Shown here in pieces: positions 1 through 64,000 of a stretch of DNA of 64,000 nucleotides; the first letter of the stretch is position 1; every line of letters starts with the position of its first letter. This DNA comes from Pseudacidovorax sp. Its GTDB lineage: Bacteria > Pseudomonadota > Gammaproteobacteria > Burkholderiales > Burkholderiaceae_C. The DNA lies in assembly GCF_017991995.1 (NCBI RefSeq), contig NZ_JAGOPN010000014.1:62001-126000 (forward strand), in the 5' to 3' direction. A model generated the notes under the pieces. It searched no databases, was not told the origin of the DNA, and saw only the letters and a program-made list of their open reading frames with translations. The translations under genes were made by a program, and so were the position numbers.

Positions 1-551
1 GTGGTGCGCGCGCCGATGGCGCCCCAGGCGATCAGGTCGCCGATGTACTGGGGCGAGATCACGTCCAGGAACTCGCTGCCCGCCGGCAGGCCCAGGCGGT
101 TGATGTCGATGAGCAACTGGCGCGCCATGCGCAGGCCCTCGTCGATGCGGTAGCTCTCGTCCAGGTACGGGTCGTTGATCAGGCCCTTCCAGCCGACGGT
201 GGTGCGCGGCTTCTCGAAGTACACGCGCATCACGATCTCCAGCGAGTCGGCGTACTTTTCGCGCTCGACCTTCAGGCGGCGGGCGTAGTCGAGCGCCGCG
301 GCGGGGTCATGGATGGAACACGGCCCCATCACCACCAGCAGCCGGTCGTCCTGGCCGGCCATGATGTTGTGGATGTTGCGGCGGGTGTCGGTGATCAGCT
401 TCTCGACGGCCGTGCCGTGGATGGGGAAGAAGCGGATGAGGTGTTCCGGAGGGGGCAGCACGTTGATGTCCTTGATGCGTTCGTCGTCGGTCTGGCTTGT
501 TTTCTCGACGGGCGCATACCAGGGATTGGCGGTGGCGTTGCTGCTGTTCAT
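1..551 (-). CDS. aroG: 3-deoxy-7-phosphoheptulonate synthase, class I (N-terminal part, cut by window edge)
   Basis: DAHP synthase condenses phosphoenolpyruvate and erythrose 4-phosphate in the first step of the shikimate pathway. About 183 residues are present. The reading frame shows the family motifs GPCSIHD (about residues 76-82) and EKPRTTVGWKGLINDP (about 113-128), and the window ends near the conserved GAIGARTT segment. The start ATG has AAGGA about 8 nt upstream. It lies behind an aromatic-rich leader peptide and a terminator hairpin, which implies attenuation by aromatic amino acid supply. The sequence resembles the class I AroF/G/H type; which feedback class it belongs to cannot be told from this fragment. 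The 3' part lies outside the window. Confidence 0.95.
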   Translation of the reverse strand, partial: MNSSNATANPWYAPVEKTSQTDDERIKDINVLPPPEHLIRFFPIHGTAVEKLITDTRRNIHNIMAGQDDRLLVVMGPCSIHDPAAALDYARRLKVEREKYADSLEIVMRVYFEKPRTTVGWKGLINDPYLDESYRIDEGLRMARQLLIDINRLGLPAGSEFLDVISPQYIGDLIAWGAIGART

Positions 552-600
552 GGGAACGATCCTTCTTGTGGGTTGATGTGTGACGGAAAACGGGGGGACG

Positions 601-637
601 AAAAAAAACCGCCGGGCTTTTGGCACCGGCGGTTTTT
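601..637 (-). terminator. attenuator-type intrinsic terminator in the aroG leader
   Basis: A perfect 12-bp stem (604-615 with 626-637) encloses a 10-nt loop and is followed on the minus strand by eight U (608-601). It lies between the leader peptide stop and the aroG start, so it can stop transcription before aroG. Its 5' arm contains CCGCCGG (632-626 read on the minus strand). This is complementary to CCGGCGG inside the leader peptide coding sequence (682-676), which gives a possible antiterminator. The hairpin is seen directly; the switching is inferred. It could also act partly as the tldD terminator. Confidence 0.85.
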
Positions 638-656
638 GAGGGTTGGGTTGTTGCGT

Positions 657-731
657 TTACGCGCGCGCCTCTCGTCCGCCGGAGTCCGGGAACCAAAAGT
701 AGGCAAAGTAATAAGCGCGTTGAGCGAACAT
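657..731 (-). CDS. aromatic-rich leader peptide controlling aroG
   Basis: A 24-codon frame encodes MFAQRAYYFAYFWF followed by PDSGGREARA. Seven of the eight codons at positions 7-14 are Tyr, Phe or Trp, an extreme bias that is the hallmark of attenuation leader peptides such as PheL and TrpL. It lies 20 nt before the terminator hairpin and about 105 nt before the DAHP synthase start. Ribosome stalling on the aromatic codons would leave the CCGGCGG of codons 17-19 free to pair with the 5' arm of the terminator. There is no clear Shine-Dalgarno sequence, and the candidate promoter would start transcription almost at the AUG, so the peptide is probably read from a leaderless or near-leaderless end. 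Confidence 0.8.
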   Translation of the reverse strand: MFAQRAYYFAYFWFPDSGGREARA

Positions 732-739
732 GGAGCGCG

Positions 740-767
740 ACTCTAGCACGTGAAAACGGCTTGCCAA
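740..767 (-). promoter_or_regulatory. candidate promoter of the aroG leader transcript
   Basis: On the minus strand TTGGCA (767-762) is followed after 16 nt by TAGAGT (745-740), matching the sigma70 consensus at 5 and 4 of 6 positions. A start 7-8 nt downstream would fall within about 2 nt of the leader peptide AUG. It sits between the tldD stop and the leader peptide, so aroG would have its own transcript. Confidence 0.55.
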
Positions 768-780
768 GCTGTATTTATGT

Positions 781-2241
<1,461 letters not shown>

Positions 2242-2247
2242 CGGCAG

Positions 2248-2253
2248 ATTATT
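2248..2253 (-). promoter_or_regulatory. -10-like hexamer directly before tldD
   Basis: AATAAT on the minus strand sits 6 nt before the tldD ATG. No good -35 is visible. The spacing would put the transcription start at or next to the start codon. The rest of the 194-nt gap to rodA shows no other structure that I can support. Confidence 0.4.
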
Positions 2254-2435
2254 GCTCGCGCCTCCGGACGCTGCCCCCGTCCTCGCGGATCGGCAGGCCG
2301 GGGATCAGGGGCAATGCCAACGCTGCGCGCGCGGCTGCTGCAGACGGGTCGGGGCGCGTAGAGCCGGATCGGGGCGCGGGGCCGACGGCGCAAGCGCTCG
2401 CCAGATGCGACAGGCTTGGCGCGACGACCGGAAGA

Positions 2436-3590
2436 TCAGGTCTGCATCAGGCGCCGCGAGCGCGCGATCGACATCAGGATGCCCAGCCCCAGCCCCAGCG
2501 TGACCATGGCCGTGCCGCCATAGCTGACGAAGGGCAGCGGCACGCCCACCACCGGCAGGATGCCGCTGACCATGCCCATGTTCACGAAGGCATAGGTGAA
2601 GAAGATCATCGTCACGGCGCCGGCCAGCAGCCGCGAGAACAGCGTCGGCGCCGACGAGGCGATGGCCAGCCCGCGGAAGATCAGGAAGATGAAGCCGCAG
2701 ATCAGGAACAGGTTGCCGGCCAGGCCGAATTCCTCGGAATACGCGGCAAAGATGAAATCGGTGGTGCGCTCGGGAATGAACTCCAGGTGCGTCTGCGTGC
2801 CCTGCATGAAGCCCTTGCCGCCCAGGCCGCCGGAGCCGATGGCGATCATGCCCTGGATGATGTGGAAGCCCTTGCCCAGCGGGTCGCGAAAGGGATCCAG
2901 CAGCGTACACACGCGCTGGCGCTGGTACTCGTGCAGGATGCGCCAGTCCACGCCGTCGGCACACAGCTGCGGCTCGTACCAGACGATCAGCGTCACGACC
3001 ACGGCGATCACGATGACCGGCGGCACGATCAGCTTCCAGGGCAGGCCGGCGAAGAAGATCACCGACAGCCCGGCCGCCAGCACCAGCAGCGAGGTGCCCA
3101 GGTCGGGCTGCTTCATGATCAGGCCCACCGGCACCGCCAGCAGCACGAAGGAGACGACGAAGTCCAGCGGCCGCAGCTGGCCCTCGCGGCGCTGGAACCA
3201 CCAGGCCAGCATCATCGGCATGGCGATCTTCAGGATCTCGCTGGGCTGGATCACCACGCCCACGTTCAGCCACCGCGTGGCGCCCTTCTTGGTGACGCCG
3301 AACAGCGCAACCGCCACCAGCAGCGTGACGCCGAACGCATACAGGGGCACCGCCAGGCTCATCAGCCGCTGCGGCGGCACCTGGGCCCCCAGGAACATGA
3401 TGCCCGCTGCCAGCAGCATGTTGCGGCCATGGTCCGAGAAGCGGGTGCCGCTGTCGTAGCCGGAGGAGTACATGGCGACCATGCCGATCGAGGCCAGCAC
3501 CACCAGCGCGAGCACCAGCAGGACGTCGAAGCCCTGGAACACAGGCGCGATGCGGCGCAGGAGCGAGGGGCGCTGGAAGACGGCAGACAT
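2436..3590 (-). CDS. rodA: rod shape-determining protein RodA (SEDS glycosyltransferase)
   Basis: RodA polymerises lipid II into glycan strands in the elongation machinery with its partner PBP2. The 384-residue protein is made almost entirely of hydrophobic helices and shows SEDS-family features such as the loop after QPDLGTS, the segment GLGGKGFMQGTQTH, and the C-terminal PFVSYGGTAM motif. The latter is the RodA/FtsW signature. The closely related FtsW is encoded separately in the dcw cluster here, which supports this copy being RodA. A GATAAT hexamer 10 nt before the start suggests a promoter with a very short leader. The usual neighbours mreBCD and mrdA lie outside the window. Confidence 0.93.
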   Translation of the reverse strand: MSAVFQRPSLLRRIAPVFQGFDVLLVLALVVLASIGMVAMYSSGYDSGTRFSDHGRNMLLAAGIMFLGAQVPPQRLMSLAVPLYAFGVTLLVAVALFGVTKKGATRWLNVGVVIQPSEILKIAMPMMLAWWFQRREGQLRPLDFVVSFVLLAVPVGLIMKQPDLGTSLLVLAAGLSVIFFAGLPWKLIVPPVIVIAVVVTLIVWYEPQLCADGVDWRILHEYQRQRVCTLLDPFRDPLGKGFHIIQGMIAIGSGGLGGKGFMQGTQTHLEFIPERTTDFIFAAYSEEFGLAGNLFLICGFIFLIFRGLAIASSAPTLFSRLLAGAVTMIFFTYAFVNMGMVSGILPVVGVPLPFVSYGGTAMVTLGLGLGILMSIARSRRLMQT

Positions 3591-3600
3591 GAGGCGCGCG

Positions 3601-3606
3601 ATTATC
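3601..3606 (-). promoter_or_regulatory. -10-like hexamer before rodA
   Basis: GATAAT on the minus strand lies 10 nt before the rodA ATG, giving a predicted 5' leader of only a few bases. It is back to back with the esterase -10 candidate 13 nt away on the other strand. Confidence 0.4.
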
Positions 3607-3618
3607 CGCGTGCGCCGC

Positions 3619-3624
3619 TACAGT
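3619..3624 (+). promoter_or_regulatory. -10-like hexamer before the esterase gene
   Basis: TACAGT sits 7 nt before the ATG at 3632, with no clear -35 and no ribosome binding site. The same arrangement recurs at other unit-leading genes of the window. Confidence 0.35.
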
Positions 3625-3631
3625 GCGGCAA

Positions 3632-4219
3632 ATGTCGACCACCCACCTGCTCTACCTGCATGGCTTTCGCTCGTCGCCCCAATCGGCCAAGGCGCGGCTG
3701 ATGGCGGCGCGGATGGCGGCGCGGCATCCGGCGGTGCACTGGTGGTGCCCGCAGCTGCCGCCCTCGCCGCGCGCGGCGGCAGAACTGATCGCGCAGGGCA
3801 CCGCCGACTGGCCCAGCGACAGGATGGCCGTGGTCGGCTCCTCGCTCGGCGGCTTTTATGCGACCTGGCTGGCGGCGCACACCGGCTGCCGTGCGGCGCT
3901 GGTCAACCCGGCCGTCGATCCGGCACGCGACCTCGAAAAATACATTGGCGAACAGACGGCCTGGCACGACCCCGAGGCGCACTTCTTCTTCCGCCCCGAG
4001 TACATCGACGAGCTGCGCGCCCTGCAGGCCGGCGCGCTGCCGCACCCGGAGCGCCTGATGGCCGTGATCGCCAAGGGCGACGAGGTGCTGGACTGGCGCG
4101 AGATGACGGCGCGCTACCCCGGCAGCCTGCTGCGCGTGGTCGAGGGCGGCGACCATGCGCTGTCCGATTTCGAGACGACCCACCTGGACGCCGTGATCGC
4201 CTTCCTGCAACCGGCCTGA
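3632..4219 (+). CDS. YqiA-like alpha/beta-hydrolase (esterase)
   Basis: This 195-residue protein resembles the YqiA/UPF0227 family of small cytoplasmic esterases. The sequence starts with LLYLHGFRSSP, the oxyanion-hole strand with an HG motif. It carries the nucleophile elbow GSSLGG (about residues 70-75), and the likely catalytic Asp (KGDEVLDW) and His (GGDHALSDF) follow in the right order near the C terminus. I start at the ATG (MSTTHLL) instead of a GTG three codons upstream, because the ATG gives the usual family start and lies 7 nt from a -10-like hexamer. It is divergent from rodA. The natural substrate is unknown. Confidence 0.85.
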   Translation: MSTTHLLYLHGFRSSPQSAKARLMAARMAARHPAVHWWCPQLPPSPRAAAELIAQGTADWPSDRMAVVGSSLGGFYATWLAAHTGCRAALVNPAVDPARDLEKYIGEQTAWHDPEAHFFFRPEYIDELRALQAGALPHPERLMAVIAKGDEVLDWREMTARYPGSLLRVVEGGDHALSDFETTHLDAVIAFLQPA

Positions 4220-4255
4220 GCCCGCCGCGGGCCCGGCGCGCCGCGGGGCGCGTGT

Positions 4256-4261
4256 GACAAT
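4256..4261 (+). promoter_or_regulatory. -10-like hexamer before the RNase II gene
   Basis: GACAAT lies 6 nt before the ATG, preceded by TGT. There is no ribosome binding site, so a leaderless transcript is plausible. Confidence 0.4.
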
Positions 4262-4267
4262 CGCCAG

Positions 4268-6340
4268 ATGTTTGTGTTGTTCGAAGAAGCCGGCAAGTAC
4301 CTCGGCGGCCGTGTGCTGTCCGAGGCCGAAGCGTCGGCGCAGGTGGAGCTCGATAGCGGCAAGCGCGTCAAGGTCAAGGGCGCCAACATCGTGCTGCGTT
4401 TCGACAAGCCGGCGCCCGCCGAGCTGATCGCCGAAGCGCGCGCGCTGGCCGCCACGATGGACCTGGACTTGGCTTGGGAATTCGCGTCCGACGAGGAATT
4501 CGGTTTCGCCGAACTCGCGGCCGACTATTTCAGCGACAAGCCCACGCTGGCGCAGCAGGCCGCCGCCCTCTTCGCCCTGTTCGACGCGCCCCACTACTTC
4601 CGCCGCAGCGGCAAGGGGCGTTTCCGCAAGGCACCCGCCGAGATCGTGCAGCAGGCCCTGGCCGCCATCGAGAAGAAGAAAGCCATCCAGGCGCAGATCG
4701 GCGAATGGTCGGCCGAACTGGTGGCCGGCCGCTGCCCGGCGCCCATCCGCGAGCAGCTCTACCGCATCCTCTTCAAGCCCGACAAGAACGCGCCCGAATA
4801 CAAGGCCGTGGTCGAGGCCGCCCGCACCGCCCAGCGCCCGCCACTGGAGCTGCTGACCACCGCCGGCGCCATCGACTCGTCCTACCAGTTCCACTGGAAG
4901 CGCTTCCTGTTCGAGAACTTCCCCAAGGGCACGGGCTTTCCGGCTTCGCTCAGCGCGCCCGCGGTGGCGGACGACCTGCTGCTGGCCGAGGGTGTGGAAG
5001 CCTTCTCCATCGACGACTCGCAGACCACCGAGATCGACGATGCGCTGTCGGTGCAAGGCCTGGGCAGCGGCACGGTGACCGTCGGCGTGCACATCGCGGC
5101 GCCCGGCCTGGCGCTGGCGCCCGGCGACGCGCTGGACCAGGTGGCGCGCGCGCGCATGTCCACCGTCTACATGCCGGGTCACAAGATCACCATGCTGCCC
5201 GACGCCGTGGTGCAGACCTACACCCTGCTCGAAGGCGCGCCGCGCCCGGCGGTGTCGCTCTATGCCCGCTTCGACGAGGCCACGCTGGCGCTGCAGGGGA
5301 TCGAGACGAAGATCGAACGTGTGCCGGTGGTCGCCAACCTGCGCCACGACCAGCTCGATGCGGTGATCGACGAAACCTGGCTCGAGGCGCCCGCCCCCAC
5401 CGGTGGCCCCGCCGAGGCGCAGCGCCTGCATGCGCCGCTGGCCTTCCTGTTCCGTCTGGCCAAGGCGCTGAAGGCGCAGCGCGAAGTGGTGCGCGGCAAG
5501 CCCGAGAGCTTCAACCGCCCCGACTACAACTTCCGCCTGGTCGGCCATGAGGACCGACCCGAGCCCGACGGCAGCGAGACCGTGCAGATCACGACCCGCC
5601 GCCGCGGCGCGCCGCTGGACCTGATCGTCTCCGAGGCCATGATCCTGGCCAACAGCAGCTGGGGCGGCTGGCTGGGCGAGCTGGGCGTGCCCGCGCTCTA
5701 CCGCAGCCAGGCCAGCCTGGCGCCCGGCATCAAGGTGCGCATGGGCACCAAGGCCCTGCCGCATGCCGGCCTGGGCGTGAAGGCCTATGCGTGGAGCACC
5801 TCGCCGCTGCGCCGCTACACCGATCTGGTCAACCAGTGGCAGATCATCGCGGCCGCGCGCCACGGCAAGACCGCTGCGCTGGCCGCGCCCTTCAAGCCCA
5901 AGGACGCAGGCCTGCTCTCCATCCTCTCCGGCTTCGACGCGGCCTACACCACCTACAACGCCTACCAGTCCGGCATGGAGCGCTTCTGGACGCTCAAGTA
6001 CCTGCAGCAGCACGGCATCCGCGAGCTGGAGGCCACGCTGGTGCGCGACGCCGGCGGCGGCGAGGCGCTGGCCCGCGCCGACACGCTGCCGCTGGTGCTG
6101 CCGGTGATCGGTGCCCAGGGCCTGCCGCGCGGCGCCCGCATCCGGCTGCGCCTGGGCGGCATCGACGAGATCGCGCTGGCCGTCAACGGCAGCGTGATCG
6201 AGCGCCTGGACGCCGAGGCCTCACCCGCCGCCGACGATGCCGAGGCCGACGAGGAAGAAGCCGCCACCGGCGCGCTGACCATCGCCGTCGATGTGAACGA
6301 CGCCGAACCCGAGGCCCCCGCGCCCGCCCCCGCGGCCTGA
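4268..6340 (+). CDS. rnb: RNB-domain exoribonuclease (RNase II family)
   Basis: A 3'-to-5' hydrolytic exoribonuclease of the RNase II/RNase R superfamily. The catalytic aspartate motif SIDDSQTTEIDDALS falls at about residues 247-261, followed by YMPGHKITMLP and the late SPLRRYTDLVNQ block that is typical of the RNB fold. At 690 residues it is close to RNase II length and shorter than RNase R. The last 50 residues are an acidic Ala/Glu/Pro-rich tail without obvious fold. It leads a plus-strand run with TonB, aroE and mtgA, a gene order I recall as common in Burkholderiales. The rnb symbol is by family; a distinct VacB-like paralogue is possible. Confidence 0.85.
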   Translation: MFVLFEEAGKYLGGRVLSEAEASAQVELDSGKRVKVKGANIVLRFDKPAPAELIAEARALAATMDLDLAWEFASDEEFGFAELAADYFSDKPTLAQQAAALFALFDAPHYFRRSGKGRFRKAPAEIVQQALAAIEKKKAIQAQIGEWSAELVAGRCPAPIREQLYRILFKPDKNAPEYKAVVEAARTAQRPPLELLTTAGAIDSSYQFHWKRFLFENFPKGTGFPASLSAPAVADDLLLAEGVEAFSIDDSQTTEIDDALSVQGLGSGTVTVGVHIAAPGLALAPGDALDQVARARMSTVYMPGHKITMLPDAVVQTYTLLEGAPRPAVSLYARFDEATLALQGIETKIERVPVVANLRHDQLDAVIDETWLEAPAPTGGPAEAQRLHAPLAFLFRLAKALKAQREVVRGKPESFNRPDYNFRLVGHEDRPEPDGSETVQITTRRRGAPLDLIVSEAMILANSSWGGWLGELGVPALYRSQASLAPGIKVRMGTKALPHAGLGVKAYAWSTSPLRRYTDLVNQWQIIAAARHGKTAALAAPFKPKDAGLLSILSGFDAAYTTYNAYQSGMERFWTLKYLQQHGIRELEATLVRDAGGGEALARADTLPLVLPVIGAQGLPRGARIRLRLGGIDEIALAVNGSVIERLDAEASPAADDAEADEEEAATGALTIAVDVNDAEPEAPAPAPAA

Positions 6341-6360
6341 TCCTGCATCGCTTCTCCGCC

Positions 6361-7227
6361 ATGCGCCTGGCCGACCTGACTCCGCTGCAGATGGCACTGG
6401 GTGTGTCGGTGCTGGTGCATGCGGCGGTGCTGGGCGTGCGCGTGGCCGACCCGGCCGCCTTCGACCGCGTGCTGCAGGAGTCGCCGCTGGAGATCATCCT
6501 GGTCAACGCCCGCAGTTCGCAGACCGACCTGCCGGCCAAGCCGGCGGCCCTGGCCCAGGCCACGCTTGCCGGCGGCGGCGACCTGGAGCGGGGCCGCGCC
6601 ACCAGCCCGCTGCCGCCCTCGGCCTTCCGCGCCGTCGGCGATTCCGACCAGGACGCCCAGCGCCGCATCGAGGCGCTGCAGGAGCAGCAGCAGATGCTGC
6701 TGGCCCGCGTGCGCAAACAACTGGCCGCCCTGCCCGCGCCCGACCCCAGCCGCACCGGCCAGACCGCCGACAGCACGGCGCAGGAAGAGCGCCGGCGCCA
6801 GCTGCTGGACCTGCTCGCCGAGATCGAACGCCGTGTCAACGAAGAGAACGCCCGCCCCAAGCGCCGCTACATCAGCCCCTCCACGCGCGAGGTGGCCTAT
6901 GCGGGCTACGTGGATGCGCTGCGCCGGCGCATCGAGGCGCGCGGCACGCTGAACTTTCCCGAGGCGCGGGGCCAGAAGCTCTATGGCCAGCTCACGCTGC
7001 TGATCACCGTCAACCACGACGGCCGCCTGCTGGCGACCGAGTTGGTGGAAAGCTCCGGCAATGCCGACCTGGACCGCCGCGCCCAGGCCATCGTGCGCAG
7101 CCTGGGCAACTTCGGCACCTTCACCGACGCCATGCGCCGCCAGGCCGACCAGATCGTGCTGCCCTCGCGCTTCCGCTTCACCCGCGACGAGACGCTGGAG
7201 ACCCAGGTGTCCGCCACGCCGCAGTGA
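6361..7227 (+). CDS. TonB-like energy transducer protein
   Basis: The 288-residue protein has one N-terminal hydrophobic segment (about residues 10-25), a long periplasmic region rich in Pro, Gln and Glu with a likely coiled-coil around RRIEALQEQQQMLL, and a C-terminal TonB-type domain (about 195-280). That domain includes LTLLITVNHDGRLLATELVESSG. Such proteins couple the ExbBD proton-driven motor to outer membrane transport or structure, but no ExbBD or receptor gene is nearby. The gene follows the RNase gene by 20 nt and precedes aroE, so it is probably co-transcribed. The role may be envelope related rather than siderophore uptake; this is inference. Confidence 0.8.
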   Translation: MRLADLTPLQMALGVSVLVHAAVLGVRVADPAAFDRVLQESPLEIILVNARSSQTDLPAKPAALAQATLAGGGDLERGRATSPLPPSAFRAVGDSDQDAQRRIEALQEQQQMLLARVRKQLAALPAPDPSRTGQTADSTAQEERRRQLLDLLAEIERRVNEENARPKRRYISPSTREVAYAGYVDALRRRIEARGTLNFPEARGQKLYGQLTLLITVNHDGRLLATELVESSGNADLDRRAQAIVRSLGNFGTFTDAMRRQADQIVLPSRFRFTRDETLETQVSATPQ

Positions 7228-7267
7228 GCCGTCCCCCGCCTTTTTCCTTCGACCGCATCAGAACCCC

Positions 7268-8134
7268 ATGGACCGCTACTGCGTGATGGGCAACCCGGTG
7301 GCGCACAGCCGCTCGCCGTGGATCCACGCCCGCTTCGCCCAACTCACCGGCCAGACGCTGGACTACGGACGCCGCGAGGTCGCACCGGGCGCCTTCGCGC
7401 AGGCCGTGGCCGACTTCCGCCGTGAGGCGCAGGAGGCCGGCGACCGGGCCGGCGGCTGCAACGTGACGGTGCCCTGCAAGTTCGACGCCGCCGCGCTGGC
7501 CGGTGATCGCCTGAGCGCGCGCGCCCGTCTGGCCGGCGCGGTCAACACCCTGCGCTTCGACGAGGACGGCCATGTGCACGGCGACAACACCGATGGCGCC
7601 GGCTTGGTGGCCGACATCGTGCGCCATGCCGGCCGCGCGCTGGCGGGCGCGCGGGTGCTGCTGATCGGCGCGGGTGGCGCGGCGGCCGGCGTGATGGGGC
7701 CGCTGATCGAGGCGGCGCCTTCGCGCCTGGTGGTGGCCAACCGCACCGCCGCCAAGGCCGAGGCGCTGGTGGCGCAGCATGCCCACCTGGCCCGCGGCAC
7801 GGATTGCGAGCTTCAGGCCGCCGGCCTGGACGGCCTGGGCGATGCCCGCTTCGACATCGTCGTCAACGGCACCGCCTCCAGCCTGGCGGGTGACGGCGTG
7901 CCCGTGCCGGCCAGCGTGCTGGCCGAGGGCGCCCTGGCCGTGGACATGATGTACGGCCCCGCCGCCGCCGGCTTCATCGGCTGGGCCCAGGCCCACGGCG
8001 CCATCGGTCGAGACGGCCTGGGCATGCTGGTCGAGCAGGCGGCCGAGGCGTTCGCCGTGTGGCGCGGCGTGCGGCCCGATGCGGCGCCGGTGCTGGCCGA
8101 TCTGCGCGCCCTGGTCGACGCCAAGCCCGCATGA
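7268..8134 (+). CDS. aroE: shikimate 5-dehydrogenase
   Basis: AroE reduces 3-dehydroshikimate to shikimate with NADPH in the aromatic amino acid pathway. The 288-residue protein shows NPVAHSRSPWIH (about residues 8-19, shikimate binding), NVTVPCK with the catalytic lysine, GDNTDGAG with the catalytic aspartate, and the nucleotide-binding loop GAGGAAAG. Length and motif spacing are normal. It overlaps the start of mtgA by 4 nt (ATGA), a sign of translational coupling. The first pathway enzyme, aroG, lies 6.7 kb away on the other strand. Confidence 0.96.
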   Translation: MDRYCVMGNPVAHSRSPWIHARFAQLTGQTLDYGRREVAPGAFAQAVADFRREAQEAGDRAGGCNVTVPCKFDAAALAGDRLSARARLAGAVNTLRFDEDGHVHGDNTDGAGLVADIVRHAGRALAGARVLLIGAGGAAAGVMGPLIEAAPSRLVVANRTAAKAEALVAQHAHLARGTDCELQAAGLDGLGDARFDIVVNGTASSLAGDGVPVPASVLAEGALAVDMMYGPAAAGFIGWAQAHGAIGRDGLGMLVEQAAEAFAVWRGVRPDAAPVLADLRALVDAKPA

Positions 8135-8877
8135 TGCGTCCGCTCGGTCGCTGGCTGGTCTGTCTGCTGCTGGCAGGCGTGGCGCTGCAGCTGTTCTTCC
8201 TGCTGCGCATCGCGCTCATGCTGGTGCTCGATCCGCAGTCCACCAGCTTCCAGCGCTCGGAGATGTGGCGGCTCGCGCGGCAGGACGGGCCGCGCGCACA
8301 GTGGAGCCAGACCTGGTTGCCCTACGAACGCATCGCCGATCCGCTCAAGCGCGCCGTCATCGCCAGCGAGGATGCCGCCTTCGTCGAACACGGCGGCGTG
8401 GAATGGGAGGCCATCGAACGTGCCCGGCAGCGCAACGCGCGCGCCGAGGAGCTGGCTGCGCGCCGGGCCGCCCGTGCCGCCGCGCAGGGTCGGCCCACCC
8501 GCCCGCCGCAGCTGCGTGGCGGCTCCACCATCAGCCAGCAGCTGGCCAAGAACCTGCTGCTGTCGGGCGAACGCACGCTGCTGCGCAAGGGCCAGGAGCT
8601 GGTGCTGACGCAGCTGCTGGAGCTCTTCCTGGGCAAGCGCCGCATCCTGGAGATCTACCTCAACAGCGTGGAATGGGGCGAAGGCGTCTTCGGTGCCGAG
8701 GCCGCGGCGCGCCACTACTTCGGCAAGGGCGCCGACCGCCTGACGGCCAGCGAGGCGGCGCGGCTGGCCGTCATGCTGCCCAGCCCCAAGTTCTACGAGA
8801 AGCGGCCCTACTCGTCCTACCTCAATGGCAGGGCTTCGACCATCGTTGCGCGCATGGGCGCGGTCGAGCTGCCCTGA
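8131..8877 (+). CDS. mtgA: monofunctional biosynthetic peptidoglycan transglycosylase
   Basis: MtgA is a membrane-anchored GT51 glycosyltransferase that polymerises lipid II without a transpeptidase domain. The 248-residue protein has one N-terminal transmembrane helix (about residues 8-28). It then shows the GT51 motifs EDAAFVEHGG (catalytic Glu), GGSTISQQLAKNL, RKGQELVLTQLLE and KRRILEIYLN. The start overlaps the aroE stop as ATGA. An insertion of Arg/Ala-rich residues between EDAAF and GGSTIS (about residues 98-128) is typical of this family in beta-proteobacteria as far as I recall. It complements RodA and FtsW in glycan synthesis. Confidence 0.94.
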   Translation: MMRPLGRWLVCLLLAGVALQLFFLLRIALMLVLDPQSTSFQRSEMWRLARQDGPRAQWSQTWLPYERIADPLKRAVIASEDAAFVEHGGVEWEAIERARQRNARAEELAARRAARAAAQGRPTRPPQLRGGSTISQQLAKNLLLSGERTLLRKGQELVLTQLLELFLGKRRILEIYLNSVEWGEGVFGAEAAARHYFGKGADRLTASEAARLAVMLPSPKFYEKRPYSSYLNGRASTIVARMGAVELP

Positions 8878-8887
8878 CCCCCGCCCG

Positions 8888-8893
8888 TATCAT
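8888..8893 (+). promoter_or_regulatory. -10-like hexamer before plsC
   Basis: TATCAT (5 of 6 consensus positions) lies 6 nt before the ATG, with no ribosome binding site in between. A start here would make plsC a leaderless transcript inside the aroE-mtgA run. Confidence 0.4.
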
Positions 8894-8899
8894 CGCCCG

Positions 8900-9547
8900 A
8901 TGTACCTTGCCAAGCTGACGGGCGCCCTGCTGCTGGGCGTCACGCGCCTGCTCACCGGGGCCCAGGCGCGCTGGTGGGGCTGCCCGCCCAAGGCCGAGCA
9001 GCGCATCTACTTCGCCAACCACCAGAGCCACATCGACCTGGTCATGATCTGGGCCGCCCTGCCTGGCGAACTGCGCAGCATCACCCGGCCCATCGCGGCC
9101 CGCGACTACTGGGCCAATTCGCCCTTCAAGCGCTGGATCACCACCGAGGTCTTCAACGCCATCTATGTGGAGCGCGGCGGCACGCCCGCACCGGCCGAGG
9201 ACGGCGCCGCGCCGCCCGACCCGATGGCGCCGCTGCAGCCGCTGATCGAGGCGCTGAAGAGCGGCGACTCGATCATCATCTTTCCCGAAGGCACGCGCGG
9301 CCATACGGGCGTGCCGCAGAAGTTCAAGTCCGGCCTCTACACGCTGGCGCAGATGTTCCCGGAGGTGGTGCTGGTGCCGGCCTGGATCGACAACGTCCAG
9401 CGCGTCATGCCCAAGGGCGAGGTGGTGCCTGTGCCCATCCTCTGCTCGGTGACCTTCGGCGCGCCCATCCGCATCGAGCCGGGCGAGGAGCGGCGGGCCT
9501 TCCTCGACCGGGCGCGCGAGGCCGTGATCGCCCTGCGCGACGTGTAG
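8900..9547 (+). CDS. plsC: 1-acyl-sn-glycerol-3-phosphate acyltransferase family protein
   Basis: A 215-residue acyltransferase that would convert lysophosphatidic acid to phosphatidic acid at the inner membrane. The acyltransferase motif NHQSHID (HxxxxD, about residues 43-49) and the glycerophosphate-binding motif FPEGTRG are both present. The next gene is a CdsA-like cytidylyltransferase that would use the product, 15 nt downstream, so the pair likely forms a phospholipid module. I chose the ATG at the MYLAKLTG start because it lies 6 nt after a -10-like hexamer and gives the family's usual length. The exact acyl acceptor is inferred. Confidence 0.85.
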
Positions 9548-9562
9548 GAAGGACGGCGCCTC

Positions 9563-10630
9563 ATGGAGAACTTCCTTCGCAACCTCGGCCCCTCGGAGCA
9601 GGTGGCCGCCCTCTTCCTGCTGGTCTTCGGCATCCTGGCCCTGGTCAGCGCCGCCCTCTTCTTCGTCGGCCTGCGCGAGCGCCGCAACCCCGTGCACGGG
9701 GAGGCCTGGGAAGAGGAGCTCGTGCACCTGCGCGCCCTGCTGCGCACCACCTGGGTGATGGTCATCGTCTTCTGGATCGGCTGGGCGCTCGGCGAGACGG
9801 TGGCCACGGTACTCTTCGGCCTGATCGCCTTCCTGGCGCTGCGCGAGTTCATCACGCTATCGCCGACGCGGCGCGGCGACCATCGCAGTCTGCTGCTGGC
9901 CTTCTTCGTGGTCCTGCCGATCCAGTTCGTGCTGGTGGGCACGGCCCGCTTCGACCTGTTCACGGTGTTCATCCCGGTCTATGCCTTCCTGGCGCTGCCC
10001 ACGGCCGCCGCGCTGGCGGACGACCCGGACCACTTCCTGGAGCGCAATGCCAAGCTGCAGTGGGGCATCATGGTCTGCGTCTACGGGCTGTCGCATGTGC
10101 CGGCGCTGCTGCTGCTGCAGTTCCCCGGCTACGCCGGCAAGAACGCCTTCCTGGTGTTCTTCCTGGTCGCGACGGTGCAGACCTGCATGCTGGTGCAGCA
10201 CCTGATCTATCGGCACCTGGCCGCCTCCGGCAGCGACAGCCAGGCCGGCCCACCGGCGCCGCCCGGCCGTGGCGGCCTGCTGCGCCAGATCCTGCGGCCC
10301 CGCGCCCCCATCGCGCCGCATGTCAGCCGCAGCTTCAACTGGGCCAGTTGGGGCGTAGGCATGGGCGTGGCCAGCTTCGTGGGTGCGCTGCTTTCGTTCA
10401 TCACGCCCTTCCATTTCTGGCAGGCCTTCGTGGCCGCGCTGGTGGCCTGTGTCGCGGGCTCCATGGGCCACCTGGTGATGAAGGCCCTCAAGCGCGACCG
10501 CGGCGTGCCGCACTGGGGCCGCAAGGGCGTGGGCATCACCGGGGCCAACGGCCTGCTGGATCGGGTGGATGCGCTGTGCTTCGCGGCGCCGATCTTCTTC
10601 CACTCCGTCCGTTGGTACTTCAACGCATGA
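9563..10630 (+). CDS. phosphatidate cytidylyltransferase-like membrane protein
   Basis: A 355-residue protein with about eight to nine predicted membrane helices. The C-terminal part carries a CdsA-like signature, with [20 protein letters not shown] and then [20 protein letters not shown]. This corresponds to the S-x(2)-KR-x(4)-KD-x(4)-PGHGG-x(2)-DRxD pattern of CDP-diglyceride synthases with some changes (HWGRKG and [12 protein letters not shown]). It would make CDP-diacylglycerol from the PlsC product and CTP. An N-terminal hydrophobic segment precedes the core, and the protein is longer than E. coli CdsA (285). It may be the paralogous CdsA family rather than the housekeeping copy. The stop overlaps the ruvC start. 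Confidence 0.8.
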
Positions 10631-11184
10631 GGACGATGCGCGTACTCGGCATCGATCCTGGCTTGCAGACCACCGGCTTCGGCGTGGTGGATGTGGACGG
10701 CCCTTCGCTGCGCTATGTGGCCAGCGGCACCATCAGCACGCGACACCTGGGCAGCACCGACCTGCCGGCGCGGCTCAAGGTGCTGTTCGATGGCATCGGT
10801 GAGCTCAGCCAGCGCTACCAGCCGGATGCGGCGTCGGTGGAGATCGTGTTCGTCAACGTCAACCCGCAGTCCACGCTGCTGCTGGGCCAGGCCCGCGGCG
10901 CCTGCCTGACGGCCCTGGTGACCCACGGCCTGCCGGTGGCGGAGTACACGGCCACGCAGATGAAGCAGGCGGTGGCCGGCCATGGCCGTGCGGCCAAGGC
11001 GCAGGTGCAGGAGATGGTGCGCCGGCTGCTGGAGTTGCCCGGCCTGCCCGGCAGCGACGCGGCCGATGCGCTGGGGCTGGCCATCACCCATGCGCAGGTG
11101 GGCCGAGTGCGCGCCCGGCTCGGTGAGGCCACCACGCTGCAGCCGCGGGCCAGTGGGCTCTACAAGGGCGGACGCTCGCGCTGA
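10627..11184 (+). CDS. ruvC: crossover junction endodeoxyribonuclease RuvC
   Basis: RuvC resolves Holliday junctions. The 185-residue protein has the metal-binding residues in order: Asp in [10 protein letters not shown], Glu in [13 protein letters not shown], and the C-terminal [18 protein letters not shown] is also intact. The ATG overlaps the previous stop (ATGA); a second ATG three codons later (MRVLGID) is equally possible. ruvAB are not adjacent in this window. No convincing terminator follows in the 98 nt before the convergent LysR gene. Confidence 0.96.
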
Positions 11185-11282
11185 AGGCCCGACGCATGCA
11201 TCGAACAGCCCGTTGCTTGAGCTGAGGGCGGGACGGGAGCACCGAGGCAGCGGCGACACCGAGTTCGGCGTCGGACCTCGTC

Positions 11283-12215
11283 CTATTGCAGCGCAGTCGC
11301 CGTGTCGCTCACCCAGCTGGCAGAGCGGCCGATGCTCTCCAGCAGGTGCTCCGTGAAGGCCCGCACCTTGAGGCTGGCCTGCGGCGCCGCCCGCAGCATG
11401 TAGATGCCGCTGGCCGGCTGACGTGGCGCGCCTTCGAGCTGGAGCTCGACGATGCGGCCGGCGGCCAGGTCCTCGCCGATGGCCCAGTTGGGCATCAGCG
11501 CGATGCCCAGGCCCTGCGCCGCGCAATGCCGACGCGAGTCGCAGTCGTCGCTCTCCAGCACGAAGTGCGGCGGCTGGCTCCAGTCGAAGCCGTCCAGCTC
11601 GCGCCAGCCACGGGCGCTGGTGCTGTGCTGGCGGTCGATCAGCCTGTGATGGGCCAGGTCCTCGAAGCGTTCGGGCCGCCCGTGGCGCGCCAGGTAGGCG
11701 GGCGAGGCGCCCATGATGTAGCGCTGGCTGCCGATGCGCTGGCCCACCAGGCTGCTGTCGGGCTGCGGGCCGATGCGGATCACCAGGTCGAAGCGCTCCA
11801 GGACCGGATCGACCAGGCGCTCGGTCAACTCCAGCTCCACACGCAGCGCAGGATGGCGCTCGAACAGCGAGCCCAGGTGCGGCACCACATGGCGGCGGCC
11901 GAAGGCCGGCACGCAGCTCACGCGCAGCAGGCCCTGCACGCTGCGGTCGAGCGAGACGACCTCGCTGCGCGCGTCGGTCATGTCGCGCAGGATCTTGCGC
12001 GCCCGCTCCAGAAGCAGCACGCCCGCCTCGGTGGGCACCAGCGCGCGGGTGGAGCGGGTGAAGAGCGGCACCTTCAGGTCCTGCTCCAGCGCATCGATCT
12101 GGCGTGCCACCGACGAGGCCACCATGCCGCGTCGGCGCGCCACCGCCGAGAAGCTGCCGGCCTCGGCCACGTCGACGAAGACGGCCAGGGATTCGGCGAA
12201 GCGGATCGATTCCAT
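11283..12215 (-). CDS. LysR-family transcriptional regulator
   Basis: A 310-residue LysR-type regulator. The N-terminal winged helix (about residues 5-65) shows AVARRRGMVASSVARQIDALEQDL and the LFTRSTR turn. The rest is the effector-binding domain with two Rossmann-like halves. It is divergent from a Bug-type binding protein gene across a 101-nt gap, so it most likely regulates that gene and maleylacetate reductase. The ATG at MESIRFAES was chosen because it gives the normal LysR start; further upstream codons in the frame run into the divergent control region. The inducer is unknown. Confidence 0.88.
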   Translation of the reverse strand: MESIRFAESLAVFVDVAEAGSFSAVARRRGMVASSVARQIDALEQDLKVPLFTRSTRALVPTEAGVLLLERARKILRDMTDARSEVVSLDRSVQGLLRVSCVPAFGRRHVVPHLGSLFERHPALRVELELTERLVDPVLERFDLVIRIGPQPDSSLVGQRIGSQRYIMGASPAYLARHGRPERFEDLAHHRLIDRQHSTSARGWRELDGFDWSQPPHFVLESDDCDSRRHCAAQGLGIALMPNWAIGEDLAAGRIVELQLEGAPRQPASGIYMLRAAPQASLKVRAFTEHLLESIGRSASWVSDTATALQ

Positions 12216-12220
12216 CTGTG

Positions 12221-12241
12221 CAAACCTCGCAAAGGCGTTTG
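12221..12241. promoter_or_regulatory. candidate LysR-type operator
   Basis: A short inverted repeat CAAAC-N11-GTTTG lies between the divergent LysR and Bug genes, adjacent to the regulator start. The arms are only 5 bp, so support is weak. LysR sites typically have this dyad with an 11-nt centre. Confidence 0.3.
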
Positions 12242-12316
12242 GCGGCAGCGGCGGATTCTGCAGACGCCACGCAAAGAATAGCATCCAGCCCACTTCACAA
12301 GAACCAGGAATCGACC

Positions 12317-13330
12317 ATGTTCCAGCAAGAGACAACGCGCGGCGGCGCCTCCCGCCGCAGGCTGATCGGCCAGGGCCTTTCACTCGGCATTGGCCTCGGC
12401 CTGGGCCTTCTGGCGGCCGGCACCGCGGTGGCGCAGGCGGCCTTCCCCTCGCGCCTCGTGACCATCGTCGTGCCCTTCGCGGCCGGCGGCACGGTCGACA
12501 AGGTGGCGCGCCAGATCCAGGAGCCGCTGGCCGCCCGCCTGGGCCAGCAGGTGATCGTCGACGACCGCGGCGGTGCCGGCGGCACCATCGGCATGGCGCT
12601 GGTGGCCAAGGCACCGCCCGACGGCCACACGGTGGCGATGGTGTTCGACTCCTACGCCACCGAGCAGCACATCTATCCCCGGCTGACCTATTCCACCGAG
12701 CGCGACCTCACCGGCGTGGCCTACATCGCCCGTTCGCCCATGGTGCTGGTGGTGCCGGCCAGTTCGCCCTACCGGACGCTGCAGGACTACGTGGCAGCTG
12801 CCAAGGCCGGCAACGGCGTCTCCTATGCCTCGGTGGGGGCCGGCAGCTCCAACCACCTGTCGGCCGAGCTCTTCCTGGAGACCGCCGGCGGCAGGGGCAC
12901 GCACGTGCCCTTCAAGGGCGGCGGCCCAGCCATGACCGACCTGATGGGCGGCCACGTGGATTCGATGATCGCCAGCCTGCCGCTGGTGCTGCCGCAGGTG
13001 CAGAGCGGCAAGCTGCGCGCCCTGGCCGTGACCTCGCCGCAGCGAAGCGCGGCCCTGCCCGACGTGCCGGCCGTGGCCGAGCGCTACAAGGGCTTCGAGG
13101 TCTATTCCTGGGTCGGCATGGTGGCGCCCGCCAAGGTGCCGGCGCCGGTGCTCGACCGCCTGGCGGCCGACGTGACCGCGACGCTGCGCCAGCCCGAGGT
13201 GGCCAAGCGCCTGGCCGATGGCGGCTTCGAGGTGGTGGCCGGCTCGCGCGAAGCCATGAACCAGCTCGTTCGCAGCGAGAGCGAACGCTGGGGCCGCCTG
13301 ATCAAGGCCCGCAACATCGTCGCCGAATGA
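12317..13330 (+). CDS. Bug-family tripartite tricarboxylate-type substrate-binding protein
   Basis: A 337-residue periplasmic binding protein of the Bug (TctC-like) family, which is hugely expanded in Bordetella and Comamonadaceae. A twin-Arg-like N region (SRRRLIGQG), a hydrophobic core and AVAQA at the cleavage site form a signal peptide of about 41 residues. The mature part shows family blocks VTIVVPFAAGGTVDKVAR and VDDRGGAGGTIGM. No TctAB permease genes follow; such orphans are common in the family. It overlaps the next gene as ATGA. Context suggests an aromatic-derived dicarboxylate ligand, but this is inference. Confidence 0.9.
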   Translation: MFQQETTRGGASRRRLIGQGLSLGIGLGLGLLAAGTAVAQAAFPSRLVTIVVPFAAGGTVDKVARQIQEPLAARLGQQVIVDDRGGAGGTIGMALVAKAPPDGHTVAMVFDSYATEQHIYPRLTYSTERDLTGVAYIARSPMVLVVPASSPYRTLQDYVAAAKAGNGVSYASVGAGSSNHLSAELFLETAGGRGTHVPFKGGGPAMTDLMGGHVDSMIASLPLVLPQVQSGKLRALAVTSPQRSAALPDVPAVAERYKGFEVYSWVGMVAPAKVPAPVLDRLAADVTATLRQPEVAKRLADGGFEVVAGSREAMNQLVRSESERWGRLIKARNIVAE

Positions 13331-14388
13331 AGCCCTTCGTCTACGAGAGCCGGGCGCAGCGCGTGCTGTTCGGCGCCGGCACGCTGGCGCAGGTCGCGGC
13401 GGAGGTCGAGGCCCTGGGCGCGCGCAAGGCGCTGGTGCTGTGCACGCCCCCGCAGCGGGCCCAGGCGGAACAGGTGGCCGACCTGCTCGGTGAGCGGGCC
13501 GCGGGCGTGTTCGACGGCGCGGTCATGCATGTGCCCATGGCCGCCGCACGCGAGGCCCGCGCCGTGGCGCAGCGCCTGGGCGCCGATTGCGCGGTGGCGG
13601 TGGGGGGCGGCTCCACCATCGGTCTGGGCAAGGCCATCGCACTGGATTCGGGCCTGCCGATCCTGGCCGTGCCCACCACCTATGCCGGCTCGGAGATGAC
13701 GCCCATCTACGGCCTGACCGACGAAGGCGTGAAGCGCACCGGCCGCGACCCGCGCGTGCTGCCGCGCACCGTGATCTACGACCCGCAGCTCAGCCTGGGC
13801 CTGCCCGTGGGCCTGTCGATGGTCAGCGGCATCAATGCCATGGCCCATGCGGCCGAGGGCCTGTATGCCGACGACGCCAACCCGGTGACGCAGCTGATGG
13901 CCGAGGAAGGCCTGGCCGCGCTGGGCCGCGCCCTGCCGGCCATCCATGCCGACAGCGGCGATCAACAGGCCCGCGCCGATGCCCTCTACGGCGCCTGGCT
14001 GTGCGGCGCCGTGTTGGGCAGCGTCGCCATGGCCCTGCACCACAAGCTGTGCCACACGCTGGGCGGCAGCTTCAACCTGCCGCATGCCGAGACACACACC
14101 ATCGTGCTGCCGCATGCGCTGGCCTACAACGCGCCGGCCGCACCGGTGGCCATGGCCCGCATCGCCCGGGCCCTTGGGGCGGAGAACGCACCACGAGCGC
14201 TGCACGAACTGGCGCGGCGGCACGGCGCCCCGGTGGCACTGAAGGAGATCGGCCTGCGCGAAGAGGACCTGGACCGCGCCTGCGCGCTGGCGATGCAGAA
14301 CCAGTACCCCAACCCCCGTCCGCTGGAGGCCGCCGCCCTGCGCCGGCTGCTGCAGAACGCCTACGAGGGCATGCCGCCGTCGGCGTGA
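13327..14388 (+). CDS. maleylacetate reductase
   Basis: An iron-containing alcohol dehydrogenase-type enzyme of 353 residues. It would reduce maleylacetate to 3-oxoadipate with NAD(P)H, the last specific step of hydroxyquinol, resorcinol or chlorocatechol breakdown. The NAD-binding GGGSTIGLGKAIA (about residues 93-105) and the metal ligands in HHKLCHTLGGSFNLPHAETH (about 238-257) are visible. The PTTYAGSEMTPIYG block is characteristic of maleylacetate reductases. The expected ring-cleavage dioxygenase and hydroxylase are absent from this locus. The ATG overlaps the Bug gene stop, so the two are translated together. Confidence 0.88.
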   Translation: MKPFVYESRAQRVLFGAGTLAQVAAEVEALGARKALVLCTPPQRAQAEQVADLLGERAAGVFDGAVMHVPMAAAREARAVAQRLGADCAVAVGGGSTIGLGKAIALDSGLPILAVPTTYAGSEMTPIYGLTDEGVKRTGRDPRVLPRTVIYDPQLSLGLPVGLSMVSGINAMAHAAEGLYADDANPVTQLMAEEGLAALGRALPAIHADSGDQQARADALYGAWLCGAVLGSVAMALHHKLCHTLGGSFNLPHAETHTIVLPHALAYNAPAAPVAMARIARALGAENAPRALHELARRHGAPVALKEIGLREEDLDRACALAMQNQYPNPRPLEAAALRRLLQNAYEGMPPSA

Positions 14389-14419
14389 GGCCGGGCGGCT
14401 GCGGCCCTGCTGCCGCCGC

Positions 14420-14596
14420 TCAGGCCAGCCGCTCGGCGATCAGCACGGCAAAGAAGCCGAGCGCCGCCAGGAAGGTCCACTTGAAGACGATCCAGCCCAG
14501 GCGCCGATAGCGCATCTGGCCGGTGGCCGCATAGAAGGCGAAGCACACACCCGCCACCAGCAGCAGGAGAAGGATGACCCAGCGAAAGAGCAGCAT
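14420..14596 (-). CDS. small two-helix membrane protein, unknown function
   Basis: A 58-residue frame beginning MLLFRWVILLLLLVAG and ending ERLA. Two hydrophobic segments (about residues 5-22 and 36-54) are separated by a polar turn rich in Arg (QMRYRRLG). Basic residues in the loop suggest both ends face the periplasm. It is preceded by lpxC on the same strand, 18 nt away, and would be the last gene of the dcw-lpxC run. I recall a similar small protein next to lpxC in related genomes, but not its function. Confidence 0.65.
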   Translation of the reverse strand: MLLFRWVILLLLLVAGVCFAFYAATGQMRYRRLGWIVFKWTFLAALGFFAVLIAERLA

Positions 14597-14614
14597 GCGA
14601 ACGGGACGTGCGCC

Positions 14615-15538
14615 TTACCAGGCGCGGGCGATCTCGCCGAAGCCGTGCGGGGCCTGGCGCGTGTCCTCGAAGGTCACGATCTCGTAGGCATCGGAGTGGG
14701 CCAGCAGTTCGCGCAGCAGCTTGTTGTTGAGCGCATGGCCCGAGCGGAAAGCGCTGTAGGCCGCCAGCAGGGGCTTGCCGACGATGTAGAGGTCACCCAT
14801 GGCGTCCAGGATCTTGTGCTTGACGAACTCGTCGTCGTAGCGAAGGCCGCCGGCATTGAGCACCTTGTGGTCGTCCATGACGATGGCGTTGTCCAGCCCG
14901 CCGCCCAGGGCCAGGCCCTTGCTGCGCATGTACTCGACTTCCTTGGTGAAGCCGAAGGTACGCGCGCGGGCGATGTCGCGGGCGTACTGGCCCACGCTCA
15001 GGTCGAACTCGTAGCGCTGGCCGGTGGCATTGACCACGCGGTGGTCGAAGTCGATCTCGAAGCTCAGTTTGAAGCCGTGGTAGGGCTCCAGCCGGGCCCA
15101 CTTGAGGTTGTCGCCCTCACCCTCGCGCACCTCCACGGGCCGCAGTACGCGGATGAAGCGGCGCGGCGCCTTCTGCAGTTCGATGCCCGCGCTCTGCAGC
15201 AGGAAGACAAAGGACGATGCCGAGCCGTCGAGGATCGGCACCTCGTCGGCCGTGATGTCGATGTAGAGGTTGTCCAGCCCCAGGCCGGCGCAGGCCGACA
15301 TGATGTGCTCCACCGTCTGCACCTTGGCGCCGCCGGTGGAAACCGTGGACGCCAGGCGGGTGTCGGTCACCGACTCGGCCCGCATGGGGATGTCCACCGG
15401 CTCGGGCAGATCCACCCGCCGGAACACGATGCCCGTGTCCGCCGGCGCGGGCCGCAGCGTCAGCTCCACGCGCTGTCCGCTGTGCAGGCCGACGCCCACG
15501 GCGCGGGTGATGGACTTGAGGGTTCGTTGTTGCAGCAC
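14615..15538 (-). CDS. lpxC: UDP-3-O-acyl-N-acetylglucosamine deacetylase
   Basis: LpxC is the zinc enzyme that commits UDP-acyl-GlcNAc to lipid A synthesis. Metal ligands are visible in [15 protein letters not shown] (first His) and in [14 protein letters not shown] (second His and the Asp), with the catalytic [10 protein letters not shown] near the C terminus. I start at the GTG giving [10 protein letters not shown], the usual family start (307 residues). An in-frame GTG eight codons upstream is possible but adds a non-conserved extension. A TACAAT hexamer 7 nt before the GTG suggests that the gene is transcribed from a promoter ending at its own start codon, although it also follows ftsZ. 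Confidence 0.95.
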
Positions 15539-15545
15539 GGCGCGG

Positions 15546-15572
15546 ATTGTAATTTTGGCCACCCCGCGCCAA
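15546..15572 (-). promoter_or_regulatory. candidate lpxC promoter ending at the start codon
   Basis: TACAAT (15551-15546, 5 of 6 consensus) lies 7 nt before the lpxC GTG. TTGGCG (15572-15567) sits 15 nt upstream as a possible -35, which is a short spacer. Transcription would begin at the GTG itself. Confidence 0.45.
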
Positions 15573-15648
15573 CCCCACTCTTCGGCCTATGACCGTGATA
15601 GCCGTAAGGAGGCGTAAGTGCCCTGCCGCAGATGCAGACGCAACGAAG

Positions 15649-15840
15649 CGCCATGCGTCGCTCGACACATGGCGTCGGGTTTGCACCGCAGCCGCAGGCT
15701 GCCGGTGCCTTCAGTCGAGCACAGGACGACTGATGGTGCAGCGGGCGTAGCGAGCGGTCCGAGGTCGCATCGAGCATCGCAGCCGTACTCAGGTACGGCG
15801 AGAAGCACAGATGCGAGATCGGGCCGCGCAGTAGCCCGAT
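15649..15840. other. hairpin-rich intergenic element between ftsZ and lpxC
   Basis: Five successive inverted repeats fill most of the roughly 300-nt gap. CGCCATG/CATGGCG (15649-15655/15668-15674) is first. GCACCGCAGCC pairs with GGCTG-C-CGGTGC (15683-15693/15697-15708, one bulged base, 3-nt loop). CAGTCG/CGACTG is at 15712-15717/15727-15732. TCGCATC/GATGCGA (15765-15771/15810-15816) encloses GCCGTAC-TCAG-GTACGGC (15782-15799). ATCGGGC/GCCCGAT is at 15818-15824/15834-15840. No gene is convincing here. The last hairpin starts 7 nt after the ftsZ stop and could act as a terminator or processing site, though no U run follows. A structured RNA or a repeat element is also possible. Confidence 0.6.
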
Positions 15841-15846
15841 GCGCCG

Positions 15847-17067
15847 TCAGTCAGCTTGGCGGCGGAGGAAGGCGGGGATCTCGAAATCGTCCATGCCGCC
15901 AGAAGACAGCGCATCCACCTTGGCAGCAGCCATCGTGCGGTTCGTGCGCCACACGCTGGGCACCGCCATGCCGTCGTACTTGGCCTGGCCGGCCGCGCCG
16001 GCGGCCACGCCGTTGGCCAGCGCGCCGCCCAGCGTCGGGACCTGGAAGGCCACGTTGTCGGTGCCGGTGCGGATGACCTGCAGCTCGGGCTGGCCACGGC
16101 CGGCGGCCGGGCGCGACAGGCCGGTGGCCACCACCGTGACGCGCATGTCGTCGCCCAGGCTGTCGTCGTAGGCGGCGCCGTAGATCACGTTGGCCTCGGG
16201 CGAGGCGTAGGCGCGGATGGTGTTCATCGCCAGCTTCGACTCCGACAGCTTCAGCGAGGCCTTCGAGGCCGTCACCAGCACCAGCACGCCCTTGGCGCCG
16301 GACAGGTCGATGCCTTCCAGCAGCGGGCAGGCCACGGCCTGCTCGGCGGCGATGCGGGCGCGGTCCGGGCCGTTGGCCGAGGCGGTGCCCATCATGGCCT
16401 TGCCGGGCTCGCCCATCACGGTGCGCACGTCCTCGAAGTCGACGTTCACGCCGCCGTACTCGTTGATGATTTCCGAGATACCGCCGACGGCGTTCTTCAG
16501 CACGTCGTTGGCATGCGCGAAGGCCTCGGCCTGCGTCACCTCGTCGCCCAGCACTTCGAGCAGCTTCTCGTTCAGGATGACGATCAACGAGTCGACATTC
16601 GCCTCGAGTTCGGACAGGCCCGACTCGGCGTTGTTCATGCGCTTGCCGCCTTCCCAGTCGAAGGGCTTGGTGACCACGCCGACGGTGAGGATGCCCATCT
16701 CCTTGGCCACGCGGGCGATGACGGGCGCCGCGCCGGTGCCGGTGCCGCCGCCCATGCCGGCGGTGATGAACAGCATGTGGGCGCCGTCGATGGCGGTACG
16801 GATCTCGTCCACCGCCGCCTCGGCCGCCTCGCGGCCCTTGTCGGGCTTGCCGCCGGCACCCAGGCCGTTGTTGCCCAGCTGGATCAGCTTGGGCGCGCCG
16901 CAGCGGTTGAGGGCCTGGGCGTCGGTGTTGGCGCAGACGAACTGCACCCCCTGGACGCCCCGCTCCATCATGTGGGAGACGGCATTGCCGCCGCCGCCGC
17001 CGACACCGATCACCTTGATCTGCGTGCCTTGGTTGAACTCTTCGACTTCGATCATTTCGATGGGCAT
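15847..17067 (-). CDS. ftsZ: cell division protein FtsZ
   Basis: Tubulin-like GTPase that forms the Z ring. The 406-residue protein has the GVGGGGGNAV loop near residue 20 and the tubulin signature GMGGGTGTGAAP near residue 105. After a variable linker it ends with the conserved tail DDFEIPAFLRRQ that binds FtsA and ZipA. I chose the ATG giving MPIEMIEVEEF, with AGGAG 6 nt upstream; another ATG directly before it is possible. It is last in the dcw cluster, 166 nt after ftsA. That gap has no obvious promoter or gene. Confidence 0.97.
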   Translation of the reverse strand: MPIEMIEVEEFNQGTQIKVIGVGGGGGNAVSHMMERGVQGVQFVCANTDAQALNRCGAPKLIQLGNNGLGAGGKPDKGREAAEAAVDEIRTAIDGAHMLFITAGMGGGTGTGAAPVIARVAKEMGILTVGVVTKPFDWEGGKRMNNAESGLSELEANVDSLIVILNEKLLEVLGDEVTQAEAFAHANDVLKNAVGGISEIINEYGGVNVDFEDVRTVMGEPGKAMMGTASANGPDRARIAAEQAVACPLLEGIDLSGAKGVLVLVTASKASLKLSESKLAMNTIRAYASPEANVIYGAAYDDSLGDDMRVTVVATGLSRPAAGRGQPELQVIRTGTDNVAFQVPTLGGALANGVAAGAAGQAKYDGMAVPSVWRTNRTMAAAKVDALSSGGMDDFEIPAFLRRQAD

Positions 17068-17233
17068 CATGAACTCCTGGATCCTTGCAGTTGCTGCTTG
17101 ACTGACGTTGCTGTTGTTGTCTGGGGCGTGGTGGTGGAGGAAGAGGTCGAGGCTTCCTGCGGTGGCGGCGGCCCCGTACGCCGCCATCGCTCGTTGAAAT
17201 GGATGAGGTGGAGCCGAGGTGCTGCGTGGCGCA

Positions 17234-18463
17234 TCAGAAATTCCCCACGATGAAATCCTTGAATCGGCCGAAAGCCGTCTTCACTGAACCATTTTTTTGC
17301 GCGACCTTGTAGCCGCGCATGCGTGCATGACGGGCTTCTTCGAGCAGGCCCATGACGGTGGCGGCACGCGGCTGGGCCACCATGTCCGACAGGGCGCTGG
17401 CGTACTTGGGAATGCCGCGGCGCACCGGCTTGAGGAAGATGTCCTCGCCCAGCTCGACCATGCCCGGCATGACGGCGCTGCCACCGGTGAGCACCACGCC
17501 GGACGAGAGCACTTCCTCGTAGCCCGACTCGCGCACCACCTGCTGCACGAGCTGGAAGATCTCTTCCACGCGCGGCTCGATCACGCCGGCCAGGGCCTGC
17601 TTGCTCAGCATGCGCGGGCCGCGGTCGCCCAGGCCGGGCACCTCGACCTGCGTCTCGGGGTCGGCCAGCAGCTGCTTGGCGAAGCCGTTCTCGACCTTGA
17701 TGTCCTCGGCGTCCTTGGTCGGCGTGCGCAGCGCCATGGCGATGTCGCTGGTGATCAGGTCGCCGGCGATCGGGATCACGGCCGTGTGGCGGATCGCGCC
17801 GTTGGTGAAGATGGCCACGTCGGTGGTGCCGGCGCCGATGTCCACCAGGCACACGCCCAGTTCGCGCTCGTCCTCGGTCAGCACCGCCAGGCTGGACGCC
17901 AGCGGGTTCAGCATCAGCTGGTCCACCTCCAGGCCGCAGCGGCGCACGCACTTGATGATGTTCTCGGCCGCGCTCTGGGCGCCGGTGACGATGTGCACCT
18001 TGGCCTCCAGGCGCATGCCGCTCATGCCGATCGGCTCCTTCACGTCCTGGCCGTCGATCACGAATTCCTGCGGCTCCACCAGCAGCAGGCGCTGGTCGCT
18101 GGAGATGTTGATGGCGCGCGCCGTCTCCACCACGCGGGCCACGTCCGTGGTGCTGACCTCGCGGTCCTTCACGGCCACCATGCCGCTGGAGTTGATGCCG
18201 CGGATGTGGCTGCCGGTGATGCCGGTGTAGACGCGGCCGATCTTGCAGTCGGCCATCAGCTCCGCTTCCTTGAGCGCCTGCTGGATGCTCTGCACAGTGG
18301 CGTCGATGTTGACCACCACGCCGCGCTTGAGGCCGTTGGACGGTGCCACGCCCAGGCCGGCGAGCTTGAGCTCGCCGCCCGGCAGCACCTCGGCCACCAC
18401 CGCCATCACCTTGGCGGTGCCGATGTCGAGTCCGACGACCAGGTCCTTGTAGTCTTTGGCCAT
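17234..18463 (-). CDS. ftsA: cell division protein FtsA
   Basis: An actin-like ATPase that tethers FtsZ to the membrane. The 409-residue protein has the phosphate-1 motif GLDIGTAKV near residues 11-19, the FtsA-specific 1C region around 85-165, VDIGAGTTDV as the phosphate-2 motif, and GVVLTGGSAVMPG as the adenosine motif. It ends in the amphipathic membrane-targeting helix FGRFKDFIVG. Length and motif order are normal. It follows ftsQ by 56 nt and precedes ftsZ by 166 nt on the same strand. Confidence 0.97.
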   Translation of the reverse strand: MAKDYKDLVVGLDIGTAKVMAVVAEVLPGGELKLAGLGVAPSNGLKRGVVVNIDATVQSIQQALKEAELMADCKIGRVYTGITGSHIRGINSSGMVAVKDREVSTTDVARVVETARAINISSDQRLLLVEPQEFVIDGQDVKEPIGMSGMRLEAKVHIVTGAQSAAENIIKCVRRCGLEVDQLMLNPLASSLAVLTEDERELGVCLVDIGAGTTDVAIFTNGAIRHTAVIPIAGDLITSDIAMALRTPTKDAEDIKVENGFAKQLLADPETQVEVPGLGDRGPRMLSKQALAGVIEPRVEEIFQLVQQVVRESGYEEVLSSGVVLTGGSAVMPGMVELGEDIFLKPVRRGIPKYASALSDMVAQPRAATVMGLLEEARHARMRGYKVAQKNGSVKTAFGRFKDFIVGNF

Positions 18464-18519
18464 GATGTGTGAGTGTTCCCTCGGGGCTCTCGTTCGTTCT
18501 GTCTGTCTGTACGTCGGAC

Positions 18520-19320
18520 CTAGCGCCGCCGGGCCGCGGCGGCGGCAGGTGCATCGGCCGAGACGGTGGTGACGCCGCGGATGCGCACCGCATAGGCGTC
18601 GGCATGGCGCAGGTCGGCGCTTTCGATGGATTCGATGCTGCGGCCGTACTGGGCGGCCACATGGCGGGCGCTGAGCAGGAAGCGCCGCACGCGCGCCACC
18701 ACCTCCTCGGGCGTGCCGCGGCCGATCTCCACGGTGGCGCCGGAGTCGAGCACCGCCTGCCAGCCACCGCGGGTGGACAGCCGCAGCTCGGTGAGCTTCA
18801 GGCCGCTGCCGTCGAAGGCCGGAGCCAGCTCGCGGTACATGCCCAGCACCTGGCTGGCCTGGTCATCGGGGCCTTCCAGCCGCGGCAGGTCGTCGCCGGC
18901 CTCGTCGGTGTTGGCCTCGAAGACCTCGCCGTAGGTGTTGATCATGCGGGACTCGTCCTCGGCGCCCCACAGCGCGGCCGGCACATGCTCGGTGAGCGTG
19001 GCGCGCAGCGCGTTCGGGAACTCGCGCCGCACCACGGCCTTGCGCACCCAGGGCACCGACTCGAAGGCCACGCGGGCGCGCTGCAGGTCGACCGTGAAGA
19101 AGTTGCCGGCCAGCTGCGGCGCGACGTTGGCCCGCAGGGTGATCGGGTTGTTGTGCGTCACGTCGCCGTCCACACGGATCACGCCCAGCGGCAGGAAGGG
19201 CTGGCGCAGCACCCACCAGCCGCCGGCGGCGAGCAGCATCAGCCCGCACAGCGCGTACAGGACGGTCGCCGTGAGGTTCATGAGGCGCACGTCCAGCGGG
19301 ACTGCGATGCCGTCGGCCAT
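18520..19320 (-). CDS. ftsQ: cell division protein FtsQ
   Basis: A bitopic division protein that links early and late divisome parts through FtsL/FtsB. The 266-residue protein has a short cytoplasmic N terminus, one transmembrane segment (about residues 18-37), a POTRA domain beginning at LGVIRVDGDVTHNNP, and a beta domain carrying the conserved VRREFPNALRATLTEHVPAALWG. The start lies 3 nt after the ddlB stop, so the two are probably coupled. Confidence 0.94.
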   Translation of the reverse strand: MADGIAVPLDVRLMNLTATVLYALCGLMLLAAGGWWVLRQPFLPLGVIRVDGDVTHNNPITLRANVAPQLAGNFFTVDLQRARVAFESVPWVRKAVVRREFPNALRATLTEHVPAALWGAEDESRMINTYGEVFEANTDEAGDDLPRLEGPDDQASQVLGMYRELAPAFDGSGLKLTELRLSTRGGWQAVLDSGATVEIGRGTPEEVVARVRRFLLSARHVAAQYGRSIESIESADLRHADAYAVRIRGVTTVSADAPAAAAARRR

Positions 19321-19323
19321 GGG

Positions 19324-20325
19324 TCAGGCACCTTCCTTCGGGACGGGCCGGGTGTCCAGCGCCGCCTGGGCCAGGATGCGCAGGCACAGCTGCTCGTAGC
19401 TCAGGCCCGCGGCGCGCGCGGCCATCGGCACCAGCGAATGGCTGGTCATGCCGGGCGAGGTGTTCATCTCCAGCAGGAAGGGCTGGTGGTCGCGCGCACG
19501 CACCATGAAGTCGGCCCGGCCCCAGCCGCGGCAGCCCAGGCTGCGGTAGGCGGCGATGGCCAGCTGGCGCACCTGCGCCTCCAGCGCATCGGGCAGGCCG
19601 GCGGGGCAGTGGTACTTCACGTCGTCGGTGAAGTACTTGTTCTGGTAGTCGTAGGCGCCTTCGGGCGCGGCGATGCGGATCACCGGCAGCGCGACGGCGC
19701 CGGCGCCCGTGCCGAGCACGGCGCAGGTCAGCTCGTCGCCGTCGATGAATTCCTCGCACAGCACCTCGGGGGCGTAGCGCGCGGCCAGCTGCACGGCCTC
19801 CTGCATCTGCGAATAGCCCTGCACCTTGGTGACGCCGATGGACGAGCCTTCGTGCGGCGGCTTGACGATCAGCGGCAGGCCCAGGGTGTCGGGCACCTCG
19901 CGCACCCGCTCGCGCGCCTGGCCGTCGGCCTGCAGCAGGACATGGCGCGGCGTGGGCAGGCCCTCGGCCAGCCACACGCGCTTGGTCATGGTCTTGTCCA
20001 TGGCCACGCTGGAGGCCATCACGCCCGAGCCGGTGTAGGGAATGCCCAAGAGCTCGAGCGCGCCCTGCACCGTGCCGTCCTCGCCGTGGCGGCCATGCAG
20101 CGCGATGAAGCAGCGGTCGAAGCCTTCGTGGCGCAGCTCGGCCAGTTCGCGCTCGGCGGGATCGAAGGCATGCGCATCCACGCCCAGCGAACGCAGCGCC
20201 TGCAGCACGCCGGAGCCGGACATCAGCGACACCTCGCGCTCGGCCGAGCGGCCGCCGAAGAGCACGGCGACCTTGCCCATGGCGGCCACATCGGGCAACG
20301 GGGGAAAGGCGAACTGCGGGTTCAT
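19324..20325 (-). CDS. ddlB: D-alanine--D-alanine ligase
   Basis: An ATP-grasp ligase making D-Ala-D-Ala for the peptidoglycan stem peptide. The 333-residue protein shows [17 protein letters not shown] (about residues 20-36), [10 protein letters not shown], the ATP-grasp lysine region [12 protein letters not shown], and the metal-binding end [17 protein letters not shown] 15-residue N-terminal extension ([13 protein letters not shown]) precedes the usual GKVAVLFGG start. An internal ATG at that point (MGKVAVL, 20280) is an alternative. The ATG at MNPQF overlaps the murC stop by 4 nt. Confidence 0.95.
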
Positions 20326-21737
20326 GCAGGCTGTCCTTGTTGCTGAGCGCGCTCCACCACCTGACCCGCCACGGCACCGATGGACCCGGCACCCATGCAC
20401 AGCACCACGTCGCCGTCGCGGGCGTTGTCCAGCACTGCCTGCGGCAGTGCCCGCACGTCGTCGACGAACACCGGCTCGACCTTGCCGGCGACGCGAAGCG
20501 CCCGCGCCAGGCTGCGGCCGTCGGCGGCCACGATGGGTGCCTCGCCAGCGGCATAGACCTCGGTCAGCAGCACCGCGTCGGCACCGCCGAGCACCTTGAT
20601 GAAATCCTCGAAGCAGTCCCGCGTGCGGGTGAAGCGATGGGGCTGGAAGGCCAGCACCAGCCGCCGTCCCGGGAAGGCGCCGCGCGCGGCCGCGATGGTG
20701 GCGGCCATCTCCACCGGATGATGGCCGTAGTCGTCGATCAGCGTGAAGCGCCCGCCGGTCGCGGCAGCCACTTCGCCATAGCGCTGGAAGCGCCGGCCCA
20801 CGCCCTTGAACTCGGCCAGTCCGCGCTGCACCGCCTCGTCGGGCAGGCCCAGCTCGACCGCGATGGCGATCACCGACAGGGCATTGCGCACGTTGTGCTC
20901 GCCCGGCAGGTTGAGCACCACCGGCAGGTCGGGCAGCACCACGCCGTTGCGGCGCTGGGCGGTGAAGTGCATCTGCGCGCCCACGGCCCGCACGTCGATG
21001 GCGCGCACCTGCGCGTCCTCGCTGAAGCCGTAGCTGGTCACGGGGCAGGTCACCTGCGGCAGGATCTGGCGGATGGCCGGGTCGTCCACGCACAGGATGG
21101 CCGTGCCGTAGAAGGGCATGCGGTGCAGGAAGTCGACGAAGGCCTTCTGCAGCCGGCCGAAGTCGTGGCCGTAGGTGTCCATGTGGTCGGCGTCGATGTT
21201 GGTGACGACCGCCATCACGGGCAGCAGGTTGAGGAAGGAGGCGTCGGACTCGTCGGCCTCGACCACGATGTACTCGCCCTGACCCAGCCGTGCATTGGCG
21301 CCGGCGCTGTTCAGGCGTCCGCCGATCACGAAGGTCGGGTCCAGCCCCGCCGTCGCCAGCACGCTGGCAGCCAGGCTGGTGGTGGTGGTCTTGCCATGGG
21401 TGCCGGCAATGGCGATGCCGCTGCGCAGGCGCATCAACTCGGCCAGCATGAGCGCCCGCGGCACCACCGGAATCTTCTTCGCGCGGGCGGCTATCACCTC
21501 GGGGTTGTCGGCCTGCACAGCGGTGGACGTGACCACGGCATCGGCACCGGTGATATTGGCGGCGTCGTGGCCCACGAAGGTGCGGATACCCAGGCCGCCC
21601 AAGCGGCGCAGCGTGGCGCTGTCGGCCAGGTCCGAGCCAGAGACGCCGTAGCCCAGGTTGAACAGCACCTCGGCGATGCCGCTCATGCCCGAGCCACCCA
21701 GGCCGACGAAATGGATGTGGCGGATCGCGTGCTTCAT
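20322..21737 (-). CDS. murC: UDP-N-acetylmuramate--L-alanine ligase
   Basis: MurC adds L-Ala to UDP-MurNAc in the cytoplasm. The 471-residue protein has [16 protein letters not shown] near the N terminus (UDP binding), the ATP loop GTHGKTTTT near residue 112, [10 protein letters not shown], and DDYGHHP in the C-terminal domain. All are family signatures. The start overlaps the murG stop and the stop overlaps the ddlB start, each as ATGA. Confidence 0.96.
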
Positions 21738-22804
21738 GGCTTGACCAGCTCCTCGCAGGCCAGGGCCACCTGGGCCACGGCATCGGTCTTGCGCATCGCG
21801 TATGCGCGCTGCGCGCGCTCGAGCAGCTCGGCACGCGTCGTTTTCTGGATCAGGTCGGACAAGAGTTCAGGTGTCAGATCGGTCTGCTGCACCAGCCAGG
21901 CGCCGCCGGCGTCCGCCAGGAAGCGGGCGTTGGTGGTCTGGTGGTCGTCGACCGCGAAGGGAAAGGGAACGAAGAGCGCGGCGGCTCCGACCGCGGCGAT
22001 CTCGGTCACGGTGCTGGCGCCGGCACGCGCCACGATGAGGTCGGCCGCGGCGAAGGCCTCGGCCGTGTTGTCGATGAAGGGCACCAGCTCGGCCTCGACG
22101 CCGGCGGCGGCGTAGTTGGCGCGCAGCTCGTCGATCTGTTTCTCGCCGCTCTGGTGCAGCACGACGGGCCGCTCGGCCGGCGCGATGCGCGACAGCGCCT
22201 GCGGCACCACGGTGTTCAGTGCCTTGGCACCGAGGCTGCCGCCCACCACCAGCAGCTTGAGCGGGCCGCTGCGGCCTGCGAAGCGCTCGGCCGGCGCGGC
22301 CTGCGACAGGAAGGGCTCGCGCAGCGGGTTGCCCACCCAGGCGGCATTCGGCAGCACGTCGGGGAAGGCGCTGAAGCAGCGGTCGGCGATGCGCGCCAGG
22401 ACGCGGTTGACTAGGCCGGCCACGGAGTTCTGCTCGTGCAGCACCAGCGGACGGCCACGCAGCACGCCCATCATGCCGCCCGGAAAGCTGATGTAGCCGC
22501 CCAGACCGACCACCACGTCGGGCTGGACGCGGCCCACGGCCTGGAAGCTCTGCCAGAAGGCGCGCAGCAGCCGCGCCGGCAGCAGCGCCAGCGTGAGGGG
22601 GCCCTTGCCGCGCACGCCACCGAACTGGATCGGCTCGAAGGCAAAGCCGCGCGGCGGCACCAGACGCTCTTCCATGCTGCCGGGCGCACCCAGCCAGTGC
22701 ACCCGCCAGCCGCGGGCGCGCAGCTCTTCCGCCACGGCCAGGCCCGGGAAGATGTGACCACCGGTGCCGCCGGCCATGACGAGCGCGGTGCGGGCGCCGG
22801 TCAT
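21734..22804 (-). CDS. murG: undecaprenyldiphospho-muramoylpentapeptide beta-N-acetylglucosaminyltransferase
   Basis: MurG adds GlcNAc to lipid I to give lipid II at the inner face of the membrane. The 356-residue GT28 protein shows the glycine loop [14 protein letters not shown] (about residues 12-25), HEQNSVAG, and the UDP-GlcNAc-binding block around [16 protein letters not shown] with [13 protein letters not shown]. Normal length. It overlaps ftsW upstream and murC downstream by 4 nt each. Confidence 0.96.
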
Positions 22805-24105
22805 ACGCGGCCTCCGCGCATCAAAACCCGGTTCTCATAATCGACGCGCAGCACCACCGCCAGCGCCACCACGTTCATCAGGATGGCCGAGCCGCCGAAG
22901 CTCATCAGCGGAAGCGTCAGGCCCTTGGTGGGCAACGCACCCAGGTTCACGCCCATGTTGATGAAGGTCTGGAAGCCCATCCACACGCCCACGCCCTGCG
23001 CGGCCAGGCCGGCGAAGACGCGGTCCAGCGCGATGGCCTGGCGGCCGATGTGCATGATGCGGCGCGTGAGCCAGAGGAAGAGCGCGATGGCCACCAGCAC
23101 GCCGACGAGACCCAGCTCCTCGCCGATCACGGCCAGCAGGAAGTCGGTGTGCGCCTCAGGCAGCCAGTGCAGCTTCTCGACGCTGCCACCCAGGCCGACG
23201 CCGAAGATCTCGCCGCGGCCGATGGCGATCAGCGAATGCGAGAGCTGGTAGCCCTTGCCCAGCGCATGCTCCTCGCTGAACGGGTCGAGGTAGGCAAAGA
23301 TGCGCTCGCGCCGCCACGGGCTGGCCGCCACCATGGTGGCAAAGGCCACGACCACCAGCATGGCGATCAGGAAGAACATGCGCGCGTTCACGCCACCCAG
23401 GAACAGGATGCCCATGGCGATGATGGCGATCACCATGAAGGCGCCCATGTCGGGTTCGGCCAGCAGCAGCATGCCCACCACCACGACGGCCACGCCCATG
23501 GGCAGCACGGCGCGGAAGAAGCGCTCCTTGATCTCCATCTTGCGCACCATGTAGCTGGCCGCATAGAAGACCATGGCCAGCTTGGCCAGCTCGGAGGGCT
23601 GGAAGCGCATGAAGCCCAGCGGGAGCCAGCGGCGCGCGCCGTTGACGTTGATGCCGACGTGCGGGATCAGCACCACCACCAGCAGCAGCAGTGCCACCAC
23701 GAAGAGCCACGGCGCCGTGCGCTCCCAGGTACGCATGGGCACCTGGAAGGCGATCAGGCCAGCGACAAAGGCGAACACCAGCGAGATGGCGTGGCGGATC
23801 AGGTGATAGGACTCGCTGTAGCCGCCGACGCGGTTGAAGCGCGGGTTGTCGCCCATGGCGATGGAGGCCGAGAACACCATCACCAGGCCCCACATCAGCA
23901 GCGCGATGGTGACCCACACCAGCGGCTGGTCGAAGCCGGCCACACGCACCGGCGCGGCGCGGGTCTGGGCGATGTCGGCGCCACCCAGGCGCACCGGCAG
24001 GTGCATGGGCAGGGCATCCATGCCGCTCTTGGCGGCACGGCGGAACCAGCCGAAGAAGCGGCTGCCGCCCTCGTTGGGCGTGGCGGCGGGCAGGCGGGCG
24101 CTCAT
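22801..24105 (-). CDS. ftsW: septal peptidoglycan polymerase FtsW
   Basis: A SEDS-family glycosyltransferase acting with FtsI (PBP3) at the septum. The 434-residue protein has a cytoplasmic N-terminal stretch of about 60 residues and then about ten membrane helices. It shows [24 protein letters not shown] with the catalytic Asp, and [14 protein letters not shown] near the end. The ATG at MSARLPAAT was chosen because GGAGG lies 8 nt upstream; an upstream in-frame extension has no ribosome binding site. It is separated from murD by 61 nt and overlaps murG by 4 nt. Confidence 0.95.
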
Positions 24106-24166
24106 TCTGGAATCCTCCGTGCTGCGCACTGCGGATGCGAGCGCCTGCGGAACGGCCGGGCGGCGC

Positions 24167-25936
24167 TCATTCGTAGGACTCCTCGTCGGCCAGCGCCTCG
24201 ACCGCCTCGCGGAACACGTCCGCCCGGTGCGCATAGTCGCGGAACATGTCCAGGCTGGCGCAGGCGGGCGACAGCAGCACAGCGTCGCCGGGCTGGGCCT
24301 GGTCGGCGCAGAGGCCGACGGCCTCGGGCAGCGTGGCGGCGGCGAGCAGCGGCACGCCGGTCTCGGCCAGGGCCTCGCCGACGGCCGGGCCGTCGCGGCC
24401 GATCAGCACCACGGCGCGCACGTACTGGCGCACCAGCGGCGCCAGCGGCGAGAAGTCCTGGCCCTTGCCGTCGCCGCCCAGGATGACGACCAGCTTGCGC
24501 TCCAGGCCCAGGCCCGACAGTGCAGCGGCAGTGGCACCGACGTTGGTGCCCTTGCTGTCGTCGAAGTATTCGACCTCGTCCACGATGGCGATGGGCTCCA
24601 CGCGGTGCGGCTCGCCACGGTATTCGCGCAGGCCGTAGAGCATGGGCGCCAGCGCGCAGCCGGCGGCGCTGGCCAGCGCCAGGGCGGCCAGGGCGTTCAG
24701 CGCGTTGTGCTGGCCACGGATGCGCAGCGCATCGGCGGGCATCAGGCGCTGCAGGTGGATCTCTTCCTGCGCCGCGGCGCCGCGGCGCCGCTTGAGGGTC
24801 TCGTCGGCCTCGTGCGCGCGCACCAGCCAGGCCAGGCCGTTGACGCGCTCGATGCCGTAGTCGCCCGGACGCTGCGGCAGGTCGGCGCCGAAGGTCACAT
24901 GGGCGCGCAGCTGCGGCCGCTGCAGCCGGACCTTGACTGGCGCCGGCAGCATGCCCATCACACGGACGTCGTCGCGGTTGAGCACCATGAGGCCGGTCTG
25001 GCCGAAGATGCGCGCCTTGGCGGCGGCATACGCCTCCATGCCGCCATGCCAGTCCAGGTGGTCCTGGGTGACGTTGAGCACCGCGGCGGCAGTGGGCTCG
25101 AAGCCCTGCACGCCATCGAGCTGGAAGCTGGAAAGCTCCAGCACCCACACCTGCGGCAGGGCGTCGGCATCCATGCGTTCGGACAGCGTATCCAGCAGCG
25201 AGGGGCCGATGTTGCCGGCCACGGCCACGGTCTTGCCGGCGCGCTCGACCAGCTGGCCGGTGAGCGAGGTCACCGTGGTCTTGCCGTTGGTGCCGGTGAT
25301 GGCCAGCACGGCGGGGCGGTAGCCGGGCTCGGGCGCGGGGGGCGGGGCGATGGGCAGGGGGGCGGGCGCCTCGTCGGTCGGCTCCTCCTCCGCGGCGGCA
25401 TCGTCGGACGCCACTGCCGAGGGCAAGACCGCGGCTTCGCCGTCGCCGAGGGGCTCAGCGGCGACGTCCGCGACGGCCTCTGCCGCGTCGGTGGAGGACG
25501 CGGGCACGGCAGCGGATGCCTCGGCATCGCCGGGCACATCGGGCGCGGCATCTTCCACGATGGCGTCTTCGCCGGGCGCTGCCTCCGGTGGCAGCCGCAG
25601 GTCGGCCAGCGCCTGCGCGAACAGGTCCAGCTCGCCGCCCACCGGCAGTCCGATGGCGCGCGCCGCGTCGATCACGGGCGCAATGGTGGCAGGCGCCAGG
25701 CCCGGCGAGCGGTAGACGGCGCGCACCGGCTGCCCCTCGACCAGCGCGGCCGTGAGCGGCCCACCGACGAAGCGCACCTGCGGCAGCTCGGCGGCCAGCG
25801 TGGCCAGTTGCGGCGGCGCCTCGCGCGTGTCGGCCACCGTGACATGCGCACCATGGCGGGCGCACCAGCGCGCCATGGCCAGGCCCGAGGCGCCCAGGCC
25901 CAGGATCAGCACATGCAGGTCGGCGAGATGCTTCAT
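24167..25936 (-). CDS. murD: UDP-N-acetylmuramoyl-L-alanine--D-glutamate ligase with internal acidic insert
   Basis: MurD adds D-Glu to UDP-MurNAc-L-Ala. Family signatures are present: [16 protein letters not shown] near the start, the ATP loop GTNGKTT (about residues 215-221), [18 protein letters not shown], and [10 protein letters not shown]. The protein has 589 residues against about 440-460 for usual MurD. The extra length is mainly an Ala/Glu/Asp/Pro-rich low-complexity stretch at about residues 115-205, between the UDP-binding domain and the ATP-binding domain. Smaller additions lie around residues 305-360. The frame is continuous, so this is an insertion in the protein and not a frameshift. 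It follows mraY by 13 nt. Confidence 0.95.
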
Positions 25937-25949
25937 GGTCGTCCCGGCC

Positions 25950-27128
25950 TCAACGCAGCTTGAGCGTGGACAGGCCCACCAGGCACAGCAGCATGGTGAT
26001 GATCCAGAAGCGGACCACGACCTGCGTCTCGCGCCAGCCGGACTTCTCGAAGTGATGGTGCAGCGGCGCCATCTTGAGCACGCGACGGCCTTCGCCGTAC
26101 TTGCGCTTGGTGTACTTGAACCAGCTCACCTGGGCCATGACCGAGATCGCCTCGACCACGAAGATGCCGCCCATGATGAAGAACACGATCTCCTGCCGCA
26201 CGATCACGGCCACGGTGCCCAGGGCACCGCCCAGCGCCAGCGCGCCCACGTCACCCATGAAGACCTGCGCCGGATGGGTGTTGAACCACAGGAAGGCCAA
26301 GCCCGCGCCCGCCATGGCCGAGCAGAACACCAGCAGTTCGCCCGCGCCGGGAATGGAGGGGAACAGCAGGTAGCGCGAGTACATCGCATTGCCCGTGACG
26401 TAGGCGAACACGCCCAGGGCCGAGCCCACCATCACCACCGGCATGATGGCCAGGCCGTCCAGGCCGTCGGTGAGGTTCACGGCATTGCTCGCCCCGACGA
26501 TCACCAGGTAGGTGAGGATGACGAAGCCGATGCCGCCCAGTGGATAGCTGATCTCCTTGAAGAAGGGCACCAGCAGGTTGGTCTTGGTGGGGAAGTCCAT
26601 CGCGAAGCCGGAGCGCACCCAGTTGCCGAACAGCTCCAGCACGCGCCAGTTGGAACTCTCGGAGATGGAGAACAGCAGGTAGAAGGCCGCCACCAGGCCG
26701 ATGAGCGACTGCCACATGTACTTCTCGCGCGATCGCATGCCCTCCGGGTCCTTGTTGACCACCTTGCGCCAGTCGTCCACCCAGCCGATGGCGCCGAAGC
26801 CCAGCGTCACCCACAGCACGATCCAGACGAAGCGGTTGGACAGGTCGAACCACAGCAGCGTCGCGATGGCGATGGCGAACAGCACCAGCACGCCGCCCAT
26901 GGTGGGCGTCCCGCTCTTGGCCAGGTGCGTTTCCATGGCATAGCCGCGCACCGGCTGGCCGATCTTGAGGGCGCTCAGCCGGCGGATCACCGCCGGGCCG
27001 GCGGCCAGGCCCACCACCAGCGCGGTGAGGGCAGCCATCAGCGCCCGAAATGTCAGGTACTGGAAGACGCGCAGAAAGCCGAGTTCGGGCGACAGCGTCT
27101 GCAGCCATTGGGCCAGGCTCATCAGCAT
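25950..27128 (-). CDS. mraY: phospho-N-acetylmuramoyl-pentapeptide transferase
   Basis: MraY transfers phospho-MurNAc-pentapeptide to undecaprenyl phosphate, forming lipid I. The 392-residue polytopic protein has ten predicted helices. Signature motifs include [18 protein letters not shown] (catalytic Asp pair), [13 protein letters not shown], and the cytoplasmic MAPLHHHFE. The start at MLMSLAQWL overlaps murF by 7 nt; an internal ATG two codons later would overlap by only 1 nt. Confidence 0.97.
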
Positions 27129-28576
27129 GGGCGGGCGTCCGTGTCATGCGGCATGACCGGCTCCTTGTTGTTGTTCGAGCCGGCGGCGCTGGCCACCAGG
27201 GCCTGCACCACGCGCTCCATCTTCATGAACCGCGAACCCTTGACGAGCACGCTCGATGCGGCACCGGCCTGGTCCAGCGCCGCGGCGTTGAGGGCCTCGA
27301 CGGCCTCGAAATGGCGGCCGGCCGCGCCGAACGCCGTCACGGCATGGCGGCTGGCCTCGCCCAGGGCGAACAGCGCGTCGATGCCGCGCTGGCGCGCCCA
27401 GTCGCCGACTTCGGCATGGAAACGCGGCCCCTGGTCGCCGACCTCGCCCATGTCGCCCAGCACCAGCAGGCGCGGCCCGGGCAGCTCGGCCAGCACGTCG
27501 ATGGCGGCACGCACGGAATCGGGGTTGGCGTTGTAGCTGTCGTCCACCAGCGTGAGGCGGCGGCCATCGGTGCGCTGCAGCAGTTGCGCCCGCGAACGGC
27601 CGCCGACGGGCTCGAAGGCCGACAGGCCGGCGCCGATGGCCTCGGGCGTCACGCCAGCGGCCAACGCGCAGGCCGTGGCCGCGAGCGCGTTGCGCAGGTT
27701 GTGGCGGCCGGGAATGGCCAGACGCGCCTGCACGGTGCCAGCGGGCGTGCGGGCCACGAAGCGCCAGGCCTCACCATCCCAGTCGGCCTCGGCCAGCGAC
27801 ACGTCGGCCTCGGGCGATTCGCCGAACAGCAGGCAGCCGGCACCTGCCGGCACCAGGCCACGCCAGAGTGCCGTGTAATCGTCGCCGTGCGGAAAAACGG
27901 CCGTGCCGCCGGCCGACAGCGCCTGCAGCACGCTGCCGTTCTCGCGCGCCACCGCCTCGACCGTCGCCATGAATTCCTGGTGCTCGCGCTGCGCGTTGTT
28001 GACCAGCGCCACCGTCGGCCGCGCGATGGCGGCCAGCCGCGCGATCTCGCCCGGATGGTTCATGCCCAGCTCGACCACGGCCAGGCGATGAGCGGGCCGC
28101 AGGCGCATCAGCGTCAGCGGCAGGCCGATCTCGTTGTTGAAGTTGCCCTGCGTCGCCAGGCTGGCCTGCGGCTCGGCGGCGCGCAGGATGGACGCGACCA
28201 TCTGCGTGACCGTGGTCTTGCCGTTGCTGCCCGTCACCGCCACCAGCGGCAGCGTGAAGCGGGCGCGCCAGCCGGCGGCGATGGCGCCCAGCGCGGCCAG
28301 GGTGTCGGGCACTTCCAGGCCCTGGAGGCCCAGCGGTGCCAGCCGGCCCGGCTCGGCCACGGCGGCGATGCCGCCCTGGGCCTGCACCTGCGGCAGGAAG
28401 TCGTGCGCGTCGAAGCGCTCGCCGCGCAGCGCGACGAAGAGGTCGCCCGCGGCCAGCGTGCGCGAGTCGGTGTGCACCCGCGTCACCGCGCGGCTGCCCT
28501 CACCCACCACGCGCGCACCCGGCACCCAGCCGGCGGCCTCGGACAGCGTGAACAGAGATTCCATCGAAGCGTTCAT
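27122..28576 (-). CDS. murF: UDP-N-acetylmuramoyl-tripeptide--D-alanyl-D-alanine ligase
   Basis: MurF adds D-Ala-D-Ala, supplied by DdlB of the same cluster, to the UDP-MurNAc-tripeptide. The 484-residue protein has the N-terminal domain with [23 protein letters not shown], the ATP loop [13 protein letters not shown] (about residues 114-126), [10 protein letters not shown], and [10 protein letters not shown]. The start overlaps murE by 4 nt. The C-terminal end ([19 protein letters not shown]) is a short extension into the mraY start. Confidence 0.96.
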
Positions 28577-30072
28577 GCCGACCGGCTCCTGGCGCCAAGC
28601 GCCGCCTGCGCCTGGGCGCGGTCGGAAAAGGGAAATCGCCGGCCGGCGACTTCCTGATAATCCTCGTGGCCCTTGCCGGCCAGCAGGACCACGTCCTGAG
28701 CGGCGGCTTCATCCAGGGCCTCGGCAATCGCTGCGGCACGGTCGATCACCACCCGCGCGGCCTGCGGCACCGCCAGGCCCGCCACGATCTGGTCGACGAT
28801 GGCCTGCGGCGATTCGCTGCGCGGGTTGTCGCTGGTGACGACGACGCGGTCGGCACCCCGCTCGGCGATGGCACCCATCAGCGGGCGCTTGCCGGGATCG
28901 CGGTCGCCGCCGCAGCCGAACACGCACCACAGCCGGCCGCCGCGCGACTCGGCGAAGGGGCGCAGCGCGGCCAGCGCCTTCTGCAGTGCATCGGGCGTGT
29001 GGGCATAGTCGACCACCACCAGCGGCAGGCCGGCGTCCGCTGCGACCACGTCCATGCGGCCGGGCACGCTGCCGAGGCGCGCGCAGGCGGCGGCCGCGTC
29101 GCCCAGCGGCAGGCCGAGCGCGCGCAGCGTGCCGATCACGCCAAGCAGGTTGGCGACGTTGTACTCGCCCACCAACGTGGTCGAGACCATGGCCTGGGCG
29201 CCGCCCTGCTCCACCACCTGGAAGCGCAGGCCCTGCGGACCGTGGCCGGCCTCGATGGCCGACAGCCGCGCGGGCGCGCCTGCGGCCGAGCAGGTCCACA
29301 GCTCGACCAGCGCGGTGTCCAGCAGTTCGCCCGCGAGGCGGGCGCCCCGCGGGTCATCGATGTTGACCACGGCCGCACGCAGGCCCGGCCAGCGGAACAG
29401 CTCGGCCTTGGCGGCCCAGTAGGCCGCCATGTCGCCGTGGTAGTCCAGGTGGTCCTGGGTGAAGTTGGTGAAGACGGCCACGTCGAAGTGCAGGCCGTCC
29501 AGCCGACGCTCGGCGATGCCGATGGAGGAGGCCTCCATGGCACAGGCCTTCACGCCCTGGCCGAGCAGGTCGCGCAGCGCGCGGTGCAGCGTCACCGGGT
29601 CGGGGGTGGTGAGGCCGTTGTAGTCGACGGCCGGAGGCACGCCGATGCCCAGCGTGCCGGCGACGGCGCAAGGGCCGAAGGCGCTGCCTGCCAGGGCCTG
29701 GGCCAGCCACCAGGCCGTCGATGTCTTGCCGTTGGTGCCTGTCACGGCCAGCAGCGTCATCACGTCGGCCGGCCGGCCGCACCAGGCCGCGGCGATGGGA
29801 CCGGTCGCGGCCTTGAGCCCCTCGTAGGCCGCCACCGCCGGCTCGTCGGCGAAGTCGTAGGCCTCGCTGCCCTTGGCCTCGACCAGGCAGGCGGCGGCAC
29901 CTTGCGCCAGCGCCGCACGCACGAAGCGCCGTCCGTCGGTGGCGGCGCCCGGCCAGGCGATGAAGCCGTCGCCCTCGCCCACGGCGCGGCTGTCCACCTG
30001 CAGCTGTCCGCGAACGCGCGCGGACAGCCAGGCGGCGGCCTCGTCGGGGGAGTGGAGACGGTGCAGCGCCAT
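28573..30072 (-). CDS. murE: UDP-N-acetylmuramoyl-L-alanyl-D-glutamate--2,6-diaminopimelate ligase
   Basis: MurE adds meso-diaminopimelate to the precursor. The 499-residue protein has the ATP loop VTGTNGKTSTAWW (about residues 112-124), DNPRSE, which is the motif linked to diaminopimelate specificity, and VVDYAHTPDAL. A moderately divergent N-terminal domain carries VDSRAVGEGDGFIAW. The ATG at MALHRLHS overlaps the ftsI stop by 3 nt. DapF in the same window supplies the meso-diaminopimelate. Confidence 0.95.
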   Translation of the reverse strand: MALHRLHSPDEAAAWLSARVRGQLQVDSRAVGEGDGFIAWPGAATDGRRFVRAALAQGAAACLVEAKGSEAYDFADEPAVAAYEGLKAATGPIAAAWCGRPADVMTLLAVTGTNGKTSTAWWLAQALAGSAFGPCAVAGTLGIGVPPAVDYNGLTTPDPVTLHRALRDLLGQGVKACAMEASSIGIAERRLDGLHFDVAVFTNFTQDHLDYHGDMAAYWAAKAELFRWPGLRAAVVNIDDPRGARLAGELLDTALVELWTCSAAGAPARLSAIEAGHGPQGLRFQVVEQGGAQAMVSTTLVGEYNVANLLGVIGTLRALGLPLGDAAAACARLGSVPGRMDVVAADAGLPLVVVDYAHTPDALQKALAALRPFAESRGGRLWCVFGCGGDRDPGKRPLMGAIAERGADRVVVTSDNPRSESPQAIVDQIVAGLAVPQAARVVIDRAAAIAEALDEAAAQDVVLLAGKGHEDYQEVAGRRFPFSDRAQAQAALGARSRSA

Positions 30073-31823
30073 CAGAAGCTCTCGTCCACGCCCTGGGTGA
30101 GCACCAGCGGCTTGACGGCCAGGTCGGGCGCGACGTTCATCATGCGCAGCGTCTGCTGCACCACTTCGCTGAACACCGGGCCGGCCACGGTGCCGCCGTA
30201 AAAGTTGCCGTCGCTCGGCTCGTCGATCATGACGCCCACGATGATGCGCGGCTTGTCGATGGGCGCCATGCCGGTGAACCAGCCGCGGTACTTGCCCGCC
30301 GCGTAGCCCTTGCCGACCTGCTTGCGCGCGGTGCCCGACTTGCCGCCCACCGAGTAGCCCACGGTCTGCGCCAGCTGGCCGGTGCCGCCGGGGCCGGCGG
30401 CCATCTGCAGCATCTTGCGGATAGACGCCGCGGTGGAGGGCGAGAACACGCGCACGCCCGGCGGCTCCTCGTTGCTCTTGAGCATGGTCAGCGGCAGCAC
30501 CTTGCCGTCGTGCGAGAAGGCGGTGTACGAATGGCACATCTGCAGCAGCGAGGCCGACAGGCCGTAGCCGTAAGCCATGGTGGCCTGCTCGACGGGCTTC
30601 CAGGTCTTCCAGGGGCGCAGGCGGCCAGGCGCCGCGCCGGGGAAGGTGATCTGCGGCTTCTGGCCGTAGCCCAGCGCGGTGTAGGTCTCCCACATCTCGC
30701 TGGGGCTCATCTTCTGGGCGATCTTCAGGGCGCCGACGTTGCTGGACTTCTGGATCACGCCCTCCACCGTCAGCACGCCGTAGTTGTGGGTGTCGCTGAT
30801 GGTGAAGCCGCCGATCTGGTAGCGCCCGGGCGTGGTGTCGATGATGGTGCTGGGCTTGACGCGCCCGGCCTCCAGCGCCATGGCCACGGTGATCGGCTTC
30901 ATGGTCGAGCCGGGCTCGAAGGTGTCGGTGATGGCGCGGTTGCGCAGCTGCTCGCCGGTGAGGTTGCGACGCTTGTCGGGCACGTAGCTCGGGTAGTTGG
31001 CCAGCGCGAGCACCTCGCCGGTCACCGCGTCGAGCACCACCACGCTGCCGGCCTTGGCCCGGTGCTTGGTCACGGCGTCGCGCAGCTTCTGGTAGGCGAA
31101 GAACTGCACCTTGGAGTCGATGGACAGCTGGATGTCCTTGCCGTCCAGCGGCGGCACGCGCTCGCCCACGCCCTCGACCACACGGCCCAGGCGGTCCTTG
31201 ATCACCCGCTGCGAACCGGGCTTGCCGCCCAGGTCCTTGTCGAAGGCCAGCTCGATGCCTTCCTGGCCGTGGTCCTCGACGTTGGTGAAGCCCACCACGT
31301 GCGCGGCGGATTCGCCCTCGGGGTACTGACGCTTGTATTCGCGCGTCTGGTAGAGGCCCTTGACGCCCAGCGCCGCGATCTCCTTGGCGATGGGCTCGTC
31401 GACCTGGCGCTGGATCCAGACGAAGCTCTTGTCCTCGTCGGCCAGTTTCTGGTCGAGGTCCTGCGGCTTCATGCCGAGCAGTTGGGCGACGCGGCGCAGC
31501 TTGGTCCGGGTCTCGGGATCGTTGCGATCGATGTCCTCGGGAATCGCCCACACGCTGGGGGCGATCACGCTGGAGGCCAGGATCAGGCCGTTGCGGTCCA
31601 GGATGCGGCCGCGGCTGGCGGGCAGCTCGATGGTGCGGGTGAAGCGCACCTCGCCCTGCCGCTGGAAGAAGTCCTGCCCGATCACCTGCACATAGGCGGC
31701 GCGGCCGGCCAGCACCACGAAGCCGAGCGCGATGGCGGCCACGATGAACTTGCTGCGCCAGACCGGCGTCTTGCTGGCCAGCAGCGGGCTGGTCGTGTAG
31801 CGGACGGAAGGGCCGCGGCTCAT
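30072..31823 (-). CDS. ftsI: septal penicillin-binding protein FtsI (PBP3)
   Basis: A peptidoglycan D,D-transpeptidase working with FtsW. The 583-residue protein has a short cytoplasmic part, one transmembrane helix (about residues 25-45), a pedestal domain with LPASRGRILDRNG, and the transpeptidase motifs in order: EPGSTMKP (catalytic Ser), KSSN, and VGGKSGTARK. Normal length for the class B protein. The ATG overlaps the ftsL stop (ATGA). An upstream in-frame extension would enter ftsL and is not used. Confidence 0.96.
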   Translation of the reverse strand: MSRGPSVRYTTSPLLASKTPVWRSKFIVAAIALGFVVLAGRAAYVQVIGQDFFQRQGEVRFTRTIELPASRGRILDRNGLILASSVIAPSVWAIPEDIDRNDPETRTKLRRVAQLLGMKPQDLDQKLADEDKSFVWIQRQVDEPIAKEIAALGVKGLYQTREYKRQYPEGESAAHVVGFTNVEDHGQEGIELAFDKDLGGKPGSQRVIKDRLGRVVEGVGERVPPLDGKDIQLSIDSKVQFFAYQKLRDAVTKHRAKAGSVVVLDAVTGEVLALANYPSYVPDKRRNLTGEQLRNRAITDTFEPGSTMKPITVAMALEAGRVKPSTIIDTTPGRYQIGGFTISDTHNYGVLTVEGVIQKSSNVGALKIAQKMSPSEMWETYTALGYGQKPQITFPGAAPGRLRPWKTWKPVEQATMAYGYGLSASLLQMCHSYTAFSHDGKVLPLTMLKSNEEPPGVRVFSPSTAASIRKMLQMAAGPGGTGQLAQTVGYSVGGKSGTARKQVGKGYAAGKYRGWFTGMAPIDKPRIIVGVMIDEPSDGNFYGGTVAGPVFSEVVQQTLRMMNVAPDLAVKPLVLTQGVDESF

Positions 31824-32182
31824 CGCGTGCTCCTGGGTGCGGCGGCCGGGGTGCCGGCGGGCACGACGGGGGGCGCCGGCGGCACGGCGGGAATCACCGT
31901 TCCGTCCGCCCGCACGTACAGCGTGATGGCGGGCGTGGTGGTGCGCATCTTGAGCTTGTCCTTGACCAGCGTCTCGATGCGCAGCGGCGTGGCCTGAGCA
32001 CGGCGCTCGACCTGCAGGCGCTCGTATTCGGTCTCGAGCGTGCGGGCCTCGGCCTGCGCGCGGTAGTACTGACCATAGAGCTGGCGCGACTGGTACTGGG
32101 TGTGCACCAGCAGCAGCGCCGTGCCGATCACGGCCAGCAGCAGGAGCAGGTTGAGGCGCGTGATCACGAACGTTGCCCCCAT
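31820..32182 (-). CDS. ftsL: cell division protein FtsL
   Basis: A small bitopic divisome protein that pairs with FtsB and FtsQ and activates FtsWI. The 120-residue protein has one transmembrane segment (about residues 8-26) followed by a coiled-coil with leucines (about 30-65), in which [19 protein letters not shown] is visible. The Pro/Ala-rich C-terminal tail (about 98-120) is unusual and longer than in enteric FtsL. Its start lies inside rsmH with a 19-nt overlap. Position between rsmH and ftsI supports the call as strongly as the sequence does. Confidence 0.9.
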
Positions 32183-33174
32183 GCTCGGCGCTGCGCGTCC
32201 TCGCTGCCGCCCGAGGGGGCGCTGGCTTGCTTGGGGCGGCCCGGCACGTCGCCAAGCACCTCCGTGCGCTCGGCCACGCGCAGGATGGCGCTGCGCGCAC
32301 GCGGATTGGCCGCCACTTCCTCGGCCGAGGGCTTGATGCGCTCGAGCGCACGCAGCTTCATGGGCTTGGGCGCGGCGAAGGGCGCCCGGCGGTCGTAGAC
32401 CTCCTTGGAATGCTCGGCGATGAACTGCTTGACGATGCGGTCTTCCAGCGAATGGAAGCTGATCACCGCCAGCCGGCCGCCCGGCGCCAGCACCGACAGG
32501 CTGGCGCTCAGCGCCTGTTGCAGCTCTTCAAGCTCGGCGTTGATGAAAATCCGAAGAGCCTGAAATGTGCGCGTTGCAGGGTTCTGGCCCGGCTCGCGGG
32601 TTTTGACCGCGCCAGCCACGAGCTCGGCCAGCTCGGCGGTGGTTGAAATTGCGCCCCGTTCTTGTCGGCGAGCAGCAATCGCCTTTGCAATCTGAACAGC
32701 AAACCGTTCTTCGCCATAGTCACGGATCACCTCTGCAATCTGCTGTGGTTCGGCTGTGGCCAGCCAGTCGGCCACGCTCTGGCCGCGCGTGGGATCCATG
32801 CGCATGTCGAGCGGGCCGTCCAAACGAAAAGAAAAACCCCGGGCGGGGTTGTCGATCTGGGGGGAGCTGACACCGAGGTCCATCAGGACCCCGGCCACAC
32901 TGCCGGGTGGCAGCTCCCCCAGGTGGGCGAAGCCCTGGTGCCGGATGGAAAAGCGCGGGTCGGCGATGGTGCCGGCCTGCGCCACCGCCTCTGGATCCTT
33001 GTCGAAGGCCACGAGGCGGGCGCCTGGCGCCAGCCGCTCCAGCAGCAGCCGCGAATGACCGCCGCGACCGAAGGTGGCGTCGACGAAGGTGCCGTCGGGC
33101 GCCGGCGCATCGCCGAGCACGGCGCGCACGCCCTCTTCGAGCAGCACGGTGGTGTGGAGGAAGGATGCGGCCAT
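32164..33174 (-). CDS. rsmH: 16S rRNA (cytosine1402-N4)-methyltransferase RsmH
   Basis: A SAM-dependent methyltransferase modifying C1402 of 16S rRNA (formerly MraW). The 336-residue protein shows HTTVLLEE near the start, [13 protein letters not shown] as the SAM-binding motif, [18 protein letters not shown], and [12 protein letters not shown]. The start at MAASFLHT lies 5 nt after the mraZ stop. The last 30 residues, after the normal family end near LRVAERTE, are low-complexity and are encoded by a GC-rich repeat that occurs again near hslV. Confidence 0.95.
32172..32240 (+). repeat. GC-rich intergenic-type repeat, copy within the rsmH 3' end
   Basis: The segment contains a CCCCC block, GCTCGGCGCTGCGCGTCC, and CGAGGGGGCGCTGG. 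It aligns with the minus strand of the hslU-hslV gap (CCCCC, GCTGCGCGCTTCGCGCTCC, CGAGGGGGCGCCG). Here it codes for the C-terminal tail of RsmH and overlaps the ftsL start. Repeats of this style are common between genes in Comamonadaceae. Confidence 0.55.
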
Positions 33175-33179
33175 CTGGG

Positions 33180-33614
33180 TCACAGCTTGAGCATCCGGGC
33201 CGCCTCGGAGTTGCGGATGTTCTCCATCATCTCCGCGGCTTCCTTGGCCTGATAGGCCGCCTTGTCCCACAGCTCGAAGCGGTGGCCCACGCCGAGCAGC
33301 AGCACGTCGCGGGTGATGCCCGCGAGCTCACGCAGCTCGGGCGAGATCAGCACACGGCCGGTGCCGTCGAGTTCCACGTCGGAGGCGCTGCCCAGGTAGA
33401 AGCGCTTGAGCCATTGCTCGGAGGACGGCAGCGCCGCCAGGCTGGCGCGCGCCTCTTCCCACACCGGGCGAGGGTACAGGTTCAGGCCACCGTCGGGATT
33501 GCGGGTCACGGTGATCTGGCCACCGGCCTCCGTGCGCAGGGCGTCCAGATACCGGGCAGGCATCGACAGCCGCCCCTTGGCATCCAGATTCAGCGATGAC
33601 GTGCCCTGAAACAC
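33180..33614 (-). CDS. mraZ: transcriptional regulator MraZ
   Basis: MraZ is a DNA-binding repressor of the dcw cluster with two AbrB-like halves. The 144-residue protein shows [21 protein letters not shown] at the start and [15 protein letters not shown] in the second half, each carrying the DxxGR signature (DAKGR; DGTGR). I start at a GTG giving MFQGTSSL, the usual family start, with GGGAG about 10 nt upstream. An in-frame start 27 codons further up would run through the operator region. It is the first gene of the cluster. Confidence 0.93.
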
Positions 33615-33669
33615 GAACCCATAACTCCCGAAAAAGCGGCCGGCGAACTGCCGAGTAGGACGGGGCCTA

Positions 33670-33694
33670 ACCCACGTTTTCCCACTTTCCTGCA
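33670..33694 (-). promoter_or_regulatory. MraZ boxes (10-bp spaced TGGG repeats)
   Basis: On the minus strand TGGGA and TGGGT are separated by exactly 5 nt, and a weaker match (TGCAG) stands one more 10-bp period upstream. In E. coli MraZ binds TGGGN repeats with 5-nt spacers in front of its own gene. The match in spacing and position, 56 nt before the mraZ start, supports autorepression. Confidence 0.7.
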
Positions 33695-33703
33695 CTTTTT
33701 TGC

Positions 33704-33730
33704 ACTGTAGCAGGAAACACCTGCCGCCAA
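33704..33730 (-). promoter_or_regulatory. candidate dcw promoter
   Basis: On the minus strand TTGGCG (33730-33725) is followed after 15 nt by TACAGT (33709-33704). Initiation about 7 nt downstream would place the MraZ boxes just inside the transcript, as expected for repression. Confidence 0.45.
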
Positions 33731-33888
33731 TCGACTGTTACGAGGTATTTTTTGTAATGGAATCAAGGACTTAGAGCACAACTTTCCTGCGGCTTCGGCC
33801 CTCATTTCTCTTTGCTGATGAAGCACTTAGCTATCACAGTGGAAGTTCCGCGTTAGCTGGTGTAGGCCCAGGCCTGCATCAAAAGGCA
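33731..33888. other. AT-richer spacer upstream of the dcw promoter
   Basis: Part of the 330-nt gap between mraZ and hslU. It is visibly lower in GC than its surroundings, with runs such as TATTTTTTGTAATGG that could serve as an upstream promoter element. I see no gene, RNA or clear repeat in it. Confidence 0.4.
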
Positions 33889-33918
33889 ACGGCCCGGGGC
33901 GTTGCCACCCCGGGCCGT
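33889..33918 (-). terminator. terminator after hslU
   Basis: A perfect 11-bp GC-rich stem (ACGGCCCGGGG with CCCCGGGCCGT) with an 8-nt loop lies 26 nt after the hslU stop. On the minus strand it is followed by a weak U tract (TTGCCTTTTG). Confidence 0.75.
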
Positions 33919-33944
33919 CGAACTGTCAAGAGTCTTTCGCGCGC

Positions 33945-35276
33945 TCAGAGAATGAAACGCGACAGGTCCTCGTCTTTGCTGAGCATGTCCAGCCGCGCAT
34001 CCACATAGGCGGCATCGATGCTCACCGTCTGGCCCGAGAGCTTGGCCGCGTCGAAGCTCACCTCGTCCAGCAGCCGCTCCATCACGGTCGACAGGCGCCG
34101 CGCGCCGATGTTCTCGGTGCGCTCGTTCACTTCGAAGGCGATGGTCGCCAGCCGGGTGATGCCGTCCGGCGTAAAGGCCAGCGTGACGCCTTCGGTGGCC
34201 AGCAGCGCCTCGTACTGCTTGACCAGCGAGGCACGGGTCTGCGTAAGGATGCTTTCGAAATCCGCCACCGACAGCGACTGCAGCTCGACGCGGATCGGCA
34301 GACGGCCCTGCAGCTCCGGGATCAGATCGCTGGGCTTGGCCAGGTGGAAGGCGCCGCTGGCGATGAACAGGATATGGTCGGTGCGCACCACGCCGTACTT
34401 GGTGGTGACGGCGGTGCCTTCCACCAGCGGCAGCAGGTCGCGCTGCACGCCCTGGCGGGAGACGTCGGCACCCTGCGCCTCGCTGCGGGTGGCCACCTTG
34501 TCGATCTCGTCGATGAAGACGATGCCGTTCTGCTCGGCGTTGACCAGCGCCTGGGCACGGATCTCCTCCTCGTTCAGCAGCTTGCCGGCCTCTTCCTCGG
34601 TCAGCAGGCGCAGCGCCTCGGCGATCTTGAGCTTGCGCGTCTTGCGACGGCCCTGGCCCAGCTGACTGAACATGCCGCGCAGCTGCTCCGCCATCTCCTC
34701 CATGCCGGCGGGGCCCATGATCTCCATCGCGGGCCGCGCCTCGGCCACCTCGATCTCGATCTCCTTGTCGTCCAGCTCCTTCTCGCGCAGCTTCTTGCGG
34801 AAGGCCTGGCGAGTAGCGTTTCCGCTGTCACTCGCCACCGCGCGGCCTTCGGCATCGCGGGCGGCGGGCAGCAGGGCGTCGAGGATGCGCTCCTCGGCCG
34901 CGTCCTCGGCGCGCACCCGCACCTTGGCCACCTCGGCCTCGCGCGTGCGCTTGACCGAGACCTCGGCCAGGTCGCGGATGATCGAATCCACGTCCTTGCC
35001 CACGTAGCCCACCTCGGTGAACTTGGTGGCCTCGACCTTGATGAAGGGCGCGTCCGCCAGCCGGGCCAGCCGGCGGGCGATCTCGGTCTTGCCCACGCCG
35101 GTGGGGCCGATCATGAGGATGTTCTTGGGCGTGATCTCGGGCCGCAGCTTCTCGTCGACCTGCTGGCGACGCCAGCGGTTGCGCAGCGCGATCGCCACGG
35201 CCCGCTTGGCCTCCTTCTGGCCGACGATGTGGTTGTCCAGCTCGGACACGATTTCCTGGGGGGTCATGGCGGACAT
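33945..35276 (-). CDS. hslU: ATP-dependent protease ATPase subunit HslU
   Basis: HslU is the AAA+ unfoldase of the HslUV protease. The 443-residue protein has the N-domain motif [20 protein letters not shown], Walker [16 protein letters not shown], the YVGKDV pore motif, the inserted I domain (about residues 105-240) and Walker [11 protein letters not shown] chose the ATG at MSAMTPQEI because AGGA lies about 5 nt upstream; another ATG five codons earlier has no ribosome binding site. It follows hslV across a repeat-containing gap and is closed by a terminator. Confidence 0.96.
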
Positions 35277-35394
35277 CGGGTTCCTATCCATTCAATGAAG
35301 CACGCGCCGCACACGGCACGGAAGAAGATGCGCCTTGGCGCGGTCAGACGGCCGCGGAGCAGGCCACGCCAGCGGCCGCCGCGGAACTGGCTTC

Positions 35395-35462
35395 GCCAGC
35401 CCGCCGGCGGCGCCCCCTCGCAGGGGGTTGGCGGAGCGCGAAGCGCGCAGCCTGGGGGTGGT
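35395..35462 (-). repeat. GC-rich palindromic intergenic repeat between hslV and hslU
   Basis: It contains CCCCCT-CGC-AGGGGG (6-bp stem, 3-nt loop) and the inverted GCGCGCTTCGCGC. It resembles the segment in the rsmH 3' end. It is the main feature of the 185-nt gap between hslV and hslU; the remaining part shows no gene. Confidence 0.55.
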
Positions 35463-36007
35463 CAAAGTTTTTCTATCGTGTGGTGCATGTTGGTGTAGAT
35501 GCACAGCTGGCCGGCGATCTCCAGCGACTTGCGCACCACCTCTTCGGCGGACAGATCCGTGTTCTCGACCAGTGCCTTGGCTGCCGAGTGGGCATAGGCA
35601 CCGCCGGAGCCGATGGCCACGATGCCCTGCTCGGGCTCCAGCACGTCGCCGTTGCCGGTGATGATGAGCGAGGTGGTGCGGTCGGCCACCGCCAGCATCG
35701 CCTCCAGGCGCCGCAGCACGCGGTCGGTGCGCCAGTCCTTGGTCAGCTCGATGGCGGCGCGGGAGAGCTGGCCCTGGTGCTTCTCCAGCTTGGCCTCGAA
35801 ACGCTCGAAGAGTGTGAAAGCATCGGCCGTGGCGCCCGCGAACCCGGCGAGCACCTTGCCCTGGTAGAGCCGCCGCACCTTGCGCGCCGACCCTTTGAAC
35901 ACGATGTTGCCCAGCGTCACCTGGCCGTCGCCGCCGATGGCGACCTGCTCGCCCTGCGGCGTGCTGCGGCGCACGCTGACGATGGTGGTTCCATGAAATT
36001 GTTCCAT
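35462..36007 (-). CDS. hslV: ATP-dependent protease peptidase subunit HslV
   Basis: A proteasome-like threonine peptidase forming a double ring with HslU. The 181-residue precursor reads MEQFHG followed by TTIVSVRR, so the short propeptide is removed to expose the catalytic threonine. [22 protein letters not shown] and [11 protein letters not shown] are family blocks. HslU lies downstream on the same strand. The operon probably starts here. Confidence 0.96.
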
Positions 36008-36101
36008 CGCAGCCACCTGGGGGCGTTCCGGGGCTGCACAAGGGCAGCGCGGGATTTTTTCTGCCGGCGCAGCCCTGGCCGCCGCGTCCAGGCCCAGACC
36101 G

Positions 36102-37691
36102 TCAGCCCGCGCGGGGCACGACCACGGCGCAGCGATCCACCCCGGTGAGCCGCAGGAACTCGGCCAGCACCCCATGCACCGCCAGCAGCCGCAGGCCCGG
36201 CCGGGCACCCAGCCGGGCACGCAGGGCCTCGGCGGCCGCCAGATCCATGCGTACCAGCGCGGCGCAGTCGATCTCGGGGCCAGCACCGGCCCGGTCGAGC
36301 GCCTCCTCGATCCTGGACCAGGGCAGGCTGTCGGCCCCCGCGAGCTCGCCGGCCAGGAAGGCGCCCCGCGCCGCCGCCGGATCCAGCGCGGCACGGGTGC
36401 TGGACAGTCCCGCGTCGCCCATCTCCGCCACGGTGCCGCGCGGCGCCTGCCACGAGGGCGGCGTGATCTCGTAGGTGATGCAGTAGTTGAGGGCCACCAG
36501 CTCGAAGTCGTCCAGGCGATTGAGCAGGCGAAGGACGGCCAGGTGCAGGCTCCACCAGCCCGCGTCGACGCCGCGCTCACCCAGCGGGGTGGCGGCGGCC
36601 AGCACCGCCAGCAGCTCATCGGTGCCCAGGAAACCCATCTGCACCGGCGAGAGCGCCCAGTGCGTGACCAGTGTCGTGAGCGGCTGCACGGCATCTGCCT
36701 CGATCTGGCCGAGGCCGCGCCAGTCCAGGCGCCAGACGCTGCCCTTCGCCCGCGACAGGGCCTGCGTGAGCGCCAGCAGGGCCGGGCGGTCCAACCGGGC
36801 GGGCGCCTGCCAGTCGGTCTCCGTGCGTGCATCCAGGCGTTGCGCCACCTCGCCCGTGCGCGCATCCCGCGCCAGCGTCCGCAGCGACACCCAGGCCGGT
36901 GCCGGCAGGCCGAAGCGCTCCGCATAGGGGGCGGCCGCCTCGGCAAAGCGCTCCGCGTCGCCCGTGGCGCGGTAGAAGTCGAGCAGGGCGCGCCAGGTCT
37001 GGAGTTGGTCGGCAAAGGCGCTGCCGGGCACCAGGGCCTGCCGCAGCGCGCTTTCGGCGCCGGGGTCATCGCCCTGGGCGAAGCGGACGGCCGCTTCTTC
37101 GAGGGGCGTGTCGAAGGCCAGGCGCGGCGCCGCGGTGTACGCCGGCCGGTGCGTGGAGAAGGAAGGCAGCAGCACTTCGGGCGCCGCCGGCGCCATGGCC
37201 TCACGCGGCGGCTGCAGGTCGGTCGGCACGACCGGCGCGGTATCGGCATAGGCGCGCGCGTGGTGCTCGGCCAAAGAGGCATCCACCGCAGGGGTGCCGG
37301 CCGGCGCCATGTCTGCGCCATCGGGGACGGTGGCGGCGGATTCGGAGGTCCACCACTGCTGGGACATCTGCGCCTCGATCTCGTCGATCTTGCGCAGCGT
37401 GAGCGCACGCCGGTCGGTCATGCGGTCGCTGGAGGGCAGCGACGAGGAGATGTTGCCGGGATCTTCGGTGCCGCCGCGTTGACGCAGCTTGCGCAGCATG
37501 TCGAACTCGCGCCGGCGCACGAAGTCGTTGCGCTGCCGACGCTCCATGAGCTCCTTGAGCGCCTCCCGGCTGTAGCCGAAATCGGAGGCACCCGCGCCGG
37601 GCGTGCCTTCGAGCTCGGACCAGTCCTTGAGCGGGTTGCGCACGAACTTGGCGACCTTGGAGAACAGGCCTCCCGCGTCGTCCTTGGACAT
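36102..37691 (-). CDS. uncharacterised protein with STAS-like regions
   Basis: A 529-residue protein without signal peptide that I do not recognise as a named family. The N-terminal 100 residues are charged, with a likely coiled-coil ([22 protein letters not shown]). Residues about 190-270 look like helical repeats of tetratricopeptide type ([18 protein letters not shown]). Two segments resemble STAS anti-anti-sigma domains: [20 protein letters not shown] (about 318-337) and [21 protein letters not shown] near the C terminus. The pairing of an acidic strand with following helix is typical of STAS. It lies between dksA and hslV, 79 nt from dksA. A scaffold or regulatory role is plausible but not shown. 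Confidence 0.55.
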
Positions 37692-37770
37692 GCCCCGTGC
37701 TGCGAGAAAGTGGGTGAAGGCTGGCGTTGCGGGCTGCGCAGGCCGGACCCGGCCCGGCCGCCGTGCGAAC

Positions 37771-38451
37771 TCAGTCGCCGAACATCTTCTGCTTGAGCTC
37801 GCGGCGCTGCTGCGCCTCGAGCGAGAGCGTGGCCGTCGGGCGGGCCAGCAGGCGGCCGACGCCGATGGGCTCGCCGGTCTCGTCGCAGTAGCCGTAGTCG
37901 CCAGCGTCGATGCGGGCGATGGACTGCTCGATCTTCTTGAGCAGCTTGCGCTCGCGGTCGCGGGTGCGCAGCTCCAGGGCGTGCTCTTCCTCGATGGTGG
38001 CGCGGTCGGCCGGATCGGGCACGACCACGGTGTCCTCGCGCAGGTGCTCGGTCGTCTCGCCGGCGTTGTCGAGGATGCCCTGCTTGAGCTGCTGCAGCTT
38101 GAGCTTGAAGAAGGCCAACTGCGTGTCGTTCATGTACTCGCTGTCGGGCATCGCGATGACTTCGGCATCGGTCAGCTCCTCGACCGGCTTGGTCTTCCAG
38201 TTGTTCGCGAGCTTGGGGTCCTTCTTGACGGACAGGAGGGGCGGGGGAACGAGGGCCGTGGACATGGTCGTTGAGAAACTGGCCTTGGGTGCGGTGGAGG
38301 CCACCGCCTGAGGCATGGACGGAACGGTCAATTGCGACAACCGGGCCGAAGGACGCGCCCGCGGAGGCAGCGCATCGGGGGACGGCACTGCATCGACGGC
38401 GACCGGCGTCTTGGCATCGAGGCCGGCGCTGGCCGGGGCGGTTTTCTTCAC
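37771..38451 (-). CDS. dksA: RNA polymerase-binding protein DksA, cysteine-poor form with N-terminal extension
   Basis: DksA binds the RNA polymerase secondary channel and, with ppGpp, controls stable RNA and amino acid promoters. The C-terminal 120 residues match the family: coiled-coil with ALELRTRDRERKLLKKIEQSI, then the zinc-finger region YGYCDETGEPIGVGRLLARP. Only the first of the four finger cysteines is kept (Cys189); the others are Thr192, Ser210 and Ala213. The first 80 residues are a Pro/Ala-rich extension absent from E. coli DksA. I start at a GTG with AAGGAG 8 nt upstream; a TTG 69 nt further up is in frame but has no ribosome binding site. The tip aspartates expected between the coiled-coil arms are suggested by PDPADRATIEEEH. 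Confidence 0.9.
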   Translation of the reverse strand: MKKTAPASAGLDAKTPVAVDAVPSPDALPPRARPSARLSQLTVPSMPQAVASTAPKASFSTTMSTALVPPPLLSVKKDPKLANNWKTKPVEELTDAEVIAMPDSEYMNDTQLAFFKLKLQQLKQGILDNAGETTEHLREDTVVVPDPADRATIEEEHALELRTRDRERKLLKKIEQSIARIDAGDYGYCDETGEPIGVGRLLARPTATLSLEAQQRRELKQKMFGD

Positions 38452-38530
38452 GTGGCGGGCTCCTTCACTGGCTGCGGTCTTCCCTGCCTGACGGGCAGCG
38501 CCGAGGGTGGCGGACCGCAACAGGCGCGCG

Positions 38531-38536
38531 ATTGTA
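38531..38536 (-). promoter_or_regulatory. -10-like hexamer upstream of dksA
   Basis: TACAAT (within TATACAAT) on the minus strand, about 80 nt before the GTG start. The predicted leader would be about 73 nt. No good -35 is seen. Confidence 0.4.
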
Positions 38537-38588
38537 TAGAGAAAGCACCCTGCAAAAAGGTGACGGCGATCGGCCTAGCGCGAACGTC

Positions 38589-39656
38589 CTACACCAGGCA
38601 TTGATCCAGGCCCTGCTCCAGGATGTCGCGGGGCAGATCGATGCCGATGAACACCATCCGACTCTCGCGCGTCTCGCCCTCGCCCCATTCGGGGCCGAGG
38701 TCGCTGCCCATGAGCTGGTGCACGCCCTGGAAGATCACCTTGCGTTGGGTGCCATTCATGTCGAGCACGCCCTTGTAGCGCAGCATGCGCGGGCCGTAGA
38801 TGTTGACGATGGCGCCCAGGAAGTCCTCCAGCCGCGCCGGGTCGAAGGGCCGCGTGGCGCGGTAGACGAAGCTCTTGACGTCGTCGTCCACATGGTGGTG
38901 GTGGCCGTGGCCATGGTCGTGCTGGTGCGAGGGATGGTCGCAGTGCTCGCCATGTTCGTGGTCATGGTCGTGATGATCATGCGCGTGATCGTGGTCGTCC
39001 GCCTTCAGGAAGTCAGGGTCGATGTCGAGCTTGGCGTTGAGGTTGAAGCCGCGCAGATCGAGCACCTTGGCGATGGCCACCTCGCCGAAATGCGCCTTTT
39101 CGATGGGCGCGCGCGGGTTCATGTGCTTGAGGCGGTGGATCAGCGCGTCGGTGTCCTCGGCGCTCACCAGGTCGGTCTTGGACAGGAAGATCTGGTCGGC
39201 GAAGCCCACCTGACGGCGCGCCTCCTGGCGGTCGTTGAGCTGCTGCGCGGCGTGCTTGGCATCGACCAGGGTGACGATGGAGTCGAGCAGGTAGCTCTCG
39301 GCGATCTCGTCGTCCATGAAGAAGGTCTGGGCCACGGGGCCGGGGTCGGCCAGGCCGGTGGTCTCGATGATCACGCGGTCGAAATCGAGCAGGCCCTTGC
39401 GGCGCTTGGCGGCCAGCAGCTGCAGCGCCTCCCGCAGGTCCTCGCGGATGGTGCAGCAGACGCAGCCGTTGCTCATCTGCACGATCTGCTCCTTGGACTC
39501 GGTGACCAGGATGTCGGAGTCGATGTTCTCCTCGCCGAACTCGTTCTCGATGACGGCGATCTTGTGGCCGTGCGACTCGGTGAGCACGCGCTTGAGCAGG
39601 GTGGTCTTGCCGGAGCCGAGGAAGCCGGTGAGGATGGTGGCGGGAATGAGGGCCAT
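38589..39656 (-). CDS. COG0523 (CobW-type) GTPase, likely zinc metallochaperone
   Basis: A 355-residue G3E-family GTPase. Walker A GFLGSGKTT (about residues 11-19), ENEFGEENID as switch region, the metal-binding CxCC motif NGCVCC, and SKTDLV as the base-recognition loop are all present. A histidine-rich linker of about 40 residues (about 220-260; HDHAHDHHDHDHEHGEH) precedes the CobW C-terminal domain. This linker and the context point to zinc handling rather than cobalamin synthesis, for which no other gene is here. It lies directly upstream of the cysteine-poor dksA. Confidence 0.88.
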   Translation of the reverse strand: MALIPATILTGFLGSGKTTLLKRVLTESHGHKIAVIENEFGEENIDSDILVTESKEQIVQMSNGCVCCTIREDLREALQLLAAKRRKGLLDFDRVIIETTGLADPGPVAQTFFMDDEIAESYLLDSIVTLVDAKHAAQQLNDRQEARRQVGFADQIFLSKTDLVSAEDTDALIHRLKHMNPRAPIEKAHFGEVAIAKVLDLRGFNLNAKLDIDPDFLKADDHDHAHDHHDHDHEHGEHCDHPSHQHDHGHGHHHHVDDDVKSFVYRATRPFDPARLEDFLGAIVNIYGPRMLRYKGVLDMNGTQRKVIFQGVHQLMGSDLGPEWGEGETRESRMVFIGIDLPRDILEQGLDQCLV

Positions 39657-39715
39657 GGAAACGCTCCGGGAGTGTCGGGACGACGGTGGAAACGGGGAAG
39701 GGGCGAAAGTTTAGG

Positions 39716-39737
39716 CCGGCCGCAAAAACTCGGCCGG
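39716..39737. terminator. GC-rich hairpin between the RlmI-like gene and the GTPase gene
   Basis: CCGGCCG/CGGCCGG with an 8-nt A-rich loop lies 23 nt downstream of the methyltransferase stop. There is no U run after it on the minus strand. It could be a weak or factor-assisted terminator. Confidence 0.35.
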
Positions 39738-39759
39738 TCGCCGCTCTTTGCGGGTGCGG

Positions 39760-40962
39760 CTACTTGCGCACCACCACCAGGCCCTTGAGGTACTCGCCCT
39801 CCGGGAACTCGATGGTCATGGGATGGTCGGGCGCCGCGCCCAGGCGTTCGGCGATGTAGCCGTCCACCCCCGCGTCGATGCCGGCCGAGGCCACGATCTT
39901 GTGGAACAGGTCGGCGCCGATGCCGCCGGAGCACGAGAAGGTCAGCAGCACGCCGCCCGGCGGCAGCAGCTTGAGGGCCAGCCGGTTGATGTCCTTGTAG
40001 GCGCGGGCGGCGCGATCGGCATGCGCGACGGTGGGTGCGAACTTGGGCGGGTCGAGCACGATGGCGTCGAACTGCCGGCCCTCGTCGATGAAGCGGCGCA
40101 GGGTCTGGTTGACGTCGGCATCGAGGAACTGGGCCTTGGCCGCCTCGAAGCCGTTCAGCGCCAGGTGCGCCCGCGCCCGGTCCAGCGCCGGCTGCGAGGA
40201 GTCGACCGACACCAGCTCGGCGCCCTCCAGCGCGCCGGCCGCCGCCAGCCCATGCGCCGCAGCGACGGTGAAGCCGCCCGTGTAGCAATAGCAGTTGAGC
40301 ACGCGGGCGAAGCGGCGGTGCCGCGCCAGCTCCGAGAAGCGGCGGCGGCTGTCGCGCTGGTCGAGGTAGAAGCCGGTCTTGTGGCCGGTGGCCACGTCCA
40401 GGCTCAGGCGCCAGCCGTGCTCCTGGATGGTGATCTCGGTCGGGCCCTCGCCGCGCAGCCAGCCGGTGACGGGCGGCAGGCCCTCGCGTTCACGGCCGCT
40501 GGCGTCCGAGCGTTCATACAGCTTCGTCAGGCCGGTGGCGGTCAGCAGCGCGTCGGCCAGCACCGCCTTCCAGCGTTCGACGCCGGCCGACAGGAACTGC
40601 GCCACCAGCGTGTCGCCATAGCGGTCCACGATCAGCCCGGGCAGGCCGTCGGCCTCGCCATGCACCAGGCGCTGGCCGTCGCTGGCGATGTCGAACAGCC
40701 CGCGCGCCTGAACGGCCGCTCGACAGCGTGCGGCGAAGAATGCGGCGTCGATACGCTGGCCCTCGTCGAAGCTCCAGGCGCGGGCGCGGATCTTGGAGGC
40801 CGGGCTGCAGGCCGCCCAGGCCAGGAAGCGGCCCTCGTGCGATTCGATGCGCACCGTCTCGCCCGCATCGCCGCCGCCCTTGGCGATGGCGGCGTCGAAG
40901 ATCCAGGTATGGCGGCGCTGGAGCGAGCGCTCCTTGCCGGGCTTGAGGCGGAGTGTTTTCAT
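39760..40962 (-). CDS. RlmI-like 23S rRNA (cytosine-C5)-methyltransferase
   Basis: A 400-residue class I SAM-dependent methyltransferase of the RlmI/RlmK type. An N-terminal PUA domain (about residues 1-75; LKPGKERSLQRRHTWIFDAAI) is followed by the SAM motif LNCYCYTGGFTVAAAHG. LDPPKFA and the likely catalytic cysteine in LLTFSCSGGI come next. RlmI modifies C1962 of 23S rRNA in E. coli; the exact target here is inferred. A GACAAT hexamer lies 9 nt before the ATG. The downstream neighbour is a COG0523 GTPase. Confidence 0.88.
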   Translation of the reverse strand: MKTLRLKPGKERSLQRRHTWIFDAAIAKGGGDAGETVRIESHEGRFLAWAACSPASKIRARAWSFDEGQRIDAAFFAARCRAAVQARGLFDIASDGQRLVHGEADGLPGLIVDRYGDTLVAQFLSAGVERWKAVLADALLTATGLTKLYERSDASGREREGLPPVTGWLRGEGPTEITIQEHGWRLSLDVATGHKTGFYLDQRDSRRRFSELARHRRFARVLNCYCYTGGFTVAAAHGLAAAGALEGAELVSVDSSQPALDRARAHLALNGFEAAKAQFLDADVNQTLRRFIDEGRQFDAIVLDPPKFAPTVAHADRAARAYKDINRLALKLLPPGGVLLTFSCSGGIGADLFHKIVASAGIDAGVDGYIAERLGAAPDHPMTIEFPEGEYLKGLVVVRK

Positions 40963-40971
40963 GAGCCGCCT

Positions 40972-40977
40972 ATTGTC
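40972..40977 (-). promoter_or_regulatory. -10-like hexamer before the RlmI-like gene
   Basis: GACAAT on the minus strand ends 9 nt before the ATG. The -35 is unclear. It follows the recurrent arrangement seen elsewhere in the window. Confidence 0.35.
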
Positions 40978-41022
40978 GCGGCGGCCCCTTGCCCACCCTT
41001 GGCACCGGCAAAGGCAACGCCT

Positions 41023-41421
41023 TCAACGCACCCAGATCAGATCGCCGAGATAGCGGCCGGGCAACAGCGTGAATGCGCCGGTCACCAGGCAAGCCCCAAC
41101 GTAGGTCCCGACCATCGTGCCCTGGTGGGCCGCGATCTGCCCACGCAGCAAAAAGCGAAAGGCCAGAAACATGGCGGCCCAACTGACGGGAACCAGCAGA
41201 TGAATCCATGTATAGCCAGCAACGTTGGGCATTGCATGGTCTCGGATGAACAGAGCGGAAAGTCCCGTCATGATCATCAGCGTGACCCATGCGTAGCCGA
41301 AGGCGCGATGAATGCGCGGCTGGGGCCGTCGCCTCCAACGCGCAAAGATGGCCACCGGCCCCAGGAAAAACGCGCCCGCTGCGCAGGCGAGATGCACGGC
41401 AATCACCGGCGTCATCTTCAT
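41023..41421 (-). CDS. DUF2306-family membrane protein
   Basis: A 132-residue polytopic protein with about four helices (near residues 5-25, 40-60, 68-88 and 98-120). It shows HLACAAGAFFLGP, HRAFGYAWVTLM, and HQGTMVGTYVGACLVTGAF, which resemble DUF2306. The function of the family is unknown. I chose the ATG with GGAGG 8 nt upstream; a TTG twelve codons earlier is in frame. It lies between xerC and the RlmI-like gene on the same strand. Confidence 0.75.
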   Translation of the reverse strand: MKMTPVIAVHLACAAGAFFLGPVAIFARWRRRPQPRIHRAFGYAWVTLMIMTGLSALFIRDHAMPNVAGYTWIHLLVPVSWAAMFLAFRFLLRGQIAAHQGTMVGTYVGACLVTGAFTLLPGRYLGDLIWVR

Positions 41422-41453
41422 GTCGAGGCCCTCCCAGGCACGATTCTTCGAAC

Positions 41454-42425
41454 TCAATCCTCGCTGTCGCCCCGCGCATGCGCCCGGGGGTGGGCAGCAT
41501 CATAGATTTTTGCCAAGTGCTGGAAATCCAGCCGCGTGTAGATCTGGGTGGTGGAAATGCTCGCGTGACCCAGCAGCTCCTGCACGGCGCGCAGATCGCC
41601 ACTGGATTGCAGCAGGTGACTGGCGAAGGAATGGCGCAGCATGTGCGGATGCACCGGCGCGGCCACGCCGGCCTGGATGCCGCGGGCGCGCAGCATCTGC
41701 CAGACGGCCTGCGGGCCGAAGCGGCCACCGCGCAGGCCGACAAAGAGCGCGGGCGAGTCGACCGGCCGCAGCCCGCGCTGCGCCAGCCAGGCGTCCACGG
41801 CCTGCACGGCCGGGCCGCCCATCGGCACGCTGCGCCGCTTGCCGCCCTTGCCGAGCACATGCACCTCGGCCGAGGGCAGGTCGAGCCAGCCGCGCGCTTC
41901 GGCGGAAGGATCGCGGTCCAGGCCGGTGAGCTCGCTCACGCGCAGGCCGCAGCCGTAGAGCAGTTCGACGATGGCGCGGTCGCGCGCCTCGGTCCAGGCA
42001 TCGGCCTCGGGCTGCTGGTGCTCGGCCAGGCGCACAGCATCGTCCACGCCCAGCGCCTTCGGCAGCGGCCGCGGCGCCTTGGGCGCATGCACGTCCTGCA
42101 CCGGGTTGCCCGGCACCAGGCCCTCGCGGCCCAGCCAGCGGTAGAAGCTGCGCCAGCACGACAGCACCAGCGCGATGCCGCGCGGCGCCCGTCCGGCGCC
42201 ATGCAGCTGGGCCATCCAGCGGCGGATGTGGGCGGTGGCCACTCGCTGAAGCGGCAGGCCGGCATCGGCCGCGCGCTGCAGCAGCTCGGCCAGGTGCAGC
42301 GCATACAGCTCGACCGTGCGCTCGGCCAGCCGGCGCTCCACCCGCACATGGGCGAGGTAGCGATCGACCAGGGCACGGTCGGCGTCCGCAGCGGACGAAG
42401 GATCAGTAGTCACCACGGAGGGCAT
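41454..42425 (-). CDS. xerC: site-specific tyrosine recombinase XerC
   Basis: XerC resolves chromosome dimers at dif with XerD. The 323-residue protein has an N-terminal SAM-like DNA-binding domain and the catalytic set in order: Arg in YGCGLRVSELTGL, Lys in VLGKGGKRRSVPM, His and Arg in HPHMLRHSFASHLL, His in LLGHASISTTQ, and Tyr in TQIYTRLD. Placement after dapF and the DUF484 gene repeats the E. coli dapF-yigA-xerC order and separates it from a phage integrase. It overlaps the preceding DUF218 gene by 23 nt. Confidence 0.95.
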   Translation of the reverse strand: MPSVVTTDPSSAADADRALVDRYLAHVRVERRLAERTVELYALHLAELLQRAADAGLPLQRVATAHIRRWMAQLHGAGRAPRGIALVLSCWRSFYRWLGREGLVPGNPVQDVHAPKAPRPLPKALGVDDAVRLAEHQQPEADAWTEARDRAIVELLYGCGLRVSELTGLDRDPSAEARGWLDLPSAEVHVLGKGGKRRSVPMGGPAVQAVDAWLAQRGLRPVDSPALFVGLRGGRFGPQAVWQMLRARGIQAGVAAPVHPHMLRHSFASHLLQSSGDLRAVQELLGHASISTTQIYTRLDFQHLAKIYDAAHPRAHARGDSED

Positions 42426-43029
42426 TGTTGACGACCGCCGCCACCTCGCGCAGCGATGCGCGCGCGGCGCGGTCCCAGCGCCGGCAGGGCGCGAGGGCGG
42501 CGGCGTACTGCACGTCGAAGGCGGACTCGAAGCCGCTGCCGCGCGCCAGTTGGCGGGTACGCCAGAGGTGCGAGGGCTCGGTGACGACGATCACGCGCCG
42601 CACGCCCGCCGCTTCGAGCAGGGGCCGCGACAGCCGCAGGTTTTCGCGTGTCGACTGCGAGGCGGACTCGCGCAGCACCGGGCCGGTGTAGCCCGCCGCG
42701 CGGGCCAGGCCCTCCATCGCCTCGGCCTCGATGCGGCCGTCTTCATGGTCCACGCCGCCGCTCATCACCAGCAGCTTCACGCGCCCCGCTTGCGCGAGCG
42801 CCACCGCGGCATCGACACGCGACGCGAGGCAGGGGTTGGGCGCGCCGTCGAGGAAGGCCCGGTTGCCCAGCACCAGCGCGGCATCGGCGTCCTGCGCGGG
42901 CGGGTTCGCCAGCACGTGCGCGCCGTGGCGCGTCACCATGACGTGGATCGCCCCGCCCGACACCAGGCCCAGGACGGCAAGGACGAGCCCCACCCGACGC
43001 CAGCCTCCACCGCGCGCCGGATACCTCAA
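42403..43029 (-). CDS. DUF218 (YdcF/ElyC-like) membrane-anchored protein
   Basis: A 208-residue protein with one N-terminal hydrophobic segment (about residues 12-32) and a DUF218 domain. Conserved-looking stretches are DAALVLGN, LLVMSGGVDHEDGRIEAEAM, SQSTRENLRLSRPLL, and VIVVTEPSHLWR. Relatives such as ElyC and SanA affect envelope integrity. The start is a TTG overlapping the DUF484 stop by 4 nt (TTGA); no ATG gives the membrane segment. It is inserted between the DUF484 gene and xerC. Confidence 0.8.
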   Translation of the reverse strand: MRYPARGGGWRRVGLVLAVLGLVSGGAIHVMVTRHGAHVLANPPAQDADAALVLGNRAFLDGAPNPCLASRVDAAVALAQAGRVKLLVMSGGVDHEDGRIEAEAMEGLARAAGYTGPVLRESASQSTRENLRLSRPLLEAAGVRRVIVVTEPSHLWRTRQLARGSGFESAFDVQYAAALAPCRRWDRAARASLREVAAVVNNALRGDY

Positions 43030-43691
43030 GCGCGCAGGCGCGACAGCGCGGCCGACGCCAACTGGGCGATGCGCTCCAGGAAGTCGGTGCCCATTTCCGC
43101 GTTGTAGCGCTGCGGATCGGGCGAGGCCAGCACCAGCAGGCCGAAGGCGGGCGCGTCGGCCGCGGTGCGCAGCGGGATCAGCGCCAGCGACTGGGCCTGC
43201 TGCGGCTCGTTGAGCCAGGCCGTGGCCTCGAAGCCGGCGTTCAGGCCGATGTAGGGCGTGGTCAGCGAGGTGGCCAGGGCCTTCACGTCGTCGCTCACGC
43301 CCTGGGTGTAGCCCTCTGCGGCGTAGGCCGGGTCGAGGTCCCAGAGCTTGATGGCCGTCTGCGGCACCATGAACTGCTGGTGCAGGCCCTTGATGATTTC
43401 CCAGGGCAGGCCGCGCAGGTCGCGCCAGGTGAGCAGCGAGAGCGTCCAGCGCTGCAGCCGGTCGGCCGTGACCACGTTCTCGGTGCCGTGGCGCACCATG
43501 TCCATGATGCGGTGCTCCAGCGCCTTGATCTTCTCGCGCAGCATTTCGGCCTGGCGTTCCTGCAGGCTCACGGCGCGCTGGCCGTGCGGGCTGGTCAGCT
43601 GCACCTCGGCCAGCAGCTGGGCGTGGCGCTCGAAGAAGTCGGGCGTGTTGGCCAGGTAGTTGGCGATGTCGTCTTCGGTGATGGGGTTCAT
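43026..43691 (-). CDS. DUF484 family protein
   Basis: A 221-residue soluble protein. The N-terminal ITEDDIANYLANTPDFFERH and the following coiled-coil (AVSLQERQAEMLREKIKALE) are typical of DUF484, and the rest is a predicted GAF-like domain ending in FLERIAQLASAAL. E. coli YigA is the relative between dapF and xerC. It follows dapF by 62 nt here. The function is not established. Confidence 0.9.
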   Translation of the reverse strand: MNPITEDDIANYLANTPDFFERHAQLLAEVQLTSPHGQRAVSLQERQAEMLREKIKALEHRIMDMVRHGTENVVTADRLQRWTLSLLTWRDLRGLPWEIIKGLHQQFMVPQTAIKLWDLDPAYAAEGYTQGVSDDVKALATSLTTPYIGLNAGFEATAWLNEPQQAQSLALIPLRTAADAPAFGLLVLASPDPQRYNAEMGTDFLERIAQLASAALSRLRA

Positions 43692-43753
43692 GGCGGCAGG
43701 CGGTCGGTGGATGCGGGCCGTCGGCGCCGCACCAAAAAAAGAAGAGAAAAGCG

Positions 43754-44632
43754 TCAGAGTTCGTCGGGCACGTCGATCTCGCCCGCGAAGACGGTGACGG
43801 CCGGACCGGTCATCAGCACCGGGTCGGCCTCGCCACCCGCCCATTCGATGGTGAGGATGCCGCCGCGGGTCTCGACGTCGACGCGGCGGTCCAGCCGCCC
43901 GAGGCGGATGCCGGCCACCACCGCCGCGCAGGCGCCGGTGCCGCAGGCCAGCGTCTCGCCGGCGCCGCGCTCGAACACGCGCAGGCGCACGTGCGTGCGG
44001 TCCACCACCTGCAGGAAGCCAGCGTTGACCCGCTGCGGAAAGCGCGGATGGTGCTCGATGCGCGGGCCCTGCTCGGCCACCGGCGCGGTCTCGACGTCGT
44101 CGACCAATTGCACGGCATGCGGGTTGCCCATGGAAAGCACGGCCACTGGCACGATGGGCCCGTCCGCCTCGGTGGAGAGCGCCAGGTGCCAGGTGTGCCA
44201 GGTGCCGTCGGGTTGCGGATCGAGGCCCGCGGTGTCGAAGGGCACGCGGGCCGGCTCGAAGACCGGCGGGCCCATGTCGACGGTGACGCGGCCGTCGGCC
44301 GTCATGCGTGGGGCGATCACGCCCGACAGCGTCTGCACCCGCACCACGTCCTTGTCGGTCAGGCCACGCTCGCGCACGAAGCGCATGAAGCAGCGCGCAC
44401 CGTTGCCGCATTGCTCGACTTCGCCGCCATCGGCGTTGTGGATCACGTACTGGAAGTCCACGCCCGCGGCGGGCGAGGGCCGCACGCTCAGGATCTGGTC
44501 GGCGCCGACGCCGAAATGGCGGTCGGCCAGGAATCGGTACTGGCCGGGCGTCAGGCCGAGGGGGCCGGCGGTCTCGTCGAGCACGACGAAGTCGTTGCCC
44601 GCGCCCTGCATCTTGGTGAAGCGGATTCGCAT
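43754..44632 (-). CDS. dapF: diaminopimelate epimerase
   Basis: DapF converts LL- to meso-diaminopimelate for lysine and for the MurE reaction. The 292-residue protein shows [13 protein letters not shown] at the start and the two catalytic cysteine motifs in each half, [10 protein letters not shown] and [11 protein letters not shown]. The spacing is normal. GATAAT lies 6 nt before the ATG without ribosome binding site, one of the best examples of the leaderless pattern. It leads the DUF484-DUF218-xerC run. Confidence 0.97.
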
Positions 44633-44638
44633 CGGCGG

Positions 44639-44644
44639 ATTATC
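44639..44644 (-). promoter_or_regulatory. -10-like hexamer before dapF
   Basis: GATAAT on the minus strand is separated by 6 nt (CCGCCG) from the dapF ATG. No clear -35. Confidence 0.45.
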
Positions 44645-44714
44645 GGCGGCGGCCCGAGGCGGACGCGGCCCCCGCAGCGCGCAGGGACATCGACAGCGAC
44701 GCCAGCGAGCGGCC

Positions 44715-45938
44715 TCAGCCTTCGGGAAGTCCGGCCAGCACTTCGCCCCCACGCGCGACGATCTGCCCACCCGCCACCACCAGCCGGCGCCGCGGCTGGG
44801 CCACGACCGCCTCGGCCGCCGTCTCGGCCTCGACGAGCACCAGGTCGGCCCGGCAGCCAGGTGCCAACCCGTAGGCCGCGAAGCCGCAGGCCCGCGCGCC
44901 GGCCGCGGTGACGCAATCCAGCGCCTCATCGATCTCGTCGTCGCGGCGCAGGTTGTAGCGCAGCCCGATCTGCATGGCGCGCGCCAGCATGTCGGGGCGG
45001 CCATAGGGCGTCCAGGTGTCGCGAATGCCATCGTTGCCGCCCGCCACAGTCACGCCCGCGGCGCGGGCCGCCAACAGCGGCGGCACGGACCGCGAGGGCG
45101 GCGCGCTGGTGATGAGGGCCACGTCCAGCTCGGCCAGCCGCGCCAGCAGGGCATGCACTTCGGCCGCGGGCAGATCGCCCAGGCAGAACGCATGGCTCAC
45201 CGCGACGCGGCCCTGCATGCCGAGGGCAGCGATGCGCTCCAGGATCAGCCCTAGCGAGAAGGCGCCCATGGCGCCGGGCTCGTGCAGGTGGATGTCCAGC
45301 GGCTTGCCATGGCGGTCGGCCAGGCCGAAGAGCACATCGAGGGAACGCACCGGGTCGCCGTCTATGGCGCAGGGATCCAGCCCGCCCAGCACGTCGACCC
45401 CCTCGGCCATCGCCGCATCCAGCAGGTCGGCCGTACCGGGTCGCCCGAGCAGACCGGACTGCGGGAAGGCCACGGTCTGGATCTGCAGCCAGGGCGCGAG
45501 CGCCGCGGCGGTGCGCTGCACGCCGGCCAGGTGGCGCAGGCCGGCCTGGGTATCGATGTCCACGTGGCTGCGCAGCCGCGTGGTGCCGGTCGCCAGGAAG
45601 GCGCGCGCCAGCCGCATCGACTGTGTGGCGGCGTCGTGGCCGCTGGCGGCGCGGAATTCGCGCTCGTTGTCGATGCGGTCGATCAGCCGGTGGCCCACCG
45701 CGTTGCGGTACCAGGGCAGGCCCCACAGCGTCTTGTCGAGGTGGGTGTGCGACTCCACCAGGCCCGGCAGCAGCAGGGCGCCGCCGCCCTCCTCTTCCGG
45801 CGTGCCGGCGGGTGGGGCGAGTTCAGGGCCGATCGCAGCGATCCGTCCCGCCTGCACCAGCACATCGACCGCAGCGCCCCCCATCGGCCGCACGCGGCGC
45901 AACAACCAGGGCGCGTCCGTGGCGCGGGTCAGATCCAT
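44715..45938 (-). CDS. amidohydrolase of the cytosine deaminase (CodA-like) group
   Basis: A 407-residue metal-dependent hydrolase. Metal-binding ligands fit the cytosine deaminase subgroup: [12 protein letters not shown] (about residues 62-73), [18 protein letters not shown], and [13 protein letters not shown] with the late catalytic Asp. The AGGAG before the ATG at MDLTRATD is 6 nt away, a proper ribosome binding site. The substrate could be cytosine, a triazine derivative or another N-heterocycle; no other pyrimidine catabolic gene is adjacent. It is the first gene of the minus-strand run that includes dapF, 82 nt downstream. Confidence 0.82.
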
Positions 45939-46073
45939 CCGGCTCTCCTCGGCGCCCGTCGGCCGGGGCCGGCGGCAGCCGGGCATGCCGCCCGGCTTCG
46001 GGGCAAAGCGGCCATCATGCCATCGCGCCGACAAGGCCGCGACGACGGGCATGCGCGCATCGACCGCGCTGCT

Positions 46074-46079
46074 GATAAT
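46074..46079 (+). promoter_or_regulatory. -10-like hexamer before the Nudix-MBL gene
   Basis: GATAAT lies 6 nt before the ATG. TCGACC 18 nt further up is a weak -35 candidate. No ribosome binding site precedes the ATG. Confidence 0.45.
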
Positions 46080-46085
46080 GCGGCG

Positions 46086-47786
46086 ATGCCCCGGCTCTCC
46101 CAGCAACTCCATCCCCCACGCGAACCGGCCCCTGCACGGGCGGCCGCCACCGTGCTGCTGTTGCGCGATACCGAGCTGGGCATGGAGGTGCTGATGACCC
46201 GGCGCTCCGCCACGGCCAGCTTCGCCCCTGGCGCCTACGTCTTCCCCGGCGGGCGCGTGGACGAGGAGGACACCGACACCCGCCGCATCGCTCTGCGCCG
46301 CCGCACCCAGCCCCGGGTACAGCTCACCCACGCCATCGCCGCGGTGCGCGAGGCCTTCGAGGAACTGGGCGTGCTGCTGGCCGAGCATGCCGATGGCCGC
46401 CCCGTGAGCGCCGCCGAGGTCGCCGCCATGGACCGCAGCACGCCGCCGGCCGTGCCCTTCGCGCAGCAGTGCGCGCAGCGCGGCCTGCGGCTGGCCACCG
46501 ACCGCGTGTTCGCCTTCGCGCACTGGATCACCGACCGCGATCTGCCCAAGCGCTTCGACGTGCTCTTCCTGGTGGCCCGCATGCCGCCCGGCCAGACGCC
46601 GCAGGCCGACGAGTCCGAGCAATTCGAGCCCAGCTGGGTTCGCCCGGCCGACGCACTGGAGCGCCATGCCGCCGGCCGCTTCGACATCATCTTTCCCACC
46701 ATCCGCACGCTGCAGCGGCTGGCCACCTTTCCCAACGTGCATGCCGTGCTCGAAGCCTGTGCGAGCGAGCGCCCCCTGTGGAGCAGCTGCCCGCGCGCCG
46801 GCCTGCTCAAGGGCGAGGAGGCGCGCTACATGGAGCACGAGTCGCCCTACGGCGAGCTGGCCCTGGTCTGCCCCGACGGCCAGATCGGCCATGCGCTCGA
46901 CTGGCAGCACGAGGCGCCCGTGCCGCTGCTGCACAACGTGCAGCGCCTCACGGCGCCCAACGGCAGCGTGATGACCGGCCCCGGCACCAACAGCTACATC
47001 GTGGGCGACCGGGACAGCGGCTACATCGTGATCGACCCGGGCCCGAACGACTTCGACCACATCGGCCGGCTCTGGCGCGCCACCCAGGGCGACATCCGCG
47101 CCATCGTCTGCACCCACTCGCACGCGGACCATTCGCCTGGCGCGCTGCCGCTGCAGGCGCTGTGCGAGAAGCGCCCGCCCATCCTCGGCCTGCCCTCGGC
47201 GCCCACCGCCCGGCCCACCGCGCGCTTCACGCCCGACCGCGCCCTGGCGGACGGCGAGAGCCTCAAGCTCGAAGGCGGCCCGGCCGACGACGGCAGCGGC
47301 CAGCGCGTCGCACACACGCTGCGCGTCCTGCACACGCCCGGGCATGCGGCCAACCACCTCTGCGTGGTGCTGGAGGAGGACGGCCTGCTCTTCTCGGGCG
47401 ACCACATCCTCAACGGCAGCACCACCGTCATCGATCCGCCGGACGGCAACATGAGCGACTACCTCGAGTCGCTGGACCGGCTGGACGAGGCCTGCGCGGC
47501 CTTCCACGTCGAGCACATCCTGCCGGCCCACGGCTATGTGCTGGGCGCGGCCCGCACCGCCATCGCCCGGCTCAAGGCCCACCGGCTGCAGCGCGAGGCG
47601 AAGATCGCCGCCGCCATGCGCAAGAAGCCCAGCGGCACGCCGCAGGACTGGCTGGAGATGGCCTATGCCGACACGCCGCGCCACCTGTGGCCGGTGGCCG
47701 CACGCTCGCTGGAGGCGCACATCGAGCGCATCCTGGTGCGGGCCTCCGAGCCGGCGCCGCAGCCCTCCAGCTTCGCACCCGAATGA
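46086..47786 (+). CDS. Nudix hydrolase - metallo-beta-lactamase fold fusion protein
   Basis: A 566-residue protein with two hydrolase folds. The first part (about residues 15-220) is Nudix-like: FPGGRVDEED and the core REAFEELG (residues 88-95), which matches the Nudix box after an insertion of about 25 residues between its two ends. The second part (about 280-510) is an MBL fold with THSHADH (ligands His344, His346, Asp348 and His349) followed by HTPGHAANHLC and FSGDHIL. The MBL part looks like the LACTB2 group, which includes ribonucleases. The fusion suggests linked cleavage of nucleotide-related substrates; the substrate is unknown. Its stop overlaps the next gene start as ATGA. Confidence 0.85.
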   Translation: MPRLSQQLHPPREPAPARAAATVLLLRDTELGMEVLMTRRSATASFAPGAYVFPGGRVDEEDTDTRRIALRRRTQPRVQLTHAIAAVREAFEELGVLLAEHADGRPVSAAEVAAMDRSTPPAVPFAQQCAQRGLRLATDRVFAFAHWITDRDLPKRFDVLFLVARMPPGQTPQADESEQFEPSWVRPADALERHAAGRFDIIFPTIRTLQRLATFPNVHAVLEACASERPLWSSCPRAGLLKGEEARYMEHESPYGELALVCPDGQIGHALDWQHEAPVPLLHNVQRLTAPNGSVMTGPGTNSYIVGDRDSGYIVIDPGPNDFDHIGRLWRATQGDIRAIVCTHSHADHSPGALPLQALCEKRPPILGLPSAPTARPTARFTPDRALADGESLKLEGGPADDGSGQRVAHTLRVLHTPGHAANHLCVVLEEDGLLFSGDHILNGSTTVIDPPDGNMSDYLESLDRLDEACAAFHVEHILPAHGYVLGAARTAIARLKAHRLQREAKIAAAMRKKPSGTPQDWLEMAYADTPRHLWPVAARSLEAHIERILVRASEPAPQPSSFAPE

Positions 47787-48577
47787 ACAACCCGCCCGAT
47801 CGCCCACCGCGCGTGCGCGCCGCGCGCCGGCCGGACGATGCGCCGCCACGCAGGGACGCAGCCCGCGGCGCGGCCCCTTCCGCCCCCCCGGCCCCCGAAG
47901 ACGGCGAGCGCTTGGCCAAGCGCGTGGCGGCCCTGCGCGGCTGCTCGCGGCGCGATGCCGAGATGCTGATCGCCCAGGGCGCCGTGCGCGTGGATGGCCA
48001 GCCGGCCGCGGCGCCGCAGCAGCGCGTCGCGCCGGGCCAGCAGGTGGAGGTCGACGAACGCGCGCAGCCGCGCCCCCTGCCTCCCGCCACTTTGCTGTGG
48101 CACAAGCCCGCGGGCGTGCCGGCCGATGTCCAGGAATGGGCCGTCGACCAGCGCGTCGATGCCCATCCGCAGGCGCCCACGGCGCCGGGCCTGTTCATGC
48201 AGCAGCACTGCGCCGCCGCGCTGGGCGATGCGGCCAGCGGCCTGGTCGTGCACACGCAGGTGCGCGGCGTCTGGCGCCGGCTGGTGGACGAGGCGGGGTT
48301 GGTGGAGCACGAGTTCCTGGCCGAGGTGCAGGGCGAGCCGCAGCCGGCTCAACTGGCGGCACTGCGCCCCGCCGCCGCCAGCCTCGCGCGCCAGGGTGGC
48401 GGCACGACCGGGCTGCGGCTGGTGATCGGCGGCGCCGACGCCCACCGCGTCGCCGAGTTGTGCGACCGCGCGGGACTGCGGCTGGTCGGCCTGCGCCGGC
48501 TGCGCATCGGCCGCGTGCCGCTGGCCGGACTGGCGCCCGGACAGTGGCGCCTGCTGCGGGCCAGCGAGCGCTTCTAG
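47783..48577 (+). CDS. S4-domain protein, degenerate pseudouridine synthase-like
   Basis: A 264-residue protein. After a basic, Pro-rich N terminus of about 40 residues comes an S4 RNA-binding domain (about 43-95; RLAKRVAALRGCSRRDAEMLI). A region aligning with RsuA/RluF-type synthases follows (WHKPAGVPADV, then ALGDAASGLVVHT). In active enzymes the latter reads GRLDxxxxGLxxLT with catalytic Asp; here the aligned residue is Gly and the Arg is lost. The later NRQIRRM motif is also not conserved. It is therefore likely an RNA-binding pseudoenzyme or a divergent one. The ATG overlaps the stop of the fusion gene. Confidence 0.75.
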   Translation: MNNPPDRPPRVRAARRPDDAPPRRDAARGAAPSAPPAPEDGERLAKRVAALRGCSRRDAEMLIAQGAVRVDGQPAAAPQQRVAPGQQVEVDERAQPRPLPPATLLWHKPAGVPADVQEWAVDQRVDAHPQAPTAPGLFMQQHCAAALGDAASGLVVHTQVRGVWRRLVDEAGLVEHEFLAEVQGEPQPAQLAALRPAAASLARQGGGTTGLRLVIGGADAHRVAELCDRAGLRLVGLRRLRIGRVPLAGLAPGQWRLLRASERF

Positions 48578-48601
48578 CGCGCCCCACGGCCGCCACAAAG
48601 A

Positions 48602-48627
48602 CGAAACGCCAGCAAGCTGGCGTTTCG
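48602..48627 (-). terminator. rnpB terminator
   Basis: A perfect 12-bp stem (CGAAACGCCAGC with GCTGGCGTTTCG) around a 2-nt centre, 16 nt after the mature 3' end of RNase P RNA. On the minus strand a short U-rich tract (TCTTTG) follows. It may also stop the plus-strand gene upstream. Confidence 0.8.
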
Positions 48628-48639
48628 AGGGGATGTAAG

Positions 48640-48961
48640 TTGTGAAGCGCGCCGATACGCCGGATTCTGTGCACCGCGGTTGCCCGCGGTGTGACCGCCA
48701 TCTGTCTGGGCCGCCGGTCACCCGGACGGCTCGATGCTACCTACCCGTGAACTCAGCGGGCCGCCTCGACGTTCACCTACTTGGTATTGCTGCGCGCAGA
48801 GATTGCCCGTTTCACCCGAACTGAATCGGCTCGTCTCTGTTGCTCTGATCCTCACCTCGCGATGGGGAGCCGTTAGCTCCTGCGCTGCCCTGTGCAGTCC
48901 GGACGTTCCTCCAGTGCCGCCTTTCGGCGATTGCACCAGCGGCGGTCTGGCGTGCTTCACG
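48640..48961 (-). ncRNA. rnpB: RNase P RNA (bacterial class A)
   Basis: The catalytic RNA that removes 5' leaders from tRNA precursors. On the minus strand the sequence has the universal GAGGAACGTCCGGACTGCAC and CAGGGC segment near the 5' end, then GGTGAGGATCAGAGCAACAGA. Near the 3' end come GGGTAGGTAGCATC and ACAGAATCCGGCGTATCGGC. The two ends form P1 (GAAGC with GCTTC at 48958-48954 and 48648-48644). A terminator hairpin follows. Exact ends are set by P1 and may differ by a few bases. Confidence 0.95.
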
Positions 48962-48967
48962 GGCGTG

Positions 48968-48973
48968 ATTATC
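48968..48973 (-). promoter_or_regulatory. candidate rnpB promoter -10
   Basis: GATAAT on the minus strand lies about 7 nt before the predicted 5' end of RNase P RNA. This supports the reading of GAYAAT as a real -10 element in this organism. The -35 is not clear. Confidence 0.5.
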
Positions 48974-49082
48974 CGTGATCGCCGCGGCGGCAAAGCCGCC
49001 GACAGGAGCCTGCCACCGAATCTCGCCACAATGGCCCGTTCCATTCCTGTCCGCCCGAACCTTCCAAGGAGATGACGACGCC

Positions 49083-50003
49083 ATGAAAGCCAGCAGCATC
49101 CTCGACACCATCGGCCGCACACCGCACGTGCGCATCAACAAGCTCTTCGGCAACGCCACGCAGCAGGTGTGGATCAAGTCCGAGCGAGGCAACCCCGGCG
49201 GCTCCATCAAAGACCGCATCGCCCTGGCCATGATTGAGGACGCCGAGAAGTCCGGCGCGCTCAAGCCGGGCGCCACCATCATCGAGCCCACCTCGGGCAA
49301 CACCGGCGTCGGCCTGGCCATGGTGGCGGCGGTCAAGGGCTACAAGCTGGTGCTGGTGATGCCCGAGAGCATGTCCATCGAGCGCCGCCGCCTGATGCTG
49401 GCCTACGGCGCCAGCTTCGACCTGACGCCCAAGGAAAAGGGCATGAAGGGCGCCATCGCCCGCGCCGAGGAACTGGTGGCCAGCACGCCCGGCGCCTGGA
49501 TGCCGCAGCAGTTCAACAACCCGGCCAACGTCGACGTGCATGTGCGCACCACCGCCGAGGAGATCGCGGCCGACTTTCCGGGCGGCCTCGACGCGATCAT
49601 CACCGGCGTGGGCACCGGCGGCCACATCACTGGCTGCGCACAGGTGCTCAAGAAGAAGTGGCCGAAGCTCAAGGTCTTCGCCGTGGAGCCGGTGGCCTCG
49701 CCCGTGCTGTCCGGCGGCAGCCCGGCGCCGCACCCGATCCAGGGCATCGGCGCCGGCTTCGTGCCGCAGATCATGAGGACCGACCTGCTCGACGGCATCA
49801 TCCAGGTCGACGCCGAGCCGGCCCGCGAGATGGCCCGCCGCTGCGCCCGCGAGGAAGGCATGCTGGTCGGCATCTCCTCCGGCGCCACCCTGGCCGCCAT
49901 CGCGCAGAAGCTGCCCGAGCTGCCGGCCGATGCGGTGGTGCTGGGCTTCAACTACGACACCGGCGAGCGCTACCTGTCGGTGGAGGGCTTCCTGCCGGCC
50001 TGA
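49083..50003 (+). CDS. cysK: cysteine synthase A (O-acetylserine sulfhydrylase)
   Basis: A PLP enzyme of 306 residues that makes cysteine from O-acetylserine and sulfide. It shows the PLP lysine in [12 protein letters not shown] (about residues 38-49), [11 protein letters not shown] as the substrate loop, the phosphate-binding [10 protein letters not shown], and GISSGAT. Length and motifs fit CysK. The start follows AAGGAG by 11 nt; a four-codon frame (ATG ACG ACG CCA TGA) overlaps the ATG. It is divergent from rnpB. Confidence 0.93.
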
Positions 50004-50026
50004 GTGGCCGCACCCCGCGCCTTCGC

Positions 50027-50914
50027 CTACCAGCGTTTTTCGGCGAAGGCGCCCAGCACCTCGGTGCAGTGGGCGACGGCCTTGCTCCGCGCCTCGCGCA
50101 ACGGCTGCCAGTTCTGGGAGCGCCAGGCGGCCCAGCTCAGCGGCTCCGACTCGTAGGCGCACAGCATCGGCGGCCGCATGAAGCCGGCCCGCCCCATCTC
50201 CGCGGAAAAGCGCAGCCGGTACAGCCCGTCGTCTGTGGACAGGTTCTCGTACACCAGTTGCCAGGCGCGGGGATGCAGCGGCGTGTCCAGGGTATCGGGC
50301 ACTTCGCCTGCAGCCTTGATCTCCTCCGGCGTCGAACCATCCGTGCGGGCGTCGGCCTGCGCCTTGGCCGCGCGTTCGGCGTAGACCCGGGTCGCGATCA
50401 CGCTCAGTGCATCTCGCAGGTCGTCCAGACCGGGGTTCACCGCGACCGGGTCGTTGGCCAGTTCCGGAATGTCGTCGCCCAGCAGGTCGGTCTTGGAAAA
50501 GCCGGCGCCTGCGGCGCCCACGCCCAGCGCGAGCAGCGCCACGTTCAGGGCTACCTGGCCAGCCACGTTGTTCATGGTGTTCTGGCGGCGGACCACATGC
50601 AGGCGCTCGATACCCTGCTTCTGGCCGTCGCGGGCGAAGACGACGCGCGTGACGATCCGCGGCGCGTCAGCGCTCGGGGCCGGCACTGGCGCAGCGGCAG
50701 CGGCCACATCCGGCTGTGCGACGGCTGCGCCGGCTTCAGCCGGCGCCTCTGGCGCGCGGTCGGCAACGGCCTCGGTAGGCACCGCGGCGTTGGTGGTGTC
50801 TGCGGGCGGCGCGAGCTGGGCATGGCCGGGCATGGCGCCCGACGACAGCGCCACGGCCACGGCGCAAGCCAGGGCGCGGCATCGCCCGGTCGGGCGGATG
50901 GATGAGTGCGGCAT
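50027..50914 (-). CDS. uncharacterised secreted or periplasmic protein
   Basis: A 295-residue protein of unknown function. A signal peptide (about residues 1-32, ending GHAQ) is followed by a low-complexity Ala/Pro region to about residue 85. A hydrophobic, glycine-rich stretch (about 115-140; VALNVALLALGVGAAGAG) comes next, and then a more ordered C-terminal half containing GRAGFMRPPMLCAYESEPL. The two Cys in the last part may form a disulfide. It converges with cysK, 23 nt apart. I do not recognise a family. Confidence 0.6.
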   Translation of the reverse strand: MPHSSIRPTGRCRALACAVAVALSSGAMPGHAQLAPPADTTNAAVPTEAVADRAPEAPAEAGAAVAQPDVAAAAAPVPAPSADAPRIVTRVVFARDGQKQGIERLHVVRRQNTMNNVAGQVALNVALLALGVGAAGAGFSKTDLLGDDIPELANDPVAVNPGLDDLRDALSVIATRVYAERAAKAQADARTDGSTPEEIKAAGEVPDTLDTPLHPRAWQLVYENLSTDDGLYRLRFSAEMGRAGFMRPPMLCAYESEPLSWAAWRSQNWQPLREARSKAVAHCTEVLGAFAEKRW

Positions 50915-51089
50915 CTTCTTGTGTGTCCTCCCCGCGGTGCGGGCGGCGAGATTGTGTGCACCGCCACTCCACCTCCCGGGCGAGCGCCGCGCATTGCGTC
51001 ACGCAAACGCCGGAAGAATCACCACGGCCCGATCGGCGACAATCGCGCCCTTTCTCTACGCCCTGCCCGATCACCACGGGCCCGCGCCG

Positions 51090-52793
51090 ATGATCCGCCT
51101 TTCCGAACTCAAGCTTCCCCTCGATCCCGCGCCCGAAGCGCTGCCGGCCCTGATCGCCAGCACGCTGGGCGTCCAGCCCGCCGACATCGCGTCGCACACC
51201 GTGCACAAGCGCAGCTTCGATGCGCGCAAGGCCGAGCTGCTCACCGTCTACATCGTCGACGTGGCGCTGGCCGATCCAGCCGCCGAGGCCGCGCTGCTGC
51301 AGCGCCACGCCGAGAACCCCCACATCCAGCCCGCACCCGACATGCGCTACGTGGCGCCGGTGCGCGCGCCCGAGGGTGGGCTGCGGCCCGTCGTCGTGGG
51401 CTTCGGGCCCTGCGGCATCTTCGCGGCGCTGCTGCTGGCGCAGATGGGCTTCCGGCCCATCGTGCTGGAGCGCGGCAAGGCCGTGCGCGAGCGCACGCAG
51501 GACACCTGGGATCTGTGGCGGCGCAAGAACCTGCATCCGGAGTCGAACGTGCAGTTCGGCGAGGGCGGCGCCGGCACCTTCTCCGACGGCAAGCTCTACA
51601 GCCAGATCAAGGACCCGCGCCACCTGGGCCGCAAGGTGCTCAACGAGTTCGTCAAGGCCGGCGCGCCCGAGGACATCCTGTGGGAGGCGCATCCGCACAT
51701 CGGCACCTTCCGGCTGGTGAAGATGGTCGAGACCATGCGCGCCGAGATCATCGCCCTGGGCGGCGAGATCCGCTTCCAGCACCGGGTGACCGACCTGCGG
51801 GTCGAGGATGGCCATGTGCGCGGCGTCACCGCTGTCGACCAGGCCAGCGGCCAGGCGCACGAGCTGCGCGCCGACCATGTGGTGATCGCCCTGGGCCACA
51901 GCGCGCGCGACACCTTCGGCATGCTGCACACCCGCGGCGCGCCGATCGAGGCCAAGCCCTTTTCCATCGGCTTTCGCGCCGAGCATCCGCAGAGCCTGAT
52001 CGACCGCGCCCGATGGGGCCGCCATGCGGGCCATCCGGCGCTGGGCGCGGCCGAATACCGGCTGGTGCACCACGCCAACAACGGCCGCGCGGTCTACAGC
52101 TTCTGCATGTGCCCGGGCGGCACGGTGGTGGCCGCCACCAGCGAGCCCGGCCGCGTGGTGACCAACGGCATGAGCCAGTACTCGCGTGCCGAACGTAATG
52201 CCAACTCGGGCATCGTGGTGGGCATCGAGCCGCGCGACTACCCGACCGACTACCAGCACCTGCCCCTGTCGCCCGAGTTGCAGGAGGCCGCGCGCGGCAA
52301 GCCGCATCCGCTGGCCGGCATCGAGCTGCAGCGGCGGCTGGAGTCGCAGGCCTTCGTGCTCGGCGGCAGCGACTACTGTGCACCCGCCCAGTTGCTGGGC
52401 GACTTCGTGGCCGGCCGCCCCTCCACCGCGCTCGGCGAGGTGGTGCCCAGCTACAAGCCGGGCGTGCTGCCCGGCGACCTGCATGCCGCCCTGCCCGGCT
52501 ATGCCATCGAGGCCATGCGCGAGGCCTTCCCGGCCTTCGCGCGCAAGCTGCCCGGCTACGACCTGCACGACGCGGTGCTGACCGGCGTGGAGACGCGCAC
52601 CTCCTCGCCCATCCGCATCGCCCGCGACGGAGAGACGCTGCAATGCCCCGGCCTGGTCGGCCTGTACCCGGCCGGCGAAGGCGCGGGCTACGCGGGCGGC
52701 ATCCTGTCGGCCGGCGTGGACGGCATCAAGGTGGCCGAGGCCGTGGCGCGCGCCATCGCAGCCGAGGCCGAAGCACAGCGGGTGCCGGCATGA
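51090..52793 (+). CDS. FAD-dependent dehydrogenase (COG2509 type)
   Basis: A 567-residue flavoprotein. The first 90 residues form a small ferredoxin-like domain (RSFDARKAELLTVYIVDVAL), and then the FAD loop VGFGPCGIFAALLLAQMG (about 107-124) starts the oxidoreductase core. FGEGGAGTFSDGKLYSQIKD and SFCMCPGGTVVAATSE are blocks I associate with COG2509, and YPAGEGAGYAGGILSAGVDG near the end binds FAD. The substrate is unknown. An upstream GACAAT (about 51038) could start transcription about 45 nt before the gene. The 175-nt gap to the divergent secreted protein gene shows nothing else. It overlaps the VUT gene by 4 nt. Confidence 0.85.
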   Translation: MIRLSELKLPLDPAPEALPALIASTLGVQPADIASHTVHKRSFDARKAELLTVYIVDVALADPAAEAALLQRHAENPHIQPAPDMRYVAPVRAPEGGLRPVVVGFGPCGIFAALLLAQMGFRPIVLERGKAVRERTQDTWDLWRRKNLHPESNVQFGEGGAGTFSDGKLYSQIKDPRHLGRKVLNEFVKAGAPEDILWEAHPHIGTFRLVKMVETMRAEIIALGGEIRFQHRVTDLRVEDGHVRGVTAVDQASGQAHELRADHVVIALGHSARDTFGMLHTRGAPIEAKPFSIGFRAEHPQSLIDRARWGRHAGHPALGAAEYRLVHHANNGRAVYSFCMCPGGTVVAATSEPGRVVTNGMSQYSRAERNANSGIVVGIEPRDYPTDYQHLPLSPELQEAARGKPHPLAGIELQRRLESQAFVLGGSDYCAPAQLLGDFVAGRPSTALGEVVPSYKPGVLPGDLHAALPGYAIEAMREAFPAFARKLPGYDLHDAVLTGVETRTSSPIRIARDGETLQCPGLVGLYPAGEGAGYAGGILSAGVDGIKVAEAVARAIAAEAEAQRVPA

Positions 52794-53344
52794 ACACGCG
52801 CACCGTCATCCCGCTGTGGCGCTCGCTCGCACCGGCCATCGCCGCCATGGCGGCGGTGGTACTCGCCTCGAACGTGCTGGTGCAGTTCCCAATCAACGAC
52901 TGGCTGACCTGGGGCGCCTTCACCTACCCGGCCGCCTTCCTGGTGAGCGAGGTGGTCAACCGGCTGCACGGCCCCGCGCTGGCCCGGCGCGTGGCATGGT
53001 TCGGCTTCGCGGTGGCGGTGGCCATGTCGGCGCTGCTGGCGCCCGCGCGCATCGCTGCGGCCTCGGGGCTGGCCTTCATCGCCTCGCAGCTGCTGGACAT
53101 CGGCGTCTTCCACCGTCTGCGGCAGGGGCGCTGGTGGCGCGCGCCGCTGGCCGCCACGCTGCTGGCCGCCGTGCTCGACACGGCCATCTTCTGGGGCGTG
53201 GCCTTCGCGGGCACGTCCGATCCGTGGCTCAGCTGGGCCGTCGGCGATCTGGCGGTCAAGCTGGCCGTCGGCGTCGGCATGCTGCTGCCCTTCCGGCTGC
53301 TGATCGCCCGCCAACTGGCGGGTGGCCTGCGTGCCTCCGCCTGA
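52790..53344 (+). CDS. VUT-family transporter (putative queuosine precursor transporter)
   Basis: A 184-residue membrane protein with about six helices. NVLVQFPINDWLTWGAFTYP followed by AAFLVSEVVNRLHG is the family hallmark (the E. coli member YhhQ imports 7-cyano-7-deazaguanine). No queuosine synthesis gene is adjacent, so the substrate is by family only. It is translationally coupled to the FAD dehydrogenase (ATGA). Confidence 0.85.
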   Translation: MNTRTVIPLWRSLAPAIAAMAAVVLASNVLVQFPINDWLTWGAFTYPAAFLVSEVVNRLHGPALARRVAWFGFAVAVAMSALLAPARIAAASGLAFIASQLLDIGVFHRLRQGRWWRAPLAATLLAAVLDTAIFWGVAFAGTSDPWLSWAVGDLAVKLAVGVGMLLPFRLLIARQLAGGLRASA

Positions 53345-53398
53345 GTCTTTCCATCCCCTTTTTCACGCCTGCCCCGGCGCAGGCGCTTTGCGACCGAT

Positions 53399-54463
53399 AT
53401 GAGCGACCACAACGACACGCCGTTCCACGACACGCCCGCGCATGCCGCGCCTTCGAGCGCCGACGCCACGCCCACCGCCGCAGCGCCGGCCCCGGCAGCC
53501 GCTTCGAGCGCGCCCACGCCGGCCAGCGGCGCTGCATCGGCATCCGCCGGCAATGCCCCTGCCGGCAGCGCCGACGCCGCGCCGACCGCGGACGGCACAG
53601 CAGCTGCGGGGCCTGCCCCGACCCCGGAAGCGGGCCTCACGCGCGGTGAACGCAGCGAACGCGGCGAAGAACGCGGTGAACGTGGCCAACGGCGCCGCCG
53701 AGGCGGCCGTGGCCAGGGCAACGGTGGTGCGGGCCGGCCCGCCGCCGACGGCGCCCAGCCCGAGCGCCAGCCGCAGGCCCAGCGCCAGAACCCGGCCAAG
53801 GGCCAGAACGTGGCCCAGCGCAACGCCGGCCGCAAGGTGCATCCGCTGCTGGAGACGCTGGCCGGCCTGTATCCCCACCTGTTCGGCGCGCGCTTCCTGC
53901 CGCTCAAGCGCGGCATCTACGAGGACCTGCTGGCCCGCCATGCCGAGGTGCTGCCGGGCGACGAGCTGAAGGTGGCGCTGGGCCAGCATGCGCGCTCCAC
54001 CCGCTACCTGGACGCCATCGCCAACCGCGTCCCGCGCCACGACCTGGACGGCCATCCGGTGGAAGAGCTGGCGCCCGACCACGTGCACCATGCCATCGTC
54101 GAACTCTTCAAGCGCCGGCAGGGCCGCACGCAGGAGGACCTGCGTCCGCAACTCGTGGCCCGCCTGGCCGACGCCATCGGCGCCAGCGGCCTGGAACGCA
54201 TGGACTATGTGCAGCAGGTGCGCGTGGCGCAGCCGGATGCCCTGGCCCTGATCGACGAAGCCTTCACCGAGCACGGCCGCCGACTGGCCCGGCGCGAGGC
54301 GCTGCAGCGCGCCTTCGAGGCCAGCGGCCAGCCCACGGTCGAGGCCTTCGCCGCCATGTACGGCATGGACCTGGGCGAAGCGCGGCGGGTGCTGGGCAAG
54401 CAGGCCAGCAAGACGGCGGCCGCTGCTGATCCCGCGGTGAGCGAAACGCCGAGCGAGGCCTGA
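53399..54463 (+). CDS. ProQ/FinO-domain RNA chaperone with long disordered N terminus
   Basis: A 354-residue protein. A low-complexity Ala/Pro/Ser region (about residues 1-80) is followed by an Arg/Gly/Glu-rich block (RGERSERGEERGERGQRRRR, about 82-101) that could bind RNA. The ProQ/FinO domain (about 147-240) has HPLLETLAGLYPHLFG, PLKRGIYEDLL, and ALGQHARSTRYLDAI. A helical C-terminal stretch follows. ProQ proteins bind structured small RNAs and mRNA 3' ends. The gene is 54 nt after the VUT gene and ends before a bidirectional terminator. Confidence 0.85.
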   Translation: MSDHNDTPFHDTPAHAAPSSADATPTAAAPAPAAASSAPTPASGAASASAGNAPAGSADAAPTADGTAAAGPAPTPEAGLTRGERSERGEERGERGQRRRRGGRGQGNGGAGRPAADGAQPERQPQAQRQNPAKGQNVAQRNAGRKVHPLLETLAGLYPHLFGARFLPLKRGIYEDLLARHAEVLPGDELKVALGQHARSTRYLDAIANRVPRHDLDGHPVEELAPDHVHHAIVELFKRRQGRTQEDLRPQLVARLADAIGASGLERMDYVQQVRVAQPDALALIDEAFTEHGRRLARREALQRAFEASGQPTVEAFAAMYGMDLGEARRVLGKQASKTAAAADPAVSETPSEA

Positions 54464-54574
54464 CCAAGTGCGAACAGCCGGGCGCCACGCGGCGCCTGGC
54501 TCGAGCAGTGCACCGCCGGACCGGCGCGCGCGGAACGCAAGAGGCCCGGAATGCGTCTGACGCCGAGCCATAAA

Positions 54575-54601
54575 AAAGGCGCCCCCAACGGAGGCGCCTT
54601 T
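54575..54601 (-). terminator. bidirectional terminator between the ProQ gene and htpX
   Basis: AAAGGCGCC/GGCGCCTTT with a 9-nt loop. On the minus strand six U follow, 45 nt after the htpX stop. On the plus strand the hairpin is followed by a weaker U stretch, so it probably ends the ProQ gene as well. Confidence 0.85.
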
Positions 54602-54645
54602 CCTTTGGTCGGAGGCCCAGGGCGCGCGCCCCGGCCTCTCGCGCA

Positions 54646-55527
54646 TCAGCCCTGCTGCGCAGCCTGCAGCGCCGCGATGCGCTCTTCGATGGGCGGGTGC
54701 GTGGCGAACAGCTTGCCGATGCTGCCGGTGATGCCCATGGCCTCGACCGCTTTGGGCAGTTCGCCGGCGGGAAGGCCGCCCAGGCGGGCCAGGGCGTTGA
54801 TCATGGGCTGCTTGCGGCCCATCAGCTTGGCGGCGCCAGCGTCGGCGCGGAACTCGCGCTGGCGCGAGAACCAGGCCACCACCATGGCGGCGGCAAAGCC
54901 CAGCACGATGTCCAGCACGATGGTCGTGACCATGTAGCCGATGCCGGGGCCGCTGTTCTCGCGGTCGTCGCCGCGGCGCAGGAAGCTGTCGACGAAGTAG
55001 CCGATCACGCGCGACAGGAACACGACGAAGGTGTTCATCACGCCCTGGATCAGCGTCATCGTCACCATGTCGCCGTTGGCCACGTGCGCCACCTCGTGGC
55101 CAATGACGGCCTCGACTTCGTCGCGCGTCATGTTCTGCAGCAGGCCGGTGGAGACGGCCACCAGCGACGAGTTCTTGAAGGCACCCGTGGCGAAGGCATT
55201 GGGCTCGCCCTCGAAGATGCCGACCTCCGGCATGCCGATGCCGGCCTGGTCGGCGAACTTGCGCACGGTGGCGACGATCCAGGCCTCGTCGGGCGACTGC
55301 GGCTCGTTGATGATGCGCACGCCGGCGCTCATCTTGGCCATGGGCTTGGAGATCAGCAGCGAGATGATCGCGCCGCCGAAGCCCATGATGAGCGCGAAGC
55401 CGAGCAGCGCGCCGAGGTTGAGGCCATTGGACGTCAGGTAGCGGTTGACGCCCAGCAGGCTGGCGACGACGCCGAGCACGGCGACCACCAGGACGTTCGT
55501 GAGCACGAACAGGAAGATGCGTTTCAA
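54646..55527 (-). CDS. htpX: membrane zinc metalloprotease HtpX
   Basis: An inner-membrane stress protease. The 293-residue protein has four hydrophobic segments and the zinc motif [13 protein letters not shown] (about residues 139-151), with the third ligand in the region around [15 protein letters not shown]-terminal [20 protein letters not shown] is typical of HtpX. It overlaps the DUF3025 gene by 4 nt and is the last gene of its operon, ended by the strong terminator. Confidence 0.95.
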
Positions 55528-56369
55528 GTCGGTTTCTCCGTGGGAGGAAGGGACGCCGTGAAGATGGGGGCCCCCCGGCCCGCTTCAAGCATCACGGCAT
55601 GCCGCACCGTTGTAAGTTGTTCTGGGTCTGCAGCGCGGCGAGGTCGGAAGACCTCCGAGTCATCATAAAAGCAAAAGTTCGCGTTCCCCGGGTGCCAGCC
55701 GGGGACGCCGGCCACGGGCAGCGGGGTGAAGGGCTTGCGCACGAGCCAGTCAGCGGTCAGCGCGTCGACCAGACGCCCGTCGTCGGCCGTCAGCGAGGGA
55801 TCGTGCGGGTCTGGGCCGAGCAGCAGATGCGCCGTGGCCGACTTCTGGCCGGCCACCAGCTTCTCCATCAGCGCATGGCCGAAGACCGTGAGGCGCGCTT
55901 CAGCCCACAGCGGCCGCAGATCGACAAAGGCCCGGCGCCAGTCGCGCGCCTGCAGGGCGGCCCAGAGGACGGGCGGCGCCTGCAGCACCGCGCCGTGCTC
56001 GTCGAACAGCGTGATGGCATCGCGCAGCCGGCCGCGCACCGGGCCGATGCCGCGCGCCGCGATCTCTGCCGCCTGCAGGCGGTTGAGCTGGCGCTTGGCC
56101 GTTGGAAAGGCCAGCCAGACCAGGCCGTTGAAGAAGTCGTGCAGGTTGTCGCGCGTGGGCACGCGGCCGGTGCGGTCGATGAAGCATTCGTAAGGCTGGT
56201 CGGCAGGCAGCGCTTCCTGCGGGACGAAGCCGGGCTGCGGCGGCGCGGCCAGCGACTGCAGTGCCGCATGCAGGCGCAGGCTGGCGGCGGCACGCGCGAC
56301 CGGCTCGCCCCAGCGCCGCCAGGGCGCCAGGCCGGGGTGCTCCCAGTCGACGGCCGGCAACGGGCTCAA
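55524..56369 (-). CDS. DUF3025 family protein
   Basis: A 281-residue soluble protein. [20 protein letters not shown] and [21 protein letters not shown] are characteristic of DUF3025, as are LFDEHGAVL and [20 protein letters not shown] near the C terminus. The function is unknown. It overlaps the NYN-domain gene and htpX by 4 nt each, so it is fully coupled to them. Confidence 0.85.
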
Positions 56370-57352
56370 CGGCCGGCCGCGCCCTTCCAGCGGATACGGT
56401 CGGGCTGGTGCAGCACCTGGAAGTCCGCCGGCAGCTTGTCGAAGAGCTTGATCGAACTGGCGTTCTTGCCCAGCACCCGCGCAGCGCGCAGCGCCTGGGC
56501 CACGTCGTTGAGGGCCACTTCGGCGCCCCCGCGCAGGGCGGGCACGGCGCCGAGGATGGTGTCGGCATCGACCAAGGCGTCCTGGCGGCCCGAAGCCGTC
56601 TTGCGTGCGACGGCCGGCGCCTCGGCTGGTGGCGCCGCTTCGACCACGCGCTCGCCGCGGGTGCCGGCGCTGCGCGTCTTCCTGGCGGCAGGGGACGCAC
56701 TCGCCTTCTTCCTGGCGGGCGCCGCCGCTGGCGCGGGGGGCAGTGCCGGTGCGGGGGGCAGTGCCGGGGCCGGTGCGGGCGCCGACTCGGCAGCGGCGCG
56801 GCGCGACGTCTTCCTGGCCGCGGGCGCCTTCTTCGCCGCCACCTTGCGTGCGGCAGGCGGACGCGCCGACGTCGCCGCCGGGCCGGGTGCGGGCGCCGCG
56901 ATCGCCTCGCCGCCCTTGTGGACCAGGTCGATGAAATGGTCGTAGGCCGCCCGCGTCTCATCGCCCGTCTTGCCCTGCTGGCCGATGCCGCACACGCGGC
57001 AGCCCTTCTCGCGCAGGCGCAGCACCAGCGGGGCGAAGTCGGAGTCGGAGGACACCAGGTACACCACCTGCGGCCGCTCGGCGATGGCAAGGTCCAGCGC
57101 ATCCACCGCCAGCGCGATGTCGGTGCTGTTCTTGCCCGCCGCCAGGTTGACCAGCGGTCGCATGCCCAGGCGCTTGAACAGCCCCTGGTGGCGCAGTGCG
57201 ACCTCGGGGGTGCAGTAGGCGCGGCGCACGTGCAGGTGGCCATGCTCGGCCAGCACGCGGCGCACGGCCTGTTCCATCACGTCGGCCGACACGTTGTCGG
57301 CGTCGACCAGCAGCATCACCTTGCCGCCGGACAGCGGCGCCGTCGTGCTCAT
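56366..57352 (-). CDS. NYN-domain (PIN-like) RNase protein with histone-like linker and LOTUS-like C terminus
   Basis: A 328-residue protein. Residues about 10-145 form a NYN domain: LLVDADNVS with the first catalytic Asp, then [18 protein letters not shown] and [19 protein letters not shown] with further acidic residues. Such domains are metal-dependent RNases. A Lys/Ala/Pro-rich linker (about 150-250) resembles histone H1-like tails. The last 70 residues ([16 protein letters not shown] onward) look like an OST-HTH/LOTUS RNA-binding domain. The target RNA is unknown. It is coupled to pyrC upstream and to the DUF3025 gene downstream by ATGA overlaps. Confidence 0.8.
56733..56768 (-). repeat. 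18-bp tandem repeat coding for the Pro/Ala linker
   Basis: Two tandem copies of an 18-bp unit (17 of 18 identical) encode PAPALP-type hexapeptides in the linker of the NYN protein. Copy number may vary between strains. Confidence 0.6.
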
Positions 57353-58383
57353 GCCAGCCTCCAGCCGACCGTCTCGCCACCGCGCAGCGGCTTGAGGGTG
57401 GCCTCGCCGAAGGGCACCGTCTCGGGCAGCGTCCAGGCCTCGCGGCGCAGGGTGATGGTGCCGGTGTTGCGCGGCATGCCGTAGAAGTCGGGGCCGTGGA
57501 AGCTGGCGAAGCCTTCCAGCTTGTCCAGCGCGCCGGCGTTGTCGAAGGCCTCGGCATACAGCTCGATGGCCGACAGGGCCGTGTAGCAACCGGCGCAGCC
57601 GGTGGCGTGTTCCTTCAGGTGGGCCGGGTGCGGCGCGCTGTCGGTGCCCAGGAAGAAGCGCGGGCTGCCGCTGGTAGCGGCCTGCACCAGCGCCTGGCGG
57701 TGCTCCTCGCGCTTGAGCACCGGCAGGCAGTAGTAATGCGGCCGGATGCCGCCGGTGAAGATGGCGTTGCGGTTGTAGAGCAGGTGGTGCGCCGTGATGG
57801 TGGCGGCCGTGTGTTCGCCGCCTTCGTCGCGCACGTAGTGCGCGCCCTCGCGCGTGGTCAGGTGCTCGAAGACGATGCGCAGTTCCGGGAAGTCGGCGCG
57901 CAGCGGGCGCAGCACGCGGTCGATGAAGACGGCCTCGCGGTCGAACAGGTCGATGGCCGGATCGGTCACCTCGCCGTGCACCAGCAGCAGCAGGCCATGC
58001 TTCTGCATGGCGTCGAGCGTGGCGTAGGTCTTGCGGATGTCGGTGACGCCGGCATCGCTGTTGGTGGTGGCGCCGGCCGGGTAGAGCTTGAGGGCGCGCA
58101 CGCCGGCGGCGGCGGCACGGGCGATTTCCTCGGGCGGCAGCCTGTCGGTGAGGTAGAGCGACATCACCGGCTCGAAGCGCTCGCCCTCGGGCACGGCAGC
58201 CAGGATGCGGTCGCGGTAGGCCAGGGCCTGCTCGGCGGTGGTCACCGGCGGACGCAGGTTGGGCATGATCAGCGCGCGGCCCATCTGGCGCGCGGTGTGC
58301 GGCACCACGTCGCGCAGGGCGGCGCCGTCGCGCACGTGCAGGTGCCAGTCATCGGGTCGGGTGATCGTGAGGGTGTCGGTCAT
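57349..58383 (-). CDS. pyrC: dihydroorotase
   Basis: PyrC closes carbamoyl aspartate to dihydroorotate in pyrimidine synthesis. The 344-residue class II enzyme shows [10 protein letters not shown] (metal His pair, about residues 11-20), [13 protein letters not shown] (carbamylated Lys), LLVHGE, FEHLTT, and [10 protein letters not shown] with the catalytic Asp. GACAAT lies 8 nt before the ATG. It leads a four-gene coupled operon with the NYN protein, the DUF3025 protein and htpX. Length is normal. Confidence 0.96.
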
Positions 58384-58391
58384 GGCGCGGG

Positions 58392-58397
58392 ATTGTC
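58392..58397 (-). promoter_or_regulatory. -10-like hexamer before pyrC
   Basis: GACAAT on the minus strand, 8 nt before the pyrC ATG. It follows the recurrent arrangement seen elsewhere in the window. Confidence 0.4.
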
Positions 58398-58436
58398 CCA
58401 TCGGCCCCGGCATGGGCCTTGCCTCGCGCAGAATCG

Positions 58437-59282
58437 ATGGTCTCTTCCCGCCCAACTCCGATGGCCCCGCCCGCCCGACGCCCACGCATCCCCACCGCTG
58501 CCGCACCGGCCGCCGATGCGGCCGACCCGCTCTACAACCAGTCGCTGGAAAAGGGCCTGGCAGTGCTGCGCAGCTTCGACGCCGCGCACCGCACCATGAC
58601 GCTGGCCGAGATCGCCGAGCGCACGGGCATGACCCGCGCCTCGGCGCAGCGCACGGTGCACACGCTGCAGGTATTGGGCTACGTGGGCAAGGACGGCCAG
58701 ACGCGGCGCTTCCGCCTGCTGGCGCGCAGCATGGACATCGGCTTCAACTACGTGGCCAGCCATCCGCTGGTGCAGGCGGCCAACCCCTACTTGGCGCAGT
58801 TGGCCAGCGCGAGTGGCGAGACGGCCAGCCTCACCGAACCGCTGGACTTCGACATGCTCTATGTGGCGCAGCGCATGACCACGCAGTTCATCCCGGTGCT
58901 GACGCCGGTGGGCATGCGCATTCCCATGTACTGCACCAGCAGCGGCCGCGCCTGGATGAGCTGCCTGCCCGACGATCAGGTGCGCGCGCTGCTGCAGGGC
59001 TCCACGCGCGTGGCACGCACGCCCGCCACGCTGACCGGCATCGCCGCCATCCAGGCGCGCGTCGCGGCCTGCCGCAAGCTGGGCTACGCGACCAACGACG
59101 AGGAACTCTTCCTCGGCGACATGGGCATCGCCGCGCCCATCGTGGACCGGCGCGGCCGGCCGCATGGGGCGGTGCATGTGTCGCCGCCCACCAGCCGCTG
59201 GACGCTGGAGGCGGCGCAGAAGAAGCTGGCGCCGATGGTGATCGAGTGCGCGCGCGCCATCGCGAGCGCGCTGCCGCACTGA
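58437..59282 (+). CDS. IclR-family transcriptional regulator
   Basis: A 281-residue regulator. A Pro/Ala-rich N terminus (about 30 residues) is followed by the winged helix (about 38-100; [20 protein letters not shown] and [20 protein letters not shown]). The effector domain has [10 protein letters not shown] and [20 protein letters not shown], a Cys-containing pocket common in PcaR/PobR-type members. The start is uncertain: an ATG eight codons later and a TTG six codons earlier are possible. It lies just upstream of a peptide-type ABC importer with a perfect palindrome between, so it probably regulates that operon. Confidence 0.88.
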
Positions 59283-59349
59283 CCCTCCCGCACCACGCCC
59301 GCCCACCACGCACCCGCCGAGGTGCGGCCATGCACCGCAACGACGAAAC

Positions 59350-59366
59350 GTATCGACTATCGATAC
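59350..59366. promoter_or_regulatory. candidate IclR operator and ABC operon promoter
   Basis: A perfect palindrome GTATCGA-CTA-TCGATAC overlaps a possible plus-strand -35 (TCGACT, 59353-59358). A -10-like TATTAC follows 17 nt downstream. A second short palindrome AATAGCTATT overlaps that -10. The position between the IclR gene and the ABC importer suggests operator control. Confidence 0.55.
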
Positions 59367-59446
59367 AAAAATAGCTATTACCGATTCACGCAGGCAGGCA
59401 CGCGCTTTGCAATGCAGAGGCATCTCTCAACCTTCGAGGCCGCTCC

Positions 59447-61117
59447 ATGCCCTGCCCCGCCCGTCCGTCCTTCCGTGTCTCCGCACTGCGCGCCAGCGCG
59501 CTGGCCGCCACCCTTGCCCTGAGTCTGGGCACCGCACACGCGCAGGAGAAGGTGCTGCGCATCGCCATGACCGCCGCCGACATCCCGCGCACCTCGGGCC
59601 AGCCCGATCAGGGCTACGAAGGCAACCGCTTCACCGGCATCCCGATGTACGACAGCCTCACGCAGTGGGACCTGAGCTCGGCCACCAAGCCCAGCGTGGT
59701 GATCCCCGACCTGGCGGTGTCGTGGGCGGTCGACGCCAAGGACAAGACCAAGTGGCTCTTCAAGCTGCGCCCCGGCGTCAAGTTCCATGACGGCACGCCC
59801 TTCAACGCCGACGCCGTGGTGTGGAACGTGGGCAAGGTGCTCGACAAGGCCGCACCGCAGTACGACCCGGCCCAGATCGGCGTGACGGCCTCGCGCATGC
59901 CCACGCTGCGCACCGCCCGCAAGGTCGACGACCTGACGGTGGAGCTGACCACCAGCGAGCCCGACTCTTTCCTGCCGATCAACCTCACCAACCTGTTCAT
60001 GGCCTCGCCGGCCCACTGGCAGAAGAAGTTCGACGCCGTGCCGGCCAGCGTGACCGACAAGGCCGAGCGCGCCAAGCAGGCCTGGACCGCCTTCGCCGCC
60101 GACCCCTCGGGCACCGGCCCCTTCAAGGCCTCGAAGTTCGTGCCGCGCGAGCGTCTGGAGATGGTGAAGAACCCCGAGTACTGGGACGCCGCCCGCCGCC
60201 CGCAGATCGACCGCGTGGTGCTGCTGCCGCTGCCCGAGGCCAACTCGCGCACCGCCGCCCTGCTGTCGGGCCAAGTGGACTGGATCGAGGCGCCCGCGCC
60301 CGATGCGCTGGCCACCATCAAGCAGCGCGGCTTCAAGGTGTATTCCAACCTGCAGCCGCACCTGTGGCCCTGGCAGTTCTCGCTGCTGCCCGATTCGCCC
60401 TTCAAGGACCTGAAGGTGCGCCAGGCCGCCAACCTGTGCCTCAACCGCGCCGCGCTCAAGGAGCTGCTGGGCGGCATGATGGTCGAAGCCACCGGCATCG
60501 CAGAGCCGGGCGATCCGTGGCGTGGCCACCCCACCTTCCAGATCAAGTACGACGTGGCCGCCGGCCAGAAGCTGATGCAGCAGGCCGGCTACTCGGCCGC
60601 CAAGCCGGCCAAGGTCAAGGTGCAGACCTCGGCCTCGGGCTCGGGCCAGATGCAGCCGCTGCCCATGAACGAGTTCATCCAGCAGAGCCTGAAGGACTGC
60701 TGGTTCGACGTCGACTTCGACGTGGTGGAGTGGAACACCCTGTTCTCCGGCTGGCGCCTGGGCGCCAAGGACCCCGGCGCGCATGGCGCCCATGCCACCA
60801 ACGTGAGCGCCGCCACCATGGACCCCTTCTTCGCCATGGTGCGCTTCGTCAGCACCAAGGCCCAGCCGCCGGTCGCGCAGAACTGGGGCTACTACAGCGA
60901 CCCCAAGACCGACGCCCTGGTCGAGAAGGCCCGCACCAGCTTCGCCGACAAGTCGCGCGACGCCGCCCTGGCCGAGCTGCATGCCCGCGTGGTGGACGAG
61001 GCGCCCTTCCTCTTCGTCGCGCACGACGTGGGCCCGCGTGCCATTTCGCCCAAGGTGCAGAACGTCGTGCAGCCCAAGAGCTGGTTCATCGACATCGCGA
61101 CCATGAAGATGCAGTGA
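59447..61117 (+). CDS. ABC transporter substrate-binding protein (family 5, peptide/opine type)
   Basis: A 556-residue periplasmic binding protein. The signal peptide (about residues 1-32, ending TAHA) is followed by EKVLRIAMTAADIPRT. Family blocks such as LRPGVKFHDGTPFNADAVVWNV (about 100-121) and SGTGPFKASKFVPRERLEMV occur in the right order. Ligands of the family are di- or oligopeptides, nickel, opines or glutathione; none is shown by the sequence. The permease genes follow. It is the first gene of the importer, 80 nt after the palindrome. Confidence 0.92.
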   Translation: MPCPARPSFRVSALRASALAATLALSLGTAHAQEKVLRIAMTAADIPRTSGQPDQGYEGNRFTGIPMYDSLTQWDLSSATKPSVVIPDLAVSWAVDAKDKTKWLFKLRPGVKFHDGTPFNADAVVWNVGKVLDKAAPQYDPAQIGVTASRMPTLRTARKVDDLTVELTTSEPDSFLPINLTNLFMASPAHWQKKFDAVPASVTDKAERAKQAWTAFAADPSGTGPFKASKFVPRERLEMVKNPEYWDAARRPQIDRVVLLPLPEANSRTAALLSGQVDWIEAPAPDALATIKQRGFKVYSNLQPHLWPWQFSLLPDSPFKDLKVRQAANLCLNRAALKELLGGMMVEATGIAEPGDPWRGHPTFQIKYDVAAGQKLMQQAGYSAAKPAKVKVQTSASGSGQMQPLPMNEFIQQSLKDCWFDVDFDVVEWNTLFSGWRLGAKDPGAHGAHATNVSAATMDPFFAMVRFVSTKAQPPVAQNWGYYSDPKTDALVEKARTSFADKSRDAALAELHARVVDEAPFLFVAHDVGPRAISPKVQNVVQPKSWFIDIATMKMQ

Positions 61118-61160
61118 CGGCCCGCAGCCGCTTCACCGAGACGGCCTGAACGACCCCGCC

Positions 61161-62114
61161 ATGCTCGCCTACCTGCTCCGACGCATCCTCTACACCGTGC
61201 CCATCATGCTGGGCGTGACGCTGGTGTGCTTTGCCCTGGTGCACATCGCACCGGGCGATCCGCTGGTGTCGGTGCTGCCGGCCGATGCCTCGGCCGAACT
61301 GCAGACCCAACTGCGCTCGGTCTATGGCTTCGACCGGCCGCTGCCGGAGCAGTTCGTGCGCTGGGTATGGCGGGCGCTGCACGGCGACCTGGGGCTGTCC
61401 ATCGGCACCAGCCGGCCGGTGGCAGGCGAGGTGATGCGCGCTGTCGTCAACACACTGCGGCTGGCAGTGCTGGCCACGGCCATCGGCTTCGTGCTTGGGT
61501 CGCTGTTCGGCTTCGTGGCGGGTTACTTCCGCAACTCCGTCATCGACCGTCTGGCCTCGCTGCTCTCGGTGCTGGGCGTGAGCACGCCGCACTACTGGCT
61601 GGGCATGGTGATGGTGATCGTGTTCTCGTCGCAGCTGATGTGGCTGCCCGCGACCGGTGCCGGCCCGGGCGGCTCCGGCGAGTGGGCCTGGGACTGGGCC
61701 CATGTGCAGTTCATGCTGCTGCCGGCGCTGACCATGTCGGTCATTCCCATGGGCATCATCGCCCGCACGGTGCGGGCGCTGGTGGCCGAGCTGCTGGCGC
61801 AGGAATTCATCGTCGGCCTCAAGGCCAAGGGGCTCACACAGTTCGGCGTCTTTCGCCACGTGGTCAAGAACGCGGCGCCCACCGCCCTGGCGGTGATGGG
61901 CCTCCAACTGGGCTACCTACTCGGCGGCTCGATCCTGATCGAGACGGTGTTCTCCTGGCCCGGCACGGGCTTCCTGCTCAACACCGCCATCTTCCAGCGC
62001 GACCTGCCGCTGCTGCAGGGCACGATCCTGGTGCTGGCGCTGTTCTTCGTGCTGCTCAACCTGGCGGTGGACGTGCTGCAGACGCTGCTCGACCCGCGCA
62101 TCGCCCGGAGCTGA
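61161..62114 (+). CDS. ABC transporter permease, DppB type
   Basis: A 317-residue membrane protein with six helices. It starts LAYLLRRILYTVPIMLGV, and the typical N-terminal periplasmic region HIAPGDPLVSVLP of DppB-like permeases is seen. The EAA-type cytoplasmic loop (EFIVGLKAKGLTQFGVFRHVVKNA, about residues 215-238) contacts the ATPase. It pairs with the next permease, 3 nt downstream. Confidence 0.93.
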   Translation: MLAYLLRRILYTVPIMLGVTLVCFALVHIAPGDPLVSVLPADASAELQTQLRSVYGFDRPLPEQFVRWVWRALHGDLGLSIGTSRPVAGEVMRAVVNTLRLAVLATAIGFVLGSLFGFVAGYFRNSVIDRLASLLSVLGVSTPHYWLGMVMVIVFSSQLMWLPATGAGPGGSGEWAWDWAHVQFMLLPALTMSVIPMGIIARTVRALVAELLAQEFIVGLKAKGLTQFGVFRHVVKNAAPTALAVMGLQLGYLLGGSILIETVFSWPGTGFLLNTAIFQRDLPLLQGTILVLALFFVLLNLAVDVLQTLLDPRIARS

Positions 62115-62117
62115 TCG

Positions 62118-63011
62118 ATGTCCGCCGTTCTTTCATCTCCCGCCGACGTTCAGCCGCTGCCGGCGCAGCGCACGCGCGGCTACTGGGCCTCGGTGGGCGC
62201 GCGCTTCGTGCGCGACCCCGTGGCCATGGTCGCCGCCGTGGTGGTGCTGCTGCTGGTGCTGATGGCCATCTTCGGTACCTGGCTGGCGCCGGCCGATCCC
62301 TACCAGTCCTCGATGTTCAAGCGCCTCAAGCCGGTGGGCACGCCCGGCCTGCCGCTGGGCAGCGACGAACTGGGCCGCGACCTGCTGTCGCGCCTGGTCG
62401 TGGGCGCGCGGCTGTCGCTGTTCATGGGCATCGCGCCGGTGCTGTGCGCCTTCGTGGTCGGCTCGGGCATCGGCATCCTCGCCGGCTATGCGGGCGGTCT
62501 GGTCAACACGGCCATCATGCGCACCATCGACGTCTTCTATGCCTTTCCGTCGGTGCTGCTGGCCATCGCGCTGTCGGGCACGCTGGGCGCAGGCATCACC
62601 AACTCGCTGATCTCGCTGACCATCGTGTTCATCCCGCAGATCGCGCGGGTGGCGGAGTCGGTGACCACGCAGGTGCGCGGGCGCGACTACGTGGAGGCGG
62701 CGCGCGCCTCGGGCGCCAGCGGCTTCACCATCGTGCGGGTGCATGTGCTGGGCAATGTGCTCGGGCCCATCTTCGTGTACGCCACGAGCCTGGTGGCGGT
62801 GTCGATGATCCTGGCCTCGGGCCTGTCCTTCCTGGGCCTGGGCGTGAAGCCGCCGGAGCCCGAATGGGGCCTGATGCTCAACACGCTGCGCACCGCCATC
62901 TACACGCAGCCGCTGGTGGCGGCGTTGCCGGGCGTGATGATCTTCATCACCTCCATCGCCTTCAACCTCCTTTCCGACGGGCTGCGCTCCGCCATGGACA
63001 ACAAGGCATGA
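62118..63011 (+). CDS. ABC transporter permease, DppC type
   Basis: A 297-residue permease with about six helices. The N-terminal cytoplasmic region is followed by [23 protein letters not shown]-like sequence ([20 protein letters not shown]), the DppC signature. The ATPase-contacting loop [23 protein letters not shown] lies at about residues 190-212. It overlaps the ATPase gene by 4 nt. Confidence 0.92.
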
Positions 63012-64000
63012 CGATGCACGACGACGACGTCGGCGGCCCGGCGCAGCCGCTGCTCACCATCCGCGGGCTGCAGAAGCACTTCCCGCTCAAGAAGGACCTG
63101 CTGGGCCGCGCGGGTGGCGTGGTGCGCGCGGTGGACGGCGTGGACTTCGAGGTGCTCAAGGGCGAGACGCTTGGCGTGGTGGGCGAATCCGGCTGCGGCA
63201 AGAGCACCACGGCCCGGCTGCTGATGCACCTGATCGCGCCGACGGCCGGCGAGGTGGTGTTCGACGGCCGCGTGGTCGGCTCGCGCGACCTGCCGCTCAA
63301 GGACTTCCGGCGCCAGGTGCAGATGGTGTTCCAGGACAGCTATGCCTCGCTCAACCCGCGGCTGACCATCGAGGACTCGATCGCCTTCGGCCCGCAGGTG
63401 CACGGCGTGCGCCGGCGCGAGGCGGTGGAGCGCGCCCGCGACCTGCTGGCGCGCGTGGGCCTGGAGCCCTCGCGCTTTGCCGAGCGCTGGCCGCACGAGC
63501 TCTCGGGCGGGCAGCGCCAGCGGGTCAACATCGCCCGCGCCCTGGCGCTCCAGCCGCGGCTGGTGATCCTGGACGAGGCCGTCTCGGCGCTGGACAAGTC
63601 GGTGGAGGCGCAGGTCATCAACCTGCTGCAGCAGCTCAAGGCCGAGTTCGGCCTGACCTATGTCTTCATCAGCCACGACCTGCATGTGGTGCGCTACATG
63701 AGCGACCGGGTGATGGTGATGTACCTGGGACAGGTGGCGGAGGTCGGTCCGGCCGATGCGCTCTACGACGAGCCGGCGCACCCGTACACGCAGGCGCTGC
63801 TGTCCTCCATGCCCTCTATGGACCCGGACCGCCGCACCGAAGAGGCGCCACTGGCCGGCGACCCGCCCAATCCCATCGACCCACCCTCGGGCTGCCGCTT
63901 CCATCCGCGCTGCGCCCATGCCGCGCCCGTGTGCAGCCAGCGTGCGCCGGTACTGCTGCCGGTCGCGCCGCTGCGCGTGGCGCGCTGCCTGGTGCACGAG
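63008..64000 (+). CDS. ABC transporter ATP-binding protein, OppF/DppF type (cut by window edge)
   Basis: The first 331 residues of an oligopeptide-type ATPase. Walker [15 protein letters not shown] (about residues 60-73), the Q loop [14 protein letters not shown], the ABC signature [15 protein letters not shown], Walker [13 protein letters not shown] and the H loop ISHDLHVV are intact. The C-terminal [12 protein letters not shown] and the cysteine pair in [11 protein letters not shown] are typical of the peptide-type ATPase tail with its iron-sulfur-like motif. The start overlaps the DppC stop as ATGA. No DppD-type partner precedes it, so the partner, if any, lies beyond the window. Confidence 0.92.

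Follow-up and report, generated by a model that had tools for sequence, protein, structure and literature searches.

Transcription of aroG in Pseudacidovorax sp. is very probably controlled by ribosome-mediated attenuation. The basis for this conclusion is the set of parts in front of the gene, their conservation among relatives, an RNA constraint on one pairing segment (segment 2), a codon constraint on the aromatic run of the leader peptide and the predicted folding. From these data we infer the start site, translation of the leader, ribosome stalling, termination in the cell and the relevant amino acids. Attenuation had been proposed in an earlier note on this DNA, and that reading fits the anatomy of the locus, the comparison with relatives and the constrained folding.

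Layout of the aroG leader

The window (the whole 64-kb stretch of Pseudacidovorax sp. DNA that was analysed) carries the leader on its minus strand. The elements that the earlier note had placed before aroG were all present, although it had left the strand unstated. The features are as follows:

781..2241, minus strand: upstream gene, 486 aa, ending 49 nt before the leader ATG
740..767, minus strand: predicted sigma-70 promoter, with -35-like TTGGCA at 767-762, a 16-nt spacer and extended -10 TGcTAGAGT at 748-740
731..734, minus strand: putative transcription start, at the leader ATG or 1-3 nt before it, judged from the -10 to ATG spacing
657..731, minus strand: leader peptide gene, 24 codons plus TAA; peptide MFAQRAYYFAYFWFPDSGGREARA
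690..713, minus strand: aromatic run, codons 7-14 (Y Y F A Y F W F), 7 of 8 aromatic
686..720, minus strand: segment 1; predicted pairing of 720-715 with 664-659 and of 693-686 with bases of 682-674
668..682, minus strand: segment 2 (antiterminator 5' half), core CCGGCGG at 682-676 plus GAGG at 671-668, complementary to segment 3
626..641, minus strand: segment 3, CCTC at 641-638 plus CCGCCGG at 632-626; its partner is segment 2 or segment 4
601..637, minus strand: intrinsic terminator 3:4, arms 637-626 (AAAAACCGCCGG) and 615-604, loop 625-616, T8 at 608-601
1..551, minus strand, running past the window edge: aroG, class I DAHP synthase (PF00793 match)

We take aroG to start with the ATG at 551, 49 nt past the T tract, and the product read from it comprises 371 aa (DAHP synthase PF00793 match, 3.2e-94). 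AroG was the only DAHP synthase found in the Pseudacidovorax genome; the second PF00793 match there is KdsA, judged from its sequence, and no class II DAHP synthase (PF01474) was matched in this genome. The upstream gene, which we take to be tldD-like, ends on the same strand so close to the leader ATG that readthrough into the leader is possible.

The 24-codon frame with Tyr, Phe or Trp at seven of codons 7-14 was present at 731-657, as previously noted, and the segment of the peptide gene said to be complementary to the terminator 5' arm (682-676, CCGGCGG) is complementary to 632-626 (CCGCCGG) at every base. The terminator had been described as a perfect 12-bp hairpin with eight U. Both are there, the stem consisting of 12 perfect pairs, 5 of them A-U, but five T of the T8 are used in these A-U pairs, so that a separate tally of twelve pairs plus eight U counts five of them twice.

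The aromatic frame stands out from the composition of the window. The 64-kb sequence has 309 ATG frames of 15-35 codons, of which the leader alone exceeded 4 aromatic residues in 8, and the maximum in the shuffled window was 4 in 8 (20 shuffles, 4981 frames). The aromatic leader frame is therefore not a chance product.

TTGGCA-16-TAGAGT with extended TG (767-740) was the only promoter-like site found in window positions 500-1000. An extended -10 (TGnTAnnnT, at least 4 of 6 matching) lay at most 30 nt from the leader ATG in 100 of 100 distinct leaders of the comamonad set and in 25 of 68 leaders of other families (not found within 30 nt in the other 43), compared with 55 of 3360 mononucleotide-shuffled upstream stretches. 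The spacing from the -10 to the ATG is 8 nt in the window, and 6-8 nt in 94 of the 100 comamonad-set leaders and in 21 of the 68 others. As transcription normally starts about 7 nt past the -10 hexamer, this spacing indicated that the leader RNA is probably a leaderless or near-leaderless transcript. Inspection by eye found no Shine-Dalgarno sequence before the window's leader ATG.

Conservation and distribution among relatives

The leader was conserved at the aroG loci nearest to that of the window. Among the 200 family genomes, 197 had an aroG match, and the nearest locus among named genomes was from Pseudacidovorax. Of 110 near-relative loci (the best 30 loci of the 200 family genomes and the best 80 of 590), 105, the window's included, were preceded by an ATG frame with at least 4 aromatic residues in ten codons. 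The terminator 3'-arm motif followed 104 of these 105 leaders, being missing in L053. The five loci without the leader were L072, at a contig end, two from Polynucleobacter (L108 and L112) and two from Cupriavidus (L109 and L114); two further Polynucleobacter loci (L096 and L105) have it. Lack of conservation in close relatives had been named beforehand as the observation that would speak against attenuation, and peptide, terminator and complementary segment proved to be conserved together.

The codons of the run indicated what is selected. In 168 distinct leaders (100 of the comamonad set and 68 of other families), TTN codons were TTT 469, TTC 276, TTA 2 and TTG 16, that is, 745 TTT/TTC versus 18 TTA/TTG. 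At aligned run positions Phe, Tyr and Trp mostly replace one another, Ala, Gly, Ser or His being seen in some cases, and variation in the run is mostly synonymous or aromatic-for-aromatic, while the peptide parts outside the run vary among leaders. This pattern suggested selection on the aromatic residues, which implies that the leader is translated.

A covariance model, R1, extended the search to the order. It matched 93 of 300 sampled order genomes at E<=0.01, and for 80 of the 93 the locus check confirmed a neighbouring aroG homologue; these 80 come from 14 of the roughly 50 families represented. Six matches (E 0.002-0.01) lay outside the locus check. Ten weak R1 matches (E 8e-4 to 0.004) had no aroG in the fetched stretch. 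The 80 include L180 and L197, GTG-start leaders found by eye and absent from the codon, promoter-spacing, core-frame and constrained-fold counts. They also include L193 and L194, which keep the ORF, the antiterminator core and the terminator and hold a single Phe with no Tyr or Trp (MHASPRPLRFCRPRSTAVGRQ; MNLIHPAPTRFSRPPHPAAGDR), a state that suggests a decaying or retuned switch.

Loci without a model match served as controls. Of 207 genomes without an R1 match, 20 were examined; five had no DAHP synthase at E<=1e-30, and the 19 DAHP-synthase loci of the other 15 had no such leader, the most aromatic frame having four aromatic residues in ten codons. Likewise, no such leader was found at 15 second paralogues of the comamonad set (of 18 listed); a frame with five aromatic residues in ten codons at one second-paralogue locus, L227, looks unrelated.

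These data bear on the simplest alternative, namely that an aromatic ORF happens to overlie an ordinary terminator of the upstream gene and that nothing is regulated. The terminator does follow the tldD-like gene, which is on the same strand, and might serve to end the transcript of that gene. However, the leader adjoins aroG in 14 families of the order, control loci lack it, and both the promoter spacing and the codon pattern oppose coincidence, which leaves this explanation with next to no probability.

In a wider scan of the class, 43 of the 323 genomes had a match to a second model, R2 (E<=0.001). When 30 further R2 loci were retrieved, 4 proved to precede aroG and 26 were without aroG, indicating that the weak matches of R2 are mostly terminators. 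With R2, such a leader was located upstream of aroG in four genomes from two families of the class that lie beyond the order (L230-L233; e.g. MNAARASFYFWYYFPKPLAEEGLRSP). In the Pseudacidovorax genome itself, R1 and R2 gave a strong match at the aroG locus only. Of the weaker matches in this genome, six were retrieved for comparison; L117 is the antisense strand of the aroG leader's own terminator, and L116, L118, L119 and L257-L259 have no aroG.

On a quick AroG tree of 135 sequences chosen by hand among the fetched loci (97 with a leader or model match and 38 without), in which long branches and many weak forks occur, leader presence required 8 changes, compared with 33.2 with shuffled labels. 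This finding suggested that the leader has for the most part been passed on together with the gene and that its presence has changed several times.

Several individual loci deserve mention. The record titled Solimonas sp. SE-A11 (L059) holds a comamonad-type AroG, 83% identical, with the leader, and groups with comamonads on the tree. Solimonas is a gammaproteobacterium, and either horizontal transfer of the gene plus its switch or contamination would account for this locus. The two Cupriavidus loci lacking the leader (L109 and L114) hold the copies most like the window AroG. In G345, which has two copies, a model match precedes the 62% copy and none was among the matches listed at the 75% copy; by likeness to G345, the Cupriavidus leader may stand before another paralogue. 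According to the coordinates, two tandem DAHP synthase genes lie behind one leader in G339, G425, G220 and G475. The AroG frame downstream of the leader at G386:C11:791693-792757 has one in-frame TGA, reflecting a pseudogene, a sequencing error or a frame artefact.

RNA pairing, folding and the proposed switch

Conservation of segment 2 was evaluated at the level of reading frame and of pairing. Its GGCGG-like core follows the aromatic run at a median of 11 nt and, relative to the leader, is found in each of the three reading frames (frame 0, 96; frame 2, 62; frame 1, 12; counted in the 170 of 173 leaders where the script located the core). In some leaders a stop codon comes directly after the core and the RNA sequence continues. 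Segment 2 is therefore conserved as RNA, and the PGGRE-like tail of the peptide looks like a by-product of this conservation.

The terminated leader RNA, the peptide or both might in addition act in trans, like rnTrpL and peTrpL of Sinorhizobium meliloti. What speaks for this is the layout, as the S. meliloti trp attenuation RNA is described as beginning at the trpL ATG (PMC7298713) and the present leader probably begins likewise. Cis pairing and aromatic codons account for the conservation, however, the peptide varies outside the run and segment 2 shifts frame, and we regard an additional trans role as unlikely.

Pairing between segments was compared with permuted partners, with the reservation that kinship among the sequences inflates all permutation tests and pair counts. 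Own partners fit better than permuted ones for 2:3 (z -6.0, 0 of 200), 3:4 (z -4.9, 0 of 200) and the helix flanking the aromatic run (z -4.0, 0 of 200), and marginally for 1:2 (z -1.5, 17 of 200). Folding energies across relatives, set against dinucleotide shuffles, gave a mean z of -4.44 for the terminator, -2.20 for the 2..3 region and -1.22 for the 1:2 region. The fold of the whole window leader had only a moderate advantage over shuffles (z -1.52, with 13 of 200 shuffles at least as good).

Column-wise analysis used two alignments. A1 comprises 103 of 104 sequences (the near-copy L035 left out, the window replacing L005, and L053 being without the terminator motif), and RNAalifold recovered only the terminator from it. 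A2 comprises 64 rows: 53 from a source set of 59, the window and 10 of the comamonad set. The 59 had been drawn up without eight near-copies or unclear rows and without L139 and L202, which lack the motif; of the 59, A2 omits L168, L181, L190, L192, L193 and L194, among them eroded-run leaders.

In the counted 1:2 helix (692-688 with 673-669), 92.0% of cells were paired and three pairs showed changes in both partners; one of its five pairs is a C-A mismatch in the window. In the slide comparison, the covariation score was 0.057 in register and higher at slides +1 (0.061) and +3 (0.077), the latter with 5 pairs and 20 cells changed on both sides versus 4 and 7 in register. At any slide at most 61.6% of cells were paired, far under the in-register value of 93.4%. 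For 2:3, 82.8% of cells were paired and the covariation score was reached by 190 of 500 shuffles, a weak signal because the core GGCGG/CCGCC is nearly invariant. Just outside the core, the first pair was CG in 70 and TA in 21 and was paired in 98 of the 131 sequences (of 156) with exact core anchors, compared with a maximum of 92 in 1000 permutations. In both alignments it changes together with the terminator pair (CG 96, TA 29). Pairing and folding alike point to an antiterminator that excludes the terminator and uses a segment inside the ORF.

Constrained folding was used to follow the ribosome along the leader. Folded free through segment 3, the window RNA gave a long 1:2 hairpin (-28.0 kcal/mol) in which segment 3 takes no part. 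With a ribosome mask whose A site stood at codon 7, 9, 11 or 13 (Trp), the 2:3 antiterminator formed each time (-20.0 to -20.7). Once segment 4 was present, the terminator was the minimum in 5 of 5 constrained folds, among them the stop-codon state, which was folded for the window only with segment 4 present. The scheme therefore needs co-transcriptional timing.

The same folds were computed for 151 of the 168 distinct leaders, with the size of the ribosome mask as an assumption. With the RNA cut after segment 3, 2:3 formed in 53 of 151 free leaders. It formed in 138 when the A site held the run's first aromatic codon, in 149 with the ribosome mid-run, in 108 with the ribosome at the last aromatic codon and in 66 when the ribosome stood on the stop codon, segment 4 being absent. 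When the part before segment 2 was shuffled, 2:3 formed in 471 of 755 folds. The 1:2 hairpin formed in 77 of 151 free leaders versus 209 of 755 with the 5' part shuffled; outside the comamonad set the preference for it was weaker (27 of 60 free, 100 of 300 shuffled).

The proposed sequence of events is as follows. RNA polymerase would start at or just before the leader ATG, and a ribosome would load on the near-leaderless RNA and translate the 24-codon peptide behind the polymerase. With ample charged Phe-, Tyr- and (here) Trp-tRNA, the ribosome would clear the run and reach the stop codon or leave. Segment 2 would then be covered or paired with segment 1, segment 3 would pair with segment 4, and transcription would stop at 608-601. 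When an aromatic tRNA is short, the ribosome would stall in the run and break the 1:2 hairpin, and segment 2 would be free to pair with segment 3, so that the terminator is avoided and transcription would run on into aroG.

T-boxes and riboswitches typically have a terminator/antiterminator pair as well, and a different RNA sensor of this kind could control the terminator. Rfam includes a T-box family, and no T-box match at gathering score was found at the window locus. Indeed, no Rfam family reached its gathering score there or in 20 related loci, apart from one unrelated tRNA, and the conserved part is an aromatic reading frame, which makes such a sensor highly improbable. The best weak match over the leader, Leu_leader (RF00512; 18.9 bits, far under the gathering value of 50), concerns another amino acid and gene, and was rejected. 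So was a weak likeness to the Burkholderia sRNA BcKCsr7 (window 603-723, minus strand; 14.8 bits versus gathering 59). Elsewhere in the window, positions 48640-48958 on the minus strand hold an ordinary bacterial RNase P RNA class A (193.9 bits). A profile search with 4 leader peptides (E up to 10) matched 0 Pfam and 0 NCBIfam families, short peptides limiting the power of such a search.

Amino acids sensed and comparison with known attenuators

The attenuation reading leaves a choice of amino acids. Among the 100 distinct comamonad-set leaders, Phe occurs in 100, Tyr in 98, Trp in 94 and all three in 93; among the 68 leaders of other families, the counts are Phe 68, Tyr 61, Trp 23 and all three 22. 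Sensing of the whole aromatic pool is therefore possible in comamonads, judging by codon content. It does not look general, as outside the comamonads the switch looks to be mainly one for Phe and Tyr.

The counts outside the comamonads are consistent with a narrower reading, in which aroG is attenuated and Phe, perhaps with Tyr, is sensed alone, the Trp codon being incidental or modulatory. Trp as a sign of a single DAHP synthase was considered and dropped: in 53 genomes of other order families, Trp presence did not follow gene number (with two copies, 10 with Trp and 14 without; with one copy, 10 and 19), and a class II DAHP synthase was present in 1 of 60 genomes. Moreover, the C. glutamicum leader AroR carries Phe-Tyr-Phe yet is reported, in a review, to respond to Phe and not to Tyr (PMC11802643). 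Against the narrower reading, Trp is kept in 94 of 100 comamonad-set leaders and occupies one aligned position in 86 of 103, and in the window the antiterminator is predicted to form whether the A site of the ribosome is at codon 7, 9, 11 or 13 (Trp). Overall, we put sensing of Phe alone, perhaps with Tyr, at only a little under an even chance.

A broader proposal, which we hold tentatively and consider rather short of an even prospect, is that the leader is a leaderless three-way sensor. A stall at any Phe, Tyr or Trp codon would open the same antiterminator, and the sole DAHP synthase found in the genome would be induced by shortage of any one of the three. This would take the place of the isozymes and repressors used in E. 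coli. Within the order, the run would have been retuned to Phe and Tyr only or to these plus Trp, the RNA switch staying unchanged.

The genome may hold a further leader of another kind. Upstream of a trpE-like gene (PF04715; L279, G000:C21), a candidate Trp leader MFIHHVIQTGQGCRGAWPWRKPKTLTA follows a TGGGCTACACT extended -10-like site; no T-run terminator was seen there by eye. This is possibly a second, different attenuator.

If the attenuation reading of aroG is true, a good part of the order, whose members are soil, freshwater and plant-associated bacteria, controls entry into the shikimate pathway by a switch that is read by translation and is absent from the three family libraries searched (Rfam, Pfam and NCBIfam). 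The order would then offer a natural series of leaders with and without Trp in which to study the integration of several amino acids, a probable proteobacterial leaderless leader mRNA beside the S. meliloti example, and a practical control point in strains engineered for aromatics.

The enterobacterial leaders pheL, trpL, hisL and ilv use the same kind of three-segment switch, with codon runs for the pathway's own products, and the ilv leaders combine several amino acids. Unlike the window leader, they usually have a Shine-Dalgarno sequence. By analogy, the nearest known precedent is AroR before aroF; Neshat et al. reportedly described its transcript as leaderless in 2014. AroR in C. glutamicum is described as a leader peptide with Phe-Tyr-Phe before the DAHP synthase gene aroF (PMC4046766, PMC11802643, PMC11525245), and Phe limitation raises transcription, Tyr availability being irrelevant, per the review among them (PMC11802643). 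As described there, it resembles the window leader in its aromatic codons before a DAHP synthase gene and in attenuation, but differs in phylum, in a motif without Trp and in its response to Phe but not Tyr. In S. meliloti, the trpL RNA is described as one that begins with the ATG of the leader ORF (PMC7298713), matching the near-leaderless layout and the terminator before a biosynthetic gene. It differs in concerning Trp, in standing before trpE(G) and in its reported trans activities of RNA and peptide (PMC7298713). The review on AroR also names pheL and trpL as known enterobacterial leaders and places the E. coli DAHP synthase genes under TyrR and TrpR (PMC11802643). PMC1173090, which cites Merino's attenuator database, connects attenuators with tyrA in its Table 7.

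The earlier note knew of no described case at this gene in this group. That holds for betaproteobacteria, for which the hits listed in searches of open-access full text included no aroG leader, but AroR is a described case in another phylum (PMC4046766, PMC11802643). The attenuation mechanism and its use at a DAHP synthase gene are thus already known, whereas the leader family, its breadth in the order, the usual comamonad Trp codon and the conserved near-leaderless layout appear new within the open-access literature searched.
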